The notes below the pieces were generated by a model. It ran no database searches, had not been told where the DNA came from, and saw nothing but the letters and a program-made list of their open reading frames with translations. A stretch of DNA of 64,000 nucleotides from Haloterrigena sp. KLK7 (lineage in GTDB: Archaea; Halobacteriota; Halobacteria; Halobacteriales; Natrialbaceae), in NCBI RefSeq assembly GCF_037914945.1, contig NZ_CP149787.1, positions 3,100,001 to 3,164,000 on the forward strand. Direction: 5' to 3'. Below, piece after piece: positions 1 to 64,000 of this stretch (position 1 is its first letter; the number at the start of each line of letters is the position of its first letter). Position numbers and translations under genes: made by a program.

Positions 1-578
1 ACACCGCGGACGCGGGGCCACTTGGTCCCGCGGGCTTTCATCTTGTGGTGCTTGTTCCCTGCCTTGACCATCGGCTTCTCCGTGCGGCCGCCACCGGCGA
101 CGACGCCGATCGTGGCGCGACACTGCGGATCGAGGCGCTTGACCTCGCCGCTGGGAAGCTGGATGACCGCGGCGTTGCGGTCGTGGGTGATCAGGTCCGC
201 GTTGACGCCCGACGCGCGAGCGAACCGACCGCCGTCGCCGGGGTTGGCTTCGACGTTACAGACCGGGACCCCTTCCGGGATCTCCGCGAGCGGGAGCGTG
301 TTGCCCGGCTTGATCTCGGCCGAGACGCCGACCTGAATCTCTTCGCCGACGCCGATGCCTTCCGGCGCGAGGACGAGACGCTGCTCGCCGTCCTCGAACT
401 CGATGGCGGCGACGGGCGCCGATCGCGCGGGGTCGTGTTCGATGTCCACGACCGTCCCGCGAACGACGTCGTCGTCCTCGGACTTCTTGTGGTCGAGTTT
501 CGCCTTGTAGCGGTGCGAAGGGGCACGGAACGTCGAGGTCCCGCGACCACGTCGCTGTCCTTGAATGCGTCGTCCCAT
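1..578 (-). CDS. rpl2: 50S ribosomal protein L2 (uL2), 3' end outside the window
   Basis: Large-subunit ribosomal protein that binds 23S rRNA near the peptidyl-transferase centre. The start codon is complementary to 576-578, giving MGRRIQGQRRGRG. About 192 codons are visible, covering the OB-fold and most of the SH3-like part (CNVEANPGDGGRFARASG and the conserved VVAGGGRTEKP stretch). The last roughly 45-50 residues lie beyond base 1. It starts 2 bases after the L23 stop, as expected for the archaeal L3-L4-L23-L2 order, and is surely co-transcribed. Confidence 0.96.
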   Translation of the reverse strand, partial: MGRRIQGQRRGRGTSTFRAPSHRYKAKLDHKKSEDDDVVRGTVVDIEHDPARSAPVAAIEFEDGEQRLVLAPEGIGVGEEIQVGVSAEIKPGNTLPLAEIPEGVPVCNVEANPGDGGRFARASGVNADLITHDRNAAVIQLPSGEVKRLDPQCRATIGVVAGGGRTEKPMVKAGNKHHKMKARGTKWPRVRG

Positions 579-580
579 TC

Positions 581-835
581 TCAGAACACCCCGATTCGCG
601 AAGCGACTTCCTGTGCGTCGTCCTCCTCGTCGAGGCGGACGACCGCTTTCTTTTTGCCGTTCATCGTTACCTGCGTGTTGATGTCCCGTACCGAGATCTC
701 GAAGCGCTCTTCGATCTCGTCACGGATCTCCGGTTTGGACGCGTCCGGGTTGACGACGAACTGGAGCTTGTTCTCGAAGTCCATGTCGTTCATCGCCTTC
801 TCGGTCACGAGGGGGTGTTCGATGATCGAACTCAT
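581..835 (-). CDS. rpl23: 50S ribosomal protein L23 (uL23)
   Basis: An 84-residue ribosomal protein beginning MSSIIEHPLVTEKAM, the typical L23 N-terminus. It binds 23S rRNA at the polypeptide exit and is a docking point for SRP and other factors. The start overlaps the L4 stop by 4 bases and the stop lies 2 bases before the L2 start, so translation is probably coupled along the operon. The length is normal for archaeal L23. Confidence 0.97.
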   Translation of the reverse strand: MSSIIEHPLVTEKAMNDMDFENKLQFVVNPDASKPEIRDEIEERFEISVRDINTQVTMNGKKKAVVRLDEEDDAQEVASRIGVF

Positions 836-1584
836 CGGTCGGCCACCTCCTCGAGCGCGCTCTCGGTCCAGACGGTCAGTCGACCCGGCTGTGCGCCGGG
901 CGCGAGCGCTTCCGCGTTGACCTCCGCGGCCGTCGTCACGTCGGCGCCGGCGAGGTTCCGGGCCGCGCGGGACGGGCCGGTCTCGCTGGAGGTGACGAAG
1001 AGGATCGACGTCGGCGTCTTGTACTTTCGGCCACGGGCCTTCCCCTGACCGGAGCGGACGCTTCGACCCTCGTCTGCGCGTTCGATGTCGTCCGCGAGGC
1101 CGGTGGCCTCGAGGAACTCGACGACCTCCTTGGTCTTCTGGAGGTCCTCGAACTCGTCGTCGACGACGACGGGCAGCTCGAGGTCCGCGTCGAACTCGTG
1201 GCCGCGCTCGGCGACGAGGTCGGCGTCGGTCGTCGCAGCGATGGCGCTGCGGACGGCCAGCTTCTTCGCTTTCGTGTTGATCGATTCGGACTGGTCCTTC
1301 TCGGCCTTCGGCGGGTGGGCCTTGCGTCCCTTGACGGTCTGGGGAACGCGGCGACCGCGTCCCTCCTGTCGGGGCACGTGGGCCATCCCGCGGCCGCTAC
1401 CGAACGACTCGGCCGGCGTTCGAAGGCCGGCGAACTCGTCGGCGCCGTAGTCCTGTTTCCGGTTTGCCTGGGCGACGCGAACGGCGCGGGCGATCAGGTC
1501 CGGGCGGTACTGCGTCTCGAAGACCGCCGGGAGCTCGACCGAGTCCGCCTCGGTGCCGTCCAGGTTGCGTACTGTTGCTTCCAT
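832..1584 (-). CDS. rpl4: 50S ribosomal protein L4 (uL4/L4e-type)
   Basis: A 250-residue archaeal/eukaryotic-type L4. It begins MEATVRNLDGTEADSVELP and carries the conserved central loop (GRGMAHVPRQEGRGRRVPQ, about residues 64-82) that threads into 23S rRNA and lines the exit tunnel. It lies between L3 (3-base gap) and L23 (4-base overlap) in the S10-type operon. The acidic surface composition is typical of halophiles. Confidence 0.97.
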   Translation of the reverse strand: MEATVRNLDGTEADSVELPAVFETQYRPDLIARAVRVAQANRKQDYGADEFAGLRTPAESFGSGRGMAHVPRQEGRGRRVPQTVKGRKAHPPKAEKDQSESINTKAKKLAVRSAIAATTDADLVAERGHEFDADLELPVVVDDEFEDLQKTKEVVEFLEATGLADDIERADEGRSVRSGQGKARGRKYKTPTSILFVTSSETGPSRAARNLAGADVTTAAEVNAEALAPGAQPGRLTVWTESALEEVADR

Positions 1585-1587
1585 GTG

Positions 1588-2607
1588 TTATCCCTGGTTA
1601 GATGCGGTGGAGACGTACCGGACCTCGGGATCGAGGCGCGGCTGGTCTCCGGGTCGGATCGCCGGACGGAAGCGCACGAGGCGCTGTTCCGGTCCGGGGA
1701 GCGAGCCCTTGATCAGCGCGTGCGGTCCGTCGACTTCGCCGTAGTTGACGAAGCCGCCGTCGACCGTCGCGTCGGCGCCGTCGCCGATGTCGACGAGGCG
1801 CTTGTTCAGTTCCGTCCGCTGGTGGTAGCCGGTCTGCCCCTGCTGGGGGACCGTCGACCGAACGCGGGACGGGTTCCAGGGACCGAGGTTCCCGATGCGG
1901 CGGCGCCATCCCTGCCGGGCGTGCTTGCCCTTTCGTTTCTGGACGCCCCATCGCTTGACGGGACCCTGCGTCCCCTTCCCTTTCGTGACGCCGCTGGCGT
2001 CGACGTACTCGCCGGCGCGGAAGACGTCGTTCATGACGTGCTCGCCGCCGTCTGCGACGGTCTCGAGGGCGAAGTCGACGCGGTCCTCGACGGAGCCGCC
2101 GCCGACGCGCGTCTCCATCACGTCCGGTTTCTTCTTGGGGACCGAGGGGATCTCGGACGGAACCGTGTGCGTGATGACGCGCACGTCGTCGACGCGCCCC
2201 TGCTCGAGCAGGCCGCGAAGTTCGTCTTCGGCGGCGTCGGTGTCGTAGTCGTCACCGGGGATGTCGAGGACGCGATCGAGTTCGGGAACGAACTCGTCGG
2301 TCCAGACCTCGGTGACCGGCTTCATGCCGTACGGCGTTTCTTCGTACGCTCGCAGAGCGACGGCGCGCATGGGCGGCGTCTCCACGATCGTCACGGGGAC
2401 GGTCTGTTCCATCCCCTCGGTCGGCGAGTTCGCTTTATCGTCGACCATAACGACGTGGGTCATGCCGGCCTTATAGCCCGCGAAACCCTGGAGCGTCGGC
2501 TGTCCTTCGTCGTCCGGCCACGAGTTGAAGCGCGGGACCTCGCTGGTCGCACGCTTTCGTGGGCCGAACCCGAGTGAGCCTTTGCGTGGTGAATTTGCTT
2601 GTGGCAT
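1588..2607 (-). CDS. rpl3: 50S ribosomal protein L3 (uL3)
   Basis: A 339-residue L3 of archaeal length. It begins MPQANSPRKGSLGFGPRKRA, followed by the conserved FAGYKAGMTHVV segment. The rRNA-binding part TKGKGTQGPVKRWGVQ is seen near the middle, with the GW-finger region RRIGNLGPWNPSRV after it. It starts 5 bases after the SPOUT gene stop. L3 assembles early and contacts the peptidyl-transferase centre. Confidence 0.97.
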   Translation of the reverse strand: MPQANSPRKGSLGFGPRKRATSEVPRFNSWPDDEGQPTLQGFAGYKAGMTHVVMVDDKANSPTEGMEQTVPVTIVETPPMRAVALRAYEETPYGMKPVTEVWTDEFVPELDRVLDIPGDDYDTDAAEDELRGLLEQGRVDDVRVITHTVPSEIPSVPKKKPDVMETRVGGGSVEDRVDFALETVADGGEHVMNDVFRAGEYVDASGVTKGKGTQGPVKRWGVQKRKGKHARQGWRRRIGNLGPWNPSRVRSTVPQQGQTGYHQRTELNKRLVDIGDGADATVDGGFVNYGEVDGPHALIKGSLPGPEQRLVRFRPAIRPGDQPRLDPEVRYVSTASNQG

Positions 2608-2611
2608 TCTA

Positions 2612-3517
2612 TCACTCTCTCAGTGAGAGGGGCGCGAGGGTAGCGAACAGAGCCTCCTCCGTTCGCACGACCTCGCTCCCTTGGTCCGGAACCGTATTTA
2701 GCCAGAGGTCGAACCCCGGATCGGCTGTGGGTTCGACTCCGTCATCGGCCGCGTCGTCCCGGTCGGACGACGGTTCGACTGCGTCGCCTTGTCCCGACGA
2801 CGCTTCGATGGCCGATGCCTCGATTCCGAGGATAGCCGGCAGCCCTCTCTCGGGCGCGCCGAAGGCGACGGTCATCCCGTCGCCCTCGACGCGTCCGGCC
2901 AGCGTCTCGAGTCGCCCGACGGTGAGTTCTTCACCGTACCGGGACGACGCGATGCGGACGCCGGCGTCCTCACGGCCGAGAGCTGCCTGCAGGTCCGTCC
3001 GCTCGACCGACAGCCCCGGGAGGGGCTCGTCGACGAGTTTCGCCCGGACCGGTCGTCGCGAAGAGATCCTGACGGTCACGCGCTCCCCCTCGTCGACCGC
3101 CATTTTCGGCGGTACGTTGAGGGAGATCGGGTGTTGCAGTCCGCAATTGACCCGGACGCGCCCTTCAGGTCCGACCTCGGTCACGATTCCTTGTCTTGAC
3201 GACCCCGAACCGGTAGATTCGGAGCCGGTCTGTGACATGGCGCGGAGCGGCGGCAAGACGCCCGCGTACTCCAGTTCGTCCCGCATCCCCCAGGCCTCGT
3301 TGCGGAGGTAGGGGGGCGTTGCGGCGTATCGCAAGACGGTGCTTACGAACCCGCCGTCGAATCGACCCGTTTCGCCGTCCCGGTCTGGGTAGACGATCAG
3401 GCGATCGGCCCGGAAGATCGTCGCCGCGCGGGCGACGTAACCGAGTTTGCGAGTGGCCTCGCGTTTGTCCTCGGCTTCCCGGGTGAGTGACGACGGAACG
3501 AGTACGCTGACGGTCAT
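2612..3517 (-). CDS. SPOUT-family putative RNA methyltransferase (COG2106 type)
   Basis: A 301-residue protein of the archaeal COG2106 family, predicted to be a SAM-dependent RNA (possibly uridine-N3) methyltransferase with a knotted SPOUT fold. It begins MTVSVLVPSSLTREAEDKREATRKLG. The middle (about residues 115-160) looks like an inserted OB/TRAM-like beta domain. The C-terminal half has the SPOUT-like SSRYGEELT segment, and the final part is an acidic linker plus NTVPDQGSEVVRTEEA. It heads the ribosomal protein operon, a usual place for the family in haloarchaea. The substrate is not known from the sequence. Confidence 0.85.
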   Translation of the reverse strand: MTVSVLVPSSLTREAEDKREATRKLGYVARAATIFRADRLIVYPDRDGETGRFDGGFVSTVLRYAATPPYLRNEAWGMRDELEYAGVLPPLRAMSQTGSESTGSGSSRQGIVTEVGPEGRVRVNCGLQHPISLNVPPKMAVDEGERVTVRISSRRPVRAKLVDEPLPGLSVERTDLQAALGREDAGVRIASSRYGEELTVGRLETLAGRVEGDGMTVAFGAPERGLPAILGIEASAIEASSGQGDAVEPSSDRDDAADDGVEPTADPGFDLWLNTVPDQGSEVVRTEEALFATLAPLSLRE

Positions 3518-3572
3518 GCCGAAACGCTTCGGCGCCGCGTCACTAGACTGTAGCGATGTCTTGCGGAGGGGA

Positions 3573-3580
3573 TCTTAAAA
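3573..3580 (-). promoter_or_regulatory. TATA box of the ribosomal protein operon
   Basis: On the minus strand this reads TTTTAAGA, 56-63 bases before the SPOUT gene start at 3517. A transcript starting about 25-28 bases downstream would have a leader of roughly 30 bases, unlike the leaderless layout of many genes here. It is the only good TATA-like box between this operon and the divergent kinase gene. Confidence 0.5.
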
Positions 3581-3759
3581 GGATAGCGGATTCGATTGCG
3601 GCTGATAACGGCTCACACCCGTGAATTCGTGCCGTGCGGGCACACATTCGTGCCCAGTGGTAGGTCGCCGGCGGCGCGAGCGGCGATTCCGTACTGTCAG
3701 TGGCTCGATCGGACAATACCGAGGGATTTTACCGCTGTGTCACACATAGTCGCGGTAGA

Positions 3760-6700
3760 ATGGAATCGCCCTCGCCGACCGAGGCGGAACTCGAGACCCG
3801 AATTCGGCAACAGGAGGTTGTCACGGAACTCGGCCAGCAGGCACTGGAAACGACGGACCTCGACGGGCTGCTGAACGACGCGTCGACGGCCATCGCCGAC
3901 ACGCTGGGGGCCGAGTACTGCGGCGTGCTCGAGGTGCACCCGGACGGAGACGAGGCTTCGTTGCGAGGGGGCGTCGGCTGGCGCACGGGGACCGTCGGGT
4001 CGGCGACCGTACCCGCGGACCGAGAGTCGCTGGTCGGCGCCACGCTGCGTGCCGACGAACCGGTGATCGTCGAGGATCACCGGTGCGACGAGAGCGTTTT
4101 CGACACCGAGTTGCTCGCCAGTCACGACGTCACCAGCGGAATCAGCGTCGTCATCGGCTCGAACGACGAGCCGTGGGGCGTCCTCGGAGTCTACTCGAGC
4201 GACCAACGGGCGTTCTCCGAAGGCGACGCCACCTTCGTCCGGGGCGTCGCGACCGTCCTCGCGGGGGCGATCGACCGCGCGGAGACGGACCGACGCCTGC
4301 GCGAGCACGAGACCCGACTCGAGCGGTACAAGGAGTACACCGACGGCATCCTCGACGCGGTCGACGACGTGTTCTACGTCGTCGACGAGACGGGGAACTT
4401 CCAGCGGTGGAACGAGACGCTGAACGCGGTCACCGGCTACGCCGACGCGGAGATCGAGTCGATGCGGCCGCTGGAGTTCATCGCCGAGGAGGACCGCGAG
4501 CGGACCGCAGACAGTATCGCGGAGGTCTTCGAGACCGGGAGCGCGCGACTCGAAGTGGAACTCCTGACCAAGGACGGCGAGCGGATCCCCTACGAATTCG
4601 TCGCCGTCGGACTCGAGAATCCCGAAGGGAAGCGGGTGCTGGCCGGCATCGGTCGCGACGTGACCGACCGGAAGGCACGCGAGCGGGAGCTGGCCAAGTA
4701 CGAGACGATCGTCGAGACGATGTCCGACGGGATCTACGTGAAAGGCGAGGACGGGCGGTTCACGATGGTCAACGAGGCGTACGCGCGGATGACCGGCTAC
4801 GATCGCGAGGAGCTGGTCGGCGAACACGCCTCGCTGGTCGTCGACGAGGCCGCGATCCAGGAGTCGAAGGAGCGACTGACGACGGACCGCGAGGCAGGGG
4901 CGGACGACGAGAGTCCGGCCATGGAAGCGAAACTGCAGCGGGCAGACGGGGATCGCGTTCCCGTCGAGGGGACGTTTTCGACGCTCCGGACCGACGACGG
5001 GCGGCAGGAAGAGGTCGGCGTCGTCCGGGACATCACCGAACGGAAACGCCGGGAGCAGGAGCGTCGACGCGTCGTTCGGGCGCTGGAGGCCGCCCGCGAG
5101 GGCATCAGTCTGCTCGACGAGAGCGGCGAGTTCATCTACGTCAACGACGCGTACGCGGAGACGTTTCGATACGAGCCCGAGGAGATGATCGGCGAACACT
5201 GGAACGACCTCGGGATCGAAGCCGATTCGTCCCGCTTCGCCGAGGAGATTCTGCCGCGGATCTCGGCGGACGGACAGTGGTCGGGGACGACGACCTGCGT
5301 CCGCAGCGACGGGACGACCTTCCTCTCCCAGCACTCGCTGACCGAGACCGACGACGGCGAACTCATCTGCCTCGTTCGGGACATCACCGAGCAACGGGAG
5401 CGCGAGCGGGATCTGCGGGAGGTCCGAACGCAACTGGACATCGCGACCGAGGCCGCGTCCGTCGGGATCTGGACCTGGGACATCGAGGAAGACGTCGTCA
5501 CCGCGGACGACTATCTCGCGGACGCGTACGGGATGGATCCGGAGCGGGCCGCCGACGGCGCACCGATGGAGGCCTTCTACGAATCGATCCACGAGGACGA
5601 TCGGGCCCGGGCGCGGGACCGACTCGAGCGCGCGGTCGAGGAGACGGGCGAACTCGAGGTCGAGTACCGCGTCCGTAACGCGGACGGCGAGGTGATGTGG
5701 GTGGTCGCCCGCGGCGAGGTCGAGTACGACGACGGCGAGCCGGTCCGACTGAACGGCGCGGTCTCCGACATCACCGAACTGAAACGCCGCGAACGGCAGC
5801 TCGAGGAGTCCGAACGCCGCTACCGGACCCTGGCCGAGCACTTCCCGAACGGTGCGGTCGGGGTGTACGACGAGGACCTCCGGTACACGCTGATCGAGGG
5901 AGCGGCACTGGGCGATACCCTGCCCGATATGACGCGGACGGAAGGGCACCGAATGCCGACGGTCTTCCCGGACGACGTGGTCGCGGAGCTGGAACCGCTG
6001 TACCGGGCCGCAATCGAGGACGGCGAGACCGATAACACGACGATCACGTTCGACGGCCAGCACTGGCGAGTCTGGGCCGCGCCGCTGCGGGACGCCGACG
6101 GCGAGATCTTCGCCGGGCTGAGCTTCACGCAGGAGATCACCGAGCAGATCGAACGCGAGCGGCGACTCGAGGAACTGATCGATCGGCTCGAGGAGTCCAA
6201 CGAGCGGTTGGAGCAGTTCGCCTACGCGGCCAGCCACGACTTACAAGAGCCCCTGCGGATGGTCTCGAGCTACCTCCAGTTGATCGAGCGCCGGTACGCG
6301 GACGCCCTCGACGAGGACGGGCGGGAGTTCATCGACTTCGCGGTCGACGGCGCCGAGCGGATGCGCGACATGATCGACGGGCTACTCGCGTACTCCCGCG
6401 TCGAGACGGGCGGGGATCCGTTCGAACCCGTCGATCTGAACTCGGTTCTCGAGGACGTGCTGGCGGATCTCCAGGTTCGGATCGAGGAGACCGGCGCCGA
6501 GATCACCGTCGAGGAGCTGCCGCGAGTGACGGGCGATTGCGATCAGTTGCGTCAGCTGTTCCAGAACCTCGTGGAGAACGCCCTCGAGTACAGCGGCGAC
6601 GAAACGCCCCGGGTTCACGTCTCCGCCCGGCGACGCGCGGGGAGCGACGACCGCTGGGAGATCTCCGTCCGGGACGAGGGGATCGGGATCGATCCGGACG

Positions 6701-6891
6701 ACGCCGAGGAGATCTTCGAGGTGTTCCAGAGCCTCCACTCGCAGGGCGAGCGCGGCGGCACCGGTATCGGACTCGCGCTGTGCGAGCGGATCGTCGAACG
6801 CCACGGCGGCGAGATCCGACTCGAGTCCGAGCCCGGCGAGGGGGCGACGTTCTCGGTGACGCTGCCGGCGGTGGACAAACACGAGCCGTGA
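3760..6891 (+). CDS. GAF/multi-PAS sensor histidine kinase
   Basis: Predicted cytosolic sensor kinase of 1043 residues with no membrane segment. Order: a GAF domain (about 25-170), five PAS-like domains starting near 188, 314, 439, 558 and 685, a HisKA dimer domain with the phospho-acceptor His near 826 (AASHDLQEPLR), and a HATPase_c domain (N-box NLVENALEY near 936, DEGIGI, and GGTGIGLALCE near 1000). The reading frame is open from a GTG at 3700. I chose the ATG at 3760 because a TTTTAC box at 3727-3732 lies 28-33 bases before it. No receiver protein is adjacent, so the partner is unknown. The ligand is also unknown. Confidence 0.92.
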   Translation: MESPSPTEAELETRIRQQEVVTELGQQALETTDLDGLLNDASTAIADTLGAEYCGVLEVHPDGDEASLRGGVGWRTGTVGSATVPADRESLVGATLRADEPVIVEDHRCDESVFDTELLASHDVTSGISVVIGSNDEPWGVLGVYSSDQRAFSEGDATFVRGVATVLAGAIDRAETDRRLREHETRLERYKEYTDGILDAVDDVFYVVDETGNFQRWNETLNAVTGYADAEIESMRPLEFIAEEDRERTADSIAEVFETGSARLEVELLTKDGERIPYEFVAVGLENPEGKRVLAGIGRDVTDRKARERELAKYETIVETMSDGIYVKGEDGRFTMVNEAYARMTGYDREELVGEHASLVVDEAAIQESKERLTTDREAGADDESPAMEAKLQRADGDRVPVEGTFSTLRTDDGRQEEVGVVRDITERKRREQERRRVVRALEAAREGISLLDESGEFIYVNDAYAETFRYEPEEMIGEHWNDLGIEADSSRFAEEILPRISADGQWSGTTTCVRSDGTTFLSQHSLTETDDGELICLVRDITEQRERERDLREVRTQLDIATEAASVGIWTWDIEEDVVTADDYLADAYGMDPERAADGAPMEAFYESIHEDDRARARDRLERAVEETGELEVEYRVRNADGEVMWVVARGEVEYDDGEPVRLNGAVSDITELKRRERQLEESERRYRTLAEHFPNGAVGVYDEDLRYTLIEGAALGDTLPDMTRTEGHRMPTVFPDDVVAELEPLYRAAIEDGETDNTTITFDGQHWRVWAAPLRDADGEIFAGLSFTQEITEQIERERRLEELIDRLEESNERLEQFAYAASHDLQEPLRMVSSYLQLIERRYADALDEDGREFIDFAVDGAERMRDMIDGLLAYSRVETGGDPFEPVDLNSVLEDVLADLQVRIEETGAEITVEELPRVTGDCDQLRQLFQNLVENALEYSGDETPRVHVSARRRAGSDDRWEISVRDEGIGIDPDDAEEIFEVFQSLHSQGERGGTGIGLALCERIVERHGGEIRLESEPGEGATFSVTLPAVDKHEP

Positions 6892-6979
6892 GCACCGCCC
6901 GCCCGTCGTCCAATTTCGAACCGCAGCGTCGGAGTCGAAAGCGTGTGTTTCCCTATCGATACCGGGTCAATTCGCAACC

Positions 6980-6987
6980 CTTATACA
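6980..6987 (+). promoter_or_regulatory. TATA box of first tRNA-Gly gene
   Basis: The bases CTTATACA lie 32-39 bases before the first base of the mature tRNA, a usual spacing for an archaeal tRNA promoter with a short 5' leader removed by RNase P. Confidence 0.6.
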
Positions 6988-7018
6988 TCCATCCCGGTGT
7001 AGATGTAAGTGCAACAGG

Positions 7019-7089
7019 GCGCTGGTAGTGTAGTGGTATCACGTGACCTTGCCATGGTCACAACCGGGGTTCAAATCCCCGCCAGCGCA
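7019..7089 (+). tRNA. tRNA-Gly (anticodon GCC), copy 1
   Basis: A 71-nt tRNA. The acceptor stem GCGCTGG (7019-7025) pairs with CCAGCGC (7082-7088), and the discriminator base is A. The anticodon stem TGACC/GGTCA encloses the loop TTGCCAT, giving anticodon GCC. The T-arm reads CGGGGTTCAAATCCCCG. No CCA is encoded and no intron is seen. Confidence 0.97.
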
Positions 7090-7150
7090 CTTCTCTGTAA
7101 TTCAATCCCGCGAGCGACCGCGAAGCGTGTCGCGAGTACGCGATGAATTC
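7066..7150 (+). repeat. Direct repeat copy A: tRNA-Gly 3' end plus downstream flank
   Basis: The last ~22 bases of tRNA-Gly copy 1 and about 55 bases after it (CACTTCTCTG, ATTCAATCCC, CGAGCGACCGCGAAGCGTG and on) recur with few changes at 7591-7670. The repeat therefore begins inside the T-arm and runs outside the tRNA. See copy B and the tRNA fragment. Confidence 0.75.
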
Positions 7151-7405
7151 AGGAATGGGCCCTGGGATTTGAATGAGACCGAGGCGAGTCGATTCTCGGT
7201 CGTTCAAGTCATAGCTACCGCGTCGCTTCGGTCACGCTACTCGCGATCACTCAATAGCGGTGTGAGCAGGCAATATGCCTTCTGTAGCCACTCTCGAGGT
7301 AATGCTCCGTATCGAAGCTAAGAGACCTGACACTCTCGCTTTCGACATTTATAAGTGATCGTGGATCATCCGTTCGAGTGTACTCGAGACCGAGTGCACG
7401 TGTGC
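7090..7405. other. Intergenic spacer between the two tRNA-Gly genes
   Basis: No credible protein gene. It contains the repeated flank (copy A), a CTGGGATTTGAAT stretch similar to one at 7533-7545, and the TATA box TTTATAAG (7348-7355) of the second tRNA about 50 bases before that gene. Otherwise I see nothing in it. Confidence 0.6.
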
Positions 7406-7476
7406 GCGCTGGTAGTGTAGTGGTATCACGTGACCTTGCCATGGTCACAACCGGGGTTCAAATCCCCGCCAGCGCA
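7406..7476 (+). tRNA. tRNA-Gly (anticodon GCC), copy 2
   Basis: 71 nt, identical base for base to the copy at 7019-7089, with the same anticodon GCC. It is followed by TTTTTGC and a stem-loop. Its upstream promoter is separate, so it is probably expressed on its own. Confidence 0.97.
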
Positions 7477-7481
7477 TTTTT

Positions 7482-7522
7482 GCTGAACAATAACGACGAG
7501 CGAAGCAAGTCGTCTGTTCAGC
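7482..7522 (+). terminator. Stem-loop after tRNA-Gly copy 2
   Basis: GCTGAACA (7482-7489) pairs with TGTTCAGC (7515-7522), and inside it GACGA (7495-7499) pairs with TCGTC (7510-7514). It starts six bases after the tRNA and follows a run of five T. It could act in termination or 3' processing. It could also be a remnant of inserted DNA. Confidence 0.4.
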
Positions 7523-7590
7523 GAAAATCGTTCTGGGTTTGAATCAGGTCAGTCGCAGCGCCGAGCGACGCGAGGCGATCGTCTGACCGT

Positions 7591-7612
7591 GGTTCAAATC
7601 CCCGCCAGCGCA
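7591..7612 (+). pseudogene. tRNA-Gly 3' fragment (T-arm and acceptor half)
   Basis: GGTTCAAATCCCCGCCAGCG and the following CA match the last 22 bases of the two tRNA-Gly genes. There is no D-arm or anticodon arm before it. It is therefore a broken tRNA end, the classic footprint left where an element integrates at the 3' half of a tRNA gene, or the product of unequal recombination. Confidence 0.8.
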
Positions 7613-7670
7613 CTTCTCTGCATTCAATCCCACGAGCGACCGCGAAGCGTGTCGCGAGTAGGCGGTGAAT
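7591..7670 (+). repeat. Direct repeat copy B: tRNA 3' fragment plus flank
   Basis: Matches copy A (7066-7150) through the tRNA end and about 55 bases beyond, with a handful of substitutions (for example CATTCAATCCCA here against TAATTCAATCCCG there). The distance between copies is about 520 bp and includes tRNA-Gly copy 2 but no integrase gene. Confidence 0.75.
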
Positions 7671-7768
7671 TGAATCGCCCGTTGCGTATCCGTCTCTGAT
7701 CAGTCACGGCGCTCACGCTGGTATCAGACGATGGAAAGAGAATCGAGAACGATGGGAACTCGAGCGCG

Positions 7769-8212
7769 TCAGTCGATCACGACGGTTTCCGGACCGGACG
7801 CCTCCTCGCCCGAGTCGGCGAGGTCCTCGAGCGCGAGCTTGACGTTCCACACGTTGGACTTCCAGAAGGCGTCGAAGACGACGCCGAGCACGGGGACCGA
7901 GCCGCCGACGGTGTCGACGGCGATGTTCGCGAGCATGCGCAGGAGCGTCGACTGGGAGACGCCCATGCGGGCGGACTCGGCGACGATGTACAGCGAGACG
8001 AACGCGGTCGCGGTGTCGCCGGCGCCGGGGAGGATCCCGACGATCGGGTCCAGCCCGAATCGGAAGTCCGTTCCGGGAAGCTTGAGCCCCTCGTCGAGGA
8101 CGCGGGCGACGGTTCGCATGCGGTCGATCGCGGCCTCGTCGACGCCGGCGGGGAGGTCGTCGCCGAACTCCTCGAGCGCCGATTCGATGTCGTCGGTCGA
8201 ACCAGTAGCCAT
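7769..8212 (-). CDS. DUF4112 domain-containing membrane protein
   Basis: A 147-residue protein matching the DUF4112 family: an acidic N-terminus, then LPGTDFRFGLDPIVGILPGAGD (about 44-65), a hydrophobic stretch (TATAFVSLYIVAES) and a second one around VGGSVPVLGVVFDAFWKSN. It is probably a small membrane protein. The function is unknown. The ATG complementary to 8210-8212 is the only sensible start. It stands alone, convergent to nothing obvious. Confidence 0.8.
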   Translation of the reverse strand: MATGSTDDIESALEEFGDDLPAGVDEAAIDRMRTVARVLDEGLKLPGTDFRFGLDPIVGILPGAGDTATAFVSLYIVAESARMGVSQSTLLRMLANIAVDTVGGSVPVLGVVFDAFWKSNVWNVKLALEDLADSGEEASGPETVVID

Positions 8213-8354
8213 ACGTCGCTATCGGGCGCGTGGCGGAATACGTTCGTGGACGGCGATGGCAAGCCATCGGTGCCGTCAGCGCCCACCGTCGCCGAAGCCG
8301 ACTGGACCGCACCGGGAGTGATATTAAGTCGTTAGATTACGTATTCGAACGCGT

Positions 8355-8546
8355 ATGCGAGAAGGCTGGATTCGACTCGAGTGCGCCGACTGTAACGAAC
8401 AGTGGACCGCCGATCCGGCCGCTCTCCCGGCGCCCGGAAACCGGTTCAGGTGCGATCACTGCGGGTCGGAACGGCCGATCGCGGCGTTCGCGAAGACCCA
8501 GCGCGGGCTCGACATCCTCGAGGCGTTCCACCAGCGGCCGGCGTAG
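8355..8546 (+). CDS. Small zinc-ribbon protein
   Basis: A 63-residue protein with two CxxC knuckles (CADC near 10-13 and CDHC near 33-36), a classic zinc ribbon. The tail is helical (AKTQRGLDILEAFHQRP). Similar short proteins are common in haloarchaea and have no proven role. RNA or protein binding is a guess. A GTTAGATTACG stretch lies about 20-30 bases before the ATG and may be the promoter of a leaderless transcript. Confidence 0.75.
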   Translation: MREGWIRLECADCNEQWTADPAALPAPGNRFRCDHCGSERPIAAFAKTQRGLDILEAFHQRPA

Positions 8547-9003
8547 GGAACATCGACGGGTATCGGACGGCAGCGACCGGTGTCGGGCGCTGCCGAGCGG
8601 CGTCACGCGCTGCCGACCCGTGTCGAGCGGTGACGATGAGTGGTCGGAATCGTTTCTCGCACCGACTCGAGCGATCCCGTGACTCGTATTCGAGTGAATC
8701 GTTCGTCTCACCCGGCGCTGATCGGTCGCCCGCCGATCCCCGTCCGGAGAGAATCGGCGCCAATCACCGATTAGTTTCGAGACCGATCGCTCGGCGACGA
8801 GTAATCCGCACTTACGTCGGCGTCGTCCCGGTATCGTCTCCGTGACTGGTTCCGATATCCGACGATCGGGACTACCGACTAATACTTATTTCTGAACTAT
8901 TCGAGGGATGTTTAGTCGGGTTCGTTTACCGATGTCGCCTGCGATTGGCTTTTATACTCCGAGTAACTACGAATCAATAGACGATTGAACTCCGAGAACT
9001 CCT
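8547..9003. other. Intergenic region upstream of the HalOD1 gene
   Basis: No supported gene. Near 8565-8625 there are imperfect repeats of a GTGTCGGGCGCTGCCGAGCGG-like unit. AT-rich promoter-like boxes lie at 8879-8890 (CTAATACTTATT) and 8949-8957 (TTTTATACT), either of which could drive the gene starting at 9004. Confidence 0.5.
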
Positions 9004-9351
9004 ATGCAAACTGAACTCTCAACCGCCGACGCGGACGACCTGCAGTACGACCAGACCAACGACCGCTACGTCTTCAACCACGATCCGGACGGCACCGCGA
9101 CGATCACGACGACGATCGTCCACGCGCTCGCCTCGATCGCGGACACCGACGTCTCGCAGGGCGAGTTCTCCCTCTACGACAGCGTCGATCCCGACGCCCT
9201 CGACCGCATCTTCAGCAAGAAGGCCGACGGAACCGAACGCACGGGCGGCCACATCGCCTTCACCGCCCTCGAGCACGAGGTGTACGTCTACGCGAACGGC
9301 GACGTGATCATCTACCCGCCGACGGACTCGCCCCACCCGCGGGCGGACTGA
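9004..9351 (+). CDS. HalOD1 output domain protein
   Basis: A 115-residue stand-alone HalOD1 domain, a haloarchaeal output domain often fused to or encoded near sensory proteins. Typical features are TTTIVHALASIADTDVSQGE in the first half, a central LYDSVDPDALDRIF, and the FTALEHEVYVYANGDVIIYPP ending. No partner is adjacent. The exact role is unknown. Confidence 0.85.
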   Translation: MQTELSTADADDLQYDQTNDRYVFNHDPDGTATITTTIVHALASIADTDVSQGEFSLYDSVDPDALDRIFSKKADGTERTGGHIAFTALEHEVYVYANGDVIIYPPTDSPHPRAD

Positions 9352-9470
9352 TTCGACCGGCGGTCCGCAGTCCCAGTCACTGTTTTCTCGGTCGGTTTTC
9401 GCGTCCGCTCGAGCCGCGTCGACGCAGGAATGGCACGGATTTAGGTCCCTCCTCGTCGTCACTATCACGT

Positions 9471-9797
9471 ATGACGGTGATCGCACTACTGAGCGTCGCA
9501 CCGGTGATCGAGGACAGCATGTCGGGCGAGGTCGCGAAGGCGGTCGACGCGCTCGAGGAATACGACGTCGAGTACGAGACGAACCCGATGGGGACGGTGA
9601 TCGAGGCCGACGAGATCGGGGAACTGTTCGCGGCCGCGCAGGCGGCCCACGAAGCGGTCGACGCCGATCGCGTCAGTACCGTGCTGAAGATCGACGACAG
9701 GCGGACGCGCGACGTCTCCGCCGAACACAAGATCGAGGCCGTCGAAGAACAGCTGGGACGCCCGCCGACCAACAAGGACCCTGACTCCGGCGAATAG
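9471..9797 (+). CDS. MTH1187 family thiamine-binding protein (DUF77)
   Basis: A 108-residue protein of the MTH1187/YkoF-like family: TVIALLSVAPVIE at the N-terminus, then YETNPMGTVIEAD (about 37-49), the strand and loop that shape the thiamine or HMP-binding pocket. Family members form ferredoxin-like oligomers and are implicated in thiamine-precursor binding or salvage. No thi genes lie next to it. It is 120 bp upstream of mch and may be read separately. Confidence 0.85.
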   Translation: MTVIALLSVAPVIEDSMSGEVAKAVDALEEYDVEYETNPMGTVIEADEIGELFAAAQAAHEAVDADRVSTVLKIDDRRTRDVSAEHKIEAVEEQLGRPPTNKDPDSGE

Positions 9798-9920
9798 CGT
9801 CGCTGGTAGCGGTCGCGGTGTGAACGGCGGGCGACCGCGAGCGAAGCGAACGAGACCGGTCGCGCGAGACGCGGCCCCGAACTAACAAACTGTTTTACGG
9901 CGGAAGGCGAACGCGTCGGT

Positions 9921-10853
9921 ATGGAGAGTCTCAACCGGATGGCGATCGAGTTGGTCGACGAGGCCCTCGACTACGCCGAGGAGTTGAACATCGGCGGCTA
10001 CGATCTCGACAACGAGGCCACGGTCCTCGACTTCGGCCTCGAGTTCGAGGGCGGGATCGAGGCGGGGCTATTGCTGACGGAGATTCAGACGGCGGGGATG
10101 GCGACGCCGAGCCACCACTTAGGCGAGATCGGCGACGCGCCGATTCCGTACGTCCAGCTCGCGACCGACCAGCCGGCGCTCTCGCTGCTGTGCTCGCAGA
10201 AGGCGGGCTGGGAGCTGACCACTGAGGACTTCGAGGGGCTGGGCAGCGGTCCCGCCCGGGCGCTGGTCGCCGAGGAGGAGGAGTTCCGCCGCGTCGGCTA
10301 CACGGACGCGTTCGACCTGACGGCGCTGGCCGTCGAGACCGAACAGGATCCGACTGCGGCCGCCGCCGCACAGGTCGCGGAGCTCGCGGAGGTCGAACCC
10401 AGCAGCGTCTTCCTGCTGGCTTACCCGACCGCGAGCCTCGTCGGCTCCATCACGAACGCCGCTCGAGCGGCCGAACTCGCGACGTTCCGCCTCTCGGAGC
10501 TGGGCTACGATCCGCTGGACATCGTCTCCGCGACGGGACGGGCGCCGGTCGCCCCCGTCGCCGACGACGAGCAGACGGCGATCGCCCGCACGAACGACGC
10601 CATCGCCTACGGCGGCACGGCCCACCTCACGGTCCGCGAGGACGCGGACATCTTCGATTCGGTCCCCTCGACGGCCGCCGAGGACCACGGTCGACCGTTC
10701 GGCGAGGTCTTCGACGACCTCGAGTGGAACTTCTCCGAAGTCCCGTCTGACCTCTTCGCGCCCGCGAAGGTCACGATCGACGTGGTCGGCGGCCCGACCT
10801 ACGTCCACGGCGAGACCGACGAGGACCTGCTCGTCGACTCGTTCGGTCTCTGA
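9921..10853 (+). CDS. mch: Methenyltetrahydromethanopterin cyclohydrolase
   Basis: A 310-residue Mch, which converts N5,N10-methenyl-tetrahydromethanopterin and N5-formyl-tetrahydromethanopterin in cytosolic C1 metabolism. The frame begins MESLNRMAIELVDEALDYAE. It has the family segments NEATVLDFGLEFEGGIEAG and TEIQTAGMATPSHHLGEI and the C-terminal VTIDVVGGPTYVHGE. Non-methanogenic haloarchaea use pterin C1 carriers, so a lone mch is expected. A GTG-start gene follows after 2 bases and is likely co-transcribed. Confidence 0.93.
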   Translation: MESLNRMAIELVDEALDYAEELNIGGYDLDNEATVLDFGLEFEGGIEAGLLLTEIQTAGMATPSHHLGEIGDAPIPYVQLATDQPALSLLCSQKAGWELTTEDFEGLGSGPARALVAEEEEFRRVGYTDAFDLTALAVETEQDPTAAAAAQVAELAEVEPSSVFLLAYPTASLVGSITNAARAAELATFRLSELGYDPLDIVSATGRAPVAPVADDEQTAIARTNDAIAYGGTAHLTVREDADIFDSVPSTAAEDHGRPFGEVFDDLEWNFSEVPSDLFAPAKVTIDVVGGPTYVHGETDEDLLVDSFGL

Positions 10854-10855
10854 TC

Positions 10856-11398
10856 GTGCGGTTCAAACCGGTTCCCGACCCGCCAGCCGACCTCGAGCGC
10901 GTCGCGCCGATCCTCGAGGCCGTCCCGGCGACGGCCGGGGCCGTCGACGACTGCTGTGGTCGCCTCGTCGACGAGACTCGACTCGAGTCCCGCGACGCGG
11001 CGGAGACGTGGCTGGTATTCCTGCGAGCGCTCGACCTCGCGACCGAAGAGTCGGAGGGGTATCGCCGTGTGGCAGCGACCTCGGAGCCCGGACAACCGAT
11101 CGACCCGGCCACGCTCCAGCAGCCGTTTCGGGACCGCGTCTACGGAGCCGATGCGGTCCTCGAGGTCCTCGAGCGCGCGGAGACGTCGCTGTCCGTCGCC
11201 GACGTCTCCGATGCGGTCCACGACGAGCGTCCGGGGCTCGAGCGCGGCTCTCGATCCGACAGGCGAGAGCGGGGGCGCGGGTACGCTGACGATCCGCACG
11301 AGCGCGTCCGGCGGCTCCTCGAGTGGGCGGATTTACTGGGACTCGCCGCACGGACGGCCGACGGCGATCGGTACCGATCCGCAAGCGACCTCGCGTAG
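10856..11398 (+). CDS. Conserved haloarchaeal hypothetical protein downstream of mch
   Basis: 180 residues from a GTG placed 2 bases after the mch stop. It is mostly helical. The N-terminus reads MRFKPVPDPPADLERVAPIL. The C-terminal half has repeated helix segments (VLEVLERAETSLSVADVSDAV; HERVRRLLEWADLLGLAAR) that could form a winged-helix fold. I do not recognise a named family. The tight spacing suggests co-expression with mch, but nothing in the sequence ties it to C1 metabolism. Confidence 0.7.
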   Translation: MRFKPVPDPPADLERVAPILEAVPATAGAVDDCCGRLVDETRLESRDAAETWLVFLRALDLATEESEGYRRVAATSEPGQPIDPATLQQPFRDRVYGADAVLEVLERAETSLSVADVSDAVHDERPGLERGSRSDRRERGRGYADDPHERVRRLLEWADLLGLAARTADGDRYRSASDLA

Positions 11399-11418
11399 TC
11401 GGACAGTTCGGCCATCGG

Positions 11419-11625
11419 TCACGGGTCGCCCTCGAGTTCCGGATCGAAGAGGTCCTCGACGCGGCAGTCGAAGTGCGCTGCCAGTTCGAACGCGAGTTCC
11501 AGCGACGGATCGTAGCGGTCGCGTTCGATCGCGTTGATCGTCTGCCGAGAGACGCCGACCGCCTCGGCGAGGTCGCCCTGGCTGAGGTCGGCGGCCGCCC
11601 GGTACGTCCGGAGATCGTTTTTCAC
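11419..11625 (-). CDS. Xre-family HTH transcription regulator
   Basis: A 68-residue Cro/CI-type HTH protein beginning VKNDLRTYRAAADLSQGDLA and continuing VGVSRQTINAIERDRYDPSL, the textbook YozG/Xre helix-turn-helix. The frame stays open upstream to 11793. The GTG at 11625 is chosen because it overlaps the stop of the preceding DUF2178 gene (ACGTGA) and gives the standard family length. It is paired with that membrane gene in one operon under a perfect palindrome, so it probably autoregulates. Confidence 0.88.
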   Translation of the reverse strand: MKNDLRTYRAAADLSQGDLAEAVGVSRQTINAIERDRYDPSLELAFELAAHFDCRVEDLFDPELEGDP

Positions 11626-12056
11626 GTGTATCGTCGCTCGACGTATCCGTAGACGATCAGCCCGACGGCGATCAGGAGCGCGTATCCCCAGATCGCACCG
11701 CGGATTGCGAGGGGCACGTCTACCGCACCCGTCGCATCGAGCACCAGATCGGCCGGGAGGCCGAAGATCGCGACGAACGTCACGAGGCTCCACACGATGT
11801 GCCCCGTTCGCCGTTCGATCTGCGCTTCGCGCTCGTCGAACAACCGAACTCCCGTCCGCTGCCAGATTACGAGGTACCCGACGATGCCGAGGTAGTAGAG
11901 GCCGACGCCCGCGAACGCGAACAGGTCGGCGCTCCCTTCAGAGGCGACCACGGAGAGCGCCGTCGCGCCGAGAAAGCCAGCGACTCCGAGACCCATCGAT
12001 CGGTTCATTACTTCCCTGTACCGCCGCCGTTGTTCCGTCGATAGTTCACTCGTCAT
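11622..12056 (-). CDS. DUF2178 family membrane protein
   Basis: 144 residues with four likely membrane segments (about 22-41, 45-65, 84-104, 114-134) and the central motif RLFDEREAQIERRTGH typical of the DUF2178 proteins that sit next to small Xre regulators in archaea and Bacillus. The function is unknown. A link to envelope state or signalling through its regulator is only inferred. Its stop overlaps the start of the Xre gene. Confidence 0.82.
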   Translation of the reverse strand: MTSELSTEQRRRYREVMNRSMGLGVAGFLGATALSVVASEGSADLFAFAGVGLYYLGIVGYLVIWQRTGVRLFDEREAQIERRTGHIVWSLVTFVAIFGLPADLVLDATGAVDVPLAIRGAIWGYALLIAVGLIVYGYVERRYT

Positions 12057-12085
12057 GCGTCGATCAGTGTCGAGTCCGCTTTACA

Positions 12086-12101
12086 GTAAAGTATACTTTA
12101 C
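12086..12101. promoter_or_regulatory. Perfect 16-bp palindrome, probable operator of the DUF2178/Xre operon
   Basis: GTAAAGTATACTTTAC is its own reverse complement. It lies 30-45 bases before the DUF2178 start, exactly over the expected TATA/BRE position, with AGTATACT as the likely TATA core. An extra TTTAC (12080-12084) lies just beside it. A bound repressor would block TBP/TFB. The Xre protein of the same operon is the obvious candidate. Confidence 0.7.
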
Positions 12102-12245
12102 ACCTTCTCTAAAATATGTCGGTCGGGCACCACTTCGGCGTCGATTCGACGAGCAACTCAACGGGGAGATACACGCCACTGATTCGGCGGCGAGACAGGC
12201 GACCGGGCAACTCGTCGAAATCAGCGAGACGAACTCGAAACAGCC

Positions 12246-13901
12246 TCACTCCATCGGGTGGACGTCGGTCACCGTCCCGACGCCCTTGCTGCGGCCCTCG
12301 CGGAAGACGAACTTCTGGCCCTCCTCGACGAGGTACGGGCGGAACTTGAACCGGACCGTGGCTTCGCCGGTATCTCCCGGCAGCAGGCGGCCGTTCTTCG
12401 GGTAGAAGGCGGCGGCCTCGCCGATCGTCTCGAGGTGGACGACGGGTTCGTACCCCTCGCCGATCCGGGTCGGGTGGTTGAGTACCATGACCTCGGCCTC
12501 GAACTCCCGGACGGGGGCGGGATCGGCGTCCCGCGGAAGGAGGACCATCCCGCGCTCGATGGCGCTCTCCTTGACGCCCTTCAGCGCGATGCCGACGATC
12601 CGGCCGGCCTGCGCCTTGTCGACGCGGTGGTAGTGCATCTCGATCGAGCGGACCTCGACCTCCTGGAACCGGCCGTCGGGCATCGGCCCCAGCAGGAGTT
12701 CGTCGCCGGCCTCGACCTCGCCGGACATGACGGTGCCGGAGGCGACCGCCCCGACGCCGGTCACCGAGTAGCTCCGGTCGACGTACATCCGGAACTCGCC
12801 GGTGTCCTGGGCGGTCTTGGGCAGTCGGTCGAATAGCTCGTCCAGCGTCGCCAAGCCGTCCATCGTGATGGCGCTGGTCTCGACGATCGGGACGACGCGC
12901 TCGCTGATCTCCTCGATGGCGGCGTCGACGCCGTGACGGGCGACTCTGAGCGGCGACTTGTCGACCTCGCGGAGGAGGCGCTCGACCTCGCGTTCGACCT
13001 CCTCGACGCGCTCCTCGTCGACGGCGTCGGTCTTCGTGATCGCGACGATCGTCGGCAGGTCGGTCGCGAGCAGGACACCGAGGTGCTCGCGCGTGGTGCG
13101 CGTGGGACCGTCGTCGGCGGCGACGACCAGCAGTCCGTAGTCGAGTTTCTGTCCGACGAGCCCGCGAATCGTCGTCCGGAGCCACGGCTCGTGACCGACG
13201 GTGTCGACGAACGAGACCAGCCGATCGGCCTCCTCGACGACCGCGGCGCGGTCCTGCTTTCGGTTCGGGTTCCGCACGCGGACCGGACCCTCGTCGTCGA
13301 AGCCGTAGACGGCGTAGGAGAGGTCGGCGGAGAGGCCGCGCTCGACCTCGTGGGGCTGGACGTCGAGGTACGAGCGCGTCGCCCCGTCGCCGTCGTCGGG
13401 GTTACCGGTCACGAGCGACCCGACGAGCGTGCTCTTGCCGTGATCGACGTGGCCCGCCGTCCCGACGACGACGTGTTCGTCGTCGGTCTCGAGGACGCCG
13501 CCCTCCTGTACCGTGGCGACGCCGACGAGGCCACGCTCGGACGTCTCCGACGTCCGATCTGCTTCGGATTCGGCCGAGTCCGAAACGCCGTTTACCCCCC
13601 AGGTCTGGACGTCGTCGATGTGGGCGTCGGCCTCCTCGGCGAGCAGGGAGAGGACGTCCATCGTCTCGGAGAACGTGTCGGGATCGATCCCGGCGAGGCC
13701 GCCGTCGTCGGTGACCCCGACCACGTACGTCGCCTCGCCGTCGCCCGAGAGCAGTCGGTGACGCAGTTGCGCGGCCAGGCTCTCCCGGCGTCCACCCTCG
13801 AGGTGGACGTCCCGTGACAGTCGTTCCTTGAACTCGACGTTGCCACCGTCCTGTTCGCCACGGTCCAGGGCTCGCTCGAGGAGAGCCCGGTCACGGCTCA
13901 T
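12246..13901 (-). CDS. GTPBP1-family translational GTPase-like protein
   Basis: 551 residues from MSRDRALLERALD. The upstream in-frame codons to 13958 look non-coding. An N-terminal alpha/beta domain (about 1-110) precedes an EF-Tu-like G domain: G1 GTAGHVDHGKST (about 148), G3 DTVGHE, G4 TKTD. Two beta-barrel domains follow (YSVTGVGAVASGTVMSGEVE and the C-terminal PYLVEEGQKFVFREG). The eukaryotic relatives GTPBP1/2 act in ribosome rescue and mRNA turnover. The archaeal role is unproven. It stands alone. Confidence 0.88.
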   Translation of the reverse strand: MSRDRALLERALDRGEQDGGNVEFKERLSRDVHLEGGRRESLAAQLRHRLLSGDGEATYVVGVTDDGGLAGIDPDTFSETMDVLSLLAEEADAHIDDVQTWGVNGVSDSAESEADRTSETSERGLVGVATVQEGGVLETDDEHVVVGTAGHVDHGKSTLVGSLVTGNPDDGDGATRSYLDVQPHEVERGLSADLSYAVYGFDDEGPVRVRNPNRKQDRAAVVEEADRLVSFVDTVGHEPWLRTTIRGLVGQKLDYGLLVVAADDGPTRTTREHLGVLLATDLPTIVAITKTDAVDEERVEEVEREVERLLREVDKSPLRVARHGVDAAIEEISERVVPIVETSAITMDGLATLDELFDRLPKTAQDTGEFRMYVDRSYSVTGVGAVASGTVMSGEVEAGDELLLGPMPDGRFQEVEVRSIEMHYHRVDKAQAGRIVGIALKGVKESAIERGMVLLPRDADPAPVREFEAEVMVLNHPTRIGEGYEPVVHLETIGEAAAFYPKNGRLLPGDTGEATVRFKFRPYLVEEGQKFVFREGRSKGVGTVTDVHPME

Positions 13902-14113
13902 ACTCCACGGTAGCGGCCCGCATGGCAAAAACCTTCCCGTACAGTGGTAACATAGCACACAATATGTGTCGGGAGCGTGGACTTCCGCTCGGGTGTCATC
14001 AGGAGGCGTACGGCTCGCTCTTCGAACCTGAGTCGACGGCGCGGTCGTCGTGACGGCCGTCGACCGGGGTGTTCCGGCCGCGGTTTCAAGGCGCTCGAGA
14101 CGCTACTTCGGCT

Positions 14114-14305
14114 ATGAGCGTCAGCGGCCTCTGTCAGATCTGTGAGTCCCGGCCCGCACAGGAGCGGTGTGGGAACTGCGGCACGCTCGCCTGTGACGTC
14201 CACTACGAGGACGGGAAGAACCTGTGCGTCGAGTGCGCCGCGCAGGCGGATCCGACGCAACCGTCGCCGTCGGAGTCCGAAGACGTCGACATCAACCGGC
14301 TCTGA
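14114..14305 (+). CDS. Small HIT-type/B-box-like zinc finger protein
   Basis: 63 residues with a tight series of cysteines (CQIC, CGNCGTLAC, CVEC) and a His (DVHYEDGK), the pattern of a HIT or B-box type treble-clef zinc finger. The ATG at 14114 is preferred over an in-frame ATG at 14069 because the zinc finger starts at once after it. The next gene starts 4 bases after the stop, so the two form a unit. The function is unknown. Confidence 0.75.
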   Translation: MSVSGLCQICESRPAQERCGNCGTLACDVHYEDGKNLCVECAAQADPTQPSPSESEDVDINRL

Positions 14306-14309
14306 GCCC

Positions 14310-14561
14310 GTGACCTCCATCCGCGACGTGCTCGGCGACTCGCTGGCCGTCGGCGAGCGATTCGAACTCCGCCTCGAGGAGCGCGACGACCGACTCGTCG
14401 CCGACCATCCCAACGAAGCGAGTCCCATGGATATCGCGGTCGTCGACGGACTGAATCGACTCGAGGAACGGCCACCGGCGGATCCCGTCGCGGTCGAGAT
14501 TCTCGGTCGGACCGTCGACGACCGGATCGCGGGTCGCGTGATCGATCCCGACGGTCCCTAG
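14310..14561 (+). CDS. Conserved hypothetical protein (83 aa)
   Basis: Starts at a GTG 4 bases after the zinc-finger gene stop: VTSIRDVLGDSLAVGERFEL. It is acidic and appears to be a small beta-rich fold ending VEILGRTVDDRIAGRVIDPD. There is no recognisable motif. Its stop overlaps the stop of convergent pyrF by 4 bases. It is supported by codon use, spacing and an intact frame, not by a family match. Confidence 0.6.
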   Translation: MTSIRDVLGDSLAVGERFELRLEERDDRLVADHPNEASPMDIAVVDGLNRLEERPPADPVAVEILGRTVDDRIAGRVIDPDGP

Positions 14562-15358
14562 TCTCGGTACTGATTCAAGCGCTTTTTCAACCGCTTCGCG
14601 GCCTGTCCGCTCGCCGAGGCGAACTCCTCGCCGTCGTCTTCCCCGGCGAAGATAATTCCCCGCGAGGAGTTGACCAGCCCGACGCCGTCGGCGAGGCCGT
14701 ACTCCACGGCCGCCTCGGCGTCGCCGCCCTGTGCCCCCACGCCGGGGACGAGGAAGGGGAGGTCGGGCACCTGCTCGCGGAGGTCCTCGAGTTCCTCGGG
14801 TTTGGTCGCGCCGACGACGAGGCCCACGTTGTCGTTCTCGTTCCAGAGGTCCGCCAGCGCGGCGACGCGCTCGTAGACGGCGTCGCCCGTCTCGAGTTCC
14901 AGGTCCTGAATATCGGCACCGCCGGGGTTCGAGGTCCGACAGAGAACGAAGACGCCCGCCTCCTCGTTCGAGAGGAACGGCTGCAGCGAGTCCCGACCCA
15001 TGTAGGGGTTGACGGTGATCGCGTCGGCCGTCTCGAGCAACTGCGCGTACTGGCGGGTCGTGTTCCCGATGTCGGCCCGCTTGGCGTCCAGCAGGACGGG
15101 TACGTCCTTCCCGTGGGCGTAGGCGATCGTCTCCGCCAGCGCTCGCCAGCCGTCGGGATCCTCGTAGAAGGCGGCGTTTGGCTTGTAGACGGCGGCGTGC
15201 TCGTGAGTGGCGTCGATGATCCGACGGTTGAAGGCCCACCGCGGGAGGTCGTGCTCCGCGAGGTGGTCGGGAATTCGCGACGGGTCGGGATCGAGGCCGA
15301 CCGAGACGACGCTGTCGACCGTCCGAATGCGGTCGTGCAGGCGATCGAAGAAGTTCAT
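14558..15358 (-). CDS. pyrF: Orotidine 5'-phosphate decarboxylase
   Basis: A 266-residue TIM-barrel enzyme of the archaeal/bacterial long subfamily that makes UMP from OMP, the last step of pyrimidine synthesis. The catalytic lysine/aspartate motif is LLDAKRADIGNT. Other landmarks are VGLDPDPSRIP, YKPNAAFYE and FLVPGVGAQGGD. The frame is open to 15451, but MNFFDRLHDRIRTVDS at 15358 is the natural start. It stands alone, convergent with the preceding two-gene unit. Confidence 0.93.
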   Translation of the reverse strand: MNFFDRLHDRIRTVDSVVSVGLDPDPSRIPDHLAEHDLPRWAFNRRIIDATHEHAAVYKPNAAFYEDPDGWRALAETIAYAHGKDVPVLLDAKRADIGNTTRQYAQLLETADAITVNPYMGRDSLQPFLSNEEAGVFVLCRTSNPGGADIQDLELETGDAVYERVAALADLWNENDNVGLVVGATKPEELEDLREQVPDLPFLVPGVGAQGGDAEAAVEYGLADGVGLVNSSRGIIFAGEDDGEEFASASGQAAKRLKKRLNQYRD

Positions 15359-15594
15359 GCCTGCGAGTGGTCCCCCGCCGGTCGAAAAGGTTGCTATCCC
15401 GTCGGCCGTTTCGCGATCGGGGCCGTCCCGCGGGCGGATTCGACCGAGCACACGAGGGCTATCGAGACCACCATCCGATCGTGAAAATCATCCGCGTTCA
15501 CCGTTGACGGTCCGGAATATCCCGAATGCGAACCGTTCCCGTTCCAAATACTTTAGACATCAGCTACTTCGCTATTATAATCCTTGGCTACAGT

Positions 15595-15879
15595 ATGTCG
15601 ATTCGAACCAACGAGAAATCTAACTCGCATCTCGGCCGACTGCGGGATCGTATCCGCTCGACGCTGTTCGCGGGCGACGACCGGTCCGCGGAGGACGCCG
15701 ACGCCGACGCCGACGGCGTCGAAACCGACGACACACCGTCGCCGGATGCCCCCGGTAACCTCTTCCAGTGCTCGCGGTGCGGGACCGTCTACATCGACTC
15801 CGAAAAGAGCGACTGCGCGGAGTGCGAGGAAGCCGTCGAGGAAGTCCGGTCGGATCTGAAGTCGTCGCTCGCCCGGTAG
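15595..15879 (+). CDS. DUF7129-type zinc-ribbon protein
   Basis: 94 residues: a short basic N-terminus, an acidic low-complexity linker (DADADADGVETDD), then a zinc ribbon with NLFQCSRCGTVYIDSEKSDC and CAEC, the layout of a common small haloarchaeal family. The start at 15595 lies 15 bases after TATTATAA (15573-15580) and about 40 after AAATACTTTAG. The in-frame ATG at 15526 is upstream of both boxes and is rejected. The function is unknown. Confidence 0.75.
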   Translation: MSIRTNEKSNSHLGRLRDRIRSTLFAGDDRSAEDADADADGVETDDTPSPDAPGNLFQCSRCGTVYIDSEKSDCAECEEAVEEVRSDLKSSLAR

Positions 15880-15941
15880 TCCGACCGTCTCTCGGCGTTA
15901 TCGAACGGCTGATTCGGCGTTCGTCTCGGCTTCCGTTCTCC

Positions 15942-16361
15942 TCAGGCCTCGAGTATCTCGATCGGATTGTTCTCCGGATCGCGGAGGAACAGGATCGTCG
16001 TCCCGCTCTCGGTCGTTCGCGGTTCGCTGATCGTCGAGACGTCCTCGGGGAGGGCCGCGTAGAACGCGTCGAGGTCGTCGACCGTCAGTCCGACGTGTTT
16101 CGCGCCGGGCTGGTTGAGCCCCGCCGCGGGCGAGCCCCGCGCTTCCGGTTCGTACTCGACGAGTTCGATGCGGATCCCGTCGGCCTCGAGGTGAGCGAAC
16201 TCCCCGCGGGCGCCGTCGACGCCGACGGCGTCCGAGAACTCCTCGCCGCCGACGCTGAATCGCTCGACGACGTCGAGTCCGAGAACGTCCCGGTAGAAGG
16301 GCAGCGTCTCCTCGAGGTCTTCGACGGTGATCCCGACGTGGTGTGCGCTGAGCGTTGCCAT
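15942..16361 (-). CDS. VOC family metalloenzyme-like protein (glyoxalase/epimerase fold)
   Basis: 139 residues with two beta-alpha-beta3 halves. The probable metal ligands are H8 (HHVGITVEDL), a Glu in the first half's last strand (ELVEYEP), H89 (KHVGLTVDDLDAFY) and E136 (NNPIEILEA), in the order seen in glyoxalase I and methylmalonyl-CoA epimerase. The substrate cannot be told. The start MATLSAHHV is chosen; the open frame upstream is not protein-like. It lies 140 bp downstream of the hydrolase gene on the same strand. Confidence 0.82.
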   Translation of the reverse strand: MATLSAHHVGITVEDLEETLPFYRDVLGLDVVERFSVGGEEFSDAVGVDGARGEFAHLEADGIRIELVEYEPEARGSPAAGLNQPGAKHVGLTVDDLDAFYAALPEDVSTISEPRTTESGTTILFLRDPENNPIEILEA

Positions 16362-16501
16362 CGAGTACTCCCTGCGAGCGGGGAGAAAAAACGCTTCCGT
16401 TGGGCGTTGATCGCGCGGGCCAAGAGACCCGAGAGACGGGCGACTCGCGTTCGGCGCCCGCGACGCCCTTCGAATTCGATGCGACGGACGACACTCGCGA
16501 C

Positions 16502-17338
16502 TCAGTTTCCGTCGAGGAACTCGCGGAGCCGGTCGGTGTAGGCGTCGGGTCGATCGGCCATGACCCAGTGAGACGCCGACTCGAGGCCGACGAGTTCGGC
16601 GTCCGAGATGTCCCCTTCCAGCCGCTCGGCGTACTCGACGGGCTGGAACTCGTCCTCGGCGCCCCACAGCAGGAGCGTTCGAGCGGTGATTTCGCTCGGA
16701 TCGATCTCGGTCGTGTGGCTCGTGTTCGTACCGATCGCGTCGCGAGACAGCGAGACGACCGCCTCATCGGAATCCCACGGCGCGAGCATCCCTTCGACGA
16801 ACGCCTCGTCGGGGTCGTCGTACCGGGTGTCGCGGAAGATGCCCTCGAGCAGCTCGCGGGCGTCGTCGACGCTCATCTCGGCGATAGTCGACGGCAGCCC
16901 GAGGTCGATGATGGCCTCGACCGGCCACGAGTCGTAACAGACCGCGTTCGACAGCGCGAGCCGTTCGACCGTTTCGGGATTGTGCACCGCGTAGCGCAGT
17001 CCGACGCCGCCGCCGAGGTCGTGGCCGACGAACGTGATCGACTCGAGGCCCAGTTCGTCGACCAGACCGTCGACCATCGCCTCCTGCGCGCGGATCGAGC
17101 GATCGAAGCCGTCGTGCATCGCCGAGTTCCCGTAGCCGACCATATCGGGCGCGATCACCCGGTAGTCGTCCGACAGCGGCGGGGCGACGTCGCGCCAGAG
17201 GTACGACGACGTCGGAATGCCGTGGCAGAACAGCACCGGTTCCCCCTCGCCGTCGTCGTAGTAGGCGACCTCGAGGTCGTGTTCGTCGACGGTGACGGTC
17301 GTCGTCTCCTGGTCGTCGGCCCACGTCTCGTACTCCAT
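16502..17338 (-). CDS. Alpha/beta hydrolase resembling haloalkane dehalogenase/epoxide hydrolase
   Basis: 278 residues. The overall layout follows haloalkane dehalogenases: an oxyanion-hole motif HGIPTSSYLWR, a nucleophile elbow VGHDLGGG with an aspartate nucleophile (not serine), a helical cap, and a C-terminal SASHWVMADRP with the catalytic His. In characterised dehalogenases the halide is held by an Asn in HGNPTSS and a Trp just after the nucleophile. Here these are Ile and Leu, so dehalogenation is doubtful and an epoxide or ester substrate is as likely. The start MEYETWADD is at 17338. Confidence 0.8.
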   Translation of the reverse strand: MEYETWADDQETTTVTVDEHDLEVAYYDDGEGEPVLFCHGIPTSSYLWRDVAPPLSDDYRVIAPDMVGYGNSAMHDGFDRSIRAQEAMVDGLVDELGLESITFVGHDLGGGVGLRYAVHNPETVERLALSNAVCYDSWPVEAIIDLGLPSTIAEMSVDDARELLEGIFRDTRYDDPDEAFVEGMLAPWDSDEAVVSLSRDAIGTNTSHTTEIDPSEITARTLLLWGAEDEFQPVEYAERLEGDISDAELVGLESASHWVMADRPDAYTDRLREFLDGN

Positions 17339-17451
17339 GACACGGAGGGCTGCCACACCGACGGCATTAGTGGTTGGCGTCGGTCGGATCGCGGACGTAT
17401 TCCTCGGACGAGCCCGGCGCTCGAAGAACGGAGCGACGGTGCCCGGAACCC

Positions 17452-17742
17452 TCACGAACGCGGGTCTCTGGAGGCGGGCTTCTCGAACCGATCGGAGTTG
17501 ATGGAGTACACGTGCTGTCTCGCGTCCGCGAACGAGATCTGGGAGTCGACGAGATCGTGCTCCTCGAGTTGCTTCAGGGCGTAGCGGACCGTCCGCGCGG
17601 GGAGCATGGTCTCCTCGGCGAGTCGCGACTGCGTGAGAGAGCCCTCGTGTGCGAGGACCGTCAGCACGAGTTTGGCGCTCGGCGGGACGTCATCGACGGC
17701 GTCCGGGGCTGTGGTCGACGTGAGAACGACCTGATCGCTCAT
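17452..17742 (-). CDS. Winged-helix (MarR/TrmB-like) regulator
   Basis: A 96-residue single winged-helix domain: SAKLVLTVLAHEGSLTQSRL, then the recognition helix ARTVRYALKQLEEHDLV. There is no ligand domain, so it may respond through a partner or by redox or crowding cues. The start is supported by a TATA-like CATTAAA (17768-17774) 26-32 bases upstream. It sits between the dehalogenase and hydrolase genes on the same strand, so it may control this group. Confidence 0.83.
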   Translation of the reverse strand: MSDQVVLTSTTAPDAVDDVPPSAKLVLTVLAHEGSLTQSRLAEETMLPARTVRYALKQLEEHDLVDSQISFADARQHVYSINSDRFEKPASRDPRS

Positions 17743-17767
17743 TGTCCGTCTCTGGCCACGAACCCTC

Positions 17768-17774
17768 TTTAATG
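17768..17774 (-). promoter_or_regulatory. TATA box of the winged-helix regulator gene
   Basis: Reads CATTAAA on the minus strand, 26-32 bases before the start at 17742, so the transcript is probably leaderless. It also separates the regulator from the dehalogenase gene upstream. Confidence 0.5.
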
Positions 17775-17814
17775 ATTCTCTGCAGCGGCGACTGCCGGCC
17801 CCGCTCCGAGTCGG

Positions 17815-18507
17815 TCAGGACGCCTCGAGTTCGTCCGCCAGCTCGTGGAAACTGTCGATCGTCAGGTCGGGTTCGACCTCGTAGGGCCCCCAGAGCGTGT
17901 CCGATCGGTTGATCCAGACGCCCTGCATCCCGGCGTTGATCGCACCCGGGACGTCCCACCAGCCCGCGGCGACGAACGCGATCTCCTCGATCGGCGTGCC
18001 GATCTCGTCGGCGGCGTGGCGGTACAGTTCGGGCTGGGGTTTGAACTGCTCGATCTCGTCGGCGCTGATCGCGTCCGCGAGTACGTCTCCGAGGTCGGCG
18101 TGATCGACCAGCGACTCGAGCATCTCCTCGTTGCCGTTCGAGACGACGTAGCAGTCGTAGCCCAGGTCCCGGAAGCGCTCCATCCCGTCGCGGACGTCGT
18201 CGAAGACCGGCAGTTCGTGGTACGTCGAGAGGATCTCCTCGCGCTCGTCCTCGTCGATGTCGACGCCGATCGTGTCGAGGGCGACCCGGAGCGCGTGACG
18301 GTTCATCTCGTAGAACGTGTCGTACTCGCCGATCGCGTTGCCGACCATCGCGTTCGCCAGCGATCGCTGGCGCCACAGTTTCGCGACGAGCGAGGGGTCG
18401 AACTCGTCGACGTGCTCCGAGAGGGGTTCGGCGACCCCGGACACGTCCACGAGCGTCCCGTAGGAGTCGAACGCGAGCGTCTCGACGGCGTCGGGATCGA
18501 ACGTCAT
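17815..18507 (-). CDS. Haloacid dehalogenase, type II (HAD superfamily)
   Basis: 230 residues. The nucleophile Asp is in LAFDSYGTLVD near the N-terminus, the second motif is VSNGN, the lysine is in FKPQPELYRHA and the last motif is AAGWWDVPGAINAG, the characteristic (W)D of L-2-haloacid dehalogenases. The family hydrolyses 2-haloacids to hydroxyacids through an aspartyl ester. Some haloarchaeal members may act on other substrates. The start MTFDPDAVETLAF at 18507 gives the usual length. The upstream open frame is antisense shadow. Confidence 0.88.
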   Translation of the reverse strand: MTFDPDAVETLAFDSYGTLVDVSGVAEPLSEHVDEFDPSLVAKLWRQRSLANAMVGNAIGEYDTFYEMNRHALRVALDTIGVDIDEDEREEILSTYHELPVFDDVRDGMERFRDLGYDCYVVSNGNEEMLESLVDHADLGDVLADAISADEIEQFKPQPELYRHAADEIGTPIEEIAFVAAGWWDVPGAINAGMQGVWINRSDTLWGPYEVEPDLTIDSFHELADELEAS

Positions 18508-18618
18508 GACGGTCGCAGTACCTCGCGAACGGCGAAATAGCTTGGCCCGTCGACGAGGCGACGCTCCCGTCGCGCTGCCGGCACGGGACTGATAGTCGTC
18601 ACCGTCGTGAGACCCCGC

Positions 18619-19500
18619 ATGGATCCGAGCGAACAGCTGTACGAACGGGACGCCGAGGGCTGGCGCCGCGGCCTGTACGAGGACGTCGAGTCGACGTTCC
18701 GCGCGCCGATCGTCAACTGGTTCTTCCGGACGCTGACGGCCAACGAACCCGAATTCGCGCGGTACCTGTGGGCGCAGTGCAAACCGCTCTTCCAGACGCG
18801 CGCGTTCGGCCGGTACACCGTCTCCTACAGGGACGCCGTGCTCTCGGCGCTCGAGGACGCCGCCGCGGACGTTCCGCGCTACCGGCGGGCCGATCTCGGT
18901 CTCCGCCCGCCCGAGTGGCGCGAGCTCCGCGGCCAGATCGCGACGTTCGATATCGTGGCGCCGCGGCTCGCGTTCACCTTCGCGGTCTGCGACCGGGCGA
19001 TGAACGGCGACCTGCCGGAGACCGATCCGACCGGCGAAGCCTCGACGGCGCCCCTCCCGGCGTGGCTCGATCGGGATCGCGGTCGGTCGGTGACGATGCT
19101 CGACGACGACGCGGTCCCCGCCGACCTCGAGCCCACCGTCGACGAGATCCGGGATTTCCACGGGCTCGAGGGCGGGCTGCCGAGCATCTACCGCTGTCTC
19201 GCGCAGTGGCCGGACTACCTCGAGCCGGCGTGGTCGGACCTCGAGGCCGTCCTCGAGAGCGACGCGTTCGAACGCGGTCGCGACGACGCCGACGCGGTCG
19301 TCGACGACCACATCGAGAAGCTCCCGTACGCGCCGCGGCTCTCGCCGACGGCGCTCTCCGAACGAGGGTTCGACGACGCGACGATCGACGACCTCCGGGA
19401 GTTCGTCCGCCAGTTCAATCGCGGCGCGATCGAAACCGTGCTCCCGGCGCTGGTCGTCTACGCGGCGACGCTCGACGTCGACGGCGAGCGGTCGCTCTAG
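18619..19500 (+). CDS. DehI-family protein (group I haloacid dehalogenase-like)
   Basis: 293 residues, the length of DehI, an enzyme that dehalogenates D- and L-2-haloacids by direct water attack. It is largely alpha-helical with an internal two-fold look: FRAPIVNWFFRTLTANEP and YLWAQCKPLFQT in the first half, then IRDFHGLEGGLPSIYRCLAQWP in the second. An in-frame GTG at 18607 is possible; the ATG at 18619 is preferred. Catalysis is not proven for archaeal relatives. It is divergent from the type II dehalogenase, 111 bp apart. Confidence 0.8.
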   Translation: MDPSEQLYERDAEGWRRGLYEDVESTFRAPIVNWFFRTLTANEPEFARYLWAQCKPLFQTRAFGRYTVSYRDAVLSALEDAAADVPRYRRADLGLRPPEWRELRGQIATFDIVAPRLAFTFAVCDRAMNGDLPETDPTGEASTAPLPAWLDRDRGRSVTMLDDDAVPADLEPTVDEIRDFHGLEGGLPSIYRCLAQWPDYLEPAWSDLEAVLESDAFERGRDDADAVVDDHIEKLPYAPRLSPTALSERGFDDATIDDLREFVRQFNRGAIETVLPALVVYAATLDVDGERSL

Positions 19501-19526
19501 AGCGCCGCGTCGGTATTCGAGGGCCG

Positions 19527-20324
19527 TCACTCGAGGACGGCCCGCACCTGCAGGTACTCGACGCGGATCGCGTTGTCGCCGAACCACTCCTCTAGGGCCG
19601 CGACCGCGTCCCGGCGGAGTGCGGCGCGGGCCTCGTCGTCGTCCATCCGCCGGAGCACCGGCGACAGCGGGCCGGACTCCTCGGCGAACTCCCGCCAGAA
19701 GTGATGCGGAGTCGCGTAGCGGAACTCGAGCAGGCGCCGCTGCAACGAGAGGTCGGTGTCGGCGAACTCCTCGCGGACGAACGCGGGGTCGCCCCACCGG
19801 AGGTGCGACCGCGGATCGCTCGGCGGCTCGTCGACGTGGTCGGTCAGCACCTCGGTGAGGTCGCCGACGACGCCGTTCGGCGACCACGCCGTGAAGCAGA
19901 CGCGACCCCCCGATTTCGTCGCGCGACGCAGTTCCGCACCGGCCGCCGTCGAGTCCGGCGCGAACACGTGACCGAAGTTCGAGAGGACGACGTCGAACGC
20001 GCCGTCGGGGACCGGCAGGGCCTCGGCGTCGCCGGTGAGCCAGCCGATGTCGTCGTACCCCGCGAGCGCGGCGTTCTCTCGGGCGAGCTCGAGCATGTCG
20101 TGGGCGAGGTCGAGACCGACGACGTCGGCCCCCGAGCGGCGGGCCGTCAGCGCGGCGTTGCCCGTTCCGCAGCCCACGTCGAGGACGCGGTTTCCCGGAT
20201 CGATCCCCGCGGCGTTGACCAGCCGCGCGATGGCGGGCAGCATGTTCGGCGCCATCGCGGGATAGCGGCCCGCCGACCAGACGTGTCTCGCCGATCGGCC
20301 GTCGGCCTCGCTCGAGTCGGTCAT
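19527..20324 (-). CDS. SAM-dependent class I methyltransferase
   Basis: 265 residues with the Rossmann SAM motif VLDVGCGTGNAALTA (about 47-61), the acidic residue in VVGLDLAHDMLELA, and GDAEALPVPDGAFDVVLS. It resembles UbiE/Methyltransf_11 enzymes acting on small molecules. The substrate is unknown. The start MTDSSEADGRSARHVW at 20324 is chosen by the family's usual N-terminus. It is convergent with the DehI gene and divergent from the SDR gene. Confidence 0.87.
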   Translation of the reverse strand: MTDSSEADGRSARHVWSAGRYPAMAPNMLPAIARLVNAAGIDPGNRVLDVGCGTGNAALTARRSGADVVGLDLAHDMLELARENAALAGYDDIGWLTGDAEALPVPDGAFDVVLSNFGHVFAPDSTAAGAELRRATKSGGRVCFTAWSPNGVVGDLTEVLTDHVDEPPSDPRSHLRWGDPAFVREEFADTDLSLQRRLLEFRYATPHHFWREFAEESGPLSPVLRRMDDDEARAALRRDAVAALEEWFGDNAIRVEYLQVRAVLE

Positions 20325-20450
20325 ACCGGTTTTCCGCCGCCCACGGACAAAAATCGACGGTCGGCAGTTCCGTCCGCGAGTCCGCCTCGCTCGAGCGACC
20401 CCGCGAATGCTGGCCCCCGAACGGAGGGGGCCGCGACCGTCGGTCGTCCC

Positions 20451-21140
20451 ATGACACGAACGGCCGTGATCGCCGGCGTCGGTCCCGGACTCGGTGCATC
20501 GCTCGCCCGCAAATTCGTCGCCGAGGGCTGTCAGGTCGGACTGTTCGCCCGGTCGGCGGAGTACCTCGAGGAGCTGGCCGACGACCTCGGCGACGACGCG
20601 GTCGCCGTCCCGACGGACGTCACGGACCCCGAACAGGTCGAGGCGGGCTTTCGGGAGGTTCGCGACGCGTTCGGTCCGGTGGACGTCCTCGTCAACCACG
20701 CTAGCGGCGGGGCGTGGCAGGGACTGCGGGAGATCTCGCCGGACGCGTTCGAGCAGGCGTGGCGCGTCTCGGCCTACGGCGCGCTGCTGTGCTCGCAGGC
20801 GGCCGTCGACGACATGCTCGCCGAGGACGGCGGCACGATCATCTTCACCGGTGCGACGTCGGCGGTCCGCGGCCGCGAGGGCGCGATCGGCTTCAGCGCG
20901 GCCAAGTTCGCCGTCCGCGGGACGGCCGAGTCGATGGCCCGCGAGCTCGGCCCGGAGGGGATCCACGTCGCCCACGTCGTGATCGACGGGGGGATCCGGC
21001 CGCCGAACGTCGACGATAGCGACGCGGCGACGTCCCTCGATCCGGACGCCATCGCCGACTCCTACTGGCACCTCGTCACGCAGGATCGGTCGTCGTGGAC
21101 CCTCGAGTTGGATCTCCGACCTCACGTCGAGGAGTTTTGA
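20451..21140 (+). CDS. SDR family protein with Phe in place of the catalytic Tyr
   Basis: 229 residues with a Rossmann fold: AVIAGVGPGLGASLARKF for NAD(P) binding, NHASGG in place of the usual NNAG, and a catalytic-type Ser near 137 (FTGATSA). The YxxxK motif reads FSAAK (148-152), so the proton-donating Tyr is Phe. It may be a non-classical reductase, may use another donor, or may be a binding protein. It overlaps nothing and lies 59 bp before mgsA. Confidence 0.82.
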   Translation: MTRTAVIAGVGPGLGASLARKFVAEGCQVGLFARSAEYLEELADDLGDDAVAVPTDVTDPEQVEAGFREVRDAFGPVDVLVNHASGGAWQGLREISPDAFEQAWRVSAYGALLCSQAAVDDMLAEDGGTIIFTGATSAVRGREGAIGFSAAKFAVRGTAESMARELGPEGIHVAHVVIDGGIRPPNVDDSDAATSLDPDAIADSYWHLVTQDRSSWTLELDLRPHVEEF

Positions 21141-21199
21141 ACCGCTGGATCGGGTCAGACGCGGCCTAGCGTTATCCCGTCGGGGATCGATCGTTCGCT

Positions 21200-21568
21200 A
21201 TGACCCGCGTCGCGCTGATCGCCCACGACGAGACGAAACCCGACCTGATCGAGTTCGCGCAGACCCACGAGGACCAGCTCCAGAAGTACGAACTGATCGC
21301 GACCGGAACGACGGGGAAACGGCTACAGGAGGAGACCGCCCTCGAGGTCGAGCGCATGGCGTCGGGGTCGCTCGGCGGCGACCTGATGGTCGGGGCGGAA
21401 GTCGCGAAGGGGAACCTCGACGGGGTCGTCTTTCTCCGGGACCCGCTGGAGGCACAGCCCCACGAACCGGACATCACGGCGCTGTTGCGGATCTGTGACG
21501 TCCGCGACGTCGCGCTGGCGACGAACCGCTCGTCGGCGGAGTTCCTGATCGACGGGTTGGCCGACTGA
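21200..21568 (+). CDS. mgsA: Methylglyoxal synthase
   Basis: 122 residues. It converts dihydroxyacetone phosphate to methylglyoxal and phosphate. Landmarks are IAHDETKPDLIEFA, the phosphate-binding ATGTTGKRLQEE, the catalytic Asp in GGDLMVGAEVA, and RDPLEAQPHEPDITALLRIC. The length is slightly short but normal for archaeal forms. It lies 81 bp before a cation/proton antiporter pair on the same strand, which fits the known link between methylglyoxal stress and K+/H+ exchange in bacteria. Confidence 0.9.
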   Translation: MTRVALIAHDETKPDLIEFAQTHEDQLQKYELIATGTTGKRLQEETALEVERMASGSLGGDLMVGAEVAKGNLDGVVFLRDPLEAQPHEPDITALLRICDVRDVALATNRSSAEFLIDGLAD

Positions 21569-21649
21569 CGGTCGCCCATCGCCGACCGCAGCGACCGGTC
21601 TCGACCGCCGTACACCGACCTTTACTATCCGGACAGCGAACGTGTCCGT

Positions 21650-22138
21650 ATGACCGTATATGAGAGCGACCTCCCCGGCGTCGGGAAGAAGTTCGAGGTC
21701 GAACTCGAGGACGACTCGAGACTCGTCATCGTGACCCACAACACGGGGAAGCGGGAGGTGTTCCTGAAGGACGATCCGGACGCGGACGGCGACAAACTGT
21801 TCGAGCTCTCGGATCGCCTCGCCCGGAAGGTCGGAACGATTCTGGAGGGGGCGTACTTCCAGCCCGTTCAGGCCGAGGCGGTGGAGACGATGCTCACGGA
21901 CGATACGTATCTCGAGTGGTACAACGTCAGTGACGCGGCCGATATCGCCGGCCAGACCCTCGAAGAAGCGGACGTTCGAAATCGGACGGGGGTCTCGATC
22001 GTCGCGATCCAGCGCGGCGACGACCTGATCTCGCCGCCGACGCCGGAGACGGTCCTCCAGGTCGACGACACGCTCGTCGTCATCGGCGAGCGCGAGGAGT
22101 GCGCCGAGTTCGAGACGCTGTTGGGTGACGAGGTATAA
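21650..22138 (+). CDS. KhtT-like regulatory subunit of a cation/proton antiporter
   Basis: 162 residues. The N-terminal domain begins MTVYESDLPGVGKKFEVELE, the signature of KhtT-type proteins. The C-terminal part (from about 105) is a TrkA-C/RCK_C ligand-binding domain with LISPPTPETVLQVDDTLVVIG. In Bacillus, KhtT gates the K+/H+ antiporter KhtU in response to a nucleotide and pH. The partner gene follows after 35 bp. It is predicted cytosolic and peripheral to the membrane. Confidence 0.88.
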   Translation: MTVYESDLPGVGKKFEVELEDDSRLVIVTHNTGKREVFLKDDPDADGDKLFELSDRLARKVGTILEGAYFQPVQAEAVETMLTDDTYLEWYNVSDAADIAGQTLEEADVRNRTGVSIVAIQRGDDLISPPTPETVLQVDDTLVVIGEREECAEFETLLGDEV

Positions 22139-22173
22139 TCGCTCGATGACGGTTCCGTCGGAGGTGACCGCGA

Positions 22174-23424
22174 GTGGCTACTGCTGAATCGACCGCGCTG
22201 ATCGACGTCGGAATCCTCTTCGGGGCCGTCGCGATCGCCGGCCTCGTCGCGAACCGGATCAACCAATCGGTGATCCCGTTCTACATCCTCATCGGCATGC
22301 TGTTGAGCGAGTACGTCGTCGGCAGGATCGACTTCCCGGCGCTGCTCGGCACGGACGCGATCCCCCACGGCGCCGAGCTCGCGCTCGCCGATACCGACTT
22401 CGTTCACGTCAGCGCCGAGATCGGGATCGTTCTCCTCCTCTTCTTCCTCGGCCTCGAGTTCAACCTCGACCGCCTGATCGCCTCGAAGGAGCGGATCGGG
22501 AAGGCGGGGGCGGTGGATCTCGCGATCAACTTCGGCGCCGGACTCCTGCTCGGCTACGCGCTGTTCGGCTCGTTCCTCGCCGCCTTCCTCACCGCCGGGA
22601 TCGTCTACATCTCCTCGTCGGCGATCATCACGAAGTCGCTGATCGATCTCGGCTGGATCGCCAACGACGAGTCCGACGCGCTGCTCGGGACGCTGGTCTT
22701 CGAGGACCTCTTCATCGCCGTCTATCTCGCGGTCGCGACCGCGCTGGTGCTCGGCGGCGGCGCCGTCGGCGAGGCGCTTGGGCAGATCGGCGTCGCGGTC
22801 GGCTTCATCCTCGTCTTGCTCCTGCTGGTCTACCTCGGGACGGCGTGGTTCCAGCGCAGCCTCGAGACCGACTCCCACGAGTTCATCGTGCTCCGGGCGC
22901 TGGGGATCACGGTGTTGCTCTCCGGGATCGCCCTGTCGATCGGCGTCAGCGAGGCGGTCGCCGCCTTCTTCGTCGGAATGGCCTTCTCCGCGACCGAGCA
23001 CGTCCACGATCTGGAGAACCTGCTCGAGCCGCTTCGGGACGCCTTCGCGGCGATCTTCTTCTTCTGGATCGGGCTGTCGACCGACCCGTCGCTGTTCCTC
23101 GGCGTCGCGGGACTCATCGCGGTCGCGGCGGTGGCGACGACGCCGACGAAACTGATCAGCGGCTATCTCGGCGGTCGACTCTACGACCTGAGCGAGCGCC
23201 GCTCGGTCCGGGTCGGCCTCGGGATGACCACCCGCGGCGAGTTCTCGCTGATTATCGCGAGCCTCGCGCTCTCCGGCGCCGGGACCGCGCTCCCCGAACC
23301 GATCGCGGAGGACGTCTACGCCTTCGCCGTCGGCTACGTCCTGGTGATGAGCATCGTCGGCACGACGCTGATGCAGTACTCGAGCGAAATCGAGTCCGTC
23401 GTCGTGCCCCGTCTCGAGGCGTGA
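22174..23424 (+). CDS. CPA2-family cation/proton antiporter (KhtU/KefB-like)
   Basis: 416 residues with about 12-13 membrane segments, starting at a GTG (MATAESTALIDVGILFGA). The conserved CPA2 features are FFLGLEFNLDRLIAS and FFFWIGLSTDPS, then MTTRGEFSLIIASLAL, close to the R/EF motif of KefB/KhtU transporters. There is no C-terminal RCK domain, which fits control by the separate KhtT-like subunit encoded just upstream. It probably exports K+ (or Na+) in exchange for H+. Confidence 0.9.
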   Translation: MATAESTALIDVGILFGAVAIAGLVANRINQSVIPFYILIGMLLSEYVVGRIDFPALLGTDAIPHGAELALADTDFVHVSAEIGIVLLLFFLGLEFNLDRLIASKERIGKAGAVDLAINFGAGLLLGYALFGSFLAAFLTAGIVYISSSAIITKSLIDLGWIANDESDALLGTLVFEDLFIAVYLAVATALVLGGGAVGEALGQIGVAVGFILVLLLLVYLGTAWFQRSLETDSHEFIVLRALGITVLLSGIALSIGVSEAVAAFFVGMAFSATEHVHDLENLLEPLRDAFAAIFFFWIGLSTDPSLFLGVAGLIAVAAVATTPTKLISGYLGGRLYDLSERRSVRVGLGMTTRGEFSLIIASLALSGAGTALPEPIAEDVYAFAVGYVLVMSIVGTTLMQYSSEIESVVVPRLEA

Positions 23425-23583
23425 ATGATGGCGACATCACGGCCGAGCGTCGACTGAGCGTCGACCGAGCACCGGCCGGTGATAACTGAGCGACGGTCGG
23501 ACGACGACCGACGTTCTGCGGGTTCAGCTCCCGCCCGTTCGAAAAGGGATAGCTTCAACCTCCTCGAGGTCCCCGTGACGTCT

Positions 23584-24243
23584 ATGTCACGGGCGGTCGT
23601 CTTCGACCTCGATTACACGCTCGCCGTACCCACGCGGGACCGAGCGACGCTCCTGTCGGAGGCGACGACCGCCGCCGACGCGCCGTCGCTCTCCCGCGAG
23701 GAGTACCTCGCGGCCCACCGCCGGAACCTCACCCGCGAGACGCGCGAACCCATCTTCGCCGACTTGCTCGACGACCGAGAGACCGACGCCGATCCCGGCG
23801 CGGTCGCCGACGCCTACCGCGAGACGATCGCCGACGCGCTCGAGCCCCTGCCCGGCGTCGAGTCGATGCTCGCGGACCTCCGCGGGGAGTACCGCGTCGG
23901 CCTGCTCACCAACGGCCCCGTCCGCGCCCAGCGGGACAAACTCGCGACGCTGGGCTGGGAGGACGCCTTCGACGCCGCGCTCGTCACCGGCGAACTCGAG
24001 GCCGGCAAGCCCGACCCGCGCGCGTTCGAGGCGATCGCCGCCGAACTGAACGTCGATCCCCGCGACGCCGTCTACGTCGGCGACGAAGTCGAGGCCGACG
24101 TCTCTGGAGCGACCGAGGCCGGTATGGACGCCGTTCAGGTGCTGCTCGAGGACGGCCCCGATCCGGATCCGCGGGCCGTCGCCCACGTCGAGCAATCGTC
24201 GATCGCGGCCGACCTCCCGGCGATTCTCGAGGACCTCGCGTAA
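23584..24243 (+). CDS. HAD family hydrolase
   Basis: 219 residues with the four HAD motifs: VFDLDYTLA near the N-terminus, LLTNGP, the lysine of EAGKPDPRAFE and YVGDEVEADVSGA. The cap is the small helical (C1) type seen in phosphoglycolate phosphatase and YjjG relatives, so it is a phosphatase for a small phosphate ester of unknown identity. The start MSRAVVFDLDYT is fixed by the first motif. It stands alone between the antiporter genes and a convergent pair. Confidence 0.88.
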   Translation: MSRAVVFDLDYTLAVPTRDRATLLSEATTAADAPSLSREEYLAAHRRNLTRETREPIFADLLDDRETDADPGAVADAYRETIADALEPLPGVESMLADLRGEYRVGLLTNGPVRAQRDKLATLGWEDAFDAALVTGELEAGKPDPRAFEAIAAELNVDPRDAVYVGDEVEADVSGATEAGMDAVQVLLEDGPDPDPRAVAHVEQSSIAADLPAILEDLA

Positions 24244-24262
24244 CGTCGCTACGCGATCGACG

Positions 24263-24664
24263 CTAGTTCTCCGCGCGACTCACCGCTTTGACGACGTCCG
24301 TCGCCCGTTTGACGGCGGCGCCGCTCTCGACGAAGACGAGGGTTCGCGGCGGCTGTGCGGCTTTCGGACGCACGCGCAAGCCGACGTCTTCGGCGGCCTC
24401 GACCGCGACGTCCTGGCCCATCTCGAACTCGAGGCGGGCCCGATCCTCGTGGACGAAGACGCGCGCGATCCGCTGGTCGTCCGAGTCCGGGAGCGCGAGC
24501 GTCACGTCGTACGCGCGCGCACCGTCGGTCGTCGGCTCGACGTCGCGGTCGGCGTTCGCGACCGCGATCGACGCGAGTTCGTCGTCCTCCCGGCCGTCGA
24601 GTTCGGAGGCGAGCAGTTCGGCGATCCGGCGACCGTCGGTGATCCGCTCCTCGACCATGTCCAC
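24263..24664 (-). CDS. Haloarchaeal conserved hypothetical protein (133 aa)
   Basis: Not a family I can name. It begins MDMVEERITDGRRIAELLAS (an alternative ATG is two codons later). The middle is a beta-rich segment (YDVTLALPDSDDQRIARVFVHEDRARLEFE). The C-terminus is VFVESGAAVKRATDVVKAV. The gene sits 18 bp after the DUF2240 gene on the same strand and is probably co-transcribed with it. Confidence 0.72.
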   Translation of the reverse strand: MDMVEERITDGRRIAELLASELDGREDDELASIAVANADRDVEPTTDGARAYDVTLALPDSDDQRIARVFVHEDRARLEFEMGQDVAVEAAEDVGLRVRPKAAQPPRTLVFVESGAAVKRATDVVKAVSRAEN

Positions 24665-24682
24665 CGGTCGGGCGGCCGGAAA

Positions 24683-25147
24683 CTAACGCCCTTCGGCTTC
24701 CGCGTCGGCGAGGGCCTCGCGCGCGACGGGGACCAGTTCGCTCACGTCGACGCCCTCCCGACGGGCGTAGACGACGGCGGCGGCCTCGATGGTCAGTCCG
24801 AGGTCGTCCTGCAGCTGGTTGATGGCGCCGACCGCCTCGTGTTTCTCCATCCCCTCGGCGACGAGCGCGTCGAGGACGCGTTCGAACGCCGAGCGCTCCC
24901 GCAGGAGCTCCTCGTCGGGGACGAACTCGTCGGGGACGGTCACCTCGGCGGGATCGAACGTTACCTCGAGGCCGCCGTCGGTGCGCTCTAACAGGCCGTC
25001 CTGCGTGGCGACGTCGATGAGGCGTTTCGACTGGTCGGGCGAGAACCAGTCGCGGTCGAGCGAGAGCGCGACGACGAACTCGTTCTCTTGGAGGCGCCGG
25101 GTGCCGTTCTGGATGAACGGGGCGGCGACCGCGACGCGAAGGCTCAT
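24683..25147 (-). CDS. DUF2240 family protein
   Basis: 154 residues matching the archaeal DUF2240 family: MSLRVAVAAPFIQNGTRRL, then a winged-helix-like region DRDWFSPDQSKRLIDVATQD, a beta segment, and a helical tail with EAVGAINQLQDDLGLTIEAA. It was suggested by others to be a nucleic-acid-associated protein. Nothing here proves it. It is the first gene of a likely two-gene unit. Confidence 0.8.
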   Translation of the reverse strand: MSLRVAVAAPFIQNGTRRLQENEFVVALSLDRDWFSPDQSKRLIDVATQDGLLERTDGGLEVTFDPAEVTVPDEFVPDEELLRERSAFERVLDALVAEGMEKHEAVGAINQLQDDLGLTIEAAAVVYARREGVDVSELVPVAREALADAEAEGR

Positions 25148-25216
25148 AGAAAGAGGTCGCCGGAACGGCGAGATAACGGTGGCGGTTCCGCGTCGTCGCG
25201 GATCGGGAGAGCGACG

Positions 25217-25855
25217 TCAGTCCGAGGCGCGTCCGCTCCCGCCGTTGCGGTCGGCTCGAGACGGCGGCGGGAACTCGGCGGCGGCCGGCTCCGAGGCGTC
25301 CGGCAGGACGCAGCGCTCGGGTTCCTGATTGACGTGCCGGTAGCGGTCGGGTGCGTTCGCCAGCGGATGGGCCGGGTTCTGTTCGCTGGCGATGCGTGCG
25401 GCCCTGACCTCGCCGAACCCGGTGAGACGGGCTTCGATGCCGCGCCAGTGATGGCGCGATGCGGGCGGGATCGAGACCGGACGCGGCGGTTTGCCGTCCG
25501 GGTGGTTCGTCGCGAGGATGCGACTGTTGACGTTGCTGGCTAACGAGTCGTGGTCCACGAGGACGCCGACGCAGGCGTCTCGCGGCGCGCGAGCGGCGAG
25601 GACGTCGAGACCGAGGTGGAGCGCCCGATACTCGGCGACGTTGTTGTCCGGGGGCGCGTCCGCGGTCGCGACGCGGGCGACGCGGGTGCCGTCGCGCGTT
25701 TCGATGACAGCGCCCAGTCCGCCGCCCGACTCCCGGAAGGAGCCGTCGGTAGCGACGTAGAAGTCCCGATGATGGGTGCGCGGGGGGTGGGCGATGTGCG
25801 GTGTGGGCGACTCGTCGAACAGGTCCCGCAGGTTGGACCGGCCGTGAGCGGCCAT
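25217..25855 (-). CDS. RNase H-like protein (reverse-transcriptase-like RNase H domain)
   Basis: 212 residues. An N-terminal segment precedes an RNase HI-type fold with acidic residues at YVATDGSFRES, NNVAEYRALHLGL and VDHDSLASN, the order D-E-D expected for the active site. The C-terminal ~60 residues are Pro/Ala-rich. A role in RNA-DNA hybrid removal is plausible. The start is taken at MAAHGRSNLRDLF (25855); the frame stays open to 25912. Confidence 0.78.
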   Translation of the reverse strand: MAAHGRSNLRDLFDESPTPHIAHPPRTHHRDFYVATDGSFRESGGGLGAVIETRDGTRVARVATADAPPDNNVAEYRALHLGLDVLAARAPRDACVGVLVDHDSLASNVNSRILATNHPDGKPPRPVSIPPASRHHWRGIEARLTGFGEVRAARIASEQNPAHPLANAPDRYRHVNQEPERCVLPDASEPAAAEFPPPSRADRNGGSGRASD

Positions 25856-26087
25856 ACGATCGAGTAAGCCGTTCGACCACTTAACTATTCTGTCCACGAT
25901 AACAAATGCCATACATCGGGATACCGTGCGCTACTGTGGCAGACACCGGTACGGTCCATTTACTAATACGCTCTGACGGGTACTAGTAGGGAGATTTACA
26001 GCAGCGATGAGGGTCATCTAGGGCCGACTGTCATCGCTCGCTATTTGTGTCACCATACCTATGTATTTTCGAGCGGTACGTGGTAAC

Positions 26088-27653
26088 ATGGAACGGGAAG
26101 CCAACGGACGGCCGACGCGACGGTCGTTCCTGATAACAACGGGTGCAGCGTCAGTGGTGGCGGTTTCCGGGTGTCTCGGTGGTGAGGGGCCGGGCGACGA
26201 CGAGTTCGTGATTACGCTCTCGCAGTTTCCGGACACCGTCGACCCCATCGACCACATCACGGGCGACTACTTCGACGTCTTCGATCACGTCTACGAACCG
26301 CTGTTCGACATTCAACCGGGCGAGGCGCCCGAGCCGCGGGTCGTCGAAGACTGGGAGCACGCCGACGGCGCCGTCGAACTGAGTCTCCGCGACGACGTGC
26401 AGTTCCACGACGGCCAGGACCTGACCGCCGAAGACGTCGCGTTCACCCTCGAGCGCCAGATCGACCCGGAGGTCGGTCCCGCCTCCTCGCAGGTCGCCGG
26501 GTTAGGGTCGATCGAGGGAGCCGAGGCGGTCGACGACTCGACCGTTCGCTTCGAGTACTCGGGAGCGGCCGCGCTCGCCGAGTACGAGTTCGGGAACTAC
26601 GCGCGAGCGATGAGCCGCGAGTGGACGGACGAACAGGAGAGCGCCGAGAGCGGCGAGATCGTCGGCAACTCGGCGGACGTCTTCAACGGGACCGGCCCCT
26701 ACGAGGTCGTCGACTTCACGCCGGACACCGAAATCGTCCTCGAGCCGTTCGACGACTACTGGGGCGACGAGCCGCCGTTCGATCGACTCGTGTTCAACGC
26801 CGACGAGGAGTCGAGCGGCCGCGTCGCCGCGCTCGAGACCGGGGAGAGCGATCTCACGATCAACGTCCTTCCGGAAGACGTCCAGACGGTGCAGAACGCC
26901 GAGGACGCCGAGGTCCGGACGGTGACGAGCTTTCGAAACATCTTCTGCCCGATGAAAAACGAGGCGGAGCCCTTCGACAGTCAGGCGTTCCGACAGGCGA
27001 TGAACTACGCCGTCGACAACGAGGGGATCATTGACGACGTCCTCAGCGGCTTCGGCGAACCGATGAGCCAGCCGGTCCCGCCGGGAGTCAACGGCTACAA
27101 CCCCGACCTCGATCCGTACCCCCACGATCCCGACGAAGCAGCGAGCCTCGTCGAGGAGAGCGGCTACGGCGGGGCGGAGATCGAACTGGTCGCCCCGCAG
27201 GGGCGGTACCTGAACGACGCCGACGTCGCACAGACCGTCGCCGACCAGATCGACCAACTCGAGAACGTCTCCTGTGACGTCGACGTCGTCGACTTCGGAG
27301 TCGTCTCCGACGCGAACTCGGCGGGGATGGACGACTACGAGATCCCCTTCTTCATGATCGGCTGGGGGGTTATCACCGGCGACACCGACTACGGCGTCTC
27401 CGGGTTCTTCCAGGAGGGCGGCGGCGTCCAGACGTTCCGCGACGAGGAACTCGATCAGGCGATCGAGGAGAGCAAGGGGATCGACGATCCCGAGGAGCGC
27501 GAGCGACAGCTGCAGGACGTCAACGAGATGGCTCGGGAGAAGGCGCCGTGGATCTTCCTCCACTTGCAGGAGAGCATCTACGGCGTCCGCCAGGACGTCC
27601 AGTGGGAGCCCCGCGAGGACGAGACCATCTGGGCATGGGAGATGAGTCAGTAG
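26088..27653 (+). CDS. Peptide/nickel-type ABC transporter substrate-binding lipoprotein
   Basis: 521 residues. A twin-arginine signal (RPTRRSFLITTGAA) ends in a lipobox with Cys 29 (AVSGC), so it is exported folded and lipid-anchored. The body is an SBP_bac_5 (OppA/DppA) fold: DYFDVFDHVYEPLF, LSLRDDVQFHDGQDLTAEDV, FNGTGPYEVVDFTPDTE and MNYAVDNEGIIDDV. An in-frame ATG at 26061 would add nine residues. It heads a five-gene transporter operon. The ligand may be a peptide, sugar or metal chelate. Confidence 0.92.
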   Translation: MEREANGRPTRRSFLITTGAASVVAVSGCLGGEGPGDDEFVITLSQFPDTVDPIDHITGDYFDVFDHVYEPLFDIQPGEAPEPRVVEDWEHADGAVELSLRDDVQFHDGQDLTAEDVAFTLERQIDPEVGPASSQVAGLGSIEGAEAVDDSTVRFEYSGAAALAEYEFGNYARAMSREWTDEQESAESGEIVGNSADVFNGTGPYEVVDFTPDTEIVLEPFDDYWGDEPPFDRLVFNADEESSGRVAALETGESDLTINVLPEDVQTVQNAEDAEVRTVTSFRNIFCPMKNEAEPFDSQAFRQAMNYAVDNEGIIDDVLSGFGEPMSQPVPPGVNGYNPDLDPYPHDPDEAASLVEESGYGGAEIELVAPQGRYLNDADVAQTVADQIDQLENVSCDVDVVDFGVVSDANSAGMDDYEIPFFMIGWGVITGDTDYGVSGFFQEGGGVQTFRDEELDQAIEESKGIDDPEERERQLQDVNEMAREKAPWIFLHLQESIYGVRQDVQWEPREDETIWAWEMSQ

Positions 27654-27723
27654 ATCGACGCTCGGTCGGCACGCGGCGTCCGACCGAACTGCCCCCGTCG
27701 GGGGAGAACGACGGTACCATCAG

Positions 27724-28713
27724 ATGGCACTCGGAAAATTCCTGGTGAAACGGCTCCTTCAGGGCGTGTTCGTCGTCTGGGGAGTCGTCACCGTCATGTT
27801 CACGCTGCGGGCCGTCTCGCCGGGCGATCCGGCGAACCTGATCGTCGGCGAGGCCGCCGACCCGCACCTCCGCGAACAGGTCAGGGAACAGTACGGGCTG
27901 AACGAACCGATACACGTCCAGTACGCCGACTACCTGCAGGGGATCGCCGTCGGCGACTTCGGCTACTCCTTCCAGTCGGGTCGACAGGTCGAGGCGATGG
28001 TGATCGAACGGGTCCCGGCGACCCTCGAGCTGGCGGTCGCGGCGACGATCATCGCGATCCTCATCGCCGTGCCGCTGGGCGTGATCAGCGCGTCCCGTCG
28101 GAACGAGCCCGCCGACTACGGGGCGACGCTGTTCTCGCTGCTCGGGATCTCGACGCCGAACTTCTGGCTGGGCCTGATGTTGATCCTGCTTCTCGCCGTG
28201 CAGATCGGCCTGTTCCCGACCGGTCGACGGCCGGTCGGTCTCGTGGAGGCCCTGACGGCCCTGGTGACGACCGGCTACGCCACTGGGCTCGTCACGTGGC
28301 TCAAACACATCATCCTGCCGGCGATCACGCTGGGAACGTACTTCACGGCCCTGATCACGCGACTGACGCGCAGCGGGATGCTCGACGAACTCGGCAAGCC
28401 GTACGTCGACGCGACCGAGGCGAAGGGGTTGCCGGCCGCGTTGATCCGATACAAGCACGTCCTGCGGAACACGATGATCCCGATCGTGACCGTCCTCGGC
28501 CTCCAGTTGGGGACGCTGATCGGCGGCGCGGTCATCACGGAGACGGTGTTCAGCTGGCCCGGTCTCGGCGATCGACTCATCCAGGCGTTGAACGCCCGCG
28601 ACTGGCCGCTCATGCAGGGTATCATCGTCTTCATCGGCATCTCCTTCGTCCTGATCAACATCGTCGTCGACGCGCTGTACGCCTCGCTCGATCCCCGGGT
28701 GATCGACGAATGA
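27724..28713 (+). CDS. ABC transporter permease (DppB type)
   Basis: 329 residues with six membrane segments and the family N-terminus FLVKRLLQGVFVVWGVVTVMF, then LIVGEAADPHLREQVREQYG. The EAA-loop contact with the ATPase is in YVDATEAKGLPAALIRYKHVLR. It pairs with the next permease, whose start overlaps its stop by 4 bases (ATGA). It forms one half of the membrane channel. Confidence 0.93.
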   Translation: MALGKFLVKRLLQGVFVVWGVVTVMFTLRAVSPGDPANLIVGEAADPHLREQVREQYGLNEPIHVQYADYLQGIAVGDFGYSFQSGRQVEAMVIERVPATLELAVAATIIAILIAVPLGVISASRRNEPADYGATLFSLLGISTPNFWLGLMLILLLAVQIGLFPTGRRPVGLVEALTALVTTGYATGLVTWLKHIILPAITLGTYFTALITRLTRSGMLDELGKPYVDATEAKGLPAALIRYKHVLRNTMIPIVTVLGLQLGTLIGGAVITETVFSWPGLGDRLIQALNARDWPLMQGIIVFIGISFVLINIVVDALYASLDPRVIDE

Positions 28714-29705
28714 TCCCCGAGCGACTGCGATCGAACCTGAAGCGGGAGTTCGACCGGAGCCTGCTGGCGAAGCTGGGGTTGGTGCTCCTCGTCGGCGTCC
28801 TGCTCACGGCGGTGTTCGCCCCGATCATCGCGACCCACGATCCGACGCGGACCGGCTACGTCGACGAGAACGGCAACGAGTACCCGCCGCGGGGCGCGGC
28901 GTACACCACGCAGATCGGCGAGGACGGCGAGTTCGTCGAGGTCGAGGTCGAACCGAACGAGGAGCACCTCCTCGGGACGAACAACATCGGTCAGGACGTC
29001 TTCTCCCGCTTCGTCTACGGCGCGCGGACGTCGCTGCTGGTCGGACTCCTCGGGACCGGACTCGCCGTTCTCATGGGCGTCCCGTTCGGCCTGATCGCGG
29101 GCTACTACGGCGGCCGCGTCGACGACGCGATGATGCGGATCGCCGACGTGATGCTGGCGTTCCCCTCGCTGGTCCTCGCGCTCGCGTTAATCGGCGTCTT
29201 CGGCACCTCGGGGATCAGCGTTCCCGACCCGATCGTGATGGCGGGGTTGGCCGACGGGATGCCCGAGAGCACCGCCATCCCCGGCACCGTCACGATCGTC
29301 GTCGCGCTGGTCACCTGGGTCTGGTTCGCCCGCGTCGCCCGCGGCGAGGCGATGTCCGTCCGCAACGAGGAATACGTCAAGGCGGCCAGGAGCGTCGGCG
29401 CGAGCGACCGGACGATCCTCCGCAAACACGTGCTGCCGAACAGCCTGACGCCGGTGATCGTGCTCGCGACGATTCAGGTCGCCGCGGTGGTCCTGCTCGA
29501 GAGTTCGCTCTCGTTTCTCGGCTTTTCGGGGACGACGCTCTCGTGGGGCTACGAGATCCAGCGCGGGCAGGACTACCTCCGAACGCGATGGTGGATCGCG
29601 ACGATTCCGGGGATCGGAATCGTCCTGTCGGTGATCGCCGTCAACCTGTTGGGCGACTGGCTGCGCGACGCGCTCGACCCGAACATCGAAGGTGAACGAG
29701 GATGA
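28710..29705 (+). CDS. ABC transporter permease (DppC type)
   Basis: 331 residues. The first membrane segment is AKLGLVLLVGVLLTAVFAPII. An extracellular loop of about 60 residues follows, longer than in bacterial DppC and rich in acidic residues (VDENGNEYPPRG and EDGEFVEVEVEPNEE). The channel core then begins LLGTNNIGQDVFSRFVYGAR. The EAA loop is YVKAARSVGASDRTILRKH. It overlaps the previous gene by 4 bases and the next by 4 bases. Confidence 0.93.
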   Translation: MIPERLRSNLKREFDRSLLAKLGLVLLVGVLLTAVFAPIIATHDPTRTGYVDENGNEYPPRGAAYTTQIGEDGEFVEVEVEPNEEHLLGTNNIGQDVFSRFVYGARTSLLVGLLGTGLAVLMGVPFGLIAGYYGGRVDDAMMRIADVMLAFPSLVLALALIGVFGTSGISVPDPIVMAGLADGMPESTAIPGTVTIVVALVTWVWFARVARGEAMSVRNEEYVKAARSVGASDRTILRKHVLPNSLTPVIVLATIQVAAVVLLESSLSFLGFSGTTLSWGYEIQRGQDYLRTRWWIATIPGIGIVLSVIAVNLLGDWLRDALDPNIEGERG

Positions 29706-30985
29706 CGACAACCGACGACATACTTCGCGTTCGCGACCTCTCGACGCGGTTCTTCACGCAGGAGGGACAGATTAACGCGGTCTCGGACCTCGACGTGCGG
29801 ATCGAACGCGGCGAGGTCTTCGGGATCGTCGGCGAGAGCGGCAGCGGCAAGAGCGTCACCGCCCGCTCGATCATGGACCTGGTCGAATCGCCCGGTCGGA
29901 TCACCGACGGGGAGATCTGGTTCGACGACGCCGAGCTGGCCGATGCGGTCGTCGACGATCACCCCGATGCCGTCGACGGAACGTTCGTGAATCTGCTCGA
30001 ACTCCCCGAACGCGTCCGTGACTCGCTTCGGGGCACCTCGTTCGGTATGATCTTTCAGGATCCGGAGAGCAGTTTCAATCCGACGCTGACGGTCGGCGAG
30101 CAACTCGCCGAAGCCGTCGAAGTCCAGCGCCGGGCCAGCGCGAACCCGCGGTCGACGCGGGCCCGGACCCGAGAGTACTCGCTTGCCTCGTACGCGCTCT
30201 CGACGGTGCTCCCCTCGAGGAAGTACGTCACGCCGGAGAGCCGCGAGCGGGCGATCGAACTGCTCGAACTGGTCGGCATTCCCGACCCGGTCGAACGAGC
30301 CGACGAGTACCCCCACGAGTACTCCGGCGGAATGCTCCAGCGGGCGATGATCGCGCAGGCGCTGGCCGGCGAACCCGACGTCTTGATCGCCGACGAACCG
30401 ACGACCGCGCTGGACGTCACCATCCAGGCCCAGATCCTCGATCTGCTCGACGACTTGCAGGCCGAAACCGGCATGACCATCCTGCTGATCACCCACAATC
30501 TCGGCGTCATCGCTCGGATGTGCGACCGGATCGGCGTGATGTACGCCGGCGAGATCGTCGAACGGGGGACGCTCGCGGACGTCTTCGACGACCACATCCA
30601 TCCGTACACCGAGGGGCTGCTCGGGTCGATTCCCGACCTCGAGGGTGCGCGGGGTCGCCTCGAGCCGATCCCCGGCAACGTGCCGAGCCTGCTCGACGAG
30701 GAGCTGGGCGACCGGTGTCACTTCGCCGATCGCTGCCCGAAGGCCATGGCGGACTGCCTCGAGCATCCGCCGGAGTACCCGGCCGCGGGAAGCGACCACC
30801 ACGAGGCGCGGTGCGTCCTCGCCGAGACGGCGTACGACGAGACGCGGGCGTTGCCCGAGGGCTACTTCGGCGAGACGGAGCGACCCGCCGCCGACAAACA
30901 CGCCGGGCCGGAAGAACCCGACGAGGAACCGCCGGAAGAGCGGTCGCGCCCGCCGACCGAGACGACCGGAGGTGAACACCAGTGA
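29702..30985 (+). CDS. ABC transporter ATP-binding protein (DppD type)
   Basis: 427 residues. Walker A is [10 protein letters not shown], the signature is [15 protein letters not shown], and Walker B is VLIADEPT with the switch His in LLITHN. A C-terminal oligopeptide-type Cys region follows ([15 protein letters not shown]), then an acidic tail of about 50 residues with no homology I see. It starts at an ATG overlapping the permease stop and ends overlapping the DppF start. Confidence 0.93.
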
Positions 30986-32298
30986 GCGCCGGCGACCCGC
31001 TCGTCCGCGTCGACGACCTCCGCAAGTACTTCTGGGAGAACGACTCGCTGCTCGACCGGCTGTTCGGCGACGAACCGGTCCCCGTCCGTGCCGTCGACGG
31101 GGTCAGCTTCGAGATCTACGAGGGAGAGACCCTCGGCCTCGTCGGCGAATCCGGCTGCGGCAAGTCGACGGCTGGCGAGACGATGGTGCGCCTTCTGGAG
31201 CCGACCGACGGCCGGGTCGAGTTCGACGGTGAACCCGTCTTCGCCCTCGAGGGGGACGCCCTCGACGCGTTCCGGCGCGCGGTGCAGATCGTCTTTCAGG
31301 ATCCGTTCTCGAGTCTCGATCCGCGGATGACCGTCGGCGATATCGTCAGGGAGCCCCTGGACGTCCACGGCGTCGGCACCGAGGGAGAGCGACGAGACCG
31401 CGTCCGCGATCTCTTAGAGCGCGTCGGCCTCTCGGCCGACCAGTTCGACCGCTACCCCCACGAGTTCTCCGGCGGACAGCGCCAGCGGATCGGCATCGCC
31501 CGCGCGTTGGCCGTCGAACCCGAGTTCGTCGTGCTCGACGAACCGACCTCGGCGCTGGACGTCTCCGTCCAGGCGCAGGTGCTGAACCTGCTCGACGATC
31601 TGCAGGACGAGTTCGACCTCACCTACCTGCTGATCAGTCACGACCTCTCGGTGATCCGGCACGTCTGCGACCGCGTCGCCGTGATGTACCTCGGCGAGAT
31701 CGTCGAAATCGGTCCCGTCGACGAACTGTTCGAGGCGCCGAAACACCCCTACACGCAGGCCCTGCTCGAGAGCGTTCCCAGGGCGTCGACCGACGAGCGC
31801 GAGCGCGACCGAGAGACGCTGGCCGGCGACGTCCCGTCGCCGCGGGACCCGCCCAGCGGCTGCCGGTTCCGGACCCGGTGCCCGATGGTGATTCCGCCCG
31901 AAGGCCTCGATATCGAACGGGAGACCTACCGCGAACTCATGACCCTTCGCGAGCGGATCGAGCGGCGGGACGTCTCACTCGAGGCCGTCGGCACCGACGA
32001 GCGGTTCGATATCGACGGCGATGGCGCAGCCGACGAGGACGTCCCCGCCGCGACCGCGGCGCTGAAGGAGCGGTTGCTCGAGACCGAGTTGCCGCCGCGT
32101 CACGAGGCCGTCGTGGACGAGGCGCTCGCGGAACTCGCCGCGGGCAACTGGACGGCCGCCGCCGACCGGTTACGGGCCGAGTACGAGAGCGTCTGCGAAC
32201 GGGAGGCGCCGGACCTCGACGACGGCTCGCATCCGGTCGCCTGTCACCTCCACGGAGCGGCCGCCGAGCGAACGGACGACCCGCGTTCGTGGACGTAA
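30982..32298 (+). CDS. ABC transporter ATP-binding protein (DppF type) with an insert in the Cys domain
   Basis: 438 residues from a GTG overlapping the previous stop. Walker A is GESGCGKST, the signature is [15 protein letters not shown], and Walker B is FVVLDEPT. The C-terminal oligopeptide domain starts normally ([10 protein letters not shown] near 293). About 100-115 extra residues, mostly charged helix, then separate it from its usual last part (SVCEREAP and PVACHLH near 400-425). It is the last gene of the operon; the 179 bp after it hold no gene. Confidence 0.92.
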
Positions 32299-32449
32299 TC
32301 GACCGCGGCCGAACTGCGCGGCTCCGGCCGGTCGCGATCGACCGGTGCTATCAGTCGGTGATAGCGGACAGCGGCCCGCCGTCAGCGGGTTTCGCGACGG
32401 CGTGGACCGACTGGTCAGCTGATCGCCCCTATCTGTGTTGGCAGTAGGT

Positions 32450-32457
32450 GTAATATG
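32450..32457 (+). promoter_or_regulatory. TATA box of the DUF7344-type gene
   Basis: GTAATATG lies 21-28 bases before the ATG at 32478, the spacing of a leaderless transcript, so this gene is probably independent of the transporter operon. Confidence 0.5.
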
Positions 32458-32477
32458 GCCGGACGCCTTCATCGAGT

Positions 32478-32843
32478 ATGAACGACGCGAACGCCACCCG
32501 GATGGAAGCGGCCTGCTCCCTTCTCGCCGAATCCGAACGTCGGTTCCTGCTCTACCAGCTCGCCGAACACCGGGGCGCGAACCTCGAGGACGTCGTCACC
32601 CGGATCGCCGCCTGGGAATTCGACGTCCATCCGGTCGAGATCGACAAGGAGGACCGACAGCGGGTCTACGTCTCGCTGGTACACAACCACCTCCCGCGGC
32701 TCGCCGACTACGACATCATCGAGTACGACCTCCGAAACGGCGATATCGTGCTCGCCGAGGGCTTCGACGACATCAAGCCGCTGCTCGAGCAGTTCCGCCA
32801 GACCGAGGAGGAACCCGAGATCCGCGAACTGCCGTCGCTCTGA
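32478..32843 (+). CDS. DUF7344-type winged-helix protein
   Basis: A 121-residue protein of the haloarchaeal winged-helix family with ACSLLAESERRFLLYQLAEH, EDVVTRIAAWE, and HNHLPRLADYDIIEYDLRNGD, a pattern for a DNA-binding domain that often acts in regulation. It may control the upstream ABC transporter genes or the following EamA gene, but no operator is visible. The start is supported by the promoter spacing. Confidence 0.8.
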   Translation: MNDANATRMEAACSLLAESERRFLLYQLAEHRGANLEDVVTRIAAWEFDVHPVEIDKEDRQRVYVSLVHNHLPRLADYDIIEYDLRNGDIVLAEGFDDIKPLLEQFRQTEEEPEIRELPSL

Positions 32844-32982
32844 ACGTCTGAGCACCGCACCGCCGCTTTTGTCGTATTGAGGTCGTCCGCTCCGTCCGAG
32901 CCCGTCGGAGGGCCCCGATTCCCGCTCGTCGAGTCCGATTTCGAATCGAAACGCACAGAATCGTGCCGACGAGACGGCCGAT

Positions 32983-33909
32983 ATGAGTCGGATTCGCGAT
33001 CTCGTTCGGTTTCTCGCTCTGGCGACCGTCTGGGGGTCCGCGTTCGTCGCGATCAGCGCCGGCCTCGACCACTTCCCGCCGGTGTTGTTCGCCGCCTTCC
33101 GATACGACGTCGCGGGCGTCCTGATGCTCGCCTACGCCGCGTTCGCGGTCGAGGACTGGCGGCCGCGCGGCCGCGGCGAGTGGTCGCTGGTCGCCGTCGG
33201 CGCCGTTCTGCTGATCGCGGCCTACCACGCCTTCCTCTTCGTTGGCCAGCAACACACGACGGCGGCCGCGGCCGCGATCGTCGTGAGCCTCTCGCCGGTG
33301 CTGACCACTGGGTTCGCGCGCCTGCTCGTCCCCTCGGACGCGCTCTCGCCGGTCGGCGTCGGCGGCCTCCTGATCGGTCTGCTCGGCGTCGGCGTCGTCG
33401 CGCGCCCCGACCCCTCGAACCTGCTGTCGGTCGACGTCGTCGCGACGGGACTCGTCTTCTGTGCGGCGGCCGCGTTCGGACTGGGGAGCGTCCTCACGCG
33501 CCGAATCGACGCCGCGCTCCCGATCGAGACCATGGAGGCCTGGTCGATGATCGTCGGCGCCCTCCTGTTACACGCCGTCAGCCTGGCGCTCGGTGAACCG
33601 CTCGAGCCGTCGGCGTGGACCCGTCCCGAGGCGCTCGGCGCGCTGGGCTACCTGTCGCTGGTCGCCAGCGCGCTCGGCTTTCTGCTCTACTTCGACCTGC
33701 TCGAGCGGCTGGGCGCCGTCGAGATCAACATGGTCTCCTACGTCGCGCCGATCGTCGCCGCGCTGGTCGGCTGGCTCTACCTCGGCGAGGTCGTCGACGC
33801 GACGACGACGCTCGGCTTCGGCTTCATCGCGGTCGGGTTCGTCCTCGTCAAGCGGCGGGCGCTGCGCGAGGAGTTCGGCCACGCGCTGGGTCGGCTCTCG
33901 AGCGAGTGA
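32983..33909 (+). CDS. EamA/DMT family transporter
   Basis: 308 residues with ten membrane segments in two EamA repeats. The first begins FLALATVWGSAFVAISAG; the second begins around LGALGYLSLVASALGFLLYF and ends YVAPIVAALVGWLYLGEVVD, the conserved late segment of the family. It exports or imports small metabolites such as amino acids. The direction and substrate are unknown. It is convergent with the CDC48 gene. Confidence 0.9.
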   Translation: MSRIRDLVRFLALATVWGSAFVAISAGLDHFPPVLFAAFRYDVAGVLMLAYAAFAVEDWRPRGRGEWSLVAVGAVLLIAAYHAFLFVGQQHTTAAAAAIVVSLSPVLTTGFARLLVPSDALSPVGVGGLLIGLLGVGVVARPDPSNLLSVDVVATGLVFCAAAAFGLGSVLTRRIDAALPIETMEAWSMIVGALLLHAVSLALGEPLEPSAWTRPEALGALGYLSLVASALGFLLYFDLLERLGAVEINMVSYVAPIVAALVGWLYLGEVVDATTTLGFGFIAVGFVLVKRRALREEFGHALGRLSSE

Positions 33910-33966
33910 AAGGCGGGTGAAAACAGCGAAAACGGCGAAAACGGGGCGTCCAGCCCGACGGCGCGG

Positions 33967-36198
33967 TTACTGGAAGCCGATGCGACTGTCGCGGCGACCC
34001 GTCGGGCCCGGTCCGCCCGATCCGCCGCCCTGGAACTCCTCTTCGATCTGCTCGTAGTAGTCGAGGATGTCGTCGGTGATCGTCGGCCGGACGTTCTCCA
34101 TGGCCTGCCGGAAGTGGCGCATCTCGACGATATCGGCCTCGTGGTCCTCGCGAAGCGCCTCGATGGCCGCCTCGCGGGCGATCGACTCGAGGTCGCTGCC
34201 GACGTAGCCGTCGGTGATCTCGGCGATCTCGCGCAGCGTGACGTCCGCGGCCAGGGGCGTGTCCTGCGTGTGGATCTCGAGGATCCGCTCGCGGCCGTCG
34301 ACGTCGGGCTCGCCGATCATGACCAGCCGGTCGAACCGACCCGAGCGCAGGAGCGCGGGGTCGATCATGTCCGGCCGGTTGGTCGCGCCGATGACCATGA
34401 CGTTCTCCATCTCCTCGAGGCCGTCGAGCTCCGTCAGGAGCTGGTTGACGACCCGCTCGGAGACGTTCGAGCCGGTCTCACCGCCTCGGCCCGGCGCGAG
34501 CGCGTCGAGCTCGTCGAAGAAGATGACCGTCGGCGAGACCTGTCGCGCCTTGCGGAAGGTCTGCCGGATGGCCTTCTCCGACTCGCCGACCCACTTCGAG
34601 AGCAGCTGCGGGCCGCGCACCGAGATGAAGTTGGCGTTGGTCTCGTTGGCGACCGCTTTCGCCATGAGCGTCTTCCCGGTGCCCGGCGGCCCGTACAGCA
34701 AGACGCCGGCCGGCGGATCGACCCCCAGTCGGTCGAACCGCTCGGGGTTCGAGAGCGGCCACTCGACGGACTCCTGGACCTGCTCCTTGGCGGTGTGGAG
34801 TCCGCCGACGTCGTCCCAGGAGATCTTCGGTAACTCGACGAGCACCTCCCGCATCGCCGAGGGTTCGACCTCGTTCAAGGCGCCGCGGAAGTCCTGGCGC
34901 TTGACGATCATCCGGTCGATCAGGCTCGGCGGGATGTCCTCCTCGTCGAGATCGATCTCGGGAAGGTACCGGCGCAGGGCCTTCATCGCGGCTTCCTTCG
35001 TCAGGCTCTCGATGTCGGCGCCGACGAAGCCGTGGGTCTCGTCGGCCAGGTGACCGAGGTCGACGTCGTCCGAGAGCGGCATCCCGCGGGTGTGGATCTG
35101 CAGGATCTCCTCGCGGCCGACCTCGTCCGGGACGCCGATCTCGATCTCGCGGTCGAATCGGCCCGGACGGCGCAGGGCGGGGTCGACCGAGTCCACGCGG
35201 TTGGTCGCCGCGATGACGATGACCTGACCGCGGGACTCGAGGCCGTCCATCATGGTCAGCAGCTGGGCGACGACGCGGCGTTCGACCTCGCCGGTGACGT
35301 CCTCGCGTTTGGGTGCGATGGAGTCGAGTTCGTCGATGAAGATGATCGACGGCGACTCCTCGGTCGCGTCCTCGAAGATCTCGCGTAACTGCTGTTCGGA
35401 CTCGCCGTAGTACTTCGAGATGATCTCCGGGCCCGCGATCGAGAAGAAGCTCGCGGAGGTCTCGTTGGCGACGGCCTTCGCGAGCAGGGTCTTCCCGGTG
35501 CCCGGCGGCCCGTGGAGCAGGACGCCCTGCGGGGGCTCGATGCCGAGCTTCTTGAAGATCTGCGGGTGTTTCATCGGGAGTTCGACCATCTCCCTGACCC
35601 GCTGTATCTCGCTCTGTAAGCCGCCGATATCCTCGTAGGTAATGCCGCCGCCGGTCTTCTCGAAGCCCGAGATGGGTTCTTCGCGAAGCTCGACGTCGGT
35701 GTCCTCGGTGATGAGGACCACGCCCTCGGGTTCCGTCTCGACGGCGATGAGCGGGATCGCCTGGCCGGGCGACCGCATGAATGGATGGTTCGTCGAGGAC
35801 ATGACCGGGACGATGTCGCGACCGACGACCGGCCGCTTGAGGATCTGTCGTTTCACCATGCCGGCGGCGTCGGAGCCGAACTGGACCGACGCCTCTTCGG
35901 GGGGCGCGAGGGTGAGCTTATCCGCCTTCGTGGCTTCCGCCTTGCGGATGGTTACTCGTTCGCCGATCCCCACGTCGGCGTTCTGACGGGTGAACCCGTC
36001 GATGCGGACCGTATCGGTGTTCCAGTCCTGCCGGTCGGCGCGCCACACCTTCGCGGCCGTGGTGTCGGCGCCTTCGATCTCGATGATGTCGCCCGGACTC
36101 AGCTTCAGATGCAACAGCGTGTCCGGGTCGAGTCGGGCGATACCACGACCCGAGTCGTTCGGGTACGCCTTCGCAACCTCCAGTTGAACTTCGTTCAT
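33967..36198 (-). CDS. cdc48: CDC48/VAT AAA ATPase
   Basis: 743 residues. The N-terminal double-psi barrel part ([19 protein letters not shown]) is followed by two AAA modules. D1: Walker [15 protein letters not shown], Walker [16 protein letters not shown]2: Walker [15 protein letters not shown], Walker [15 protein letters not shown]. The tail is Gly/Arg-rich ([13 protein letters not shown]). It unfolds proteins for the proteasome in archaea. It is divergent from larC. Confidence 0.95.
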
Positions 36199-36310
36199 GA
36201 TTCGGGATGGACGGCGATGTCAGTGATTCCGCTTCGTGAGCGGATAGGTTTTTTGCTAGCCTTCGTCGTTGCCTGTGCCACTTGATACCACATCTAACTG
36301 GTACGGCAGC

Positions 36311-36324
36311 GTACATAGATGTAC
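36311..36324. promoter_or_regulatory. Inverted repeat between divergent cdc48 and larC
   Basis: GTACAT, two bases, ATGTAC: a 14-bp dyad 113 bases before cdc48 and 123 bases before larC. A chance match is not excluded, since no regulator or TATA box is clearly aligned with it. Confidence 0.3.
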
Positions 36325-36446
36325 CGGCATCGGTCGGTTTTGGTGGTACCGACACCGCCTGGCGGACCAGCCTACGACCGGGCACTCCGACGGCGGGTTC
36401 GCGGCGAGAAGATGCCTTTTTGATCGCTCCTCCCGGCGACCTAGCC

Positions 36447-37886
36447 ATGCAAGTCCTCGCGTTCGACGGCCGCATGGGCGCAAGCGGTGATATGATCCTC
36501 GCCGCCTTGCTCGATGCCGGCGCCGACCCCGACGTCCTCGAGGCCGTGACGGACGGCCTCGCCGTGGAGTACGAGATCGACGAGACGGTCAAGTGCGGGA
36601 TCTCGTCGACGACGGTCGACGTGTTCCTGACCGACGATTCGGCGACGGATCCCAACGGGCACGATGCGGACGAGGCGTCTCACGGTCAGAACGCCGATGA
36701 GGCGGACCACGGTCACGACGACGATCATGCCGGCCGCGATCACGACGGGAGCGACCACCACGCACACGAGCACGGCGACGACGGCCACGACCACGCCCAC
36801 GAGGACGAACGGTCTGACGGAGACGGCGTCCGCGCCGAGGGCCACGGCCCCCACCGGAGCTACCGCGAGGTCCGCGACATCGTCGCGGGGATGGACCTCG
36901 AGCCGGCGGTCGAACGCGACGCGCTCGCGATCTTCGAACTGCTCGGCGAGGCCGAGGCCGACGTCCACGGCGAGTCCATAGAGGAGATCCACTTCCACGA
37001 GGTCGGTGCCGACGACGCCATCGCCGACGTGGTCGGTGCCGCCCTGCTCGTCGACGACCTCGAGCCCGACCGGATCGTCACGACGCCGCTCGCGACGGGC
37101 GGCGGCAGCGTCTCGATGAGCCACGGCGAGTACCCCGTTCCGACGCCGGCCGTCGTCGGGATCGCCGAACGCGCGGACTGGTCGCTTCGCGGCGGTCCCG
37201 TCGACGCCGAACTGCTGACGCCCACCGGCGCGGCGATTCTGGGTCACTTCGCCGACGGCGTCGACGCACTTCCCTCGCTCGACCTCCACGGAGTGGGCTA
37301 CGGCGCCGGCGGCTACGACCTCGATCCACACCCCAACGTCCTCCGGGTGCTGGTCGGCGACGGCGGCGGCCGCGGCGAACTCGTGAAGGACGATATCGCC
37401 GTCCTCGAGACGAACCTCGACGACGCGACCCCGGAGGTGCTCGGCGGCCTCCAGGAGACCCTTGCCAACGCGGGCGCGCGTGACGTGTCGATACTTCCGG
37501 CGACGATGAAGAAGTCCCGGCCCGGCCACCTCGTCAAGGTGATCTGCAAGCCCGCGGATCGGAAACGGGTGGCTCGGGCGCTGGCCGAGGAGACGGGCAC
37601 GCTCGGCGTGCGGGACGCCGGGGCGACCCACCGCTGGATCGCGAATCGGGCGTTCGAGACGGTCGAACTCGAGATCGACGGTGAGCAGTACGTGGTCGCT
37701 GTGAAGGTCGCGAGCGACGCGGACGGCGAGGTCTACGACGTCAGTGCGGAGTACGACGACGCGCTCGGAGTGACTCGAGAGACGGGGCTGGCGGTTCGGG
37801 AGGTTCTCCGGCGGGCCGAGACGGTGGCCCGCGAATCGATCGAAATCGAGGCGAGCGGTGACGAGGGACGCAGCCGGGAGGAGTGA
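36447..37886 (+). CDS. larC: LarC nickel-insertion protein with a long His-rich loop
   Basis: 479 residues. LarC (pyridinium-3,5-bisthiocarboxylic acid mononucleotide nickel chelatase) finishes the nickel-pincer cofactor of lactate racemase LarA. It begins MQVLAFDGRMGASGDMILAA. A strongly His/Asp-rich insert (about residues 70-130, with more than 15 His) comes before HGPHRSYREVRDIV. The main body then contains EEIHFHEVGADDAIADVVG, LLTPTGAAIL, and the C-terminal nucleotide domain. The ATG at 36447 is chosen. No larA, larB or larE lies in the window. Confidence 0.9.
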   Translation: MQVLAFDGRMGASGDMILAALLDAGADPDVLEAVTDGLAVEYEIDETVKCGISSTTVDVFLTDDSATDPNGHDADEASHGQNADEADHGHDDDHAGRDHDGSDHHAHEHGDDGHDHAHEDERSDGDGVRAEGHGPHRSYREVRDIVAGMDLEPAVERDALAIFELLGEAEADVHGESIEEIHFHEVGADDAIADVVGAALLVDDLEPDRIVTTPLATGGGSVSMSHGEYPVPTPAVVGIAERADWSLRGGPVDAELLTPTGAAILGHFADGVDALPSLDLHGVGYGAGGYDLDPHPNVLRVLVGDGGGRGELVKDDIAVLETNLDDATPEVLGGLQETLANAGARDVSILPATMKKSRPGHLVKVICKPADRKRVARALAEETGTLGVRDAGATHRWIANRAFETVELEIDGEQYVVAVKVASDADGEVYDVSAEYDDALGVTRETGLAVREVLRRAETVARESIEIEASGDEGRSREE

Positions 37887-38467
37887 GACGGTCGCGAACG
37901 CGGTTCGGGACCGACGGCGCGGTCGCCCGTCGTCTCGCGACGTGGCCCTCGCGAATCCGCTCGACGATGGCGGCGATGTCCGGACCCGCGAGCGATACCG
38001 CGATCGGTGAGGATCACGCGGACATCCGGGACCTCTCGAGGGAGCGAACACATCGGGAGTCGAATTCGACTCGATATCTCGTCGTAAACCACTGGTAACG
38101 AGCTATTATGACGCCGTTCGTCGACGAAGCGAGAGAGTCGGTTTCGAAGAGATCCGTACGGAATTCGACGGTCCGGTCGATCAGACGTGTAAGATCGCTC
38201 GTTCGGTAACCGCCTGCTACCGGCCGCGAAGCGCGTGAATATCGACACTCATGAGAAGCTATATTTCAACTAGAAAATAAACACATATGCATTTTATAGT
38301 GTTCTAATTAGGAAATATATGACTAAAAGAAGATTTATAGCGACAGTCTCGAATCGAATTCAGTGTGGGAGACGAAAATATCACATTAACGGGGAACGTC
38401 TCGGATAGCGATATGAACGCGAGTATCGGACTCAAATTATTGCGAATGTCATCTTCTGGAATATAAT
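37887..38467. other. Intergenic region between larC and the chitinase gene
   Basis: No supported gene. The last 210 bases (38256-38467) are strikingly AT-rich for this chromosome. They hold the promoter of the chitinase gene, with AAATTATT at 38434-38441 about 27-34 bases before the ATG. Short reading frames in both directions before 38250 look like chance. Confidence 0.6.
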
Positions 38468-40306
38468 ATGAAGACGAACGTATATACGGCGCTCGGAGTC
38501 GCACTACTATTGATACTCTCGTCGGTAGGCGGCGCCGCAGTGTCGTCGACCACTGAAGGCGGTGTTTCGGCCGACTTCGTCGTATACGGTGGGGACATGA
38601 CCGTGTCCGACGGAACCGTCGACGTCGGCGAGCGCGTCGGATTCATGGCCGACACGCACACGACGAACGCACGAATAACCGACCTCGAGTGGTCGTTCGA
38701 CGACGGGACGACGAGTAACGGCTGGTGGACCGCTCACCGGTTCAGCGAACCCGGTACCTACAACGTCTCGTTGACCGCAACTGACAACACCGGCGCTACG
38801 GATACCGAAACGGTGACGATCACCGTACGCGGCGATCCGAACGAAACGAACGCGTCCGACGGGGACGTCGACGCGAGCGCCGAAACGGCGGCCGACTCCG
38901 AGTATCCCGCGTGGAACGAGAGCGACGTGTATCGCAGCGGTGACCGCGTCGTTTGGAACGGTGGTATCTGGGAAGCGCAGTGGTGGACCCAGGGCGACAC
39001 GCCCGCCGATTCCCGCGTCTGGGAACACGTCGAGGATCTCGGCGGTGACGGAACTGGGGATCAGCAGGAAACTGACGGAACCGAAAGCGCCAACGAGACC
39101 GACGGAACTGAAAGCACCAACGAGACCACCGATACGGCGCCGAGCGACGGCGACGACGGCACCAGCGAACCCAACCAGTCCACCGGTGACACCGACACGG
39201 TCGAATCCGGAGACGACATGCGAGTCGTCGGGTACTACACGAGCTGGTCGATCTACGACCGCGACTACCAGCCGAGTGACGTGCCGCTCGACAAGGTCAC
39301 GCACCTGAACTACGCGTTCATGGACGTCCAGCCCAATGGGACGGTCACCTACGGCGACGAGAACGCGGATCGGCAGAACCTGGCCGAGTTCCAGGAGCTG
39401 AAGGCTCGGCATCCGGACACGAAGATGCAGCTGTCGATCGGCGGCTGGTCGCTCTCGACGCACTTCTCCGACGCCGCAGCGACGCAGGAGAACCGAGAGC
39501 GGTTCGCCGAGTCGTCGGTCGAACTGATGCGCCAGTACGACTTCGACGGTATCGACATCGACTGGGAGTTCCCCGACGGCGGCGGTGCCGAAGGGAACAG
39601 CGAGCGTCCGGAGGACCCGCAGAACTACGTCTTGCTCCTCCAGGAGGTCCGCGAGGAGCTCGACGAAGCGGAACGGCAAGACGGAAAGGAGTACGAGCTG
39701 AGCGTCGCTGCCGCGTCGAACCCGCAGAAGACGGCACAGCTCGACGTTCCGGGGATCGCCGAGCAGGTCGACTACGTCAGCGTGATGAACTACGACTACA
39801 CCGGCACGTGGAGCTCTCAGACGAACCACAACAGCAAGCTCTACTCCGCGTCCGACGATCCCAGCCCGGATCACTTCAACGGTGACGCCGGAATGCGAGG
39901 CTGGGCCGACGCGGGAATGCCCAAGGAAAAGCTCGTCTACGGTGCGGCGTTCTTCGGCTACGGCTTCGAAGGCGTTCCGGACCGGAACAACGGCCTCTAC
40001 CAGTCCTTTACCGGACCGGCCGACGTCGGCTGGACCGTCGCCGACGGCGCGACCGACTACCGATCCGTTCAGGAACTGATCGACAACGATTCGTCGTACG
40101 TGCGGTACTGGGACGACGAGGCGAAGGTCCCGTACGTCTACTCCGCTCGGGACAACGTCTTCATCACCTACGAGGACCCCGAATCGATGGCCATCAAAGC
40201 CGAGTACGTCAAGGAGAACGGCTACGGTGGCATGATGTTCTGGGAATTCTACGGAGATCGCGACGAGACGCTGATCGACGTGATCGACCAGCGGCTCGGC
40301 GCGTAA
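38468..40306 (+). CDS. Secreted chitinase: PKD, CBM5/12 and GH18 domains
   Basis: 612 residues. An N-terminal hydrophobic stretch (about 8-25) is a Sec signal. A PKD-type beta domain (about 35-122, LEWSFDDGTT) comes next, then a chitin-binding CBM5/12 (about 146-188, YPAWNESDVYRSGDRVVWNG). An acidic linker with a 30-nt tandem repeat (ETDGTES) follows, then the GH18 barrel (251-612) with the catalytic motif DGIDIDWE (360-367), Glu 367 being the acid. It hydrolyses chitin outside the cell. Confidence 0.93.
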   Translation: MKTNVYTALGVALLLILSSVGGAAVSSTTEGGVSADFVVYGGDMTVSDGTVDVGERVGFMADTHTTNARITDLEWSFDDGTTSNGWWTAHRFSEPGTYNVSLTATDNTGATDTETVTITVRGDPNETNASDGDVDASAETAADSEYPAWNESDVYRSGDRVVWNGGIWEAQWWTQGDTPADSRVWEHVEDLGGDGTGDQQETDGTESANETDGTESTNETTDTAPSDGDDGTSEPNQSTGDTDTVESGDDMRVVGYYTSWSIYDRDYQPSDVPLDKVTHLNYAFMDVQPNGTVTYGDENADRQNLAEFQELKARHPDTKMQLSIGGWSLSTHFSDAAATQENRERFAESSVELMRQYDFDGIDIDWEFPDGGGAEGNSERPEDPQNYVLLLQEVREELDEAERQDGKEYELSVAAASNPQKTAQLDVPGIAEQVDYVSVMNYDYTGTWSSQTNHNSKLYSASDDPSPDHFNGDAGMRGWADAGMPKEKLVYGAAFFGYGFEGVPDRNNGLYQSFTGPADVGWTVADGATDYRSVQELIDNDSSYVRYWDDEAKVPYVYSARDNVFITYEDPESMAIKAEYVKENGYGGMMFWEFYGDRDETLIDVIDQRLGA

Positions 40307-40559
40307 CTCGCCGATTACGGGAGTCGACAGCGTCGATTCGTGGCGCGCTTCCGTTCCGATATTTTCGGTATTCGCGCCTCGAGCGGTTGCGTCGACGGTG
40401 ACGAAGTGATACCCTCGAGTCCCGGCCCGGAACCGCCGCGATGCCGCGCGTTCGACGGCGACAGTTCGATCCGCGGCCGTGGATACCAACCGTCGTCGGT
40501 GACAGAACGCTACCGATCGCTTCCCGTCCGGTAGCAACCGCGCCCCGGCCGGCAGCGAG

Positions 40560-41618
40560 TTAGCAGTTCAGGTACGCGCTCGGATCCTCGGCCTCGTAGA
40601 TGACGTCGAGCGCACAGACGTTCCCGTCCCTCCAGGTCGGCGACCAGTCCTGGACGACCACCTCCTGATCTCGCTCGTGGAACGGCGTTTCGTCGAGGTA
40701 GTTCTCGTACCCGACCTCGCCGGTGAGATACCGATCGCCGCCGAGGTGGTCCGTGAGGCGAGCCAGGTACTCGGACGGATCGCCGGGATGCGCGACCGGG
40801 AGCTCGCTCGAGCGGACCACCGACGACTCGATGTCGAACCGATCGAACAGCTCGAGGAGGATCGAGATCGTGAGGTCGACCAGTCTGACGTCGGCCATCA
40901 GTTCGCCGGGTGCGACGCCCTCGAGTTCCCACAGCCGAGCCATCGAGAGGCGCTCGAAATCCGCCTCGTCGTCGAGAGACGCGCCGATATCGACCAGCAG
41001 CTGATTGCGCTGCGTTCGGAGACGGCGACAAGCGGTCTCCGCAGCGGCGAGCTCTTCCTTGACGGTTTCGGATCGAGCGATGAGAGCGGCGACGTCGGCG
41101 TTCGGATCCGTCCGCTTTCGGTCGGCGATCTGCCGTGCGAGGCGGTTCTTCCGCTCTCGAAGGTCTCGTAACCGCAACTCCTGCCGGCGGGTGCACAACT
41201 CGTCGTCTAACCGGAGACACTCGTCGACGAGTTCCGTCCCGACGTGACGAGCCACCTCGTCCCGTCGTTCTCTGAGCGTCTCGACGGCGACGGGACTCAC
41301 ACAGAGGCGTTCGTAAGTCGGTCGCCACTCATCGGCCGCGGCACCGTACTTCCCGCGAAGCGTCTCGATGTGTCGGACGGGCCACGGTGAAGACATGTCG
41401 ATCCGCGCTTCGTCGATACGGACGTCGGTACTGGTGTGGCGAACCGGGACCGTGAGCCAGTTTCGGTCGTCGTAATCGATCAGGGCTCTGTGCTGACGGG
41501 AACACCGGGAAAATTCGATATCGTCGTAGATAACGAAGACGTCCGCTTGCTGTACGCGAGCGAGGTAGTGAAGTCGCGGGAAATACCGTGGTTGGTACGC
41601 CGCGACGGTCTGGTTCAT
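40560..41618 (-). CDS. WbqC-family protein with a coiled-coil insert
   Basis: 352 residues. The WbqC-family N-terminus reads VAAYQPRYFPRLHYLARVQQADVFV, IYDDIEFSRCSRQHRALID follows, and the C-terminal family part reads MADVRLVDLTISILLELFDR. Between them (about residues 115-215) is a long charged helix, likely a coiled coil, not expected in the family. WbqC proteins occur in surface-sugar gene clusters, where their reaction is not settled. The ATG at 41618 is preferred over a GTG at 41624, as TATTAA (41643-41648 region) lies about 25-30 bases upstream. Confidence 0.8.
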   Translation of the reverse strand: MNQTVAAYQPRYFPRLHYLARVQQADVFVIYDDIEFSRCSRQHRALIDYDDRNWLTVPVRHTSTDVRIDEARIDMSSPWPVRHIETLRGKYGAAADEWRPTYERLCVSPVAVETLRERRDEVARHVGTELVDECLRLDDELCTRRQELRLRDLRERKNRLARQIADRKRTDPNADVAALIARSETVKEELAAAETACRRLRTQRNQLLVDIGASLDDEADFERLSMARLWELEGVAPGELMADVRLVDLTISILLELFDRFDIESSVVRSSELPVAHPGDPSEYLARLTDHLGGDRYLTGEVGYENYLDETPFHERDQEVVVQDWSPTWRDGNVCALDVIYEAEDPSAYLNC

Positions 41619-41733
41619 GGGCACGAATAGTTATATGTCGTGTTAATAAATCCTCGCTCGTTTACAAGAGAAATCGCGCCTATACGTGAACGGAACGGCA
41701 CGGGATCGAAGTTAAGTCCGTGTTGCGCCGGTT

Positions 41734-42417
41734 CTACCGGCGACGTTCCATGATCAGCTCGAACGGTTCGGCGGCGTAGAGGCCGACCTTTTCCCCCCAC
41801 AGCTGGTTGTTGTTCCGGATGCTTCGCCTGCTACGGGGATGGGGACGCTCTCTGAGTTCGTCCTCGTAGATCGAAAGCGCGTCCATCTTCCGGTCGAAAT
41901 GCTCGTCGATGTCGACGAACACGGTCGGCTGGAACGCGGTATCCGCGGTCGGCATCGCCCACTCGGTCGACGACAGCGACTCGAACGAGAGGATCCGATC
42001 GACGGTCGACCCGGCGAGCGGTCGGGCGGCCGTCCGGACGGCGCGCGCGGCGATCTGATGATCGATGTTGAGGTCGCCGTAGTAGTGCGTGTAGATCACG
42101 TGCGGTTCGAACGAGTCGAGTTTCGACTCGACGTCGCGGACGACGTCGATGAGCGCCTCGTCGTCGAGCTGATTCCCCCAGTAATCGAGTACGGTGACGT
42201 CCTCGAAGCCGAGCGAGTCGGCGACGGCCCGCGCCCGCTCCCGGCGGTCGTCGCGGCGCGCTCGAGCGGCGGACGTCTCCGCCTCGTACCGGGCCATCAC
42301 ACCGTCGTTGAGCATCAGTACCTCGACGTCGTCGCCTTCGGCGACGTGTTTCGCGAGGGTCCCACCGACCCCGATCACTTCGTCGTCCGGATGTGCTGCC
42401 ACACAGAGTACTCGCAT
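41734..42417 (-). CDS. PIG-L family deacetylase (LmbE-like)
   Basis: 227 residues. The zinc motif AAHPDDEVIGVGGTLAKH is near the N-terminus and the third ligand pair is in IYTHYYGDLNIDHQIAARAV. The family deacetylates GlcNAc-containing glycolipids or sugar conjugates. The start MRVLCVAAHPDDE is supported by a TATA box 26-34 bases upstream. It sits 109 bp before WbqC on the same strand and downstream of the polysaccharide operon. Confidence 0.87.
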   Translation of the reverse strand: MRVLCVAAHPDDEVIGVGGTLAKHVAEGDDVEVLMLNDGVMARYEAETSAARARRDDRRERARAVADSLGFEDVTVLDYWGNQLDDEALIDVVRDVESKLDSFEPHVIYTHYYGDLNIDHQIAARAVRTAARPLAGSTVDRILSFESLSSTEWAMPTADTAFQPTVFVDIDEHFDRKMDALSIYEDELRERPHPRSRRSIRNNNQLWGEKVGLYAAEPFELIMERRR

Positions 42418-42722
42418 TCCTGAGAGGACGGGGGCGGCATCGGTATTTATCCCATCGATGGTTTCGACCGGCAGTCTCGGGCTTATTCGCGGGTCGCCCG
42501 CGTCACCGGTCGCAATTCGGGGCCGGATCCGGAGCCGCGCTCTGTGGGGCGGTAGACGAGGCGCCGTCGCTCCACCGAACGGTACGTAGAACCGGATAAC
42601 GGACGCGAATCGGGCCGGTGGACCGATGGATGGCGTCGCACGGGCGATCGGACACGCGGCCCGGTGCGGACGGGTGGGAACGGTTCTCGGCCGACGGCTC
42701 ACGTCGACCGAACCCGGGTCAA
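42418..42722. other. Intergenic region between GH10 and PIG-L genes
   Basis: No gene. The TATA box of the PIG-L gene reads GATAAATAC on the minus strand (42443-42451). The remaining bases show no strong stem or repeat. Confidence 0.6.
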
Positions 42723-44210
42723 TCACCCGATCCGCACGGTAACCGTTTCTTCCGCGGTCGGATCGGCGGCCGTCACGTGCGTCGTCTCGCTGGCGTCCCC
42801 CGCGCGCACCGTCACGTCGTGGTCGCCGAGAAACACGTCGGTACTGAACAGGCCGTCCGCGTCGGTCCGTCCGGACTCCTCCGTCCACCACTGGTCGAAC
42901 ACGAGGTCCGTGTACGCGTCGTACGCCGGCTTCTTCGACCAGTCCTCGCGAAACAGCGGGGCGTTGCCCTGCCAGTGGATCTCGTCCCAGAAGCCCCACA
43001 TGACGAAGCCGTCGACGACCGGGTGACTGAACACCGTCTTCAGGAACTTATAGAGGTACTCCGCCTCGAGTTCCTCCGTCCACTCGTCACCCCACGCGTC
43101 GTACTCGGTGATCTGAATGGAATCGACGTGCTCGGCGAACCGGTCGAGCGTCGACACCAGTTCCGTCGGCGATCGCCGCTGGTCCGCCTTCCAGTGGTGA
43201 CTCTGCATGCCGATCCCGTCCAGCGGCACGTCGGTTTCGCCCGCCCACGTCACGAGCTCTTCGAGTGCGTCCCGGTGATCGTCCCTATCGCCGGCGAGAA
43301 CGTCGTACTCGTTGAGATAGAGGCGCGCGTCGGGATCGGCGTCGGCGGCCAACTGGAACCAGTCCCGGATCTTCGGCGCGCGGGTCGGCGGTTCGTCCGG
43401 GTCGATGAGATCGGTCATCTCGTGGAACCCGATCTGTTCGTTCAGGACGTCCCACTCGGTGACGTTCTCCGTCCCGCTGTGGTGCGAGACGATAGCCGAG
43501 ACGTGCTCGTCGCTGCGGTTGTCGACGTGGTCGGCGTCGCCCTCGTCCATCGCCCTGATCACGTCGTCGGGGATGGCCCCCTGTCCGCGACGCTGCCAGA
43601 TACAGGCGTGTCCTCGCATCTCGAGCCCGCGATCGAGGAGCCACCACGTCGCCGTTTCCGCGTGTTCGCGGTGTTCCGGGAGTTCCCAGAAGTTCCACTT
43701 GTGGCGGTTCTCGAGGACGGCCTTGTTGAACAGATCGGTGATCGCCGTTCGATACTCGTCGTCGGGGACGGACTCCGCGACCAGATACTCCGCGTTGACG
43801 GCGGTGCCGAACCCGAACGCGTGCCCGCTCATCTCGACGTCGACCGCCGCGTCCGCGATCGGTGCATCGTCCTCGTCGACGACCTCGACCGCGAGCGACG
43901 TCGTTCGGTGGTCCTCGATCCGCTCGTCGGCGTCGGTCTCCCACGAATCCTCGCTCTCGCCTCCCGCTTCCGGTTCGGTGTTCCCCTCGTCCGTTCCGTC
44001 GTCGCTCTCGGTGTCTTCGTCCCGCCGGAGGCCGACGCCGAGACCGGTTCCGAGACCGGCCAGTCCCAGTCCACCGAGAACGCCGCGCCGCGAGAGGCGG
44101 TCGAACGGACCGCGAGCCGAGTCGTCGCGGTCCGAATCGAGCCGGTCGGGCGGCCCCGACGACCGATCGTCGTTCGTCACCGTCTCTCCCCTCGATTCAC
44201 GGAATCTCAC
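42723..44210 (-). CDS. Secreted GH10-family glycoside hydrolase (xylanase-like)
   Basis: 495 residues, or 484 if a GTG 11 codons in is used. An N-terminal twin-arginine-like SRRGVLGGLGLAGLGTG (about 40-56) probably exports and perhaps anchors it. An acidic linker follows, then the GH10 barrel: GHAFGFGTAVN, HACIWQ, the acid/base Glu 258 in EWDVLNEQ, and the nucleophile Glu 369 in QITEYD. The last ~60 residues form a small beta domain. The start overlaps the deacetylase stop by 14 bases, so it belongs to the polysaccharide operon. Its true substrate may be the polymer of that operon rather than xylan. Confidence 0.88.
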   Translation of the reverse strand: MRFRESRGETVTNDDRSSGPPDRLDSDRDDSARGPFDRLSRRGVLGGLGLAGLGTGLGVGLRRDEDTESDDGTDEGNTEPEAGGESEDSWETDADERIEDHRTTSLAVEVVDEDDAPIADAAVDVEMSGHAFGFGTAVNAEYLVAESVPDDEYRTAITDLFNKAVLENRHKWNFWELPEHREHAETATWWLLDRGLEMRGHACIWQRRGQGAIPDDVIRAMDEGDADHVDNRSDEHVSAIVSHHSGTENVTEWDVLNEQIGFHEMTDLIDPDEPPTRAPKIRDWFQLAADADPDARLYLNEYDVLAGDRDDHRDALEELVTWAGETDVPLDGIGMQSHHWKADQRRSPTELVSTLDRFAEHVDSIQITEYDAWGDEWTEELEAEYLYKFLKTVFSHPVVDGFVMWGFWDEIHWQGNAPLFREDWSKKPAYDAYTDLVFDQWWTEESGRTDADGLFSTDVFLGDHDVTVRAGDASETTHVTAADPTAEETVTVRIG

Positions 44211-45507
44211 CGTCCTTCAGTGACGATAACCAGTCGCCGGTCGTGATCACCTCGACGTTCTCGGCGTCGTCGACGTACTGAACCGTCTCGTCGAACTCGC
44301 TTCGGGAGATTCCCCGTCCGTCACCGACGCTGACGTCGTGGTACATGATCGGGATCACGCAGCCGTAGCGCTTCGCTCGATCGATCATCGTCCGAACGAA
44401 GTCGACGGCTTCGCCGTTGACGCGCCCGCAGAGCAGCGGGGACGTGATCCCCGCGCCGTACCCCGCAGTCGGTACCTTGAACGCGAGGTCGTGATACCGG
44501 GAGACGACGCCCACGTTTCCGTCGCTGATCTCGCCGTACGGGTAAATAACGTACTCGCTCTCGTATCCGTGCGCCGAGATCCAGTCCTCGTACCGCTGCA
44601 GCGTCGATTCGAGGTCCGCCGGATTCATCTCGGCGAACGTCTGCGAACCGTGCGGGTGGCCACACACCTCCCAGCCGTTGTCGACGAGGACGTCGAGCTG
44701 GGCCTGATTCATGTGCTCGTTCGCTCCGAGCTCGTCGATGATGACGCCTGCAGTCGCGCCGTAGCCGTACTCCGCGAGGGTCGGAAACGCGTTCCGGTAC
44801 GCGCCCTCGTAGATATCGTCGAAGTGGAACAGGACGTAGCTCTCCGACGCCGTTTCCGTCGTGCGGAAGTCGTCGACGTACACCCGCGCCTCGTCGTTTC
44901 CCGTCCACACCATCGCGTCGATCGCCTCGATCGACGAGAGGTCGGGGTCGCCGGTGATCGCGTTGAGACCCAGGTCGTACCGGTGCCAGCCCCGAAGCGT
45001 TCGCTTCTCGACCATCTGGGCGAACCGGATCCCGTCGCCTGATCCGTCCCACATCGTCAGGGAGAACGGAAGCCTATCGCTGATCTCGGTCCGCGTGTCC
45101 CACTTCACCGCGACCGAGAACGCTCGGTCCGTGAGGTCCAGGGGTTCGTCGAACTCCGTTCGAGCGATTCCTTCCTGTTGTTCGTAATCGGTCTCGATGA
45201 CCAGCGACCGGTCACCTCGCACGCTCTCGTCGCCGGTCGTTCGGACGGTCCCGCTCCACTCGAGCCACGCGTCTGGATCGTCGTTGAGTTCGTCGATCGG
45301 CGACCCCGCGTGCAACCGCTCGGTGACGAACGACGACTCGATCTCGTATGCGTTCGGATCGAACGAGAACCCCTCTCCTCCGCCGTCGGTCGGTGGAGTC
45401 GCCTCGTCCGACTCCGGGGAGCCCCACGAGAGGCAGCCGCCGATCGCGGCCACCGCCGCGCCGGAGGCGAGTCGCAGGCAGCGTCGTCGTGATGCCTCCA
45501 TGGTCAC
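44197..45507 (-). CDS. Secreted lipoprotein polysaccharide deacetylase
   Basis: 436 residues. RRRCLRLASGAAVAAIGGC gives a Tat/lipoprotein signal with Cys 25. Residues about 45-220 are a beta-sandwich domain (DFRTTETA at its end). The NodB-type deacetylase core follows: metal Asp in LFHFDDIYEG (228-231), His 284 and His 286 in VCGHPHGSQTF, and YPYGEISDGN. It acts outside the membrane on a polymer such as poly-N-acetylglucosamine. It overlaps GT2 (4 bases) and GH10. Confidence 0.87.
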   Translation of the reverse strand: MTMEASRRRCLRLASGAAVAAIGGCLSWGSPESDEATPPTDGGGEGFSFDPNAYEIESSFVTERLHAGSPIDELNDDPDAWLEWSGTVRTTGDESVRGDRSLVIETDYEQQEGIARTEFDEPLDLTDRAFSVAVKWDTRTEISDRLPFSLTMWDGSGDGIRFAQMVEKRTLRGWHRYDLGLNAITGDPDLSSIEAIDAMVWTGNDEARVYVDDFRTTETASESYVLFHFDDIYEGAYRNAFPTLAEYGYGATAGVIIDELGANEHMNQAQLDVLVDNGWEVCGHPHGSQTFAEMNPADLESTLQRYEDWISAHGYESEYVIYPYGEISDGNVGVVSRYHDLAFKVPTAGYGAGITSPLLCGRVNGEAVDFVRTMIDRAKRYGCVIPIMYHDVSVGDGRGISRSEFDETVQYVDDAENVEVITTGDWLSSLKDGEIP

Positions 45508-47105
45508 TTGTTCCAGTTTCGTTTTCCTCTAAGCAGATCCGTCGCGACCCGCGCGTAGACGTACACGCCGACCGGTAACTGGGTTAGCCGAACGGGTACG
45601 GACACGAGCAACGACAGGAGCGTTATCTGGCGATGGGCGAACAGTCCCGCGATGAGCAGGTAGAGGCCGAGTTCGACGGCGACGACCGCCAGCAGTAGCT
45701 CGATCGGGAAGAGCCCGAAGACGGAGAGCAGTCCGGCGACGAGGAGCGCGGTCGGGTACAGCCCGTCGACGACCTGCGAACCGACGACCGCACTGAGCGT
45801 GCGTCGTCGATCGAACCATCCCGAGTCGTCGTCCTCGTCGCCGCTGTCCCGCTCAGCGGTCGCCTCCCGGTCCGGCGCCGACTCCGCCGAGCGATCGGCG
45901 GACGTCGGAACGCCGACCGATGGCGACTCCGCGTTTCGATCGGCCCGGAGGCTCGAGGAAACGGTCGATTCGTCCGGGCTCGCTCCCGGCGGTGGATTCC
46001 CGACGCGGCCGGAATCGGTCGGACTCGAAAATCCCCCGTCCGTCCCGACGGTGGTCGTCTCCTCCGCGATCAGGCCCGGTTCGTCGCGGGGGATCTCGTC
46101 GGTCACGTCGCCGGTTCGCGATCGGAGCCATCGGGAGAACACCCGGTAATAGAACGTGCTCTGGAGGAACGACGAACTCCACAGGTACGCCTGGTCCGCC
46201 ATCGCGGCGAGGGTCGGCTCGACCGTCCGCATCGTCACGTCCGAGACCTGCACGTTCGCGAATCCGCGGTCGACGAGCGAGAATCCGATGAAGATGTCCT
46301 CGCTGTTGGTCAACTGGTTACCCAGCGAGGGCTCGAAGTCGTCGAACACCGATCGGAGGGCTCGACGATCGTAGAGTACCCCACAGCCCGCCGGAAACAG
46401 CGACGTCCTGATCAGCCGCATCTGGGCCTCCTTGAAGAAGCGCTGCTCGAGTGCGTACAGTACGCTCCGGTACTGTTCGACGGGCCATCGGGTGACGAGA
46501 TACGACGGTCGGTCCCGCCCCAATTGATCGCGCTCGATCCAGTCCGGGACCGCCTCGGCTGGGGCACCGTTCGGGAACAGCGGTTCCAGGCTATCGCGGT
46601 GGAACGACCGCTTCGTCGACCGCGTATCGGGCTGTACGATCCCGAACGAACAGGCCACGTCCTCGGCTTCCTGCGCGGCGATCACCCGTTCGAGGTAGGT
46701 CTCGCTGACGAGATAGGTGTCCGCGTCGAGGACGAATATCTTGTCCGCGTCGCTGTTCCGGGTGATCTGTTTGAGACGCTTGGTCTTGCTTCCCCGGTCG
46801 GTGTGCCGGACGAAATCGATCTCGATGTCGACCTGCTCTCGCACGGATTCGACGACCGCGGCGGTCGCGTCCGTCGAGCCGTCGTCGACGACCGTTACCG
46901 CGTCCGGACGCACGGTCTGGCGCGTCAGCGACGCGATCGCGTACCCGATCGTCACCTCTTCGTTCAACGCCGGGATGAACACCTCTACCGTCGGCTCCGT
47001 TTCCGTTTCGTCGCTGGTCGGGAGCGGCAGCGGTGACTTGACCAGGTAGCCGTAGAGCCCGAGGATGACCGAGAGACCGGGGATGAACAGCACTGGGGAC
47101 CGCAT
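45504..47105 (-). CDS. Membrane-bound GT2 glycosyltransferase (polysaccharide synthase-like)
   Basis: 533 residues. The N-terminal membrane segment is about 5-22. The GT2 domain has IPALNEE (45-51), DDGSTDA (74-80), the DxD motif LDADT (126-130), and NSEDIFIGF (267-275). A disordered acidic insert (about 335-430) precedes a membrane pair (about 440-510). The layout resembles chitin, hyaluronan or PNAG synthases, but a clear QxxRW motif is lacking. It is co-transcribed with the deacetylase. Confidence 0.86.
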   Translation of the reverse strand: MRSPVLFIPGLSVILGLYGYLVKSPLPLPTSDETETEPTVEVFIPALNEEVTIGYAIASLTRQTVRPDAVTVVDDGSTDATAAVVESVREQVDIEIDFVRHTDRGSKTKRLKQITRNSDADKIFVLDADTYLVSETYLERVIAAQEAEDVACSFGIVQPDTRSTKRSFHRDSLEPLFPNGAPAEAVPDWIERDQLGRDRPSYLVTRWPVEQYRSVLYALEQRFFKEAQMRLIRTSLFPAGCGVLYDRRALRSVFDDFEPSLGNQLTNSEDIFIGFSLVDRGFANVQVSDVTMRTVEPTLAAMADQAYLWSSSFLQSTFYYRVFSRWLRSRTGDVTDEIPRDEPGLIAEETTTVGTDGGFSSPTDSGRVGNPPPGASPDESTVSSSLRADRNAESPSVGVPTSADRSAESAPDREATAERDSGDEDDDSGWFDRRRTLSAVVGSQVVDGLYPTALLVAGLLSVFGLFPIELLLAVVAVELGLYLLIAGLFAHRQITLLSLLVSVPVRLTQLPVGVYVYARVATDLLRGKRNWNK

Positions 47106-47108
47106 CGA

Positions 47109-48164
47109 CTACACCTCGCGTGCGCGGGGGCGGTCCGACCGTTCCATCGCAGCGGCGATCTTCGCGATTCCGTCGGGCAGCGGTGTCCTCGGCGCGTATC
47201 TGAGGACGTCCCTGGCTTTCGTGATGTCCGCACAGCGTCGTTCCACTCGGTACGGGCGGGGATCCTCCGTGTGAACGATGTGGCCGCGACCGACGACGTC
47301 GACGGCGAACTCCGCGAGTCGACGAATGGAACACTCGTACCCGGTCCCGACGTTGAAGGTCTCGTTTCGACCGGCGGGCCCGAGCGATCGGATCGTCGCG
47401 TCCAGCGCGTCGTCGATGTACGTGAAGTCCCGCGTCTGTTCGCCGCTCCCGTAGACGGGGACCGAGTCGTCGGCGAGCGCGCGGCGGACGAACTTGGGAA
47501 CGACGTAGCCGTCGGTCGATCCGTCCTGATTCGGCCCGTAGACGTTGAAGTAGCGAAGGATCGTGTACGGAATCTCGGCCGCTTCGCAGTACGATTTGAC
47601 GTACCGTTCGTTCACCGCCTTCGCGACGGCGTAGTTCGTCTTGGGAGCGATCGGACCGTCCTCCCTGTACGGCGGTTCGAACAGGTCGCCGTACATCTCC
47701 GACGTCGACGTGAACAGGATCCGATCGACGGATTCTTCGACCGCCGCTTCGAGCACCGTCCTGGTCCCCTCGACGTTGACCTCGAGCGTATCGACCGGGT
47801 TGTCGAGCGTCCGCTGGACGCCCGCCATCGCGGCCATGTGAACGACAACGTCCTGATCGCGAACCGCGTCCCCGACGAGTCCGGCGTCGCGGATGTCCCC
47901 GTCGATGACCGAAACGTCGTCGATATCGTCGATATTGTCCCGCGAACCGCTCCTGAAATCGTCGAGAATCGTGACGTGCGCGTGCGGAGCGAGCCAGCGC
48001 GCGAAGTTCGACCCGATGAACCCCGCACCGCCGGTGACGAGTATCCGTCGACCGGCGAGTCGGTCGATCGATCCGATTCCGCGGGCCCGTCGATCCCGCT
48101 GGGCGGGGGCGGTCTTGGTAGCTATGCGATCGTCGTCACTGTGGGACGCGTAGTGCGCTGTCAT
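47109..48164 (-). CDS. NAD-dependent nucleotide-sugar epimerase/dehydratase
   Basis: 351 residues. A 36-residue N-terminal extension precedes the NAD site LVTGGAGFIGSNFARWL (43-59). The catalytic residues are in FTSTSEMYGD and YAVAK (178-182, YxxxK). It probably acts on a UDP-sugar such as UDP-GlcNAc or UDP-GlcA. It lies between the dehydrogenase (4-base gap) and the GT2 gene (3-base gap), so the three are one unit. Confidence 0.87.
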   Translation of the reverse strand: MTAHYASHSDDDRIATKTAPAQRDRRARGIGSIDRLAGRRILVTGGAGFIGSNFARWLAPHAHVTILDDFRSGSRDNIDDIDDVSVIDGDIRDAGLVGDAVRDQDVVVHMAAMAGVQRTLDNPVDTLEVNVEGTRTVLEAAVEESVDRILFTSTSEMYGDLFEPPYREDGPIAPKTNYAVAKAVNERYVKSYCEAAEIPYTILRYFNVYGPNQDGSTDGYVVPKFVRRALADDSVPVYGSGEQTRDFTYIDDALDATIRSLGPAGRNETFNVGTGYECSIRRLAEFAVDVVGRGHIVHTEDPRPYRVERRCADITKARDVLRYAPRTPLPDGIAKIAAAMERSDRPRAREV

Positions 48165-48168
48165 GTGT

Positions 48169-49449
48169 TCAGAACCTCTGATAGATTACGTCGGACGTCG
48201 ATCGGTCGTCGAATACTCTCGAGATGTCGATGACGATTGGACGTCCGGGATACGCTGCCGCGATGTCGTCGAGCGAGAACGGAGGGAATTCGTCGTGATC
48301 GGTGAGCATGAGGACGCCGACGGCGGTGCCCTCATCCAGCGAAGACCACATCTCGAGGTCGAACGCGGCCGCCGCGTCCGCCGGGTCGACGTGCGGATCG
48401 TATCCGACCGGCTCGATGCCGAGGTCTCGCAGTTCGTCGAACAACCGCCGTTTCGCTTCCGAACGGAGGTCCTCCGCGTTCGGCTTGTACGCGAGCCCGC
48501 ACGCGAGGAGGCGATTCTCGTTGGTACCGTCGATTCGTTCGTCGCGTTCGGAGAGAGCGTCGGCGATCAGTCCGACGATGAAATCGACGACCGATTCGTT
48601 GACGGCTCTGGCCTCCCGCATGAGAGACGCGGACCTGCCGAGTCGCTCGAGGCGTTCGATCAGAAAGTACGGATCGATCGGAATGCAGTGCCCCTCGACC
48701 AGTCCGGGCGAGTATCGCACGAAGTTCCACTTCGAATCGGCGACCGAGAGTACGTCCTCGTAGTCCAGCGAATCGACGCCGTGGCAGGCCATCGCGAACT
48801 CGTTGATCAACGCGATGTTGAGGTCTCGCTGCGCGTTCTCGAGGCACTTCGCCGCCTCGGCCGACTCGATCGACGGCGCCGGGTAGAGTTCGTCGACGAC
48901 GCTCTCGTAGAGGTCCATGAGCTCCGATCGAACGGCGTCCGTGTGGCCGCTGACCGGCTTGACGCTGTCGCGGAGACTGCGTTCTTCCCCGGGGACGAGT
49001 CGTTCCGGAGAGTAGCCGGCGTCGAAGTCGTCACCGAGCGAGAGTCCCGACGCCCGCTCGATCTCCGGCACGAATTCTTCGCGGGTCGCACCGGGATACA
49101 CGGTCGACTCGAGGACGACAGTGGTCCCCGGTTGGAGCTGTTCGCCGATCGTCCGTCCCGCCGAGCGGACGTTCGAGAGATCCGGTTCCGAGGTCTCCGT
49201 CAGCGGGGTCGGAACCGCCGTGATGATAACGTCGCAATCCCGTAACCGCTCCGGATCCGAGGTGAACTCGGGGCCTCCTTCGTCGCGGTCCGCGGGGCCG
49301 ACTCCGGTCACCATCGGGGGCTTCGCTCGAAGCCGCTCGATTTTCTGCCGCTCGATGTCGTATCCGACGACGGGGTGTCCGGCGTCCGCAAACGCCGTAG
49401 CGAGTGGCAATCCAACGTAGCCCAATCCGATAATGCCTATCTGATCCAT
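48169..49449 (-). CDS. Nucleotide-sugar dehydrogenase (UDP-ManNAc/GlcNAc dehydrogenase type)
   Basis: 426 residues. The NAD motif is GIIGLGYVGLPLA, the lysine region is AEAAKCLENAQRDLNIA, and the catalytic Cys 255 is in VEGHCIPIDPYF. That GHCIPxDP form is usual in WecC/TviB enzymes rather than UDP-glucose dehydrogenases, which points to an amino-sugar uronic acid product. It is the first gene of the five-gene polysaccharide operon. Confidence 0.88.
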   Translation of the reverse strand: MDQIGIIGLGYVGLPLATAFADAGHPVVGYDIERQKIERLRAKPPMVTGVGPADRDEGGPEFTSDPERLRDCDVIITAVPTPLTETSEPDLSNVRSAGRTIGEQLQPGTTVVLESTVYPGATREEFVPEIERASGLSLGDDFDAGYSPERLVPGEERSLRDSVKPVSGHTDAVRSELMDLYESVVDELYPAPSIESAEAAKCLENAQRDLNIALINEFAMACHGVDSLDYEDVLSVADSKWNFVRYSPGLVEGHCIPIDPYFLIERLERLGRSASLMREARAVNESVVDFIVGLIADALSERDERIDGTNENRLLACGLAYKPNAEDLRSEAKRRLFDELRDLGIEPVGYDPHVDPADAAAAFDLEMWSSLDEGTAVGVLMLTDHDEFPPFSLDDIAAAYPGRPIVIDISRVFDDRSTSDVIYQRF

Positions 49450-49468
49450 ATCTCTCTATCTATCGGGG

Positions 49469-49487
49469 TTTACACTCGCACTTATTG
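49469..49487 (-). promoter_or_regulatory. Promoter of the polysaccharide operon
   Basis: On the minus strand CAATAAG (49481-49487) lies 32-38 bases before the ATG at 49449, with GTAAA at 49469-49473. Next to the start codon is a short GATA-rich run. A leaderless or near-leaderless transcript is likely. Confidence 0.45.
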
Positions 49488-50032
49488 CCCGCCAACCGTT
49501 GTCCTGTTAATTCCGACACGAGCTGTAGGAGAACGCAAGTAATAGCCGGTACATAGCATATTCTCCCTCTTTTTAATTCGACAACACCACGATCGTTCTT
49601 TTAACCGGAAAGATCCTTATGGTTCGGCGCTACTGAACAGATATAATAGGACAATTACATGTCTCCCGATATTGGTTTTTATTCCTATAGTTCTTCCATA
49701 TATGGAGGGTTTGATAGCTCTGAGAGTCCGTTCGCGGAAGCGGTGATTCAGTCGAGAAAGGACTGATTTCGGACCCCGCTACCGGCTCGACGGCGGTAAT
49801 TCGGCGAACCGGTCCCATCTGCGACCGGCGATCCGATTCAACTGTCCGAATCGCCTACTGTCTGGGTCACTGGAATTCGTGGTGGAGAGTAATTACTACC
49901 GGTTTCTTCACGGCCGTTGTCGAATTAGTCACGGCGTCGCGATACGAGGAATCATTCGGACATCGATACGCCAATCGAACGGGCGTGAGTCCGGTTTGCG
50001 TTCGATTGCTTCGTCCCGGTGATCCTAGCGAA

Positions 50033-50040
50033 CTAAATAC
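50033..50040 (+). promoter_or_regulatory. TATA box of the gene at 50062
   Basis: CTAAATAC lies 22-29 bases before the ATG, consistent with a leaderless transcript, and supports that start. Confidence 0.5.
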
Positions 50041-50061
50041 TGTATTCTCAGAGTCATCCCT

Positions 50062-50733
50062 ATGCGACGCCGACAAGTCTTAACCGGTAGTGGGGTCGTT
50101 CTCGGGGCGGCGCTCGGAGCGACTCCGATCGCCGCCACGCGACAGGACGATACCGGCGACGCCGAAGAACCGGATCCGGTCGAATTCGCCGGCGACGGCG
50201 TTACAGTCACCGAAGAGTTCGAAATCGAGGGCGGGCCGACGGTGATCGAGGGTATTCACGAGGGGGCATCGACGTTCGACGTGCGGGCCGTTCCGGACGA
50301 AAACGACCGGGAGTATCGGCTTCTCAGTCACGTCGGCCCGTTCGACGGGTCGACCGGCGCCTTTCTCGAAGAAGGCGTGTACGCGCTCTACGTCGATGCC
50401 GACGGACAGTGGGAACTGACCCTCCGGCAACCGCGCGTATCCGAGACCGAGGCGGAGGAGCCGCCCGTCTCGATCACCGGTTCCGGAACGGACTGGATCG
50501 GTCCGATCCTGTTCGACGGCGACGCGACCGTCGGAGCGGTGTACGAGGCCGAGTCGGCCTTCCGCGTCGACGTCGTCCCGCAAGACGCGGAGAACAACGA
50601 CTTCGTCTGGAACGGGCGAGAGCTGATGTTCAACGCTATCGGTGCGTTCGGCGGTGTAACCGCCGTTCACACCGACGGAGTCGGGTACGTGACGGTCGAC
50701 GCTGCCGACGAGTGGACTATCGAAATCGAGTGA
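50062..50733 (+). CDS. Secreted two-domain beta protein, unknown function
   Basis: 223 residues. A short RR-containing signal (MRRRQVLTGSGVVLGAALGA) suggests Tat export. Two related beta domains follow: residues 40-121 (EFAGDGVTVTEEFEIEGG) and 136-223 (VSITGSGTDWIGPILFDGD). Both end with a D-A-D-x-W-x-x-x-x pattern (YVDADGQWELT; VDAADEWTIEIE), so the protein arose by internal duplication. I do not recognise the family. It lies between the polysaccharide operon and the glmS unit. Confidence 0.72.
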   Translation: MRRRQVLTGSGVVLGAALGATPIAATRQDDTGDAEEPDPVEFAGDGVTVTEEFEIEGGPTVIEGIHEGASTFDVRAVPDENDREYRLLSHVGPFDGSTGAFLEEGVYALYVDADGQWELTLRQPRVSETEAEEPPVSITGSGTDWIGPILFDGDATVGAVYEAESAFRVDVVPQDAENNDFVWNGRELMFNAIGAFGGVTAVHTDGVGYVTVDAADEWTIEIE

Positions 50734-51208
50734 TCACCCAGCCACGTCACCGACCCTTCGATCGTCAGTGCGATTGATCGGAGTCTCCGTCGAATCGCGT
50801 CCGGGGCTGTACCCGTTCGGACGAGTAATTCGAGATAGTTAGCGACTAACCTGTTATTTTCCAACAATGGTCACGGCGTCGTCACAAGCCGTATCAGCGG
50901 ATAGACGAGTCATCGTCCATTTGCGCAACGAAACATATGAACGCTGCTGAAAGGAATGCTCCCGAGACATACGCCAATAAAAACTACCTTCAGGGAGGTT
51001 TGATCGCTGCCTCAACTGAGAGAAATCCGGACACCACACCCGCCTTACCGAAAGGTCTCGACGGTGGGTGTGGTGATGGTTTGTTTACACGAGAGAGGCT
51101 ATTTCCACGAGCATTGTAATCGCATTCTAAGTGTTCAAACGCTATTGAGGATTGTGCCGATGATACTATCGGCTATTTAAAAGTACAGCTGTACCGACGA
51201 CCGGTAAT
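50734..51208. other. Intergenic region with a large hairpin; possible old insertion remnant
   Basis: No supported gene. A 13-bp stem, CACCACACCCGCC (51032-51044) with GGTGGGTGTGGTG (51063-51075), encloses an 18-base loop. A 60-codon frame from 50937 (MNAAERNAPETYANKN) overlaps it and may be chance. TATTTAAAA at 51174-51182 is the promoter of the next gene. Confidence 0.5.
51032..51075. repeat. 13-bp stem, 18-base loop hairpin
   Basis: CACCACACCCGCC pairs with GGTGGGTGTGGTG with one G-T type pair. Size and isolation would fit a terminator-like structure, a small RNA stem, or the end of a vanished IS200/IS605-type element. There is no T-run after it. Confidence 0.5.
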
Positions 51209-51727
51209 ATGCCAAACAGTGGGTCAGCGACGCTCGACTCGAGGCCACGATCATCGAAAAATCGTCCCATCGACCACGCTGCGGTCGTGCTAGCAGCGGG
51301 GGAGGGAAGCCGCTCGCGGCCGCTCGCTCGGAACCCCCCGAAACCGATGCGTTCGGCGGCCACGAAACCAATTCACGGGCACGTCTTCGACCAGCTCGTC
51401 GACGTCGGAATATCCGAAATCGTCGTCGGCTATCGCCGCGATCGCGTCCAGTCGTACTTCGGATCCTCGTATCGAGGCACCGCGCTCACGGACGTCACAC
51501 AGGAGGAACAGCTCGGTACCGGACGCGCCGTGCTCGAGACCGAACCCGCCGCCGACGGGACGTGCCTCGTCGGCAACGGCGACCGGATCGCCGACAGTCG
51601 AATCGGCCGAGACGTCCTCGAGGCCCACGACTCCGACACCGCCGCGGCGGTCGGTTCGAACGCGGAGATTCGGGCCGGTGCGACGGTTCGCGGGACCGTC
51701 GCCGAGGGAACGGAGGTGCGATCCTGA
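51209..51727 (+). CDS. Internally deleted sugar-1-phosphate nucleotidyltransferase (GlmU-like remnant)
   Basis: 172 residues against about 390-400 for intact haloarchaeal GlmU-like enzymes. Residues 24-148 are the start of a nucleotidyltransferase: VVLAAGEGSRSRP, KPM at 45-47, GTG at 103-105, VGNGD at 121-125. At about 149 it jumps to a hexapeptide-repeat (acetyltransferase) piece, AEIRAGATVRGTVAEGTEV. About 230 residues are missing in frame. The TATA box at 51174-51182 and the TGATG overlap with glmS show it is still read, so it may now serve mainly to link glmS to its promoter. A functional truncated form is not excluded. Confidence 0.75.
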   Translation: MPNSGSATLDSRPRSSKNRPIDHAAVVLAAGEGSRSRPLARNPPKPMRSAATKPIHGHVFDQLVDVGISEIVVGYRRDRVQSYFGSSYRGTALTDVTQEEQLGTGRAVLETEPAADGTCLVGNGDRIADSRIGRDVLEAHDSDTAAAVGSNAEIRAGATVRGTVAEGTEVRS

Positions 51728-53523
51728 TGTGTGGCATCATCGGCTACGCTGGAACGGGGGCGAACGAGGGCCCGTCCGACGTGCTGATGAACGCGCTCTC
51801 GAGCCTCGAATACCGCGGGTACGACTCCGCCGGCATCGCGATCGCAGACGGTTCGATGGCGGTGTACAAACGGGAGGGCGAACTGTCGGAACTCGAGGAC
51901 GCGCTCCCGACCGAGGCACTCGGGGGAAAAGCGGGTATCGGCCACACACGGTGGAGTACGCACGGGCCGCCTTCGGACGCGAATGCACACCCGCACACCG
52001 ACTGCAGCGAGCGCGTCGCCGTCGTTCACAATGGGATCATCGAGAACTACCACGAGCTTCGCGAGGCGCTCGAGGCTACCGGGCACGAGTTCGACAGCGA
52101 GACGGACACGGAAGTCATTCCCCACCTGATCGAGGCGGCGCTCGATCAGAACGACGATCCCGAGACCGCGTTCCGTCGAGCGATCGATCGGCTTGAGGGG
52201 AGCTACGCCGTCGCGGCCGTGTTCTCCGGCCACGAGACGGTCTACGCGACGCGCTATCGATCGCCGCTCGTACTCGGCATCGGTCGCGGCGACTACTACC
52301 TGGCGAGCGACGTCCCGGCGTTTCTCGAGTACACCGACGACGTGATCTATCTCGAAGACGGCCAGTTCGCGTCGATCCGTCCGTCGGGCGTCGAGATCAC
52401 CGACGAACGAGGGACGAGCGTCGACATGCCGGTCGAAACGGTCTCCTGGAACGCGGAAGACGCGGGAAAGAGCGGCTACGACCACTTCATGCTCAAGGAG
52501 ATTCACGAACAGCCTCGCTCGCTGCGCGAGTGTCTCCACGGCCGACCGCGAGAACGGGACGGGACCGTCTCGATCGACGAACTCTCGGACGTGACGCGTC
52601 CGGATCGCGTCCACTTCGTCGCCTGCGGGACGTCGTACCACGCGTCGCTCTACGGTGCTCGGCTGTTTCGGGAACGAGGCGTTCCGGCGACGGCCTTTCT
52701 GGCGAGCGAGTACGACGTCGAGTCGATTCCGGTCGAGGAAGGGACGCTAGTCGTCGGCGTCACGCAGAGCGGGGAGACCGCCGACACGCTCGGCGCGCTC
52801 CGCGGCGCGAACCGCGTCGGTGCGGAGACGCTCTCGGTGACGAACGTGGTCGGGAGTTCGGCCGCTCGGGAGACGGACCACGCGATGTACATCCGCGCCG
52901 GTCCGGAAATCGGCGTCGCCGCCACCAAGACGTTCGCCTCACAACAGGTCGCGCTGGCCATGCTCTCGAGTGCGCTCACGGGAGAATCCTCCGAGGCGTT
53001 CATCGACGCGCTACGCGCCCTTCCGGATCAGGTCCAGTCGATTCTCGATAGCTCACAGGCGAGAGCGATCGCCGACGAGCACGTCGACGCGGACGCGTAC
53101 TTTTTCATCGGCCGCGGCTACAACGCGCCGGTAGCGCTCGAGGGCGCGCTCAAAATGAAGGAGATCACGTACAAACACGCGGAGGGATTCGCCGCCGGCG
53201 AGTTGAAACACGGGCCGCTCGCGCTCGTCACTGAACGGACGCCGGTAGTCTCCCTCCTCACCGCCGAGTCGAACGCCGAGAAGATGCTCGGAAACGTGAC
53301 GGAGGTCGGATCCCGCGGCGCGCCGATCGTCGCAGTCACGGACGTCCCGGAACTCATCGAACGTCACGCCGACCACATCTTACAGATCCCGGAGACGCAC
53401 CGACGCCTCACACCGATTCTGGCGAACGTCCAGTTGCAACTGCTCTCCTACTGGGTGGCCAATCGGCTCGGTCGGTCGATCGACAAGCCGCGGAACCTCG
53501 CGAAGAGCGTCACCGTCGAATAG
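51727..53523 (+). CDS. glmS: Glutamine-fructose-6-phosphate transaminase (isomerizing)
   Basis: 598 residues. The N-terminal glutaminase domain starts MCGIIGYAG with Cys 2 as nucleophile. Two SIS domains follow: CGTSYHASLYGARLF, GVTQSGETADTLGALRGA, and the C-terminal ALKMKEITYKHAEGFAAGELKHG. The final SVTVE is the usual end. It makes glucosamine-6-phosphate, the entry to UDP-GlcNAc, which is the likely building block for the polysaccharide operon upstream. The start overlaps the previous stop by one base. Confidence 0.95.
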   Translation: MCGIIGYAGTGANEGPSDVLMNALSSLEYRGYDSAGIAIADGSMAVYKREGELSELEDALPTEALGGKAGIGHTRWSTHGPPSDANAHPHTDCSERVAVVHNGIIENYHELREALEATGHEFDSETDTEVIPHLIEAALDQNDDPETAFRRAIDRLEGSYAVAAVFSGHETVYATRYRSPLVLGIGRGDYYLASDVPAFLEYTDDVIYLEDGQFASIRPSGVEITDERGTSVDMPVETVSWNAEDAGKSGYDHFMLKEIHEQPRSLRECLHGRPRERDGTVSIDELSDVTRPDRVHFVACGTSYHASLYGARLFRERGVPATAFLASEYDVESIPVEEGTLVVGVTQSGETADTLGALRGANRVGAETLSVTNVVGSSAARETDHAMYIRAGPEIGVAATKTFASQQVALAMLSSALTGESSEAFIDALRALPDQVQSILDSSQARAIADEHVDADAYFFIGRGYNAPVALEGALKMKEITYKHAEGFAAGELKHGPLALVTERTPVVSLLTAESNAEKMLGNVTEVGSRGAPIVAVTDVPELIERHADHILQIPETHRRLTPILANVQLQLLSYWVANRLGRSIDKPRNLAKSVTVE

Positions 53524-53728
53524 CGCGCCGGCGACGCGGGTTCTCTGCACGGCCGACCGACCGCGGCCAGCGGCGTCCGCTCGAGGATACTGCGAACGCA
53601 CGCGCACCAACGGCCGATTTCGTGACCGAGTCCTCGTCGGTTCGTCGACGCCATTCTCGCCGAGAGACCGGTCCACTGCGATCGACGTGGAGTACGACGT
53701 CCGCTCCTAACGGAGGGGACGGTTCGTC
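53524..53728. other. Intergenic bases between glmS and the larC remnant
   Basis: I see no gene, promoter or repeat in these 205 bases. Confidence 0.5.
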
Positions 53729-54098
53729 GGGCGTGGCGGCTACGACCTCGATTTCGACCCGACCGTTTCGGTCTTCCCGCGACGATAACTGAGTCTCGTC
53801 CGGGCCACCTCGCGAAGGTACTCTGCGAGCCCGCGGATCGCCAGCGCGTGGCTCGAGGCCGACCGAGGAGACCGGTACGCCGGGCGTCCGCGACGCGAAC
53901 GCGATTCCCCGCTGGATCGCCCAGCGGGAGTTCGAGGGCGGGAGCTACGAGGTAGCGATGAAGGTCACCAAGGACGCGGACGGCGAGGTCTACGACGTCA
54001 GTGGGGAGTTCGACGACCCGCTGGAGGTCGCACGAAAGACCGACGTTCCGATCCGCGAGGTCGCTCGCCGAGCGGAGCGAGCGGTGGGAGACGAATAG
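53729..54098 (+). pseudogene. larC: larC pseudogene fragment (LarC C-terminal part)
   Basis: The translated pieces GRGGYDLDFDPT, then LPATITESRPGHLAKVLCEP and ADRQRVAR, then after a one-base shift TEETGTPGVRDANAIPRWIA, QREFEGGSYEVAMKV, KDADGEVYDVSGEFDDPLEV and VPIREVARRAERAVGDE match the end of intact LarC at 36447-37886 in order. About 150 bases are lost near 53773 and a frameshift lies near 53850. The N-terminal two thirds and the His-rich loop are absent. It is diverged from the intact copy, so it is a paralogue or a transferred relic rather than a fresh duplication. Confidence 0.82.
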
Positions 54099-54163
54099 GG
54101 AACTAGAAAATCGGAACCAGCGGCGCTCGGAAACCGCACACCGGAGCGGTCTATCCGCACGAG

Positions 54164-54802
54164 TTAGTCGTCTTCCGTCTCGGTATCGAGATCGATCGAG
54201 ATCGATTCGGCGTCGGTCTCGTTCGACGATTGCGTGACGACGGTCGAACTGCTGGTGACCGACGAACTGGACGTCGTCGACGACGTCGACTGGGTCGACT
54301 GCGAGACGCTGGTGCTGCCGCTCTCATCCGTTTCGCTCGTCGACGTGACCGTCGACGTCGACGTCTGCGTGCCGTCCTCGGAGACCGACGTCACGGAGAG
54401 CGAGACGTCGTTGTCGGCGTCGACGATCACGTCGACGTCAGTCGCACCGGTGTCGGAATCAGTCGCGTGGATCACGACCCCCCACGGGAACGTCTCGACG
54501 TCCGCGTCGTCCGCAGTCGCCTCGTTCGGATAGTCGTCCGTCGCGTCGGGAACTGTCATCGTCGAGATCGAGACGTCGGACTCGGCTTCGACCGTCACGT
54601 CGACAGCGACGGCACCGGTCTCTGAGTCGTTTTCGTAGGTTACCGTGCCCCACGGGAATTCGGTTTCTGTCATGTTTTCTGAAGTGTTCTCGGTCGAATC
54701 GGTCGCGGGATCGTCGGGCGCAGCGATCGCCGCTGCACCCACGGCGACGACCGCCGCTGCCGCGAGTCCGATCGTCAGCGCCATCGCGGTTCGTCGGTTC
54801 AT
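54164..54802 (-). CDS. Secreted protein with two FPWG repeats and a Ser/Thr tail, unknown
   Basis: 212 residues. Signal-like start MNRRTAMALTIGLAAAAVVA. Two similar units of about 38 residues, starting at 49 (FPWGTVTYENDSETGAVAVD) and 105 (FPWGVVIHATDSDTGATDVD), are 56 residues apart, each a short beta region. Residues 141-212 are almost all S/T/D/E with no structure, a likely glycosylated stalk. It precedes the repeat-protein genes on the same strand but is separated from them by 373 bp. Confidence 0.65.
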   Translation of the reverse strand: MNRRTAMALTIGLAAAAVVAVGAAAIAAPDDPATDSTENTSENMTETEFPWGTVTYENDSETGAVAVDVTVEAESDVSISTMTVPDATDDYPNEATADDADVETFPWGVVIHATDSDTGATDVDVIVDADNDVSLSVTSVSEDGTQTSTSTVTSTSETDESGSTSVSQSTQSTSSTTSSSSVTSSSTVVTQSSNETDAESISIDLDTETEDD

Positions 54803-55175
54803 ATCTCAGTTAGCACCCCGAGGATCGTTACCGTCCCCAGTGATTGACTCATCGACAGATTCGGCTATTAATCAACGGAACCGTTTCGCCGGTATCCGTC
54901 GGCTAATCGACGGCGAAAGCGATGCCAACGACTCGCGGGACATCCGTAGCGGACGGCTCTGAGACGGGTTACTAGAAGTCTGCGTTTCCACATCGTGCGC
55001 GATCGAACGCGGTTCCGGATCGGAGAACGAGTTCTCGCTGTGCTTCCGAGCGCGACTAGACCGTTACCAGTGTCCCCTTCCGACGGACTACCTACGGCCG
55101 GCTACTCGGGGGAACAACTGCGAGTACACCGGCGATCCGGACCGATAAAAAATAGCTGACCGAAATCGGGGTTCT
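54803..55175. other. Intergenic region after the single-unit repeat protein genes
   Basis: No supported gene. It contains a T-rich transcription end of the repeat genes (minus-strand T6 at 55147-55152) and, near 54868, a GATTAATAGC box that could serve the gene at 54164-54802. Confidence 0.5.
55145..55153 (-). terminator. T-tract terminator of the small repeat-protein genes
   Basis: Minus-strand sequence ATTTTTTAT, 23 bases after the stop of the gene at 55176, matches the U-rich archaeal termination signal. Confidence 0.5.
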
Positions 55176-55559
55176 CTAGAAGCTGAAGTCGACTTCGAAT
55201 TCGTTCTCGGCTTCCTGGTCGATTTCGCCTTCGTTCTCGGCTTCGACATCACCAATCTGCGCGTTCTGGTTGGTCTGGTCTAGCGAGTTCGAGGCAGTGG
55301 CGCTACCGCCGTCGTCCGCGTACGCGGCGTTACCGCCCTGCACTCCGACGTTCGACTGCGACACGTACTGTTCCTGCTCGAGCTCCGCTTCCGCATACTG
55401 GTTGAGGTCCGCGTCTTGGTTAATATCCTGTTCGAGCAGGTCACTGGAGTCAGCTCCATCGTCACCGGAGTTGGTGTCGTCAGCTGCAGCCACACCGCCT
55501 GCGAATACGAAGCTACACGCCAGTGCGATCGCCAGCAGCATCGAGATTGCGCGTTTCAT
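55176..55559 (-). CDS. Small secreted Q/N-repeat protein, copy 2 (curli-like unit)
   Basis: 127 residues. A Sec-type signal (MKRAISMLLAIALACSFVFA, cut near residue 26) leads to an acidic linker. Residues 44-54 are a weak motif (QDINQDADLNQ). The main motif pair is QYVSQSNVGVQ (64-74) and NSLDQTNQNAQ (91-101), with the end Gln 27 residues apart, matching the unit in the 504-residue protein at 57068. The tail is acidic with FEVDFSF. It is co-transcribed with copy 1, 6 bases upstream. It is probably extracellular. Confidence 0.75.
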   Translation of the reverse strand: MKRAISMLLAIALACSFVFAGGVAAADDTNSGDDGADSSDLLEQDINQDADLNQYAEAELEQEQYVSQSNVGVQGGNAAYADDGGSATASNSLDQTNQNAQIGDVEAENEGEIDQEAENEFEVDFSF

Positions 55560-55565
55560 TGTTGA

Positions 55566-55955
55566 TTAGTTGTTCCAGCTGAAGTCGACTTCGAATTCGT
55601 TCTCGGCTTCCTGGTCGATTTCGCCTTCGTTCTCGGCTTCAACCTCACCGACCTGCTGGTTCTGGTTGGTCTGGTCTAGCGAGTTCGAGGCAGTGGCGTC
55701 ACCGCCGTCGTCCGCGTACGCGACGTTACCGGCCTGCAGTCCGACGTTCGACTGCGACACGTACTGTTCCTGCTCGAGCTCCGCTTCCGCATACTGGTTG
55801 AGGTCCGCGTCTTGGTTAATATCCTGTTCGAGCAGGTCACTGGAGTCAGCTCCATCGTCACCGGAGTTGGTGTCGTCAGCTGCAGCCACACCGCCTGCGA
55901 ATACGAAGCTACACGCCAGTGCGATCGCCAGCAGCATCGAGATTGCGCGTTTCAT
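55566..55955 (-). CDS. Small secreted Q/N-repeat protein, copy 1 (curli-like unit)
   Basis: 129 residues. The signal peptide and first half (to residue ~73) are identical to copy 2. The motif pair is QYVSQSNVGLQ and NSLDQTNQNQQ with 27-residue spacing. The C-terminus FEVDFSWNN differs from copy 2. It is the first gene of a tandem pair with a 396-bp period. The start ATG is complementary to 55953-55955. Confidence 0.75.
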   Translation of the reverse strand: MKRAISMLLAIALACSFVFAGGVAAADDTNSGDDGADSSDLLEQDINQDADLNQYAEAELEQEQYVSQSNVGLQAGNVAYADDGGDATASNSLDQTNQNQQVGEVEAENEGEIDQEAENEFEVDFSWNN

Positions 55956-57067
55956 GGTTGATCAATGGGCACCCACACACGCATGGACGCTCGAGCACCA
56001 CTTGAGCCACCGAAACGATTCGCGTCGCTCAGCCTGCGAATCCGGCCGTCTCGAGCGTCCAACGCGCCGTGTTGCCCAGTCGGGACAACAGCCGGGTTCC
56101 GTATTAAACCGCCCAACGGTTACGATGTATAGCCGATATTGCGGAAAGTTACAATCGTTAGATCGGGTTGGAAATCTAACTGGAACAGTGCAATATTTAC
56201 GCGGAACGGGATAGAGATTCGCTACTACTGGAATTTCCCGCTGAACTGATCCCGCGCCGTCTTCGAAATAGGTCGTGTAGATCGGCTGTAACTTTCGTCG
56301 CGACGCCGTAATAGTCTCTGGGACGAGAACAGTTCATCGCCGTGAACGAGCGTGCGCTCATCGAGATCGGCGGTCCGACGGCCTCGAGGACCGATCGATC
56401 ACCGCTTCGATGCAGCGTGATGGCGGTATCGTCACGCACACTCCCGATAGCGATCATCTCGCGAGAGGCGCTGATCCGGCGACGGTAACGGGTCAGCCGA
56501 CTTCGAGCGCGGTGGCCCCCGTCTCCGGCGCTGATCGTCGCCGTCCTGTTCTCGGGCCGTCCGGGCGAGCGTCGGACTGCATCGCGTCGGGAGGGGCCTC
56601 GATCGCACCCACAGCAGCCGGCGAGCCGTTCCGATCGCGGCCGTCGCCCGAATCGGAGTCTCCTCGCGATCGATAGCGGCCCGTCACATTCACTGTCACT
56701 TCCTGCGCGCTGGATCTCCTTTCGGTCGTGGAACAGTCATTCGAACAATAATATCGCCAGTAGTCTCGGATTTCGTTGTCGAAAGAGGGTCTCAAAGGGG
56801 CGAATTTCGAACGAATCCCGACTGCAGCGGTATTTCGCGCGTCGATCCGGCGACACCGCCGGACGGCGGCGGTACGTAATCGGCCGTATGAGCCGGTCGT
56901 CAGGCGGTGGTAGAGGGTAGTTTCCCAGAGTAGAGAGCGAGTTCCAGTTAGTAGGCCGACTGATACGTATTCCAACCTGTCGATAACAAAGTCTATCATC
57001 CAGAAAGGACCGTTCGCGTCGAATCGTTCGGCACAAAACAAAATCAAGAGCGAAAATCAGAGTCAAC
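55956..57067. other. Large intergenic region between the repeat-protein genes
   Basis: About 1.1 kb without a gene I can support. Several frames are open on both strands, but none has a family motif, a promoter at a sensible distance, or haloarchaeal codon preference along its length. The last 70 bases before 57068 are A-rich and probably hold that gene's promoter. This is large for such a dense region, so a small RNA or old gene could be hidden. Confidence 0.5.
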
Positions 57068-58582
57068 ATGATAGACGAAAACGAGAGACGATCACGATAT
57101 ACGACAGTATTGATGGCCTGTATCGTTTCCATATCGATGCTGGCCGCCGGCGCGCCCGCCGCGATGGCCGGTGGAACCGACGACGCGGACGCGGACACGG
57201 TCCACGCCCTCGAGGACGGTGAAGACCTCTATCTGGTCTTCGGCGCCGATCTCGACGGGATGAGCCTCGAGGAGTACATCGAGGCGCACGCGTCCGACGA
57301 GCTGGAGATCGACCAAGAGAGCAACACCGAGGTCATCCAGCACCAGAACGTCAGTCAGGTAAACATCAACGAGCAGGGCGAGGCGGTGTCGATCTCGATC
57401 GACGGCGGCGAGGCGACCGCCATTCAGGAGGCCAACCAGATCAACGCCAACGCCCAGACCGGCGACGCCTCGTCCAAGAACGACGCCGTCAGTAGTCAGA
57501 CGACGCAGTTCGAGGACGTCGGGAACGTCACCCTGATCATGGGCAACGGCGACGGCCAGCAGTTCGAGGGCTGGGGCGTCACCGACGAGAGCGGTGAGAA
57601 GGAGACGATCACGCAGTCGGCCGAGGCCAGCGTGACCCAGACGCAGGCCGTCGCCCAGGGGAACTACAACGAACAGAGCACGGCCATCGCCTTCGCTGCC
57701 GAGAACAGCACCGCGACCGCCCTCCAGCAGACCGACCAGTACAACGAGAACCGTCAGGAGGGCGCGGCCAACGCGACGAACGTCTACATCGGAGAGGGCG
57801 AGTACGCCGAGCAGAACGCGAACGCCTGGCTCACGCAGGAGCAGGCCGTCGAACAGCGGAACATCAACGAACAGGGCGCCGCCGTCGCCATCGCCGTCGG
57901 CGAGAACAGCACCGCGACCGCGATTCAGGTCACCGATCAGACCAACCTCAACGAACAGGTCGGCTCCACGAACGCCGCGAACCTGATCGCGTCGATGGGT
58001 GACATGAACATCGCGTCCGCCGGCGACAGCAGCGTCGTCGACACGAAAACGCCCCACGAGGGCAAGAAGGACAAGGGCGACTCGCAGTCCGCGACCACCA
58101 GCGTCGATCAGGAGCAGGCCGTCGAGCAGCTCAACGTCAACCTGCAGAACACGGCGGTGGCCGTCGCGATCAACGACAGCGAGGCCGAGGCCGTCCAGAT
58201 GGCCTCTCAGCAGAACTACAACGCCCAGATCGGCTCCGCCGCTGCGCTCAACGTGTACGCGTCGCCGGGATTCAACTACGACTCGGCATCGCAGACCACG
58301 AGTACGACCGTCACCGTCGGCGGTGACGACGTCGAGAACGCGCCGGGCGTGTCCTACGACTACGACACCAGCGCCAACCAGACGAGCGAGGTCACGCAGG
58401 ACGCGACGGCCGCGCTCGAGCAGACGCAGTTCGTGACCCAGCAGAACGTCAACGAGCAGCACTCGGCGATCGCCGTCGCCGAAGACGACGGAAGCGCCGC
58501 CGCGACGCAGGTGAGCATGCAGGAGAACGAGAACGTCCAGATGGCCGCCGTCGCCGCGACGAACGTCTGGATCGCGCCGTAA
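57068..58582 (+). CDS. Secreted protein with ten Q-x3-Q-x-N-x-N-x-Q motifs, curli-like
   Basis: 504 residues. Sec signal, with cut near residue 34 (PAAMA). The mature part holds five units, each a pair of motifs with the end Gln at 103/130, 203/230, 269/297, 360/387 and 464/491. All ten copies fit Q-x3-Q-x-N-x-N-x-Q, for example QAVEQRNINEQ and QVTDQTNLNEQ. Between the pair lies a run such as AVAIAVGENSTATAI with alternating Ala/Val. The acidic, Ser/Thr-rich linkers between units vary. Alternation of Q/N with hydrophobics is what a stacked beta-arcade or amyloid would need. No named family is recognised. It is probably an extracellular fibre or surface-layer-associated protein. Confidence 0.85.
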   Translation: MIDENERRSRYTTVLMACIVSISMLAAGAPAAMAGGTDDADADTVHALEDGEDLYLVFGADLDGMSLEEYIEAHASDELEIDQESNTEVIQHQNVSQVNINEQGEAVSISIDGGEATAIQEANQINANAQTGDASSKNDAVSSQTTQFEDVGNVTLIMGNGDGQQFEGWGVTDESGEKETITQSAEASVTQTQAVAQGNYNEQSTAIAFAAENSTATALQQTDQYNENRQEGAANATNVYIGEGEYAEQNANAWLTQEQAVEQRNINEQGAAVAIAVGENSTATAIQVTDQTNLNEQVGSTNAANLIASMGDMNIASAGDSSVVDTKTPHEGKKDKGDSQSATTSVDQEQAVEQLNVNLQNTAVAVAINDSEAEAVQMASQQNYNAQIGSAAALNVYASPGFNYDSASQTTSTTVTVGGDDVENAPGVSYDYDTSANQTSEVTQDATAALEQTQFVTQQNVNEQHSAIAVAEDDGSAAATQVSMQENENVQMAAVAATNVWIAP

Positions 58583-58727
58583 CGGCGATTCCCGATCGAT
58601 CGCTTTTTCTCTTCGACGTCCGCGTCACCGACCCAGTGCCTCGAGACGGTCGTCTCCGATGAGCGCGCCGAGTCACTGAGTCAGCGACCGAGACGGTATC
58701 GACCGCCGAGAAACGGTTTCGTACCTG

Positions 58728-59570
58728 TTACTCGCGATCGGCGTCCGAATCCGACCGCTGTGCCGTCGCGTCGCCGGTACTGGTGTCGTTGGTACTGGTG
58801 TCGCCGGTACTGGTGTCGCCGTCGTCGGTACTGGTGTCACCGTCGTCGGTGCGGTGTTCCGAGAGCGCTTCGTCGATCGTCAGTTCGCCGGCGGCGACAC
58901 GTCGAGCCAGCACCTCGTCGATCGCTCGGTTCTCCTCGCTCTGCTCGCGCGAGCGGTCCTTGATCACCTGTAGCTCGCCGGCGGTCGGCTCGATGTCCCG
59001 CGAGTCGACGACCTCGCCCTCGAGGCGGGCGATATTGACCGCCGCGAGCACGTCGCCCATCCCGCGCGAGCCGGTGCCCAGGTAGGGCGTCGTCCCCGTC
59101 TCGTCGACGAGTTCGACCGTCACGTCCTCGAGGTCGTTGACGAGTTTCGCGCTCTCGAGGCGGGAGCCGTCGCCGATCCGGACGACCGGCGCGGTGGCCT
59201 CGTCGGCCTCGCGCTGGATCACGTCGACGGCGTCGGACAGGGGCACCTGAAAGGCGGCGACGACCATCTCCCCCGCGAGGACGGCGACGCCGGGTTTCCG
59301 ACCCGGGTCGACGCCGATGACGGTCCGACCGCCGTTTCCCCGGACCGCGGTCAGGGCTTGGTCGACGGCGCGTCGGGGATGGTCCGGATCGGCGACGACG
59401 GTCGTCACGGTCTCGAAGTCGTCGGCGTGGTCGGCGCCGGTGACGACCACTGTCGTCTGTTCCGGGAGTTCCTCGTCGGGCTCGACGGTCGTGAACTGGG
59501 TCCCCCGGTCCCGGAGTTCGTTGACGACGCCGTGGTACACCTCGAAGTCTGCTGTGGCGACGACGATCAC
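58728..59570 (-). CDS. RNase H-fold protein with a DTSTxxGD repeat tail
   Basis: 280 residues from the GTG at 59570. A TATA box GTTTATTC on the minus strand (59594-59601) lies 24-31 bases upstream, favouring this over an in-frame start at 59618. The core has VIGVDPGRKPGVAVLAGEMV (about 82-101), ELVDETGTTPYLG, and GDVLAAVNIARLEG, a D-E-D pattern of the RuvC/YqgF-type RNase H fold. It could be a nuclease. The C-terminal ~35 residues are a DTST/DDGDTST low-complexity repeat. Confidence 0.72.
   Translation of the reverse strand: MIVVATADFEVYHGVVNELRDRGTQFTTVEPDEELPEQTTVVVTGADHADDFETVTTVVADPDHPRRAVDQALTAVRGNGGRTVIGVDPGRKPGVAVLAGEMVVAAFQVPLSDAVDVIQREADEATAPVVRIGDGSRLESAKLVNDLEDVTVELVDETGTTPYLGTGSRGMGDVLAAVNIARLEGEVVDSRDIEPTAGELQVIKDRSREQSEENRAIDEVLARRVAAGELTIDEALSEHRTDDGDTSTDDGDTSTGDTSTNDTSTGDATAQRSDSDADRE
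58771..58851. repeat. Short tandem repeat (15 and 21 bp) in the RNase H-fold gene
   Basis: GGTACTGGTGTCG recurs at 58776, 58791, 58806 and 58827, encoding the DTST units of the C-terminal tail. The unit length is a multiple of three, so copy-number changes keep the frame. Confidence 0.8.
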
Positions 59571-59593
59571 GGCTCGAGGTTCATCTTCCGGAG

Positions 59594-59601
59594 GAATAAA
59601 C
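59594..59601 (-). promoter_or_regulatory. TATA box fixing the start at 59570
   Basis: Reads GTTTATTC on the minus strand, 24-31 bases before the GTG at 59570. The alternative start at 59618 would lie upstream of this box. Confidence 0.5.
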
Positions 59602-59668
59602 GTACAGCAACCGCTCACGCGTCGTTCGACGCGCCCGTCCGCGGCTCATCGCTCGATATCGTCTCAAC

Positions 59669-59676
59669 GTATATAT
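59669..59676 (+). promoter_or_regulatory. TATA box of the small zinc-finger gene
   Basis: GTATATAT is 27-34 bases before the ATG at 59703, a leaderless layout. Confidence 0.5.
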
Positions 59677-59702
59677 CCCGACTCGGTGATTTTCCACTAC
59701 AG

Positions 59703-59864
59703 ATGACCGTCAGCGAGATTAGCTACTGTCCTTTCTGCGGATCCGCCGAAATCAAGCGGAGCGAAACGGCACATCGAGGGCCCGAAACGTACTATAACTG
59801 TCCTAACTGTGGTCGCGTTGGAACCACTGGCATCGGTCGTTCACCCGGCCGGCTGAACGATTAA
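59703..59864 (+). CDS. Small two-knuckle zinc-finger protein
   Basis: 53 residues: MTVSEISYCPFCGSAEIKRS, then YNCPNCGRVGTTGIG. The CPFC and CPNC pairs form a zinc ribbon. Small zinc-finger proteins of this type are common in haloarchaea and some affect biofilm or motility, but nothing here shows the role. Promoter spacing supports the start. Confidence 0.7.
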   Translation: MTVSEISYCPFCGSAEIKRSETAHRGPETYYNCPNCGRVGTTGIGRSPGRLND

Positions 59865-60053
59865 TCGTCTTCTCGCGAGCGCTCTCGCGTCCGATAGCGA
59901 ACGGGTATCGGTCCCGCCGAAGCGTCCGTTCGGTCCTCCGTCGCGACTCGGCGATCGGGACCGTCTCACGTTCGCTCGAGGGCGGTCGACCGTCCGCGAT
60001 CGCTCACCGGCCCGTTCCGGGGGCTTTTTGCGGGTAACCTGCCAACTCGAACC

Positions 60054-60761
60054 GTGAACGACGAGGCGATTCCGACCGGCTGTGGTCCGGTCGACGAGTT
60101 ACTCGGCGGGGGGTTCGAACGCGGAACCGTCACGCAGGTGTACGGCCCGCCCGCGGCGGGGAAGACCAACCTCGCGCTGTCGGCGGCCGTGGAAACGGCC
60201 GTCGCCGGCGGGACCGCGGTCTACGTCGACACCGAGGGCGTCTCGGTCGACCGCTTCCAGCAACTGCTCTCGGCCCGGGTCGACGACGAGGACGTCGAGG
60301 CCGTCGCCTCGCGGATCGTCATCGAGGACGCCCTCGACTTCGAGGAACAGTCCGAGGCCGTCCGGGACACCGAGGAGTTCGCCGAACGCGCGGACCTGAT
60401 CGTCCTCGACAGCGCGACCGGCTTCTACCGCTTAGAGCGAACCGGCGAGAGCGACGGCGGCGAGGCGCTGCGCAGCGTCGCCCGGCAGGTGACGCATCTC
60501 CTCTCGCTTGCGCGCAAACACGACCTCGCGGTCGTCCTGACGAATCAGGTCTTCGCCGATCCCGACGCCGACCGCACGCGCGCGCTCGGTGGAAACACGT
60601 TAGAACACTGGACCGGCGTCGTCCTCCGCCTCGAGCGCTTTCGCGGCGGGAACCGGCGGGCGACGCTCGAGAAGCATCGCTCGAAGCCGGCCGGCGAATC
60701 GGCCCAGTTCCGGATCACGGACCGGGGACTCGAGGGCGGCGACGAGTCGGTACGTCCCTGA
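60054..60761 (+). CDS. radB: DNA repair and recombination protein RadB
   Basis: 235 residues from a GTG (MNDEAIPTGCGPVDELLGGG). A RecA-type core with Walker A QVYGPPAAGKTNLA and Walker B-like LIVLDSATGFYRL, with no N-terminal helix-hairpin-helix domain, as typical for the RadA paralogue RadB. RadB assists RadA filament formation in homologous recombination. It is convergent with the CBS protein gene. Confidence 0.93.
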   Translation: MNDEAIPTGCGPVDELLGGGFERGTVTQVYGPPAAGKTNLALSAAVETAVAGGTAVYVDTEGVSVDRFQQLLSARVDDEDVEAVASRIVIEDALDFEEQSEAVRDTEEFAERADLIVLDSATGFYRLERTGESDGGEALRSVARQVTHLLSLARKHDLAVVLTNQVFADPDADRTRALGGNTLEHWTGVVLRLERFRGGNRRATLEKHRSKPAGESAQFRITDRGLEGGDESVRP

Positions 60762-60833
60762 GACCGGTCGGCCGAGACCGAGGCCGAGGTCGAGACCGGA
60801 ACGACGTGCGAAAACGAAGAGACGGCGTTCGCG

Positions 60834-61991
60834 CTACAGTTCGTTCAGTTTGCGCAGCAGCTGGCCCCGGTACTCCTCGTCGCTGGTGACGCCCTTGACC
60901 TCCAGGACGTTGCGCTCGAGTTTGTCGATGGCGACGCGGAAGGCGTTCTCGGAACCGTACCCCTCGCCGGTGCCGGCGATCTGGCCCTTGTTGGTCCGCA
61001 GGCGAATCTGGCAGTGGACCAGCGGCGTTCCGCGGAGCTTCTCCTGGTGTTCCTTGAACCGGACGTGGGCGTGCTGGACCTGCATGTCCTGGTACTTGTC
61101 GACGACGTCCTCGATGTTCTCGACGATTCCCTCTCGGGTAATCGTATCGAGCATCGAGATGTTGGTGATCTGGACGTCCATACGCTGCTCCTCGGTGAAC
61201 GTCAGCGCGCGCAGGACGTCCGTCTTGGTGATGACGCCGATGACGACGCGGTCGTCGTCCTCGGGGGTGACGATCAGTCCCGCGTAGTCCTTCTCGAGCA
61301 TGGTCTCGACGGCCTCCTGAGCGGTCGTGTCCAGCGTGGTCGTCTCGACGGGACTGTTCATGATGTCGTAGACCGGGACGTCGAGCAGACGCTGGGTGTC
61401 GCCGACCCGGTCGCCGGTCGTCGTCGTGTGGTTCTCGCGGATGACGAAGTCGGCGATGTCGTGGGTCGTCACGACCCCCGAGAGGTAGCCGTTCTCGTTG
61501 AGCACGGGCAGGCGGGAGATGCCGTGCTCGCGCAGCTGGTTAATCGCGCGCCCGATCCCGTCGTCCTCCACGAGGGTGACCGGATCGGCCGTGTAGATGT
61601 CCTCGACGGTGAGCGTATCGAGGTTCTCGAGGACCGCCTCGAGGATGGCGTCGTCGGTGATGACGCCCCAGAGGTCGTCGTTCTCGAAGACCGGAGCGAC
61701 CTTCGCGTTGCTCTCGACCAGCACGCGGGCCGTCTCCCGGACGTCCTCGTTGCGGTCGACCTGCGGGGCCGGCGCGTTCCGACTGGGTTTCATGAGCGCC
61801 GCCACCTTGGCGTCGTCCTCGACGTGGGACTGGAGGACCTCCCGCTCGCTGATGACGCCCTCGTACGCCCCGTCGTCAGTGACGATAATTCCCTTGGGGT
61901 TGCCGTCCTCGAACATGGAACGGACTTTCCCCATTCGCGTCCCGACGTCGACTTCGATGAACTCCGTGGTGGCGATATCAGCGATATTCAT
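60834..61991 (-). CDS. CBS-domain protein with a C-terminal HPF-like domain
   Basis: 385 residues from MNIADIATTEFIEVDVGTRM. The in-frame codons upstream to 62030 are rejected because MNIADI is a usual CBS start. Four CBS motifs follow in two pairs (GIIVTDDGAYEGVISERE; WGVITDDAILEAVLENL; YLSGVVTTHDIADFV; VVIGVITKTDVLRAL). The last ~110 residues (from MDVQITNISMLDTITREG, then VQHAHVRFKEH) resemble a ribosome-hibernation/S30AE fold. It may sense adenine nucleotides and act on ribosomes, which is an inference. Confidence 0.85.
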   Translation of the reverse strand: MNIADIATTEFIEVDVGTRMGKVRSMFEDGNPKGIIVTDDGAYEGVISEREVLQSHVEDDAKVAALMKPSRNAPAPQVDRNEDVRETARVLVESNAKVAPVFENDDLWGVITDDAILEAVLENLDTLTVEDIYTADPVTLVEDDGIGRAINQLREHGISRLPVLNENGYLSGVVTTHDIADFVIRENHTTTTGDRVGDTQRLLDVPVYDIMNSPVETTTLDTTAQEAVETMLEKDYAGLIVTPEDDDRVVIGVITKTDVLRALTFTEEQRMDVQITNISMLDTITREGIVENIEDVVDKYQDMQVQHAHVRFKEHQEKLRGTPLVHCQIRLRTNKGQIAGTGEGYGSENAFRVAIDKLERNVLEVKGVTSDEEYRGQLLRKLNEL

Positions 61992-62095
61992 CCTTCTGGG
62001 GGAATATACTGCCGCCGGGCTTTTGAACATACCGCACGTTTTAGCCGGGTGGGCGCAGGGGTGACCGTTTTGGGACCCGTCGTTGTACCGCCCGT

Positions 62096-62428
62096 ATGGT
62101 GCCCGATATCAGCGTCTTCGGTCGATACACCTACCTCGCGACGGAACTGTTCTGGGGGGCCGTCGCCGCCGTCCTCCTCCGGCGGGCGAACGCGCTCCGG
62201 AAAGCCGGCGTCACGATCCTCGCGCTGTATCCGATCGCCTACCTCTGGGACCGCTACACCCTCGCCGTCGGCGTCTTCGACATCAAACTCCGGACCGGCA
62301 TCGATATCGCCGGCATCCCGCTCGAGGAACACCTGTTCATGGCGGTCGTCCCCGGTCTCGTGATCGGTATCCACGAGACGATCTTCGGCGAGCGACGGGC
62401 CGAGACCGAGGTATCTGGCCAGAGCTAG
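62096..62428 (+). CDS. Single lycopene cyclase-type membrane domain protein
   Basis: 110 residues with three membrane segments: YTYLATELFWGAVAAVLLRR, AGVTILALYPIAYLWDRYT, and IAGIPLEEHLFMAVVPGLVI. The PxEEHLFM motif is typical of the CarR/CrtYcd lycopene cyclase fold. Full haloarchaeal lycopene cyclases have two such domains (about 230 residues), so this is a half-size form, which may need to dimerise or act elsewhere. No carotenoid genes are adjacent. Confidence 0.82.
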   Translation: MVPDISVFGRYTYLATELFWGAVAAVLLRRANALRKAGVTILALYPIAYLWDRYTLAVGVFDIKLRTGIDIAGIPLEEHLFMAVVPGLVIGIHETIFGERRAETEVSGQS

Positions 62429-62602
62429 CGAAATCCGCGCGGCCGAATCTCGGTCAGGGCCCGTTTCGATTCGACGTCGATGAGCGCGTTCCTCGAGGCG
62501 TATGATCGCGTTCCTCGAGACGTAGCGACGAAGCGAACAGTACCGTAACAGTTACAGTCACGTGTTAAGGAAGGTATCAACGACTGCAACCGGTCAAGGA
62601 GC

Positions 62603-62609
62603 ACTTATC
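62603..62609 (+). promoter_or_regulatory. TATA-like box of the CAP protein gene
   Basis: ACTTATC lies 24-30 bases before the ATG at 62633, supporting that start over a GTG at 62612. Confidence 0.45.
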
Positions 62610-62632
62610 TCGTGATCTGGTTGGTTCGGACG

Positions 62633-63400
62633 ATGTGTCCCCGGTCCCGATCGACTACCGACCTCGATCTCGACGAGTCCGGCGACAGGGCCGTTCTGCG
62701 ATCGCTGTTCCGCCTGCTCGTCGCCGTCGCCCTGATTGGTGCCCTCGCTCTCGGAACCGCCGTCATGGCCCCGGCGGTCCTCGAGGGCATCGACACGGGC
62801 GATTTGGAGGGGCCCGGCGGTATCGGCAGCGACGTCACGCCGAGTTCGGACCCGCCGCCGGCGGGCGAGCGCAACCCCGACGTCACCGATCCGGACGACC
62901 CGGGCAACTCGAGCTACGAGACCGACGTCGAGACGGTCGACTCGGTGACCGTCGAGGACTTCGTCCACGCGAAGGTCAACGACCGGCGGGCCGAACACGG
63001 CCTCGAGCCCCTCAAGTGGGACGGGACGATCGCCTCCGTCGGCCGCGCGCACAGCTACGACATGGCCCAGCGAGAGTACTTCGCGCACGTCAATCCCGAG
63101 GACGAGGCGCCGATGGATCGGTTTCGGGACGTCGACAACTACTGTCGGGGCTACGGCGAGAACATCGCCCTGACGTGGGTCGACCGCCCCGTCGAGAACT
63201 CCGCTACCGGTGAGACCGTCCGTTACCGGACCGCGGAGGGCCTCGCGGAGGGGCTCGTCAACCAGTGGATGAACTCCACCGACCACCGGCGGGCGATCCT
63301 CGAGCAGGGGACCCCCCACTGGGACCGCGGCGGCGTCGGCGTCTACATCGCCGACGACGGCGCGGTCTACGCGTCGCACAACTTCTGTGTCGAGCGGTGA
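62633..63400 (+). CDS. CAP (SCP/PR-1-like) domain secreted or membrane-anchored protein
   Basis: 255 residues. A membrane segment (about 25-48, LFRLLVAVALIGALALGTAVM) is probably a signal anchor. An acidic Pro-rich linker follows, then the CAP domain: HSYDMAQREYFAHVNPEDE, YGENIALTWVDR, and WMNSTDHRRAILEQ. Two Cys (in DNYCRGYG and HNFCVER) could pair outside the cell. Archaeal CAP proteins have no settled function; peptidase or lipid-binding roles are proposed. Confidence 0.85.
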   Translation: MCPRSRSTTDLDLDESGDRAVLRSLFRLLVAVALIGALALGTAVMAPAVLEGIDTGDLEGPGGIGSDVTPSSDPPPAGERNPDVTDPDDPGNSSYETDVETVDSVTVEDFVHAKVNDRRAEHGLEPLKWDGTIASVGRAHSYDMAQREYFAHVNPEDEAPMDRFRDVDNYCRGYGENIALTWVDRPVENSATGETVRYRTAEGLAEGLVNQWMNSTDHRRAILEQGTPHWDRGGVGVYIADDGAVYASHNFCVER

Positions 63401-63505
63401 CCCGCCTCGAGCGGTGAACAGGATATGTAATCCGGATAACCGAACAGCAGTGCTGAAACTGCGATATATTGATAGCCATTTACCGGTGGCCGTTCTCGTC
63501 CCGGT

Positions 63506-64000
63506 ATGGACGCTCGAGAGACGCTCACCGCAGTTTATCGAACGGCGAGCGATCGCGACATCTCCTTTCTCGCGGCCGCCTTCGCCTACTACGCGTTCGT
63601 CTCGCTGATTCCGCTGGTATTGCTCGCGCTCGTCGTCGGATCGCTGCTCGGCGGCGAGGACGCCGCCGAGCGGTTGATCGTGGTCGCCGGCGACTTCCTC
63701 CCGGCGGCGGGCGAGGAGCTGGTCACCGACGCGCTGACGACCGAATCCGGCCGCGCGCAGGCGACGATCGTCGCGCTCGCCATCGCCGCCTGGGGCGCGT
63801 TGAAGGTCTTTCGCGGGCTCAGCCTCGCCTTCGACAAGGTCTACGACGAGGTCGCCGAGGAGTCGCTGATCGACCAGCTCCGGGACGGCCTCGTCGTAAT
63901 CGTCGCGGGCGCGGGCGCGATGGCGCTGATGGTCGTGATCGGGACGATCGTCGGCTTCGCCGCCGAGGTCCTCCCCTTCGCCGGCCTCCTGAGCTGGCTG
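63506..64000 (+). CDS. YihY/virulence factor BrkB family membrane protein, 3' end outside the window
   Basis: The first 165 codons of a YihY/BrkB protein (MDARETLTAVYRTASDRDIS). Membrane segments are visible at about 20-45 (FLAAAFAYYAFVSLIPLVLLA), around TIVALAIAAWGALKVFRGLS, and LVVIVAGAGAMALMVVIGTI. The frame is still open at base 64000. The family spans the membrane about six times and is of unknown transport or integrity function. Confidence 0.88.
   Translation, partial: MDARETLTAVYRTASDRDISFLAAAFAYYAFVSLIPLVLLALVVGSLLGGEDAAERLIVVAGDFLPAAGEELVTDALTTESGRAQATIVALAIAAWGALKVFRGLSLAFDKVYDEVAEESLIDQLRDGLVVIVAGAGAMALMVVIGTIVGFAAEVLPFAGLLSWL

Follow-up and report, generated by a model that had tools for sequence, protein, structure and literature searches.

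The locus described here belongs to a 64,000-nucleotide window (the whole stretch of DNA analyzed) from Haloterrigena sp. KLK7 and combines a large gene for a repetitive protein with two small genes on the opposite strand, as follows:

55176..55559, minus strand: second small single-unit protein, 127 aa, a tandem copy (94% identical); unit HMM E 8e-14
55566..55955, minus strand: small secreted-looking single-unit protein, 129 aa; unit HMM E 2e-14 (alignment A3)
55956..57067, no strand: divergent intergenic region of 1.1 kb between the small and large genes
56982..56994, plus strand: conserved upstream element GATAACAAAGTCT, about 87 nt before the large-gene start codon
57068..58582, plus strand: large five-unit Q/N protein of 504 aa with an ATG start, predicted to be cross-beta; leader, N-terminal mini-domain and five units, from ORF, motifs, homologs and AlphaFold2 (AF2)
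57320..57487, plus strand: unit 1, residues 85-140
57620..57787, plus strand: unit 2, residues 185-240
57818..57988, plus strand: unit 3, residues 251-307
58091..58258, plus strand: unit 4, residues 342-397
58403..58570, plus strand: unit 5, residues 446-501, with only 3 residues remaining before the protein end

The defining feature of the large protein is the strict motif Q-x3-Q-x-N-x-N-x-Q, of which a preliminary description of this DNA had reported ten copies and of which we count exactly ten, in five pairs, starting at residues 93, 120, 193, 220, 259, 287, 350, 377, 454 and 481. The offsets within the pairs (27, 27, 28, 27, 27) agree with the spacing of 27 or 28 given there, and the linkers between the units of 56–57 aa, at 44, 10, 34 and 48 aa, match its range of about 10 to more than 40 residues. 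Since 2000 shuffles of the protein's own residues yield on average 0.0025 motifs, with a maximum of one, the pattern is not an effect of composition. Five units are present in all 56 aligned full-length homologs, with a unit length of 54–57 aa (50 in one case) and linkers ranging from 6 to 79 aa; in one protein (L097) the unit HMM scored a sixth unit-like stretch. Most orthologs terminate 2–5 residues past unit 5, with no C-terminal cap there, and in two homologs (L072 2016-3857 and L078 7998-9941) the C-terminal end is a PGF-CTERM surface anchor. The N-terminal mini-domain is conserved among homologs, and by eye the first linker seems to repeat a short motif, vYLvFGad...l..Wv, from the N-terminal region. 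The N-termini are hydrophobic and leader-like on inspection; with the PGF-CTERM of the two homologs, this makes the large protein very probably a secreted one.

Pooling about 280 units from the 56 homologs resolves the architecture of a single unit into two halves. The first reads A-x-A-x-V-x-Q-x-Q-x-V-x-Q-x-N-x-N-x-Q, followed by two free residues and A-x-A-x-A; after a Gly/Asn/Asp/Ser turn, the second reads A-x-A-x-Q-x-S-x-Q-x-N-x-N-x-Q-x-G-x-A-x-A-x-N. The alternate positions are Q at 98–100%, N at 84–100% or A/G/S at 89–100%, with D/E at 0–2%, and the x positions that form the other face are variable and often Asp/Glu, up to about 50% D/E. The alternation of Gln/Asn at every second residue that had been pointed out in the one protein is thus near-invariant across the family. 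Going by sequence, this is how a beta-strand with a buried amide/alanine face and an acidic, brine-facing face would look. Same-numbered units from different species resemble each other more closely (59%) than do different units within one protein (45%), implying an ancient set of five in which each unit is specific to its position.

AF2, supplied with the 504-aa protein and a 56-row alignment, returned five models with pLDDT ranging from 32.9 to 62.7, the best having a mean pLDDT of 62.7 and a pTM of 0.57. The five units mostly attain pLDDT 85–95, each comprising two long strands of about 20–33 residues; the leader, the N-terminal region and the linkers are of low confidence, and 200 residues are disordered. 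That the pTM reaches 0.57 despite these 200 residues argues for the units being placed relative to one another. In a Foldseek search of the PDB three of the four matches were functional amyloids (FapC twice, CsgA), none of the four being significant (E 0.3–2.5, TM about 0.06), and VIA-align superposed 93 model residues, spanning 88-492, on Pontibacter CsgA (8c50) at 2.5 Å with a Z of only 2.9; viral models gave no significant Foldseek match. The pTM and the weak CsgA alignment together suggest stacking. We accordingly read the models as follows: each unit is very probably a two-stranded beta-arch or hairpin, and the five are probably stacked in one rod, the predicted fold as a whole being likely but not established. 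The beta-arch structure first proposed from the Gln/Asn alternation is therefore supported as regards the predicted long paired strands, but the model is a moderate one and a replicate with a distant, short-linker homolog from Haladaptatus (L077) reached a pLDDT of 43, which is low confidence. Neither the globular nor the wholly disordered outcome that had been named as counting against a fibrous protein was obtained in AF2, with structural evidence of moderate strength.

The two small proteins had been described as single-unit paralogs of the large one. The unit HMM recovers both, as listed above, but neither contains a copy of the 11-residue pattern in its strict or relaxed form. For a wider view of the locus we counted secreted-looking ORFs with Q-x-N-x-[NSGD]-x-[QV] no more than 6 kb away from the large gene at 56 loci: 41 such small genes lie upstream (at 30 of the 56 loci, 40 of the 41 being divergent) versus 2 downstream, a conserved divergent arrangement. 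About half of the large-gene loci have no small gene nearby by the tests used. Clear single-unit proteins by HMM occur in Haloterrigena, Natronorubrum, Haladaptatus, Halegenticoccus and others, and those of Natrinema and Natrialba are more diverged. As to an origin of the small proteins from one given unit, the best-matching unit varies. In the small proteins of Natrinema (L045 4389-7422, minus strand) the half-unit motifs seem by eye to be swapped in order, as in a circular permutation, and on the chromosome of Haladaptatus salinisoli (L100 7878-9861, plus strand) there are five tandem single-unit genes away from the large gene. At 54164-54802 the minus strand encodes a secreted-looking protein that is rich in Ser/Thr and contains two repeats of the FPWG type, each about 45 aa long, and its gene adjoins the small genes in close relatives too (L042, L043/L044, L054). 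Downstream of the large gene the order hypothetical gene, radB, CBS-domain gene is kept in many carrier genomes, and the large gene is hence an old resident of the locus.

Within the genus, identity across the divergent intergenic region is about 81% and exceeds 90% in blocks close to the small genes; its several partly open frames include none that is convincingly coding or conserved, and it has no Rfam match. An element GATAACAAAG(TCT) lies 85–99 nt ahead of the start codon in most orthologs, often within an inverted repeat ACAGA-n8-TCTGT. The 13-mer form at this locus is found in a single copy in this genome, allowing up to 1 mismatch, and is apparently a dedicated element.

By protein search, 87 of the 392 Halobacteriales genomes sampled carry the large protein, nearly all of these 87 being Natrialbaceae with a few from three other families; the carriers include Haloterrigena, Natrinema, Natrialba, Natronorubrum, Halobiforma, Halopiger, Halostagnicola, Halovivax, Haladaptatus and others. 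Across 393 phylum genomes the unit profile matched nothing beyond the Halobacteriales, and the viral contigs searched contain no relatives. Two further matches were set aside, one (G000 C1:2134419) as low-complexity Asp/Asn sequence and not a family member, the other (L101, Elusimicrobia) as due to chance, being partly within a kinase-like frame. Pfam and NCBIfam searches gave nothing relevant for the large protein family, and sequence-profile searches of the PDB gave nothing relevant for the large or the small proteins; public records label the large protein "hypothetical protein", and our literature search found no paper or experimental data on the five-unit family. The family is thus without a name, as first supposed, and the same searches matched no known non-fibrous family. 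The Haloterrigena genome also codes for a paralog, 44% identical to the large protein, whose leader is of the Tat type and whose tail is rich in Lys; such tails, found in this paralog class, are unusual in an acidic haloarchaeal proteome. The class mostly lacks small single-unit neighbors.

Taken together, the best overall explanation, to which we assign a probability of roughly 0.5, is that the large protein is secreted and has a structural role at the cell surface or in the matrix, being built of stacked beta-arches and perhaps polymerizing with the single-unit subunits. Briefly, we advance the following plausible mechanism. The large protein would be exported to the cell surface or extracellular matrix, where each 56-aa unit would fold as a beta-arch or hairpin with the invariant Q/N/A/V ladder on one face and an acidic face meeting the brine. 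The five units would then stack, one rung each, into a cross-beta rod resembling a beta-solenoid, from which the variable linkers loop out, as in FapC. As most orthologs end directly after unit 5, the edge beyond it would be left open for added molecules or for the divergently encoded single-unit proteins. In the resulting fiber the small proteins would be co-subunits, with the large protein providing the scaffold or nucleating the assembly. The odds of polymerization into fibers, alone or with the small proteins, are about even; the large protein may be amyloid in nature, and it may have a role in biofilm or matrix. A more specific version, which we hold only tentatively and which follows the nucleator/subunit pair first proposed, is that of a two-component functional amyloid that evolved independently in archaea and forms the hypersaline biofilm matrix of a large haloarchaeal family, with a five-rung Q/N-ladder nucleator/scaffold, single-rung extending subunits and a possible beta-arch of double width, a form that curli and Fap do not show.

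The known system closest in design to this fiber model is FapC of Pseudomonas, with a fixed repeat number, conserved Asn/Gln, stacked layers and long flexible linkers; FapC and CsgA both feature stacked repeats with conserved Asn/Gln hydrogen-bond networks (PMC12822426). FapC was also the top, non-significant Foldseek match (E 0.3), but it is bacterial and has three Greek-key repeats as against the five 56-aa units here, and profiles A1 and A3 recovered no FapC chain at E <= 10 from the PDB, which includes FapC. Judged by these comparisons, the resemblance to the fibers of bacterial biofilms is one of design, not descent. Among archaea, the amyloid-like sheath protein SH of Methanospirillum hungatei resembles the model in being extracellular and in its pair of facing beta-sheets, which beta-arches connect (PMC10593813); it differs in having six different arches, a helical cap and antiparallel sheets, and the 393 phylum genomes, a sample that may not include Methanospirillum, provide no homolog of the unit outside Halobacteriales. 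Biofilms of Haloferax volcanii stain with amyloid dyes, the responsible protein being unidentified (PMC4180959). For such a role the five-unit family offers a conserved, testable candidate in dozens of cultured haloarchaea, with large and single-unit components and an apparently dedicated upstream element built in. Its predicted acid-outside, amide-inside design suits saturated salt and, if the fiber model is true, the functional amyloids would gain a repeat that arose independently in archaea, and with it a very salt-stable fiber scaffold.

The main rival, possible but somewhat doubtful in our view, holds that the large protein is a non-polymerizing, monomeric beta-solenoid at the surface, with five rungs, capped, and either attached to the S-layer or in association with it, serving as an adhesin or a binder of polysaccharide or DNA, the small proteins being independent single-rung binders. 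Such a protein would accord with the fixation of five units in every species, with the PGF-CTERM of two homologs and with the conserved N-terminal mini-domain, which could serve as a cap; further, the Lys-rich tails of the paralog class could bind acidic surfaces. The Tat-type leader of the paralogs, which reads RRGYLK, implies export of a folded protein and not of an unfolded amyloid precursor, and so also counts against amyloid. What speaks for the fiber model over this solenoid is the uncapped end of most orthologs, 2–5 residues after unit 5, and the small proteins themselves: a lone single unit is unlikely to be stable as a solenoid and would need stacking.

It is considerably less probable that the large protein is intrinsically disordered, with a low-complexity or prion-like sequence rich in Q/N and no ordered repeats. 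Its Q+N content of 18%, the low-confidence linkers and the poorly modeled distant homolog would fit this, but unit length and the alternate positions hardly vary from genus to genus and the units are modeled as strands at a pLDDT of about 90.

Membership in the curli (CsgA/B) family, suggested by the secreted-looking repeats with alternating Q/N/A and by their number, five as in E. coli CsgA, is most improbable and is excluded by curli's own defining repeat profile: Curlin_rpt (PF07012) has no match in the 504-aa protein (E <= 10), in the 56 members (E <= 1) or genome-wide, whereas curlin-repeat proteins of sister species score as well as E 2e-45. The period is 56, not 19–23, with a motif offset of 27–28, as anticipated when the repeat was first set apart from that of curli, and profile comparison aligns the leader region only. 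CsgG (PF03783) too has no match in this genome at E <= 1, control genomes giving matches, but this is a weak criterion because archaea are without an outer membrane. CsgA and CsgB resemble the large protein in their Q/N-rich repeats and, going by what is predicted for it, in secretion and the strand-turn-strand form of the repeats; the pair of a large and a small gene sets the haloarchaeal side apart. The sister-species proteins come from four genomes of the same genus:

L034 1300-2037, minus strand: curlin-repeat protein (PF07012)
L035 994-1617, plus strand: curlin-repeat protein (PF07012)
L036 1357-2037, minus strand: curlin-repeat protein (PF07012)
L037 1078-1701, plus strand: curlin-repeat protein (PF07012)

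These are true curlin-repeat proteins with a leader and ten repeats, and the Curlin_rpt search of the whole KLK7 genome found no counterpart. The gene is followed by a conserved one for a 258-aa secreted-looking protein without a Pfam match. Although the repeats, at 19 aa, have no detectable profile relation to those of the five-unit family, the two occur in the same genus and have in common a leader peptide and alternating N/A/V/Q with charged positions between.
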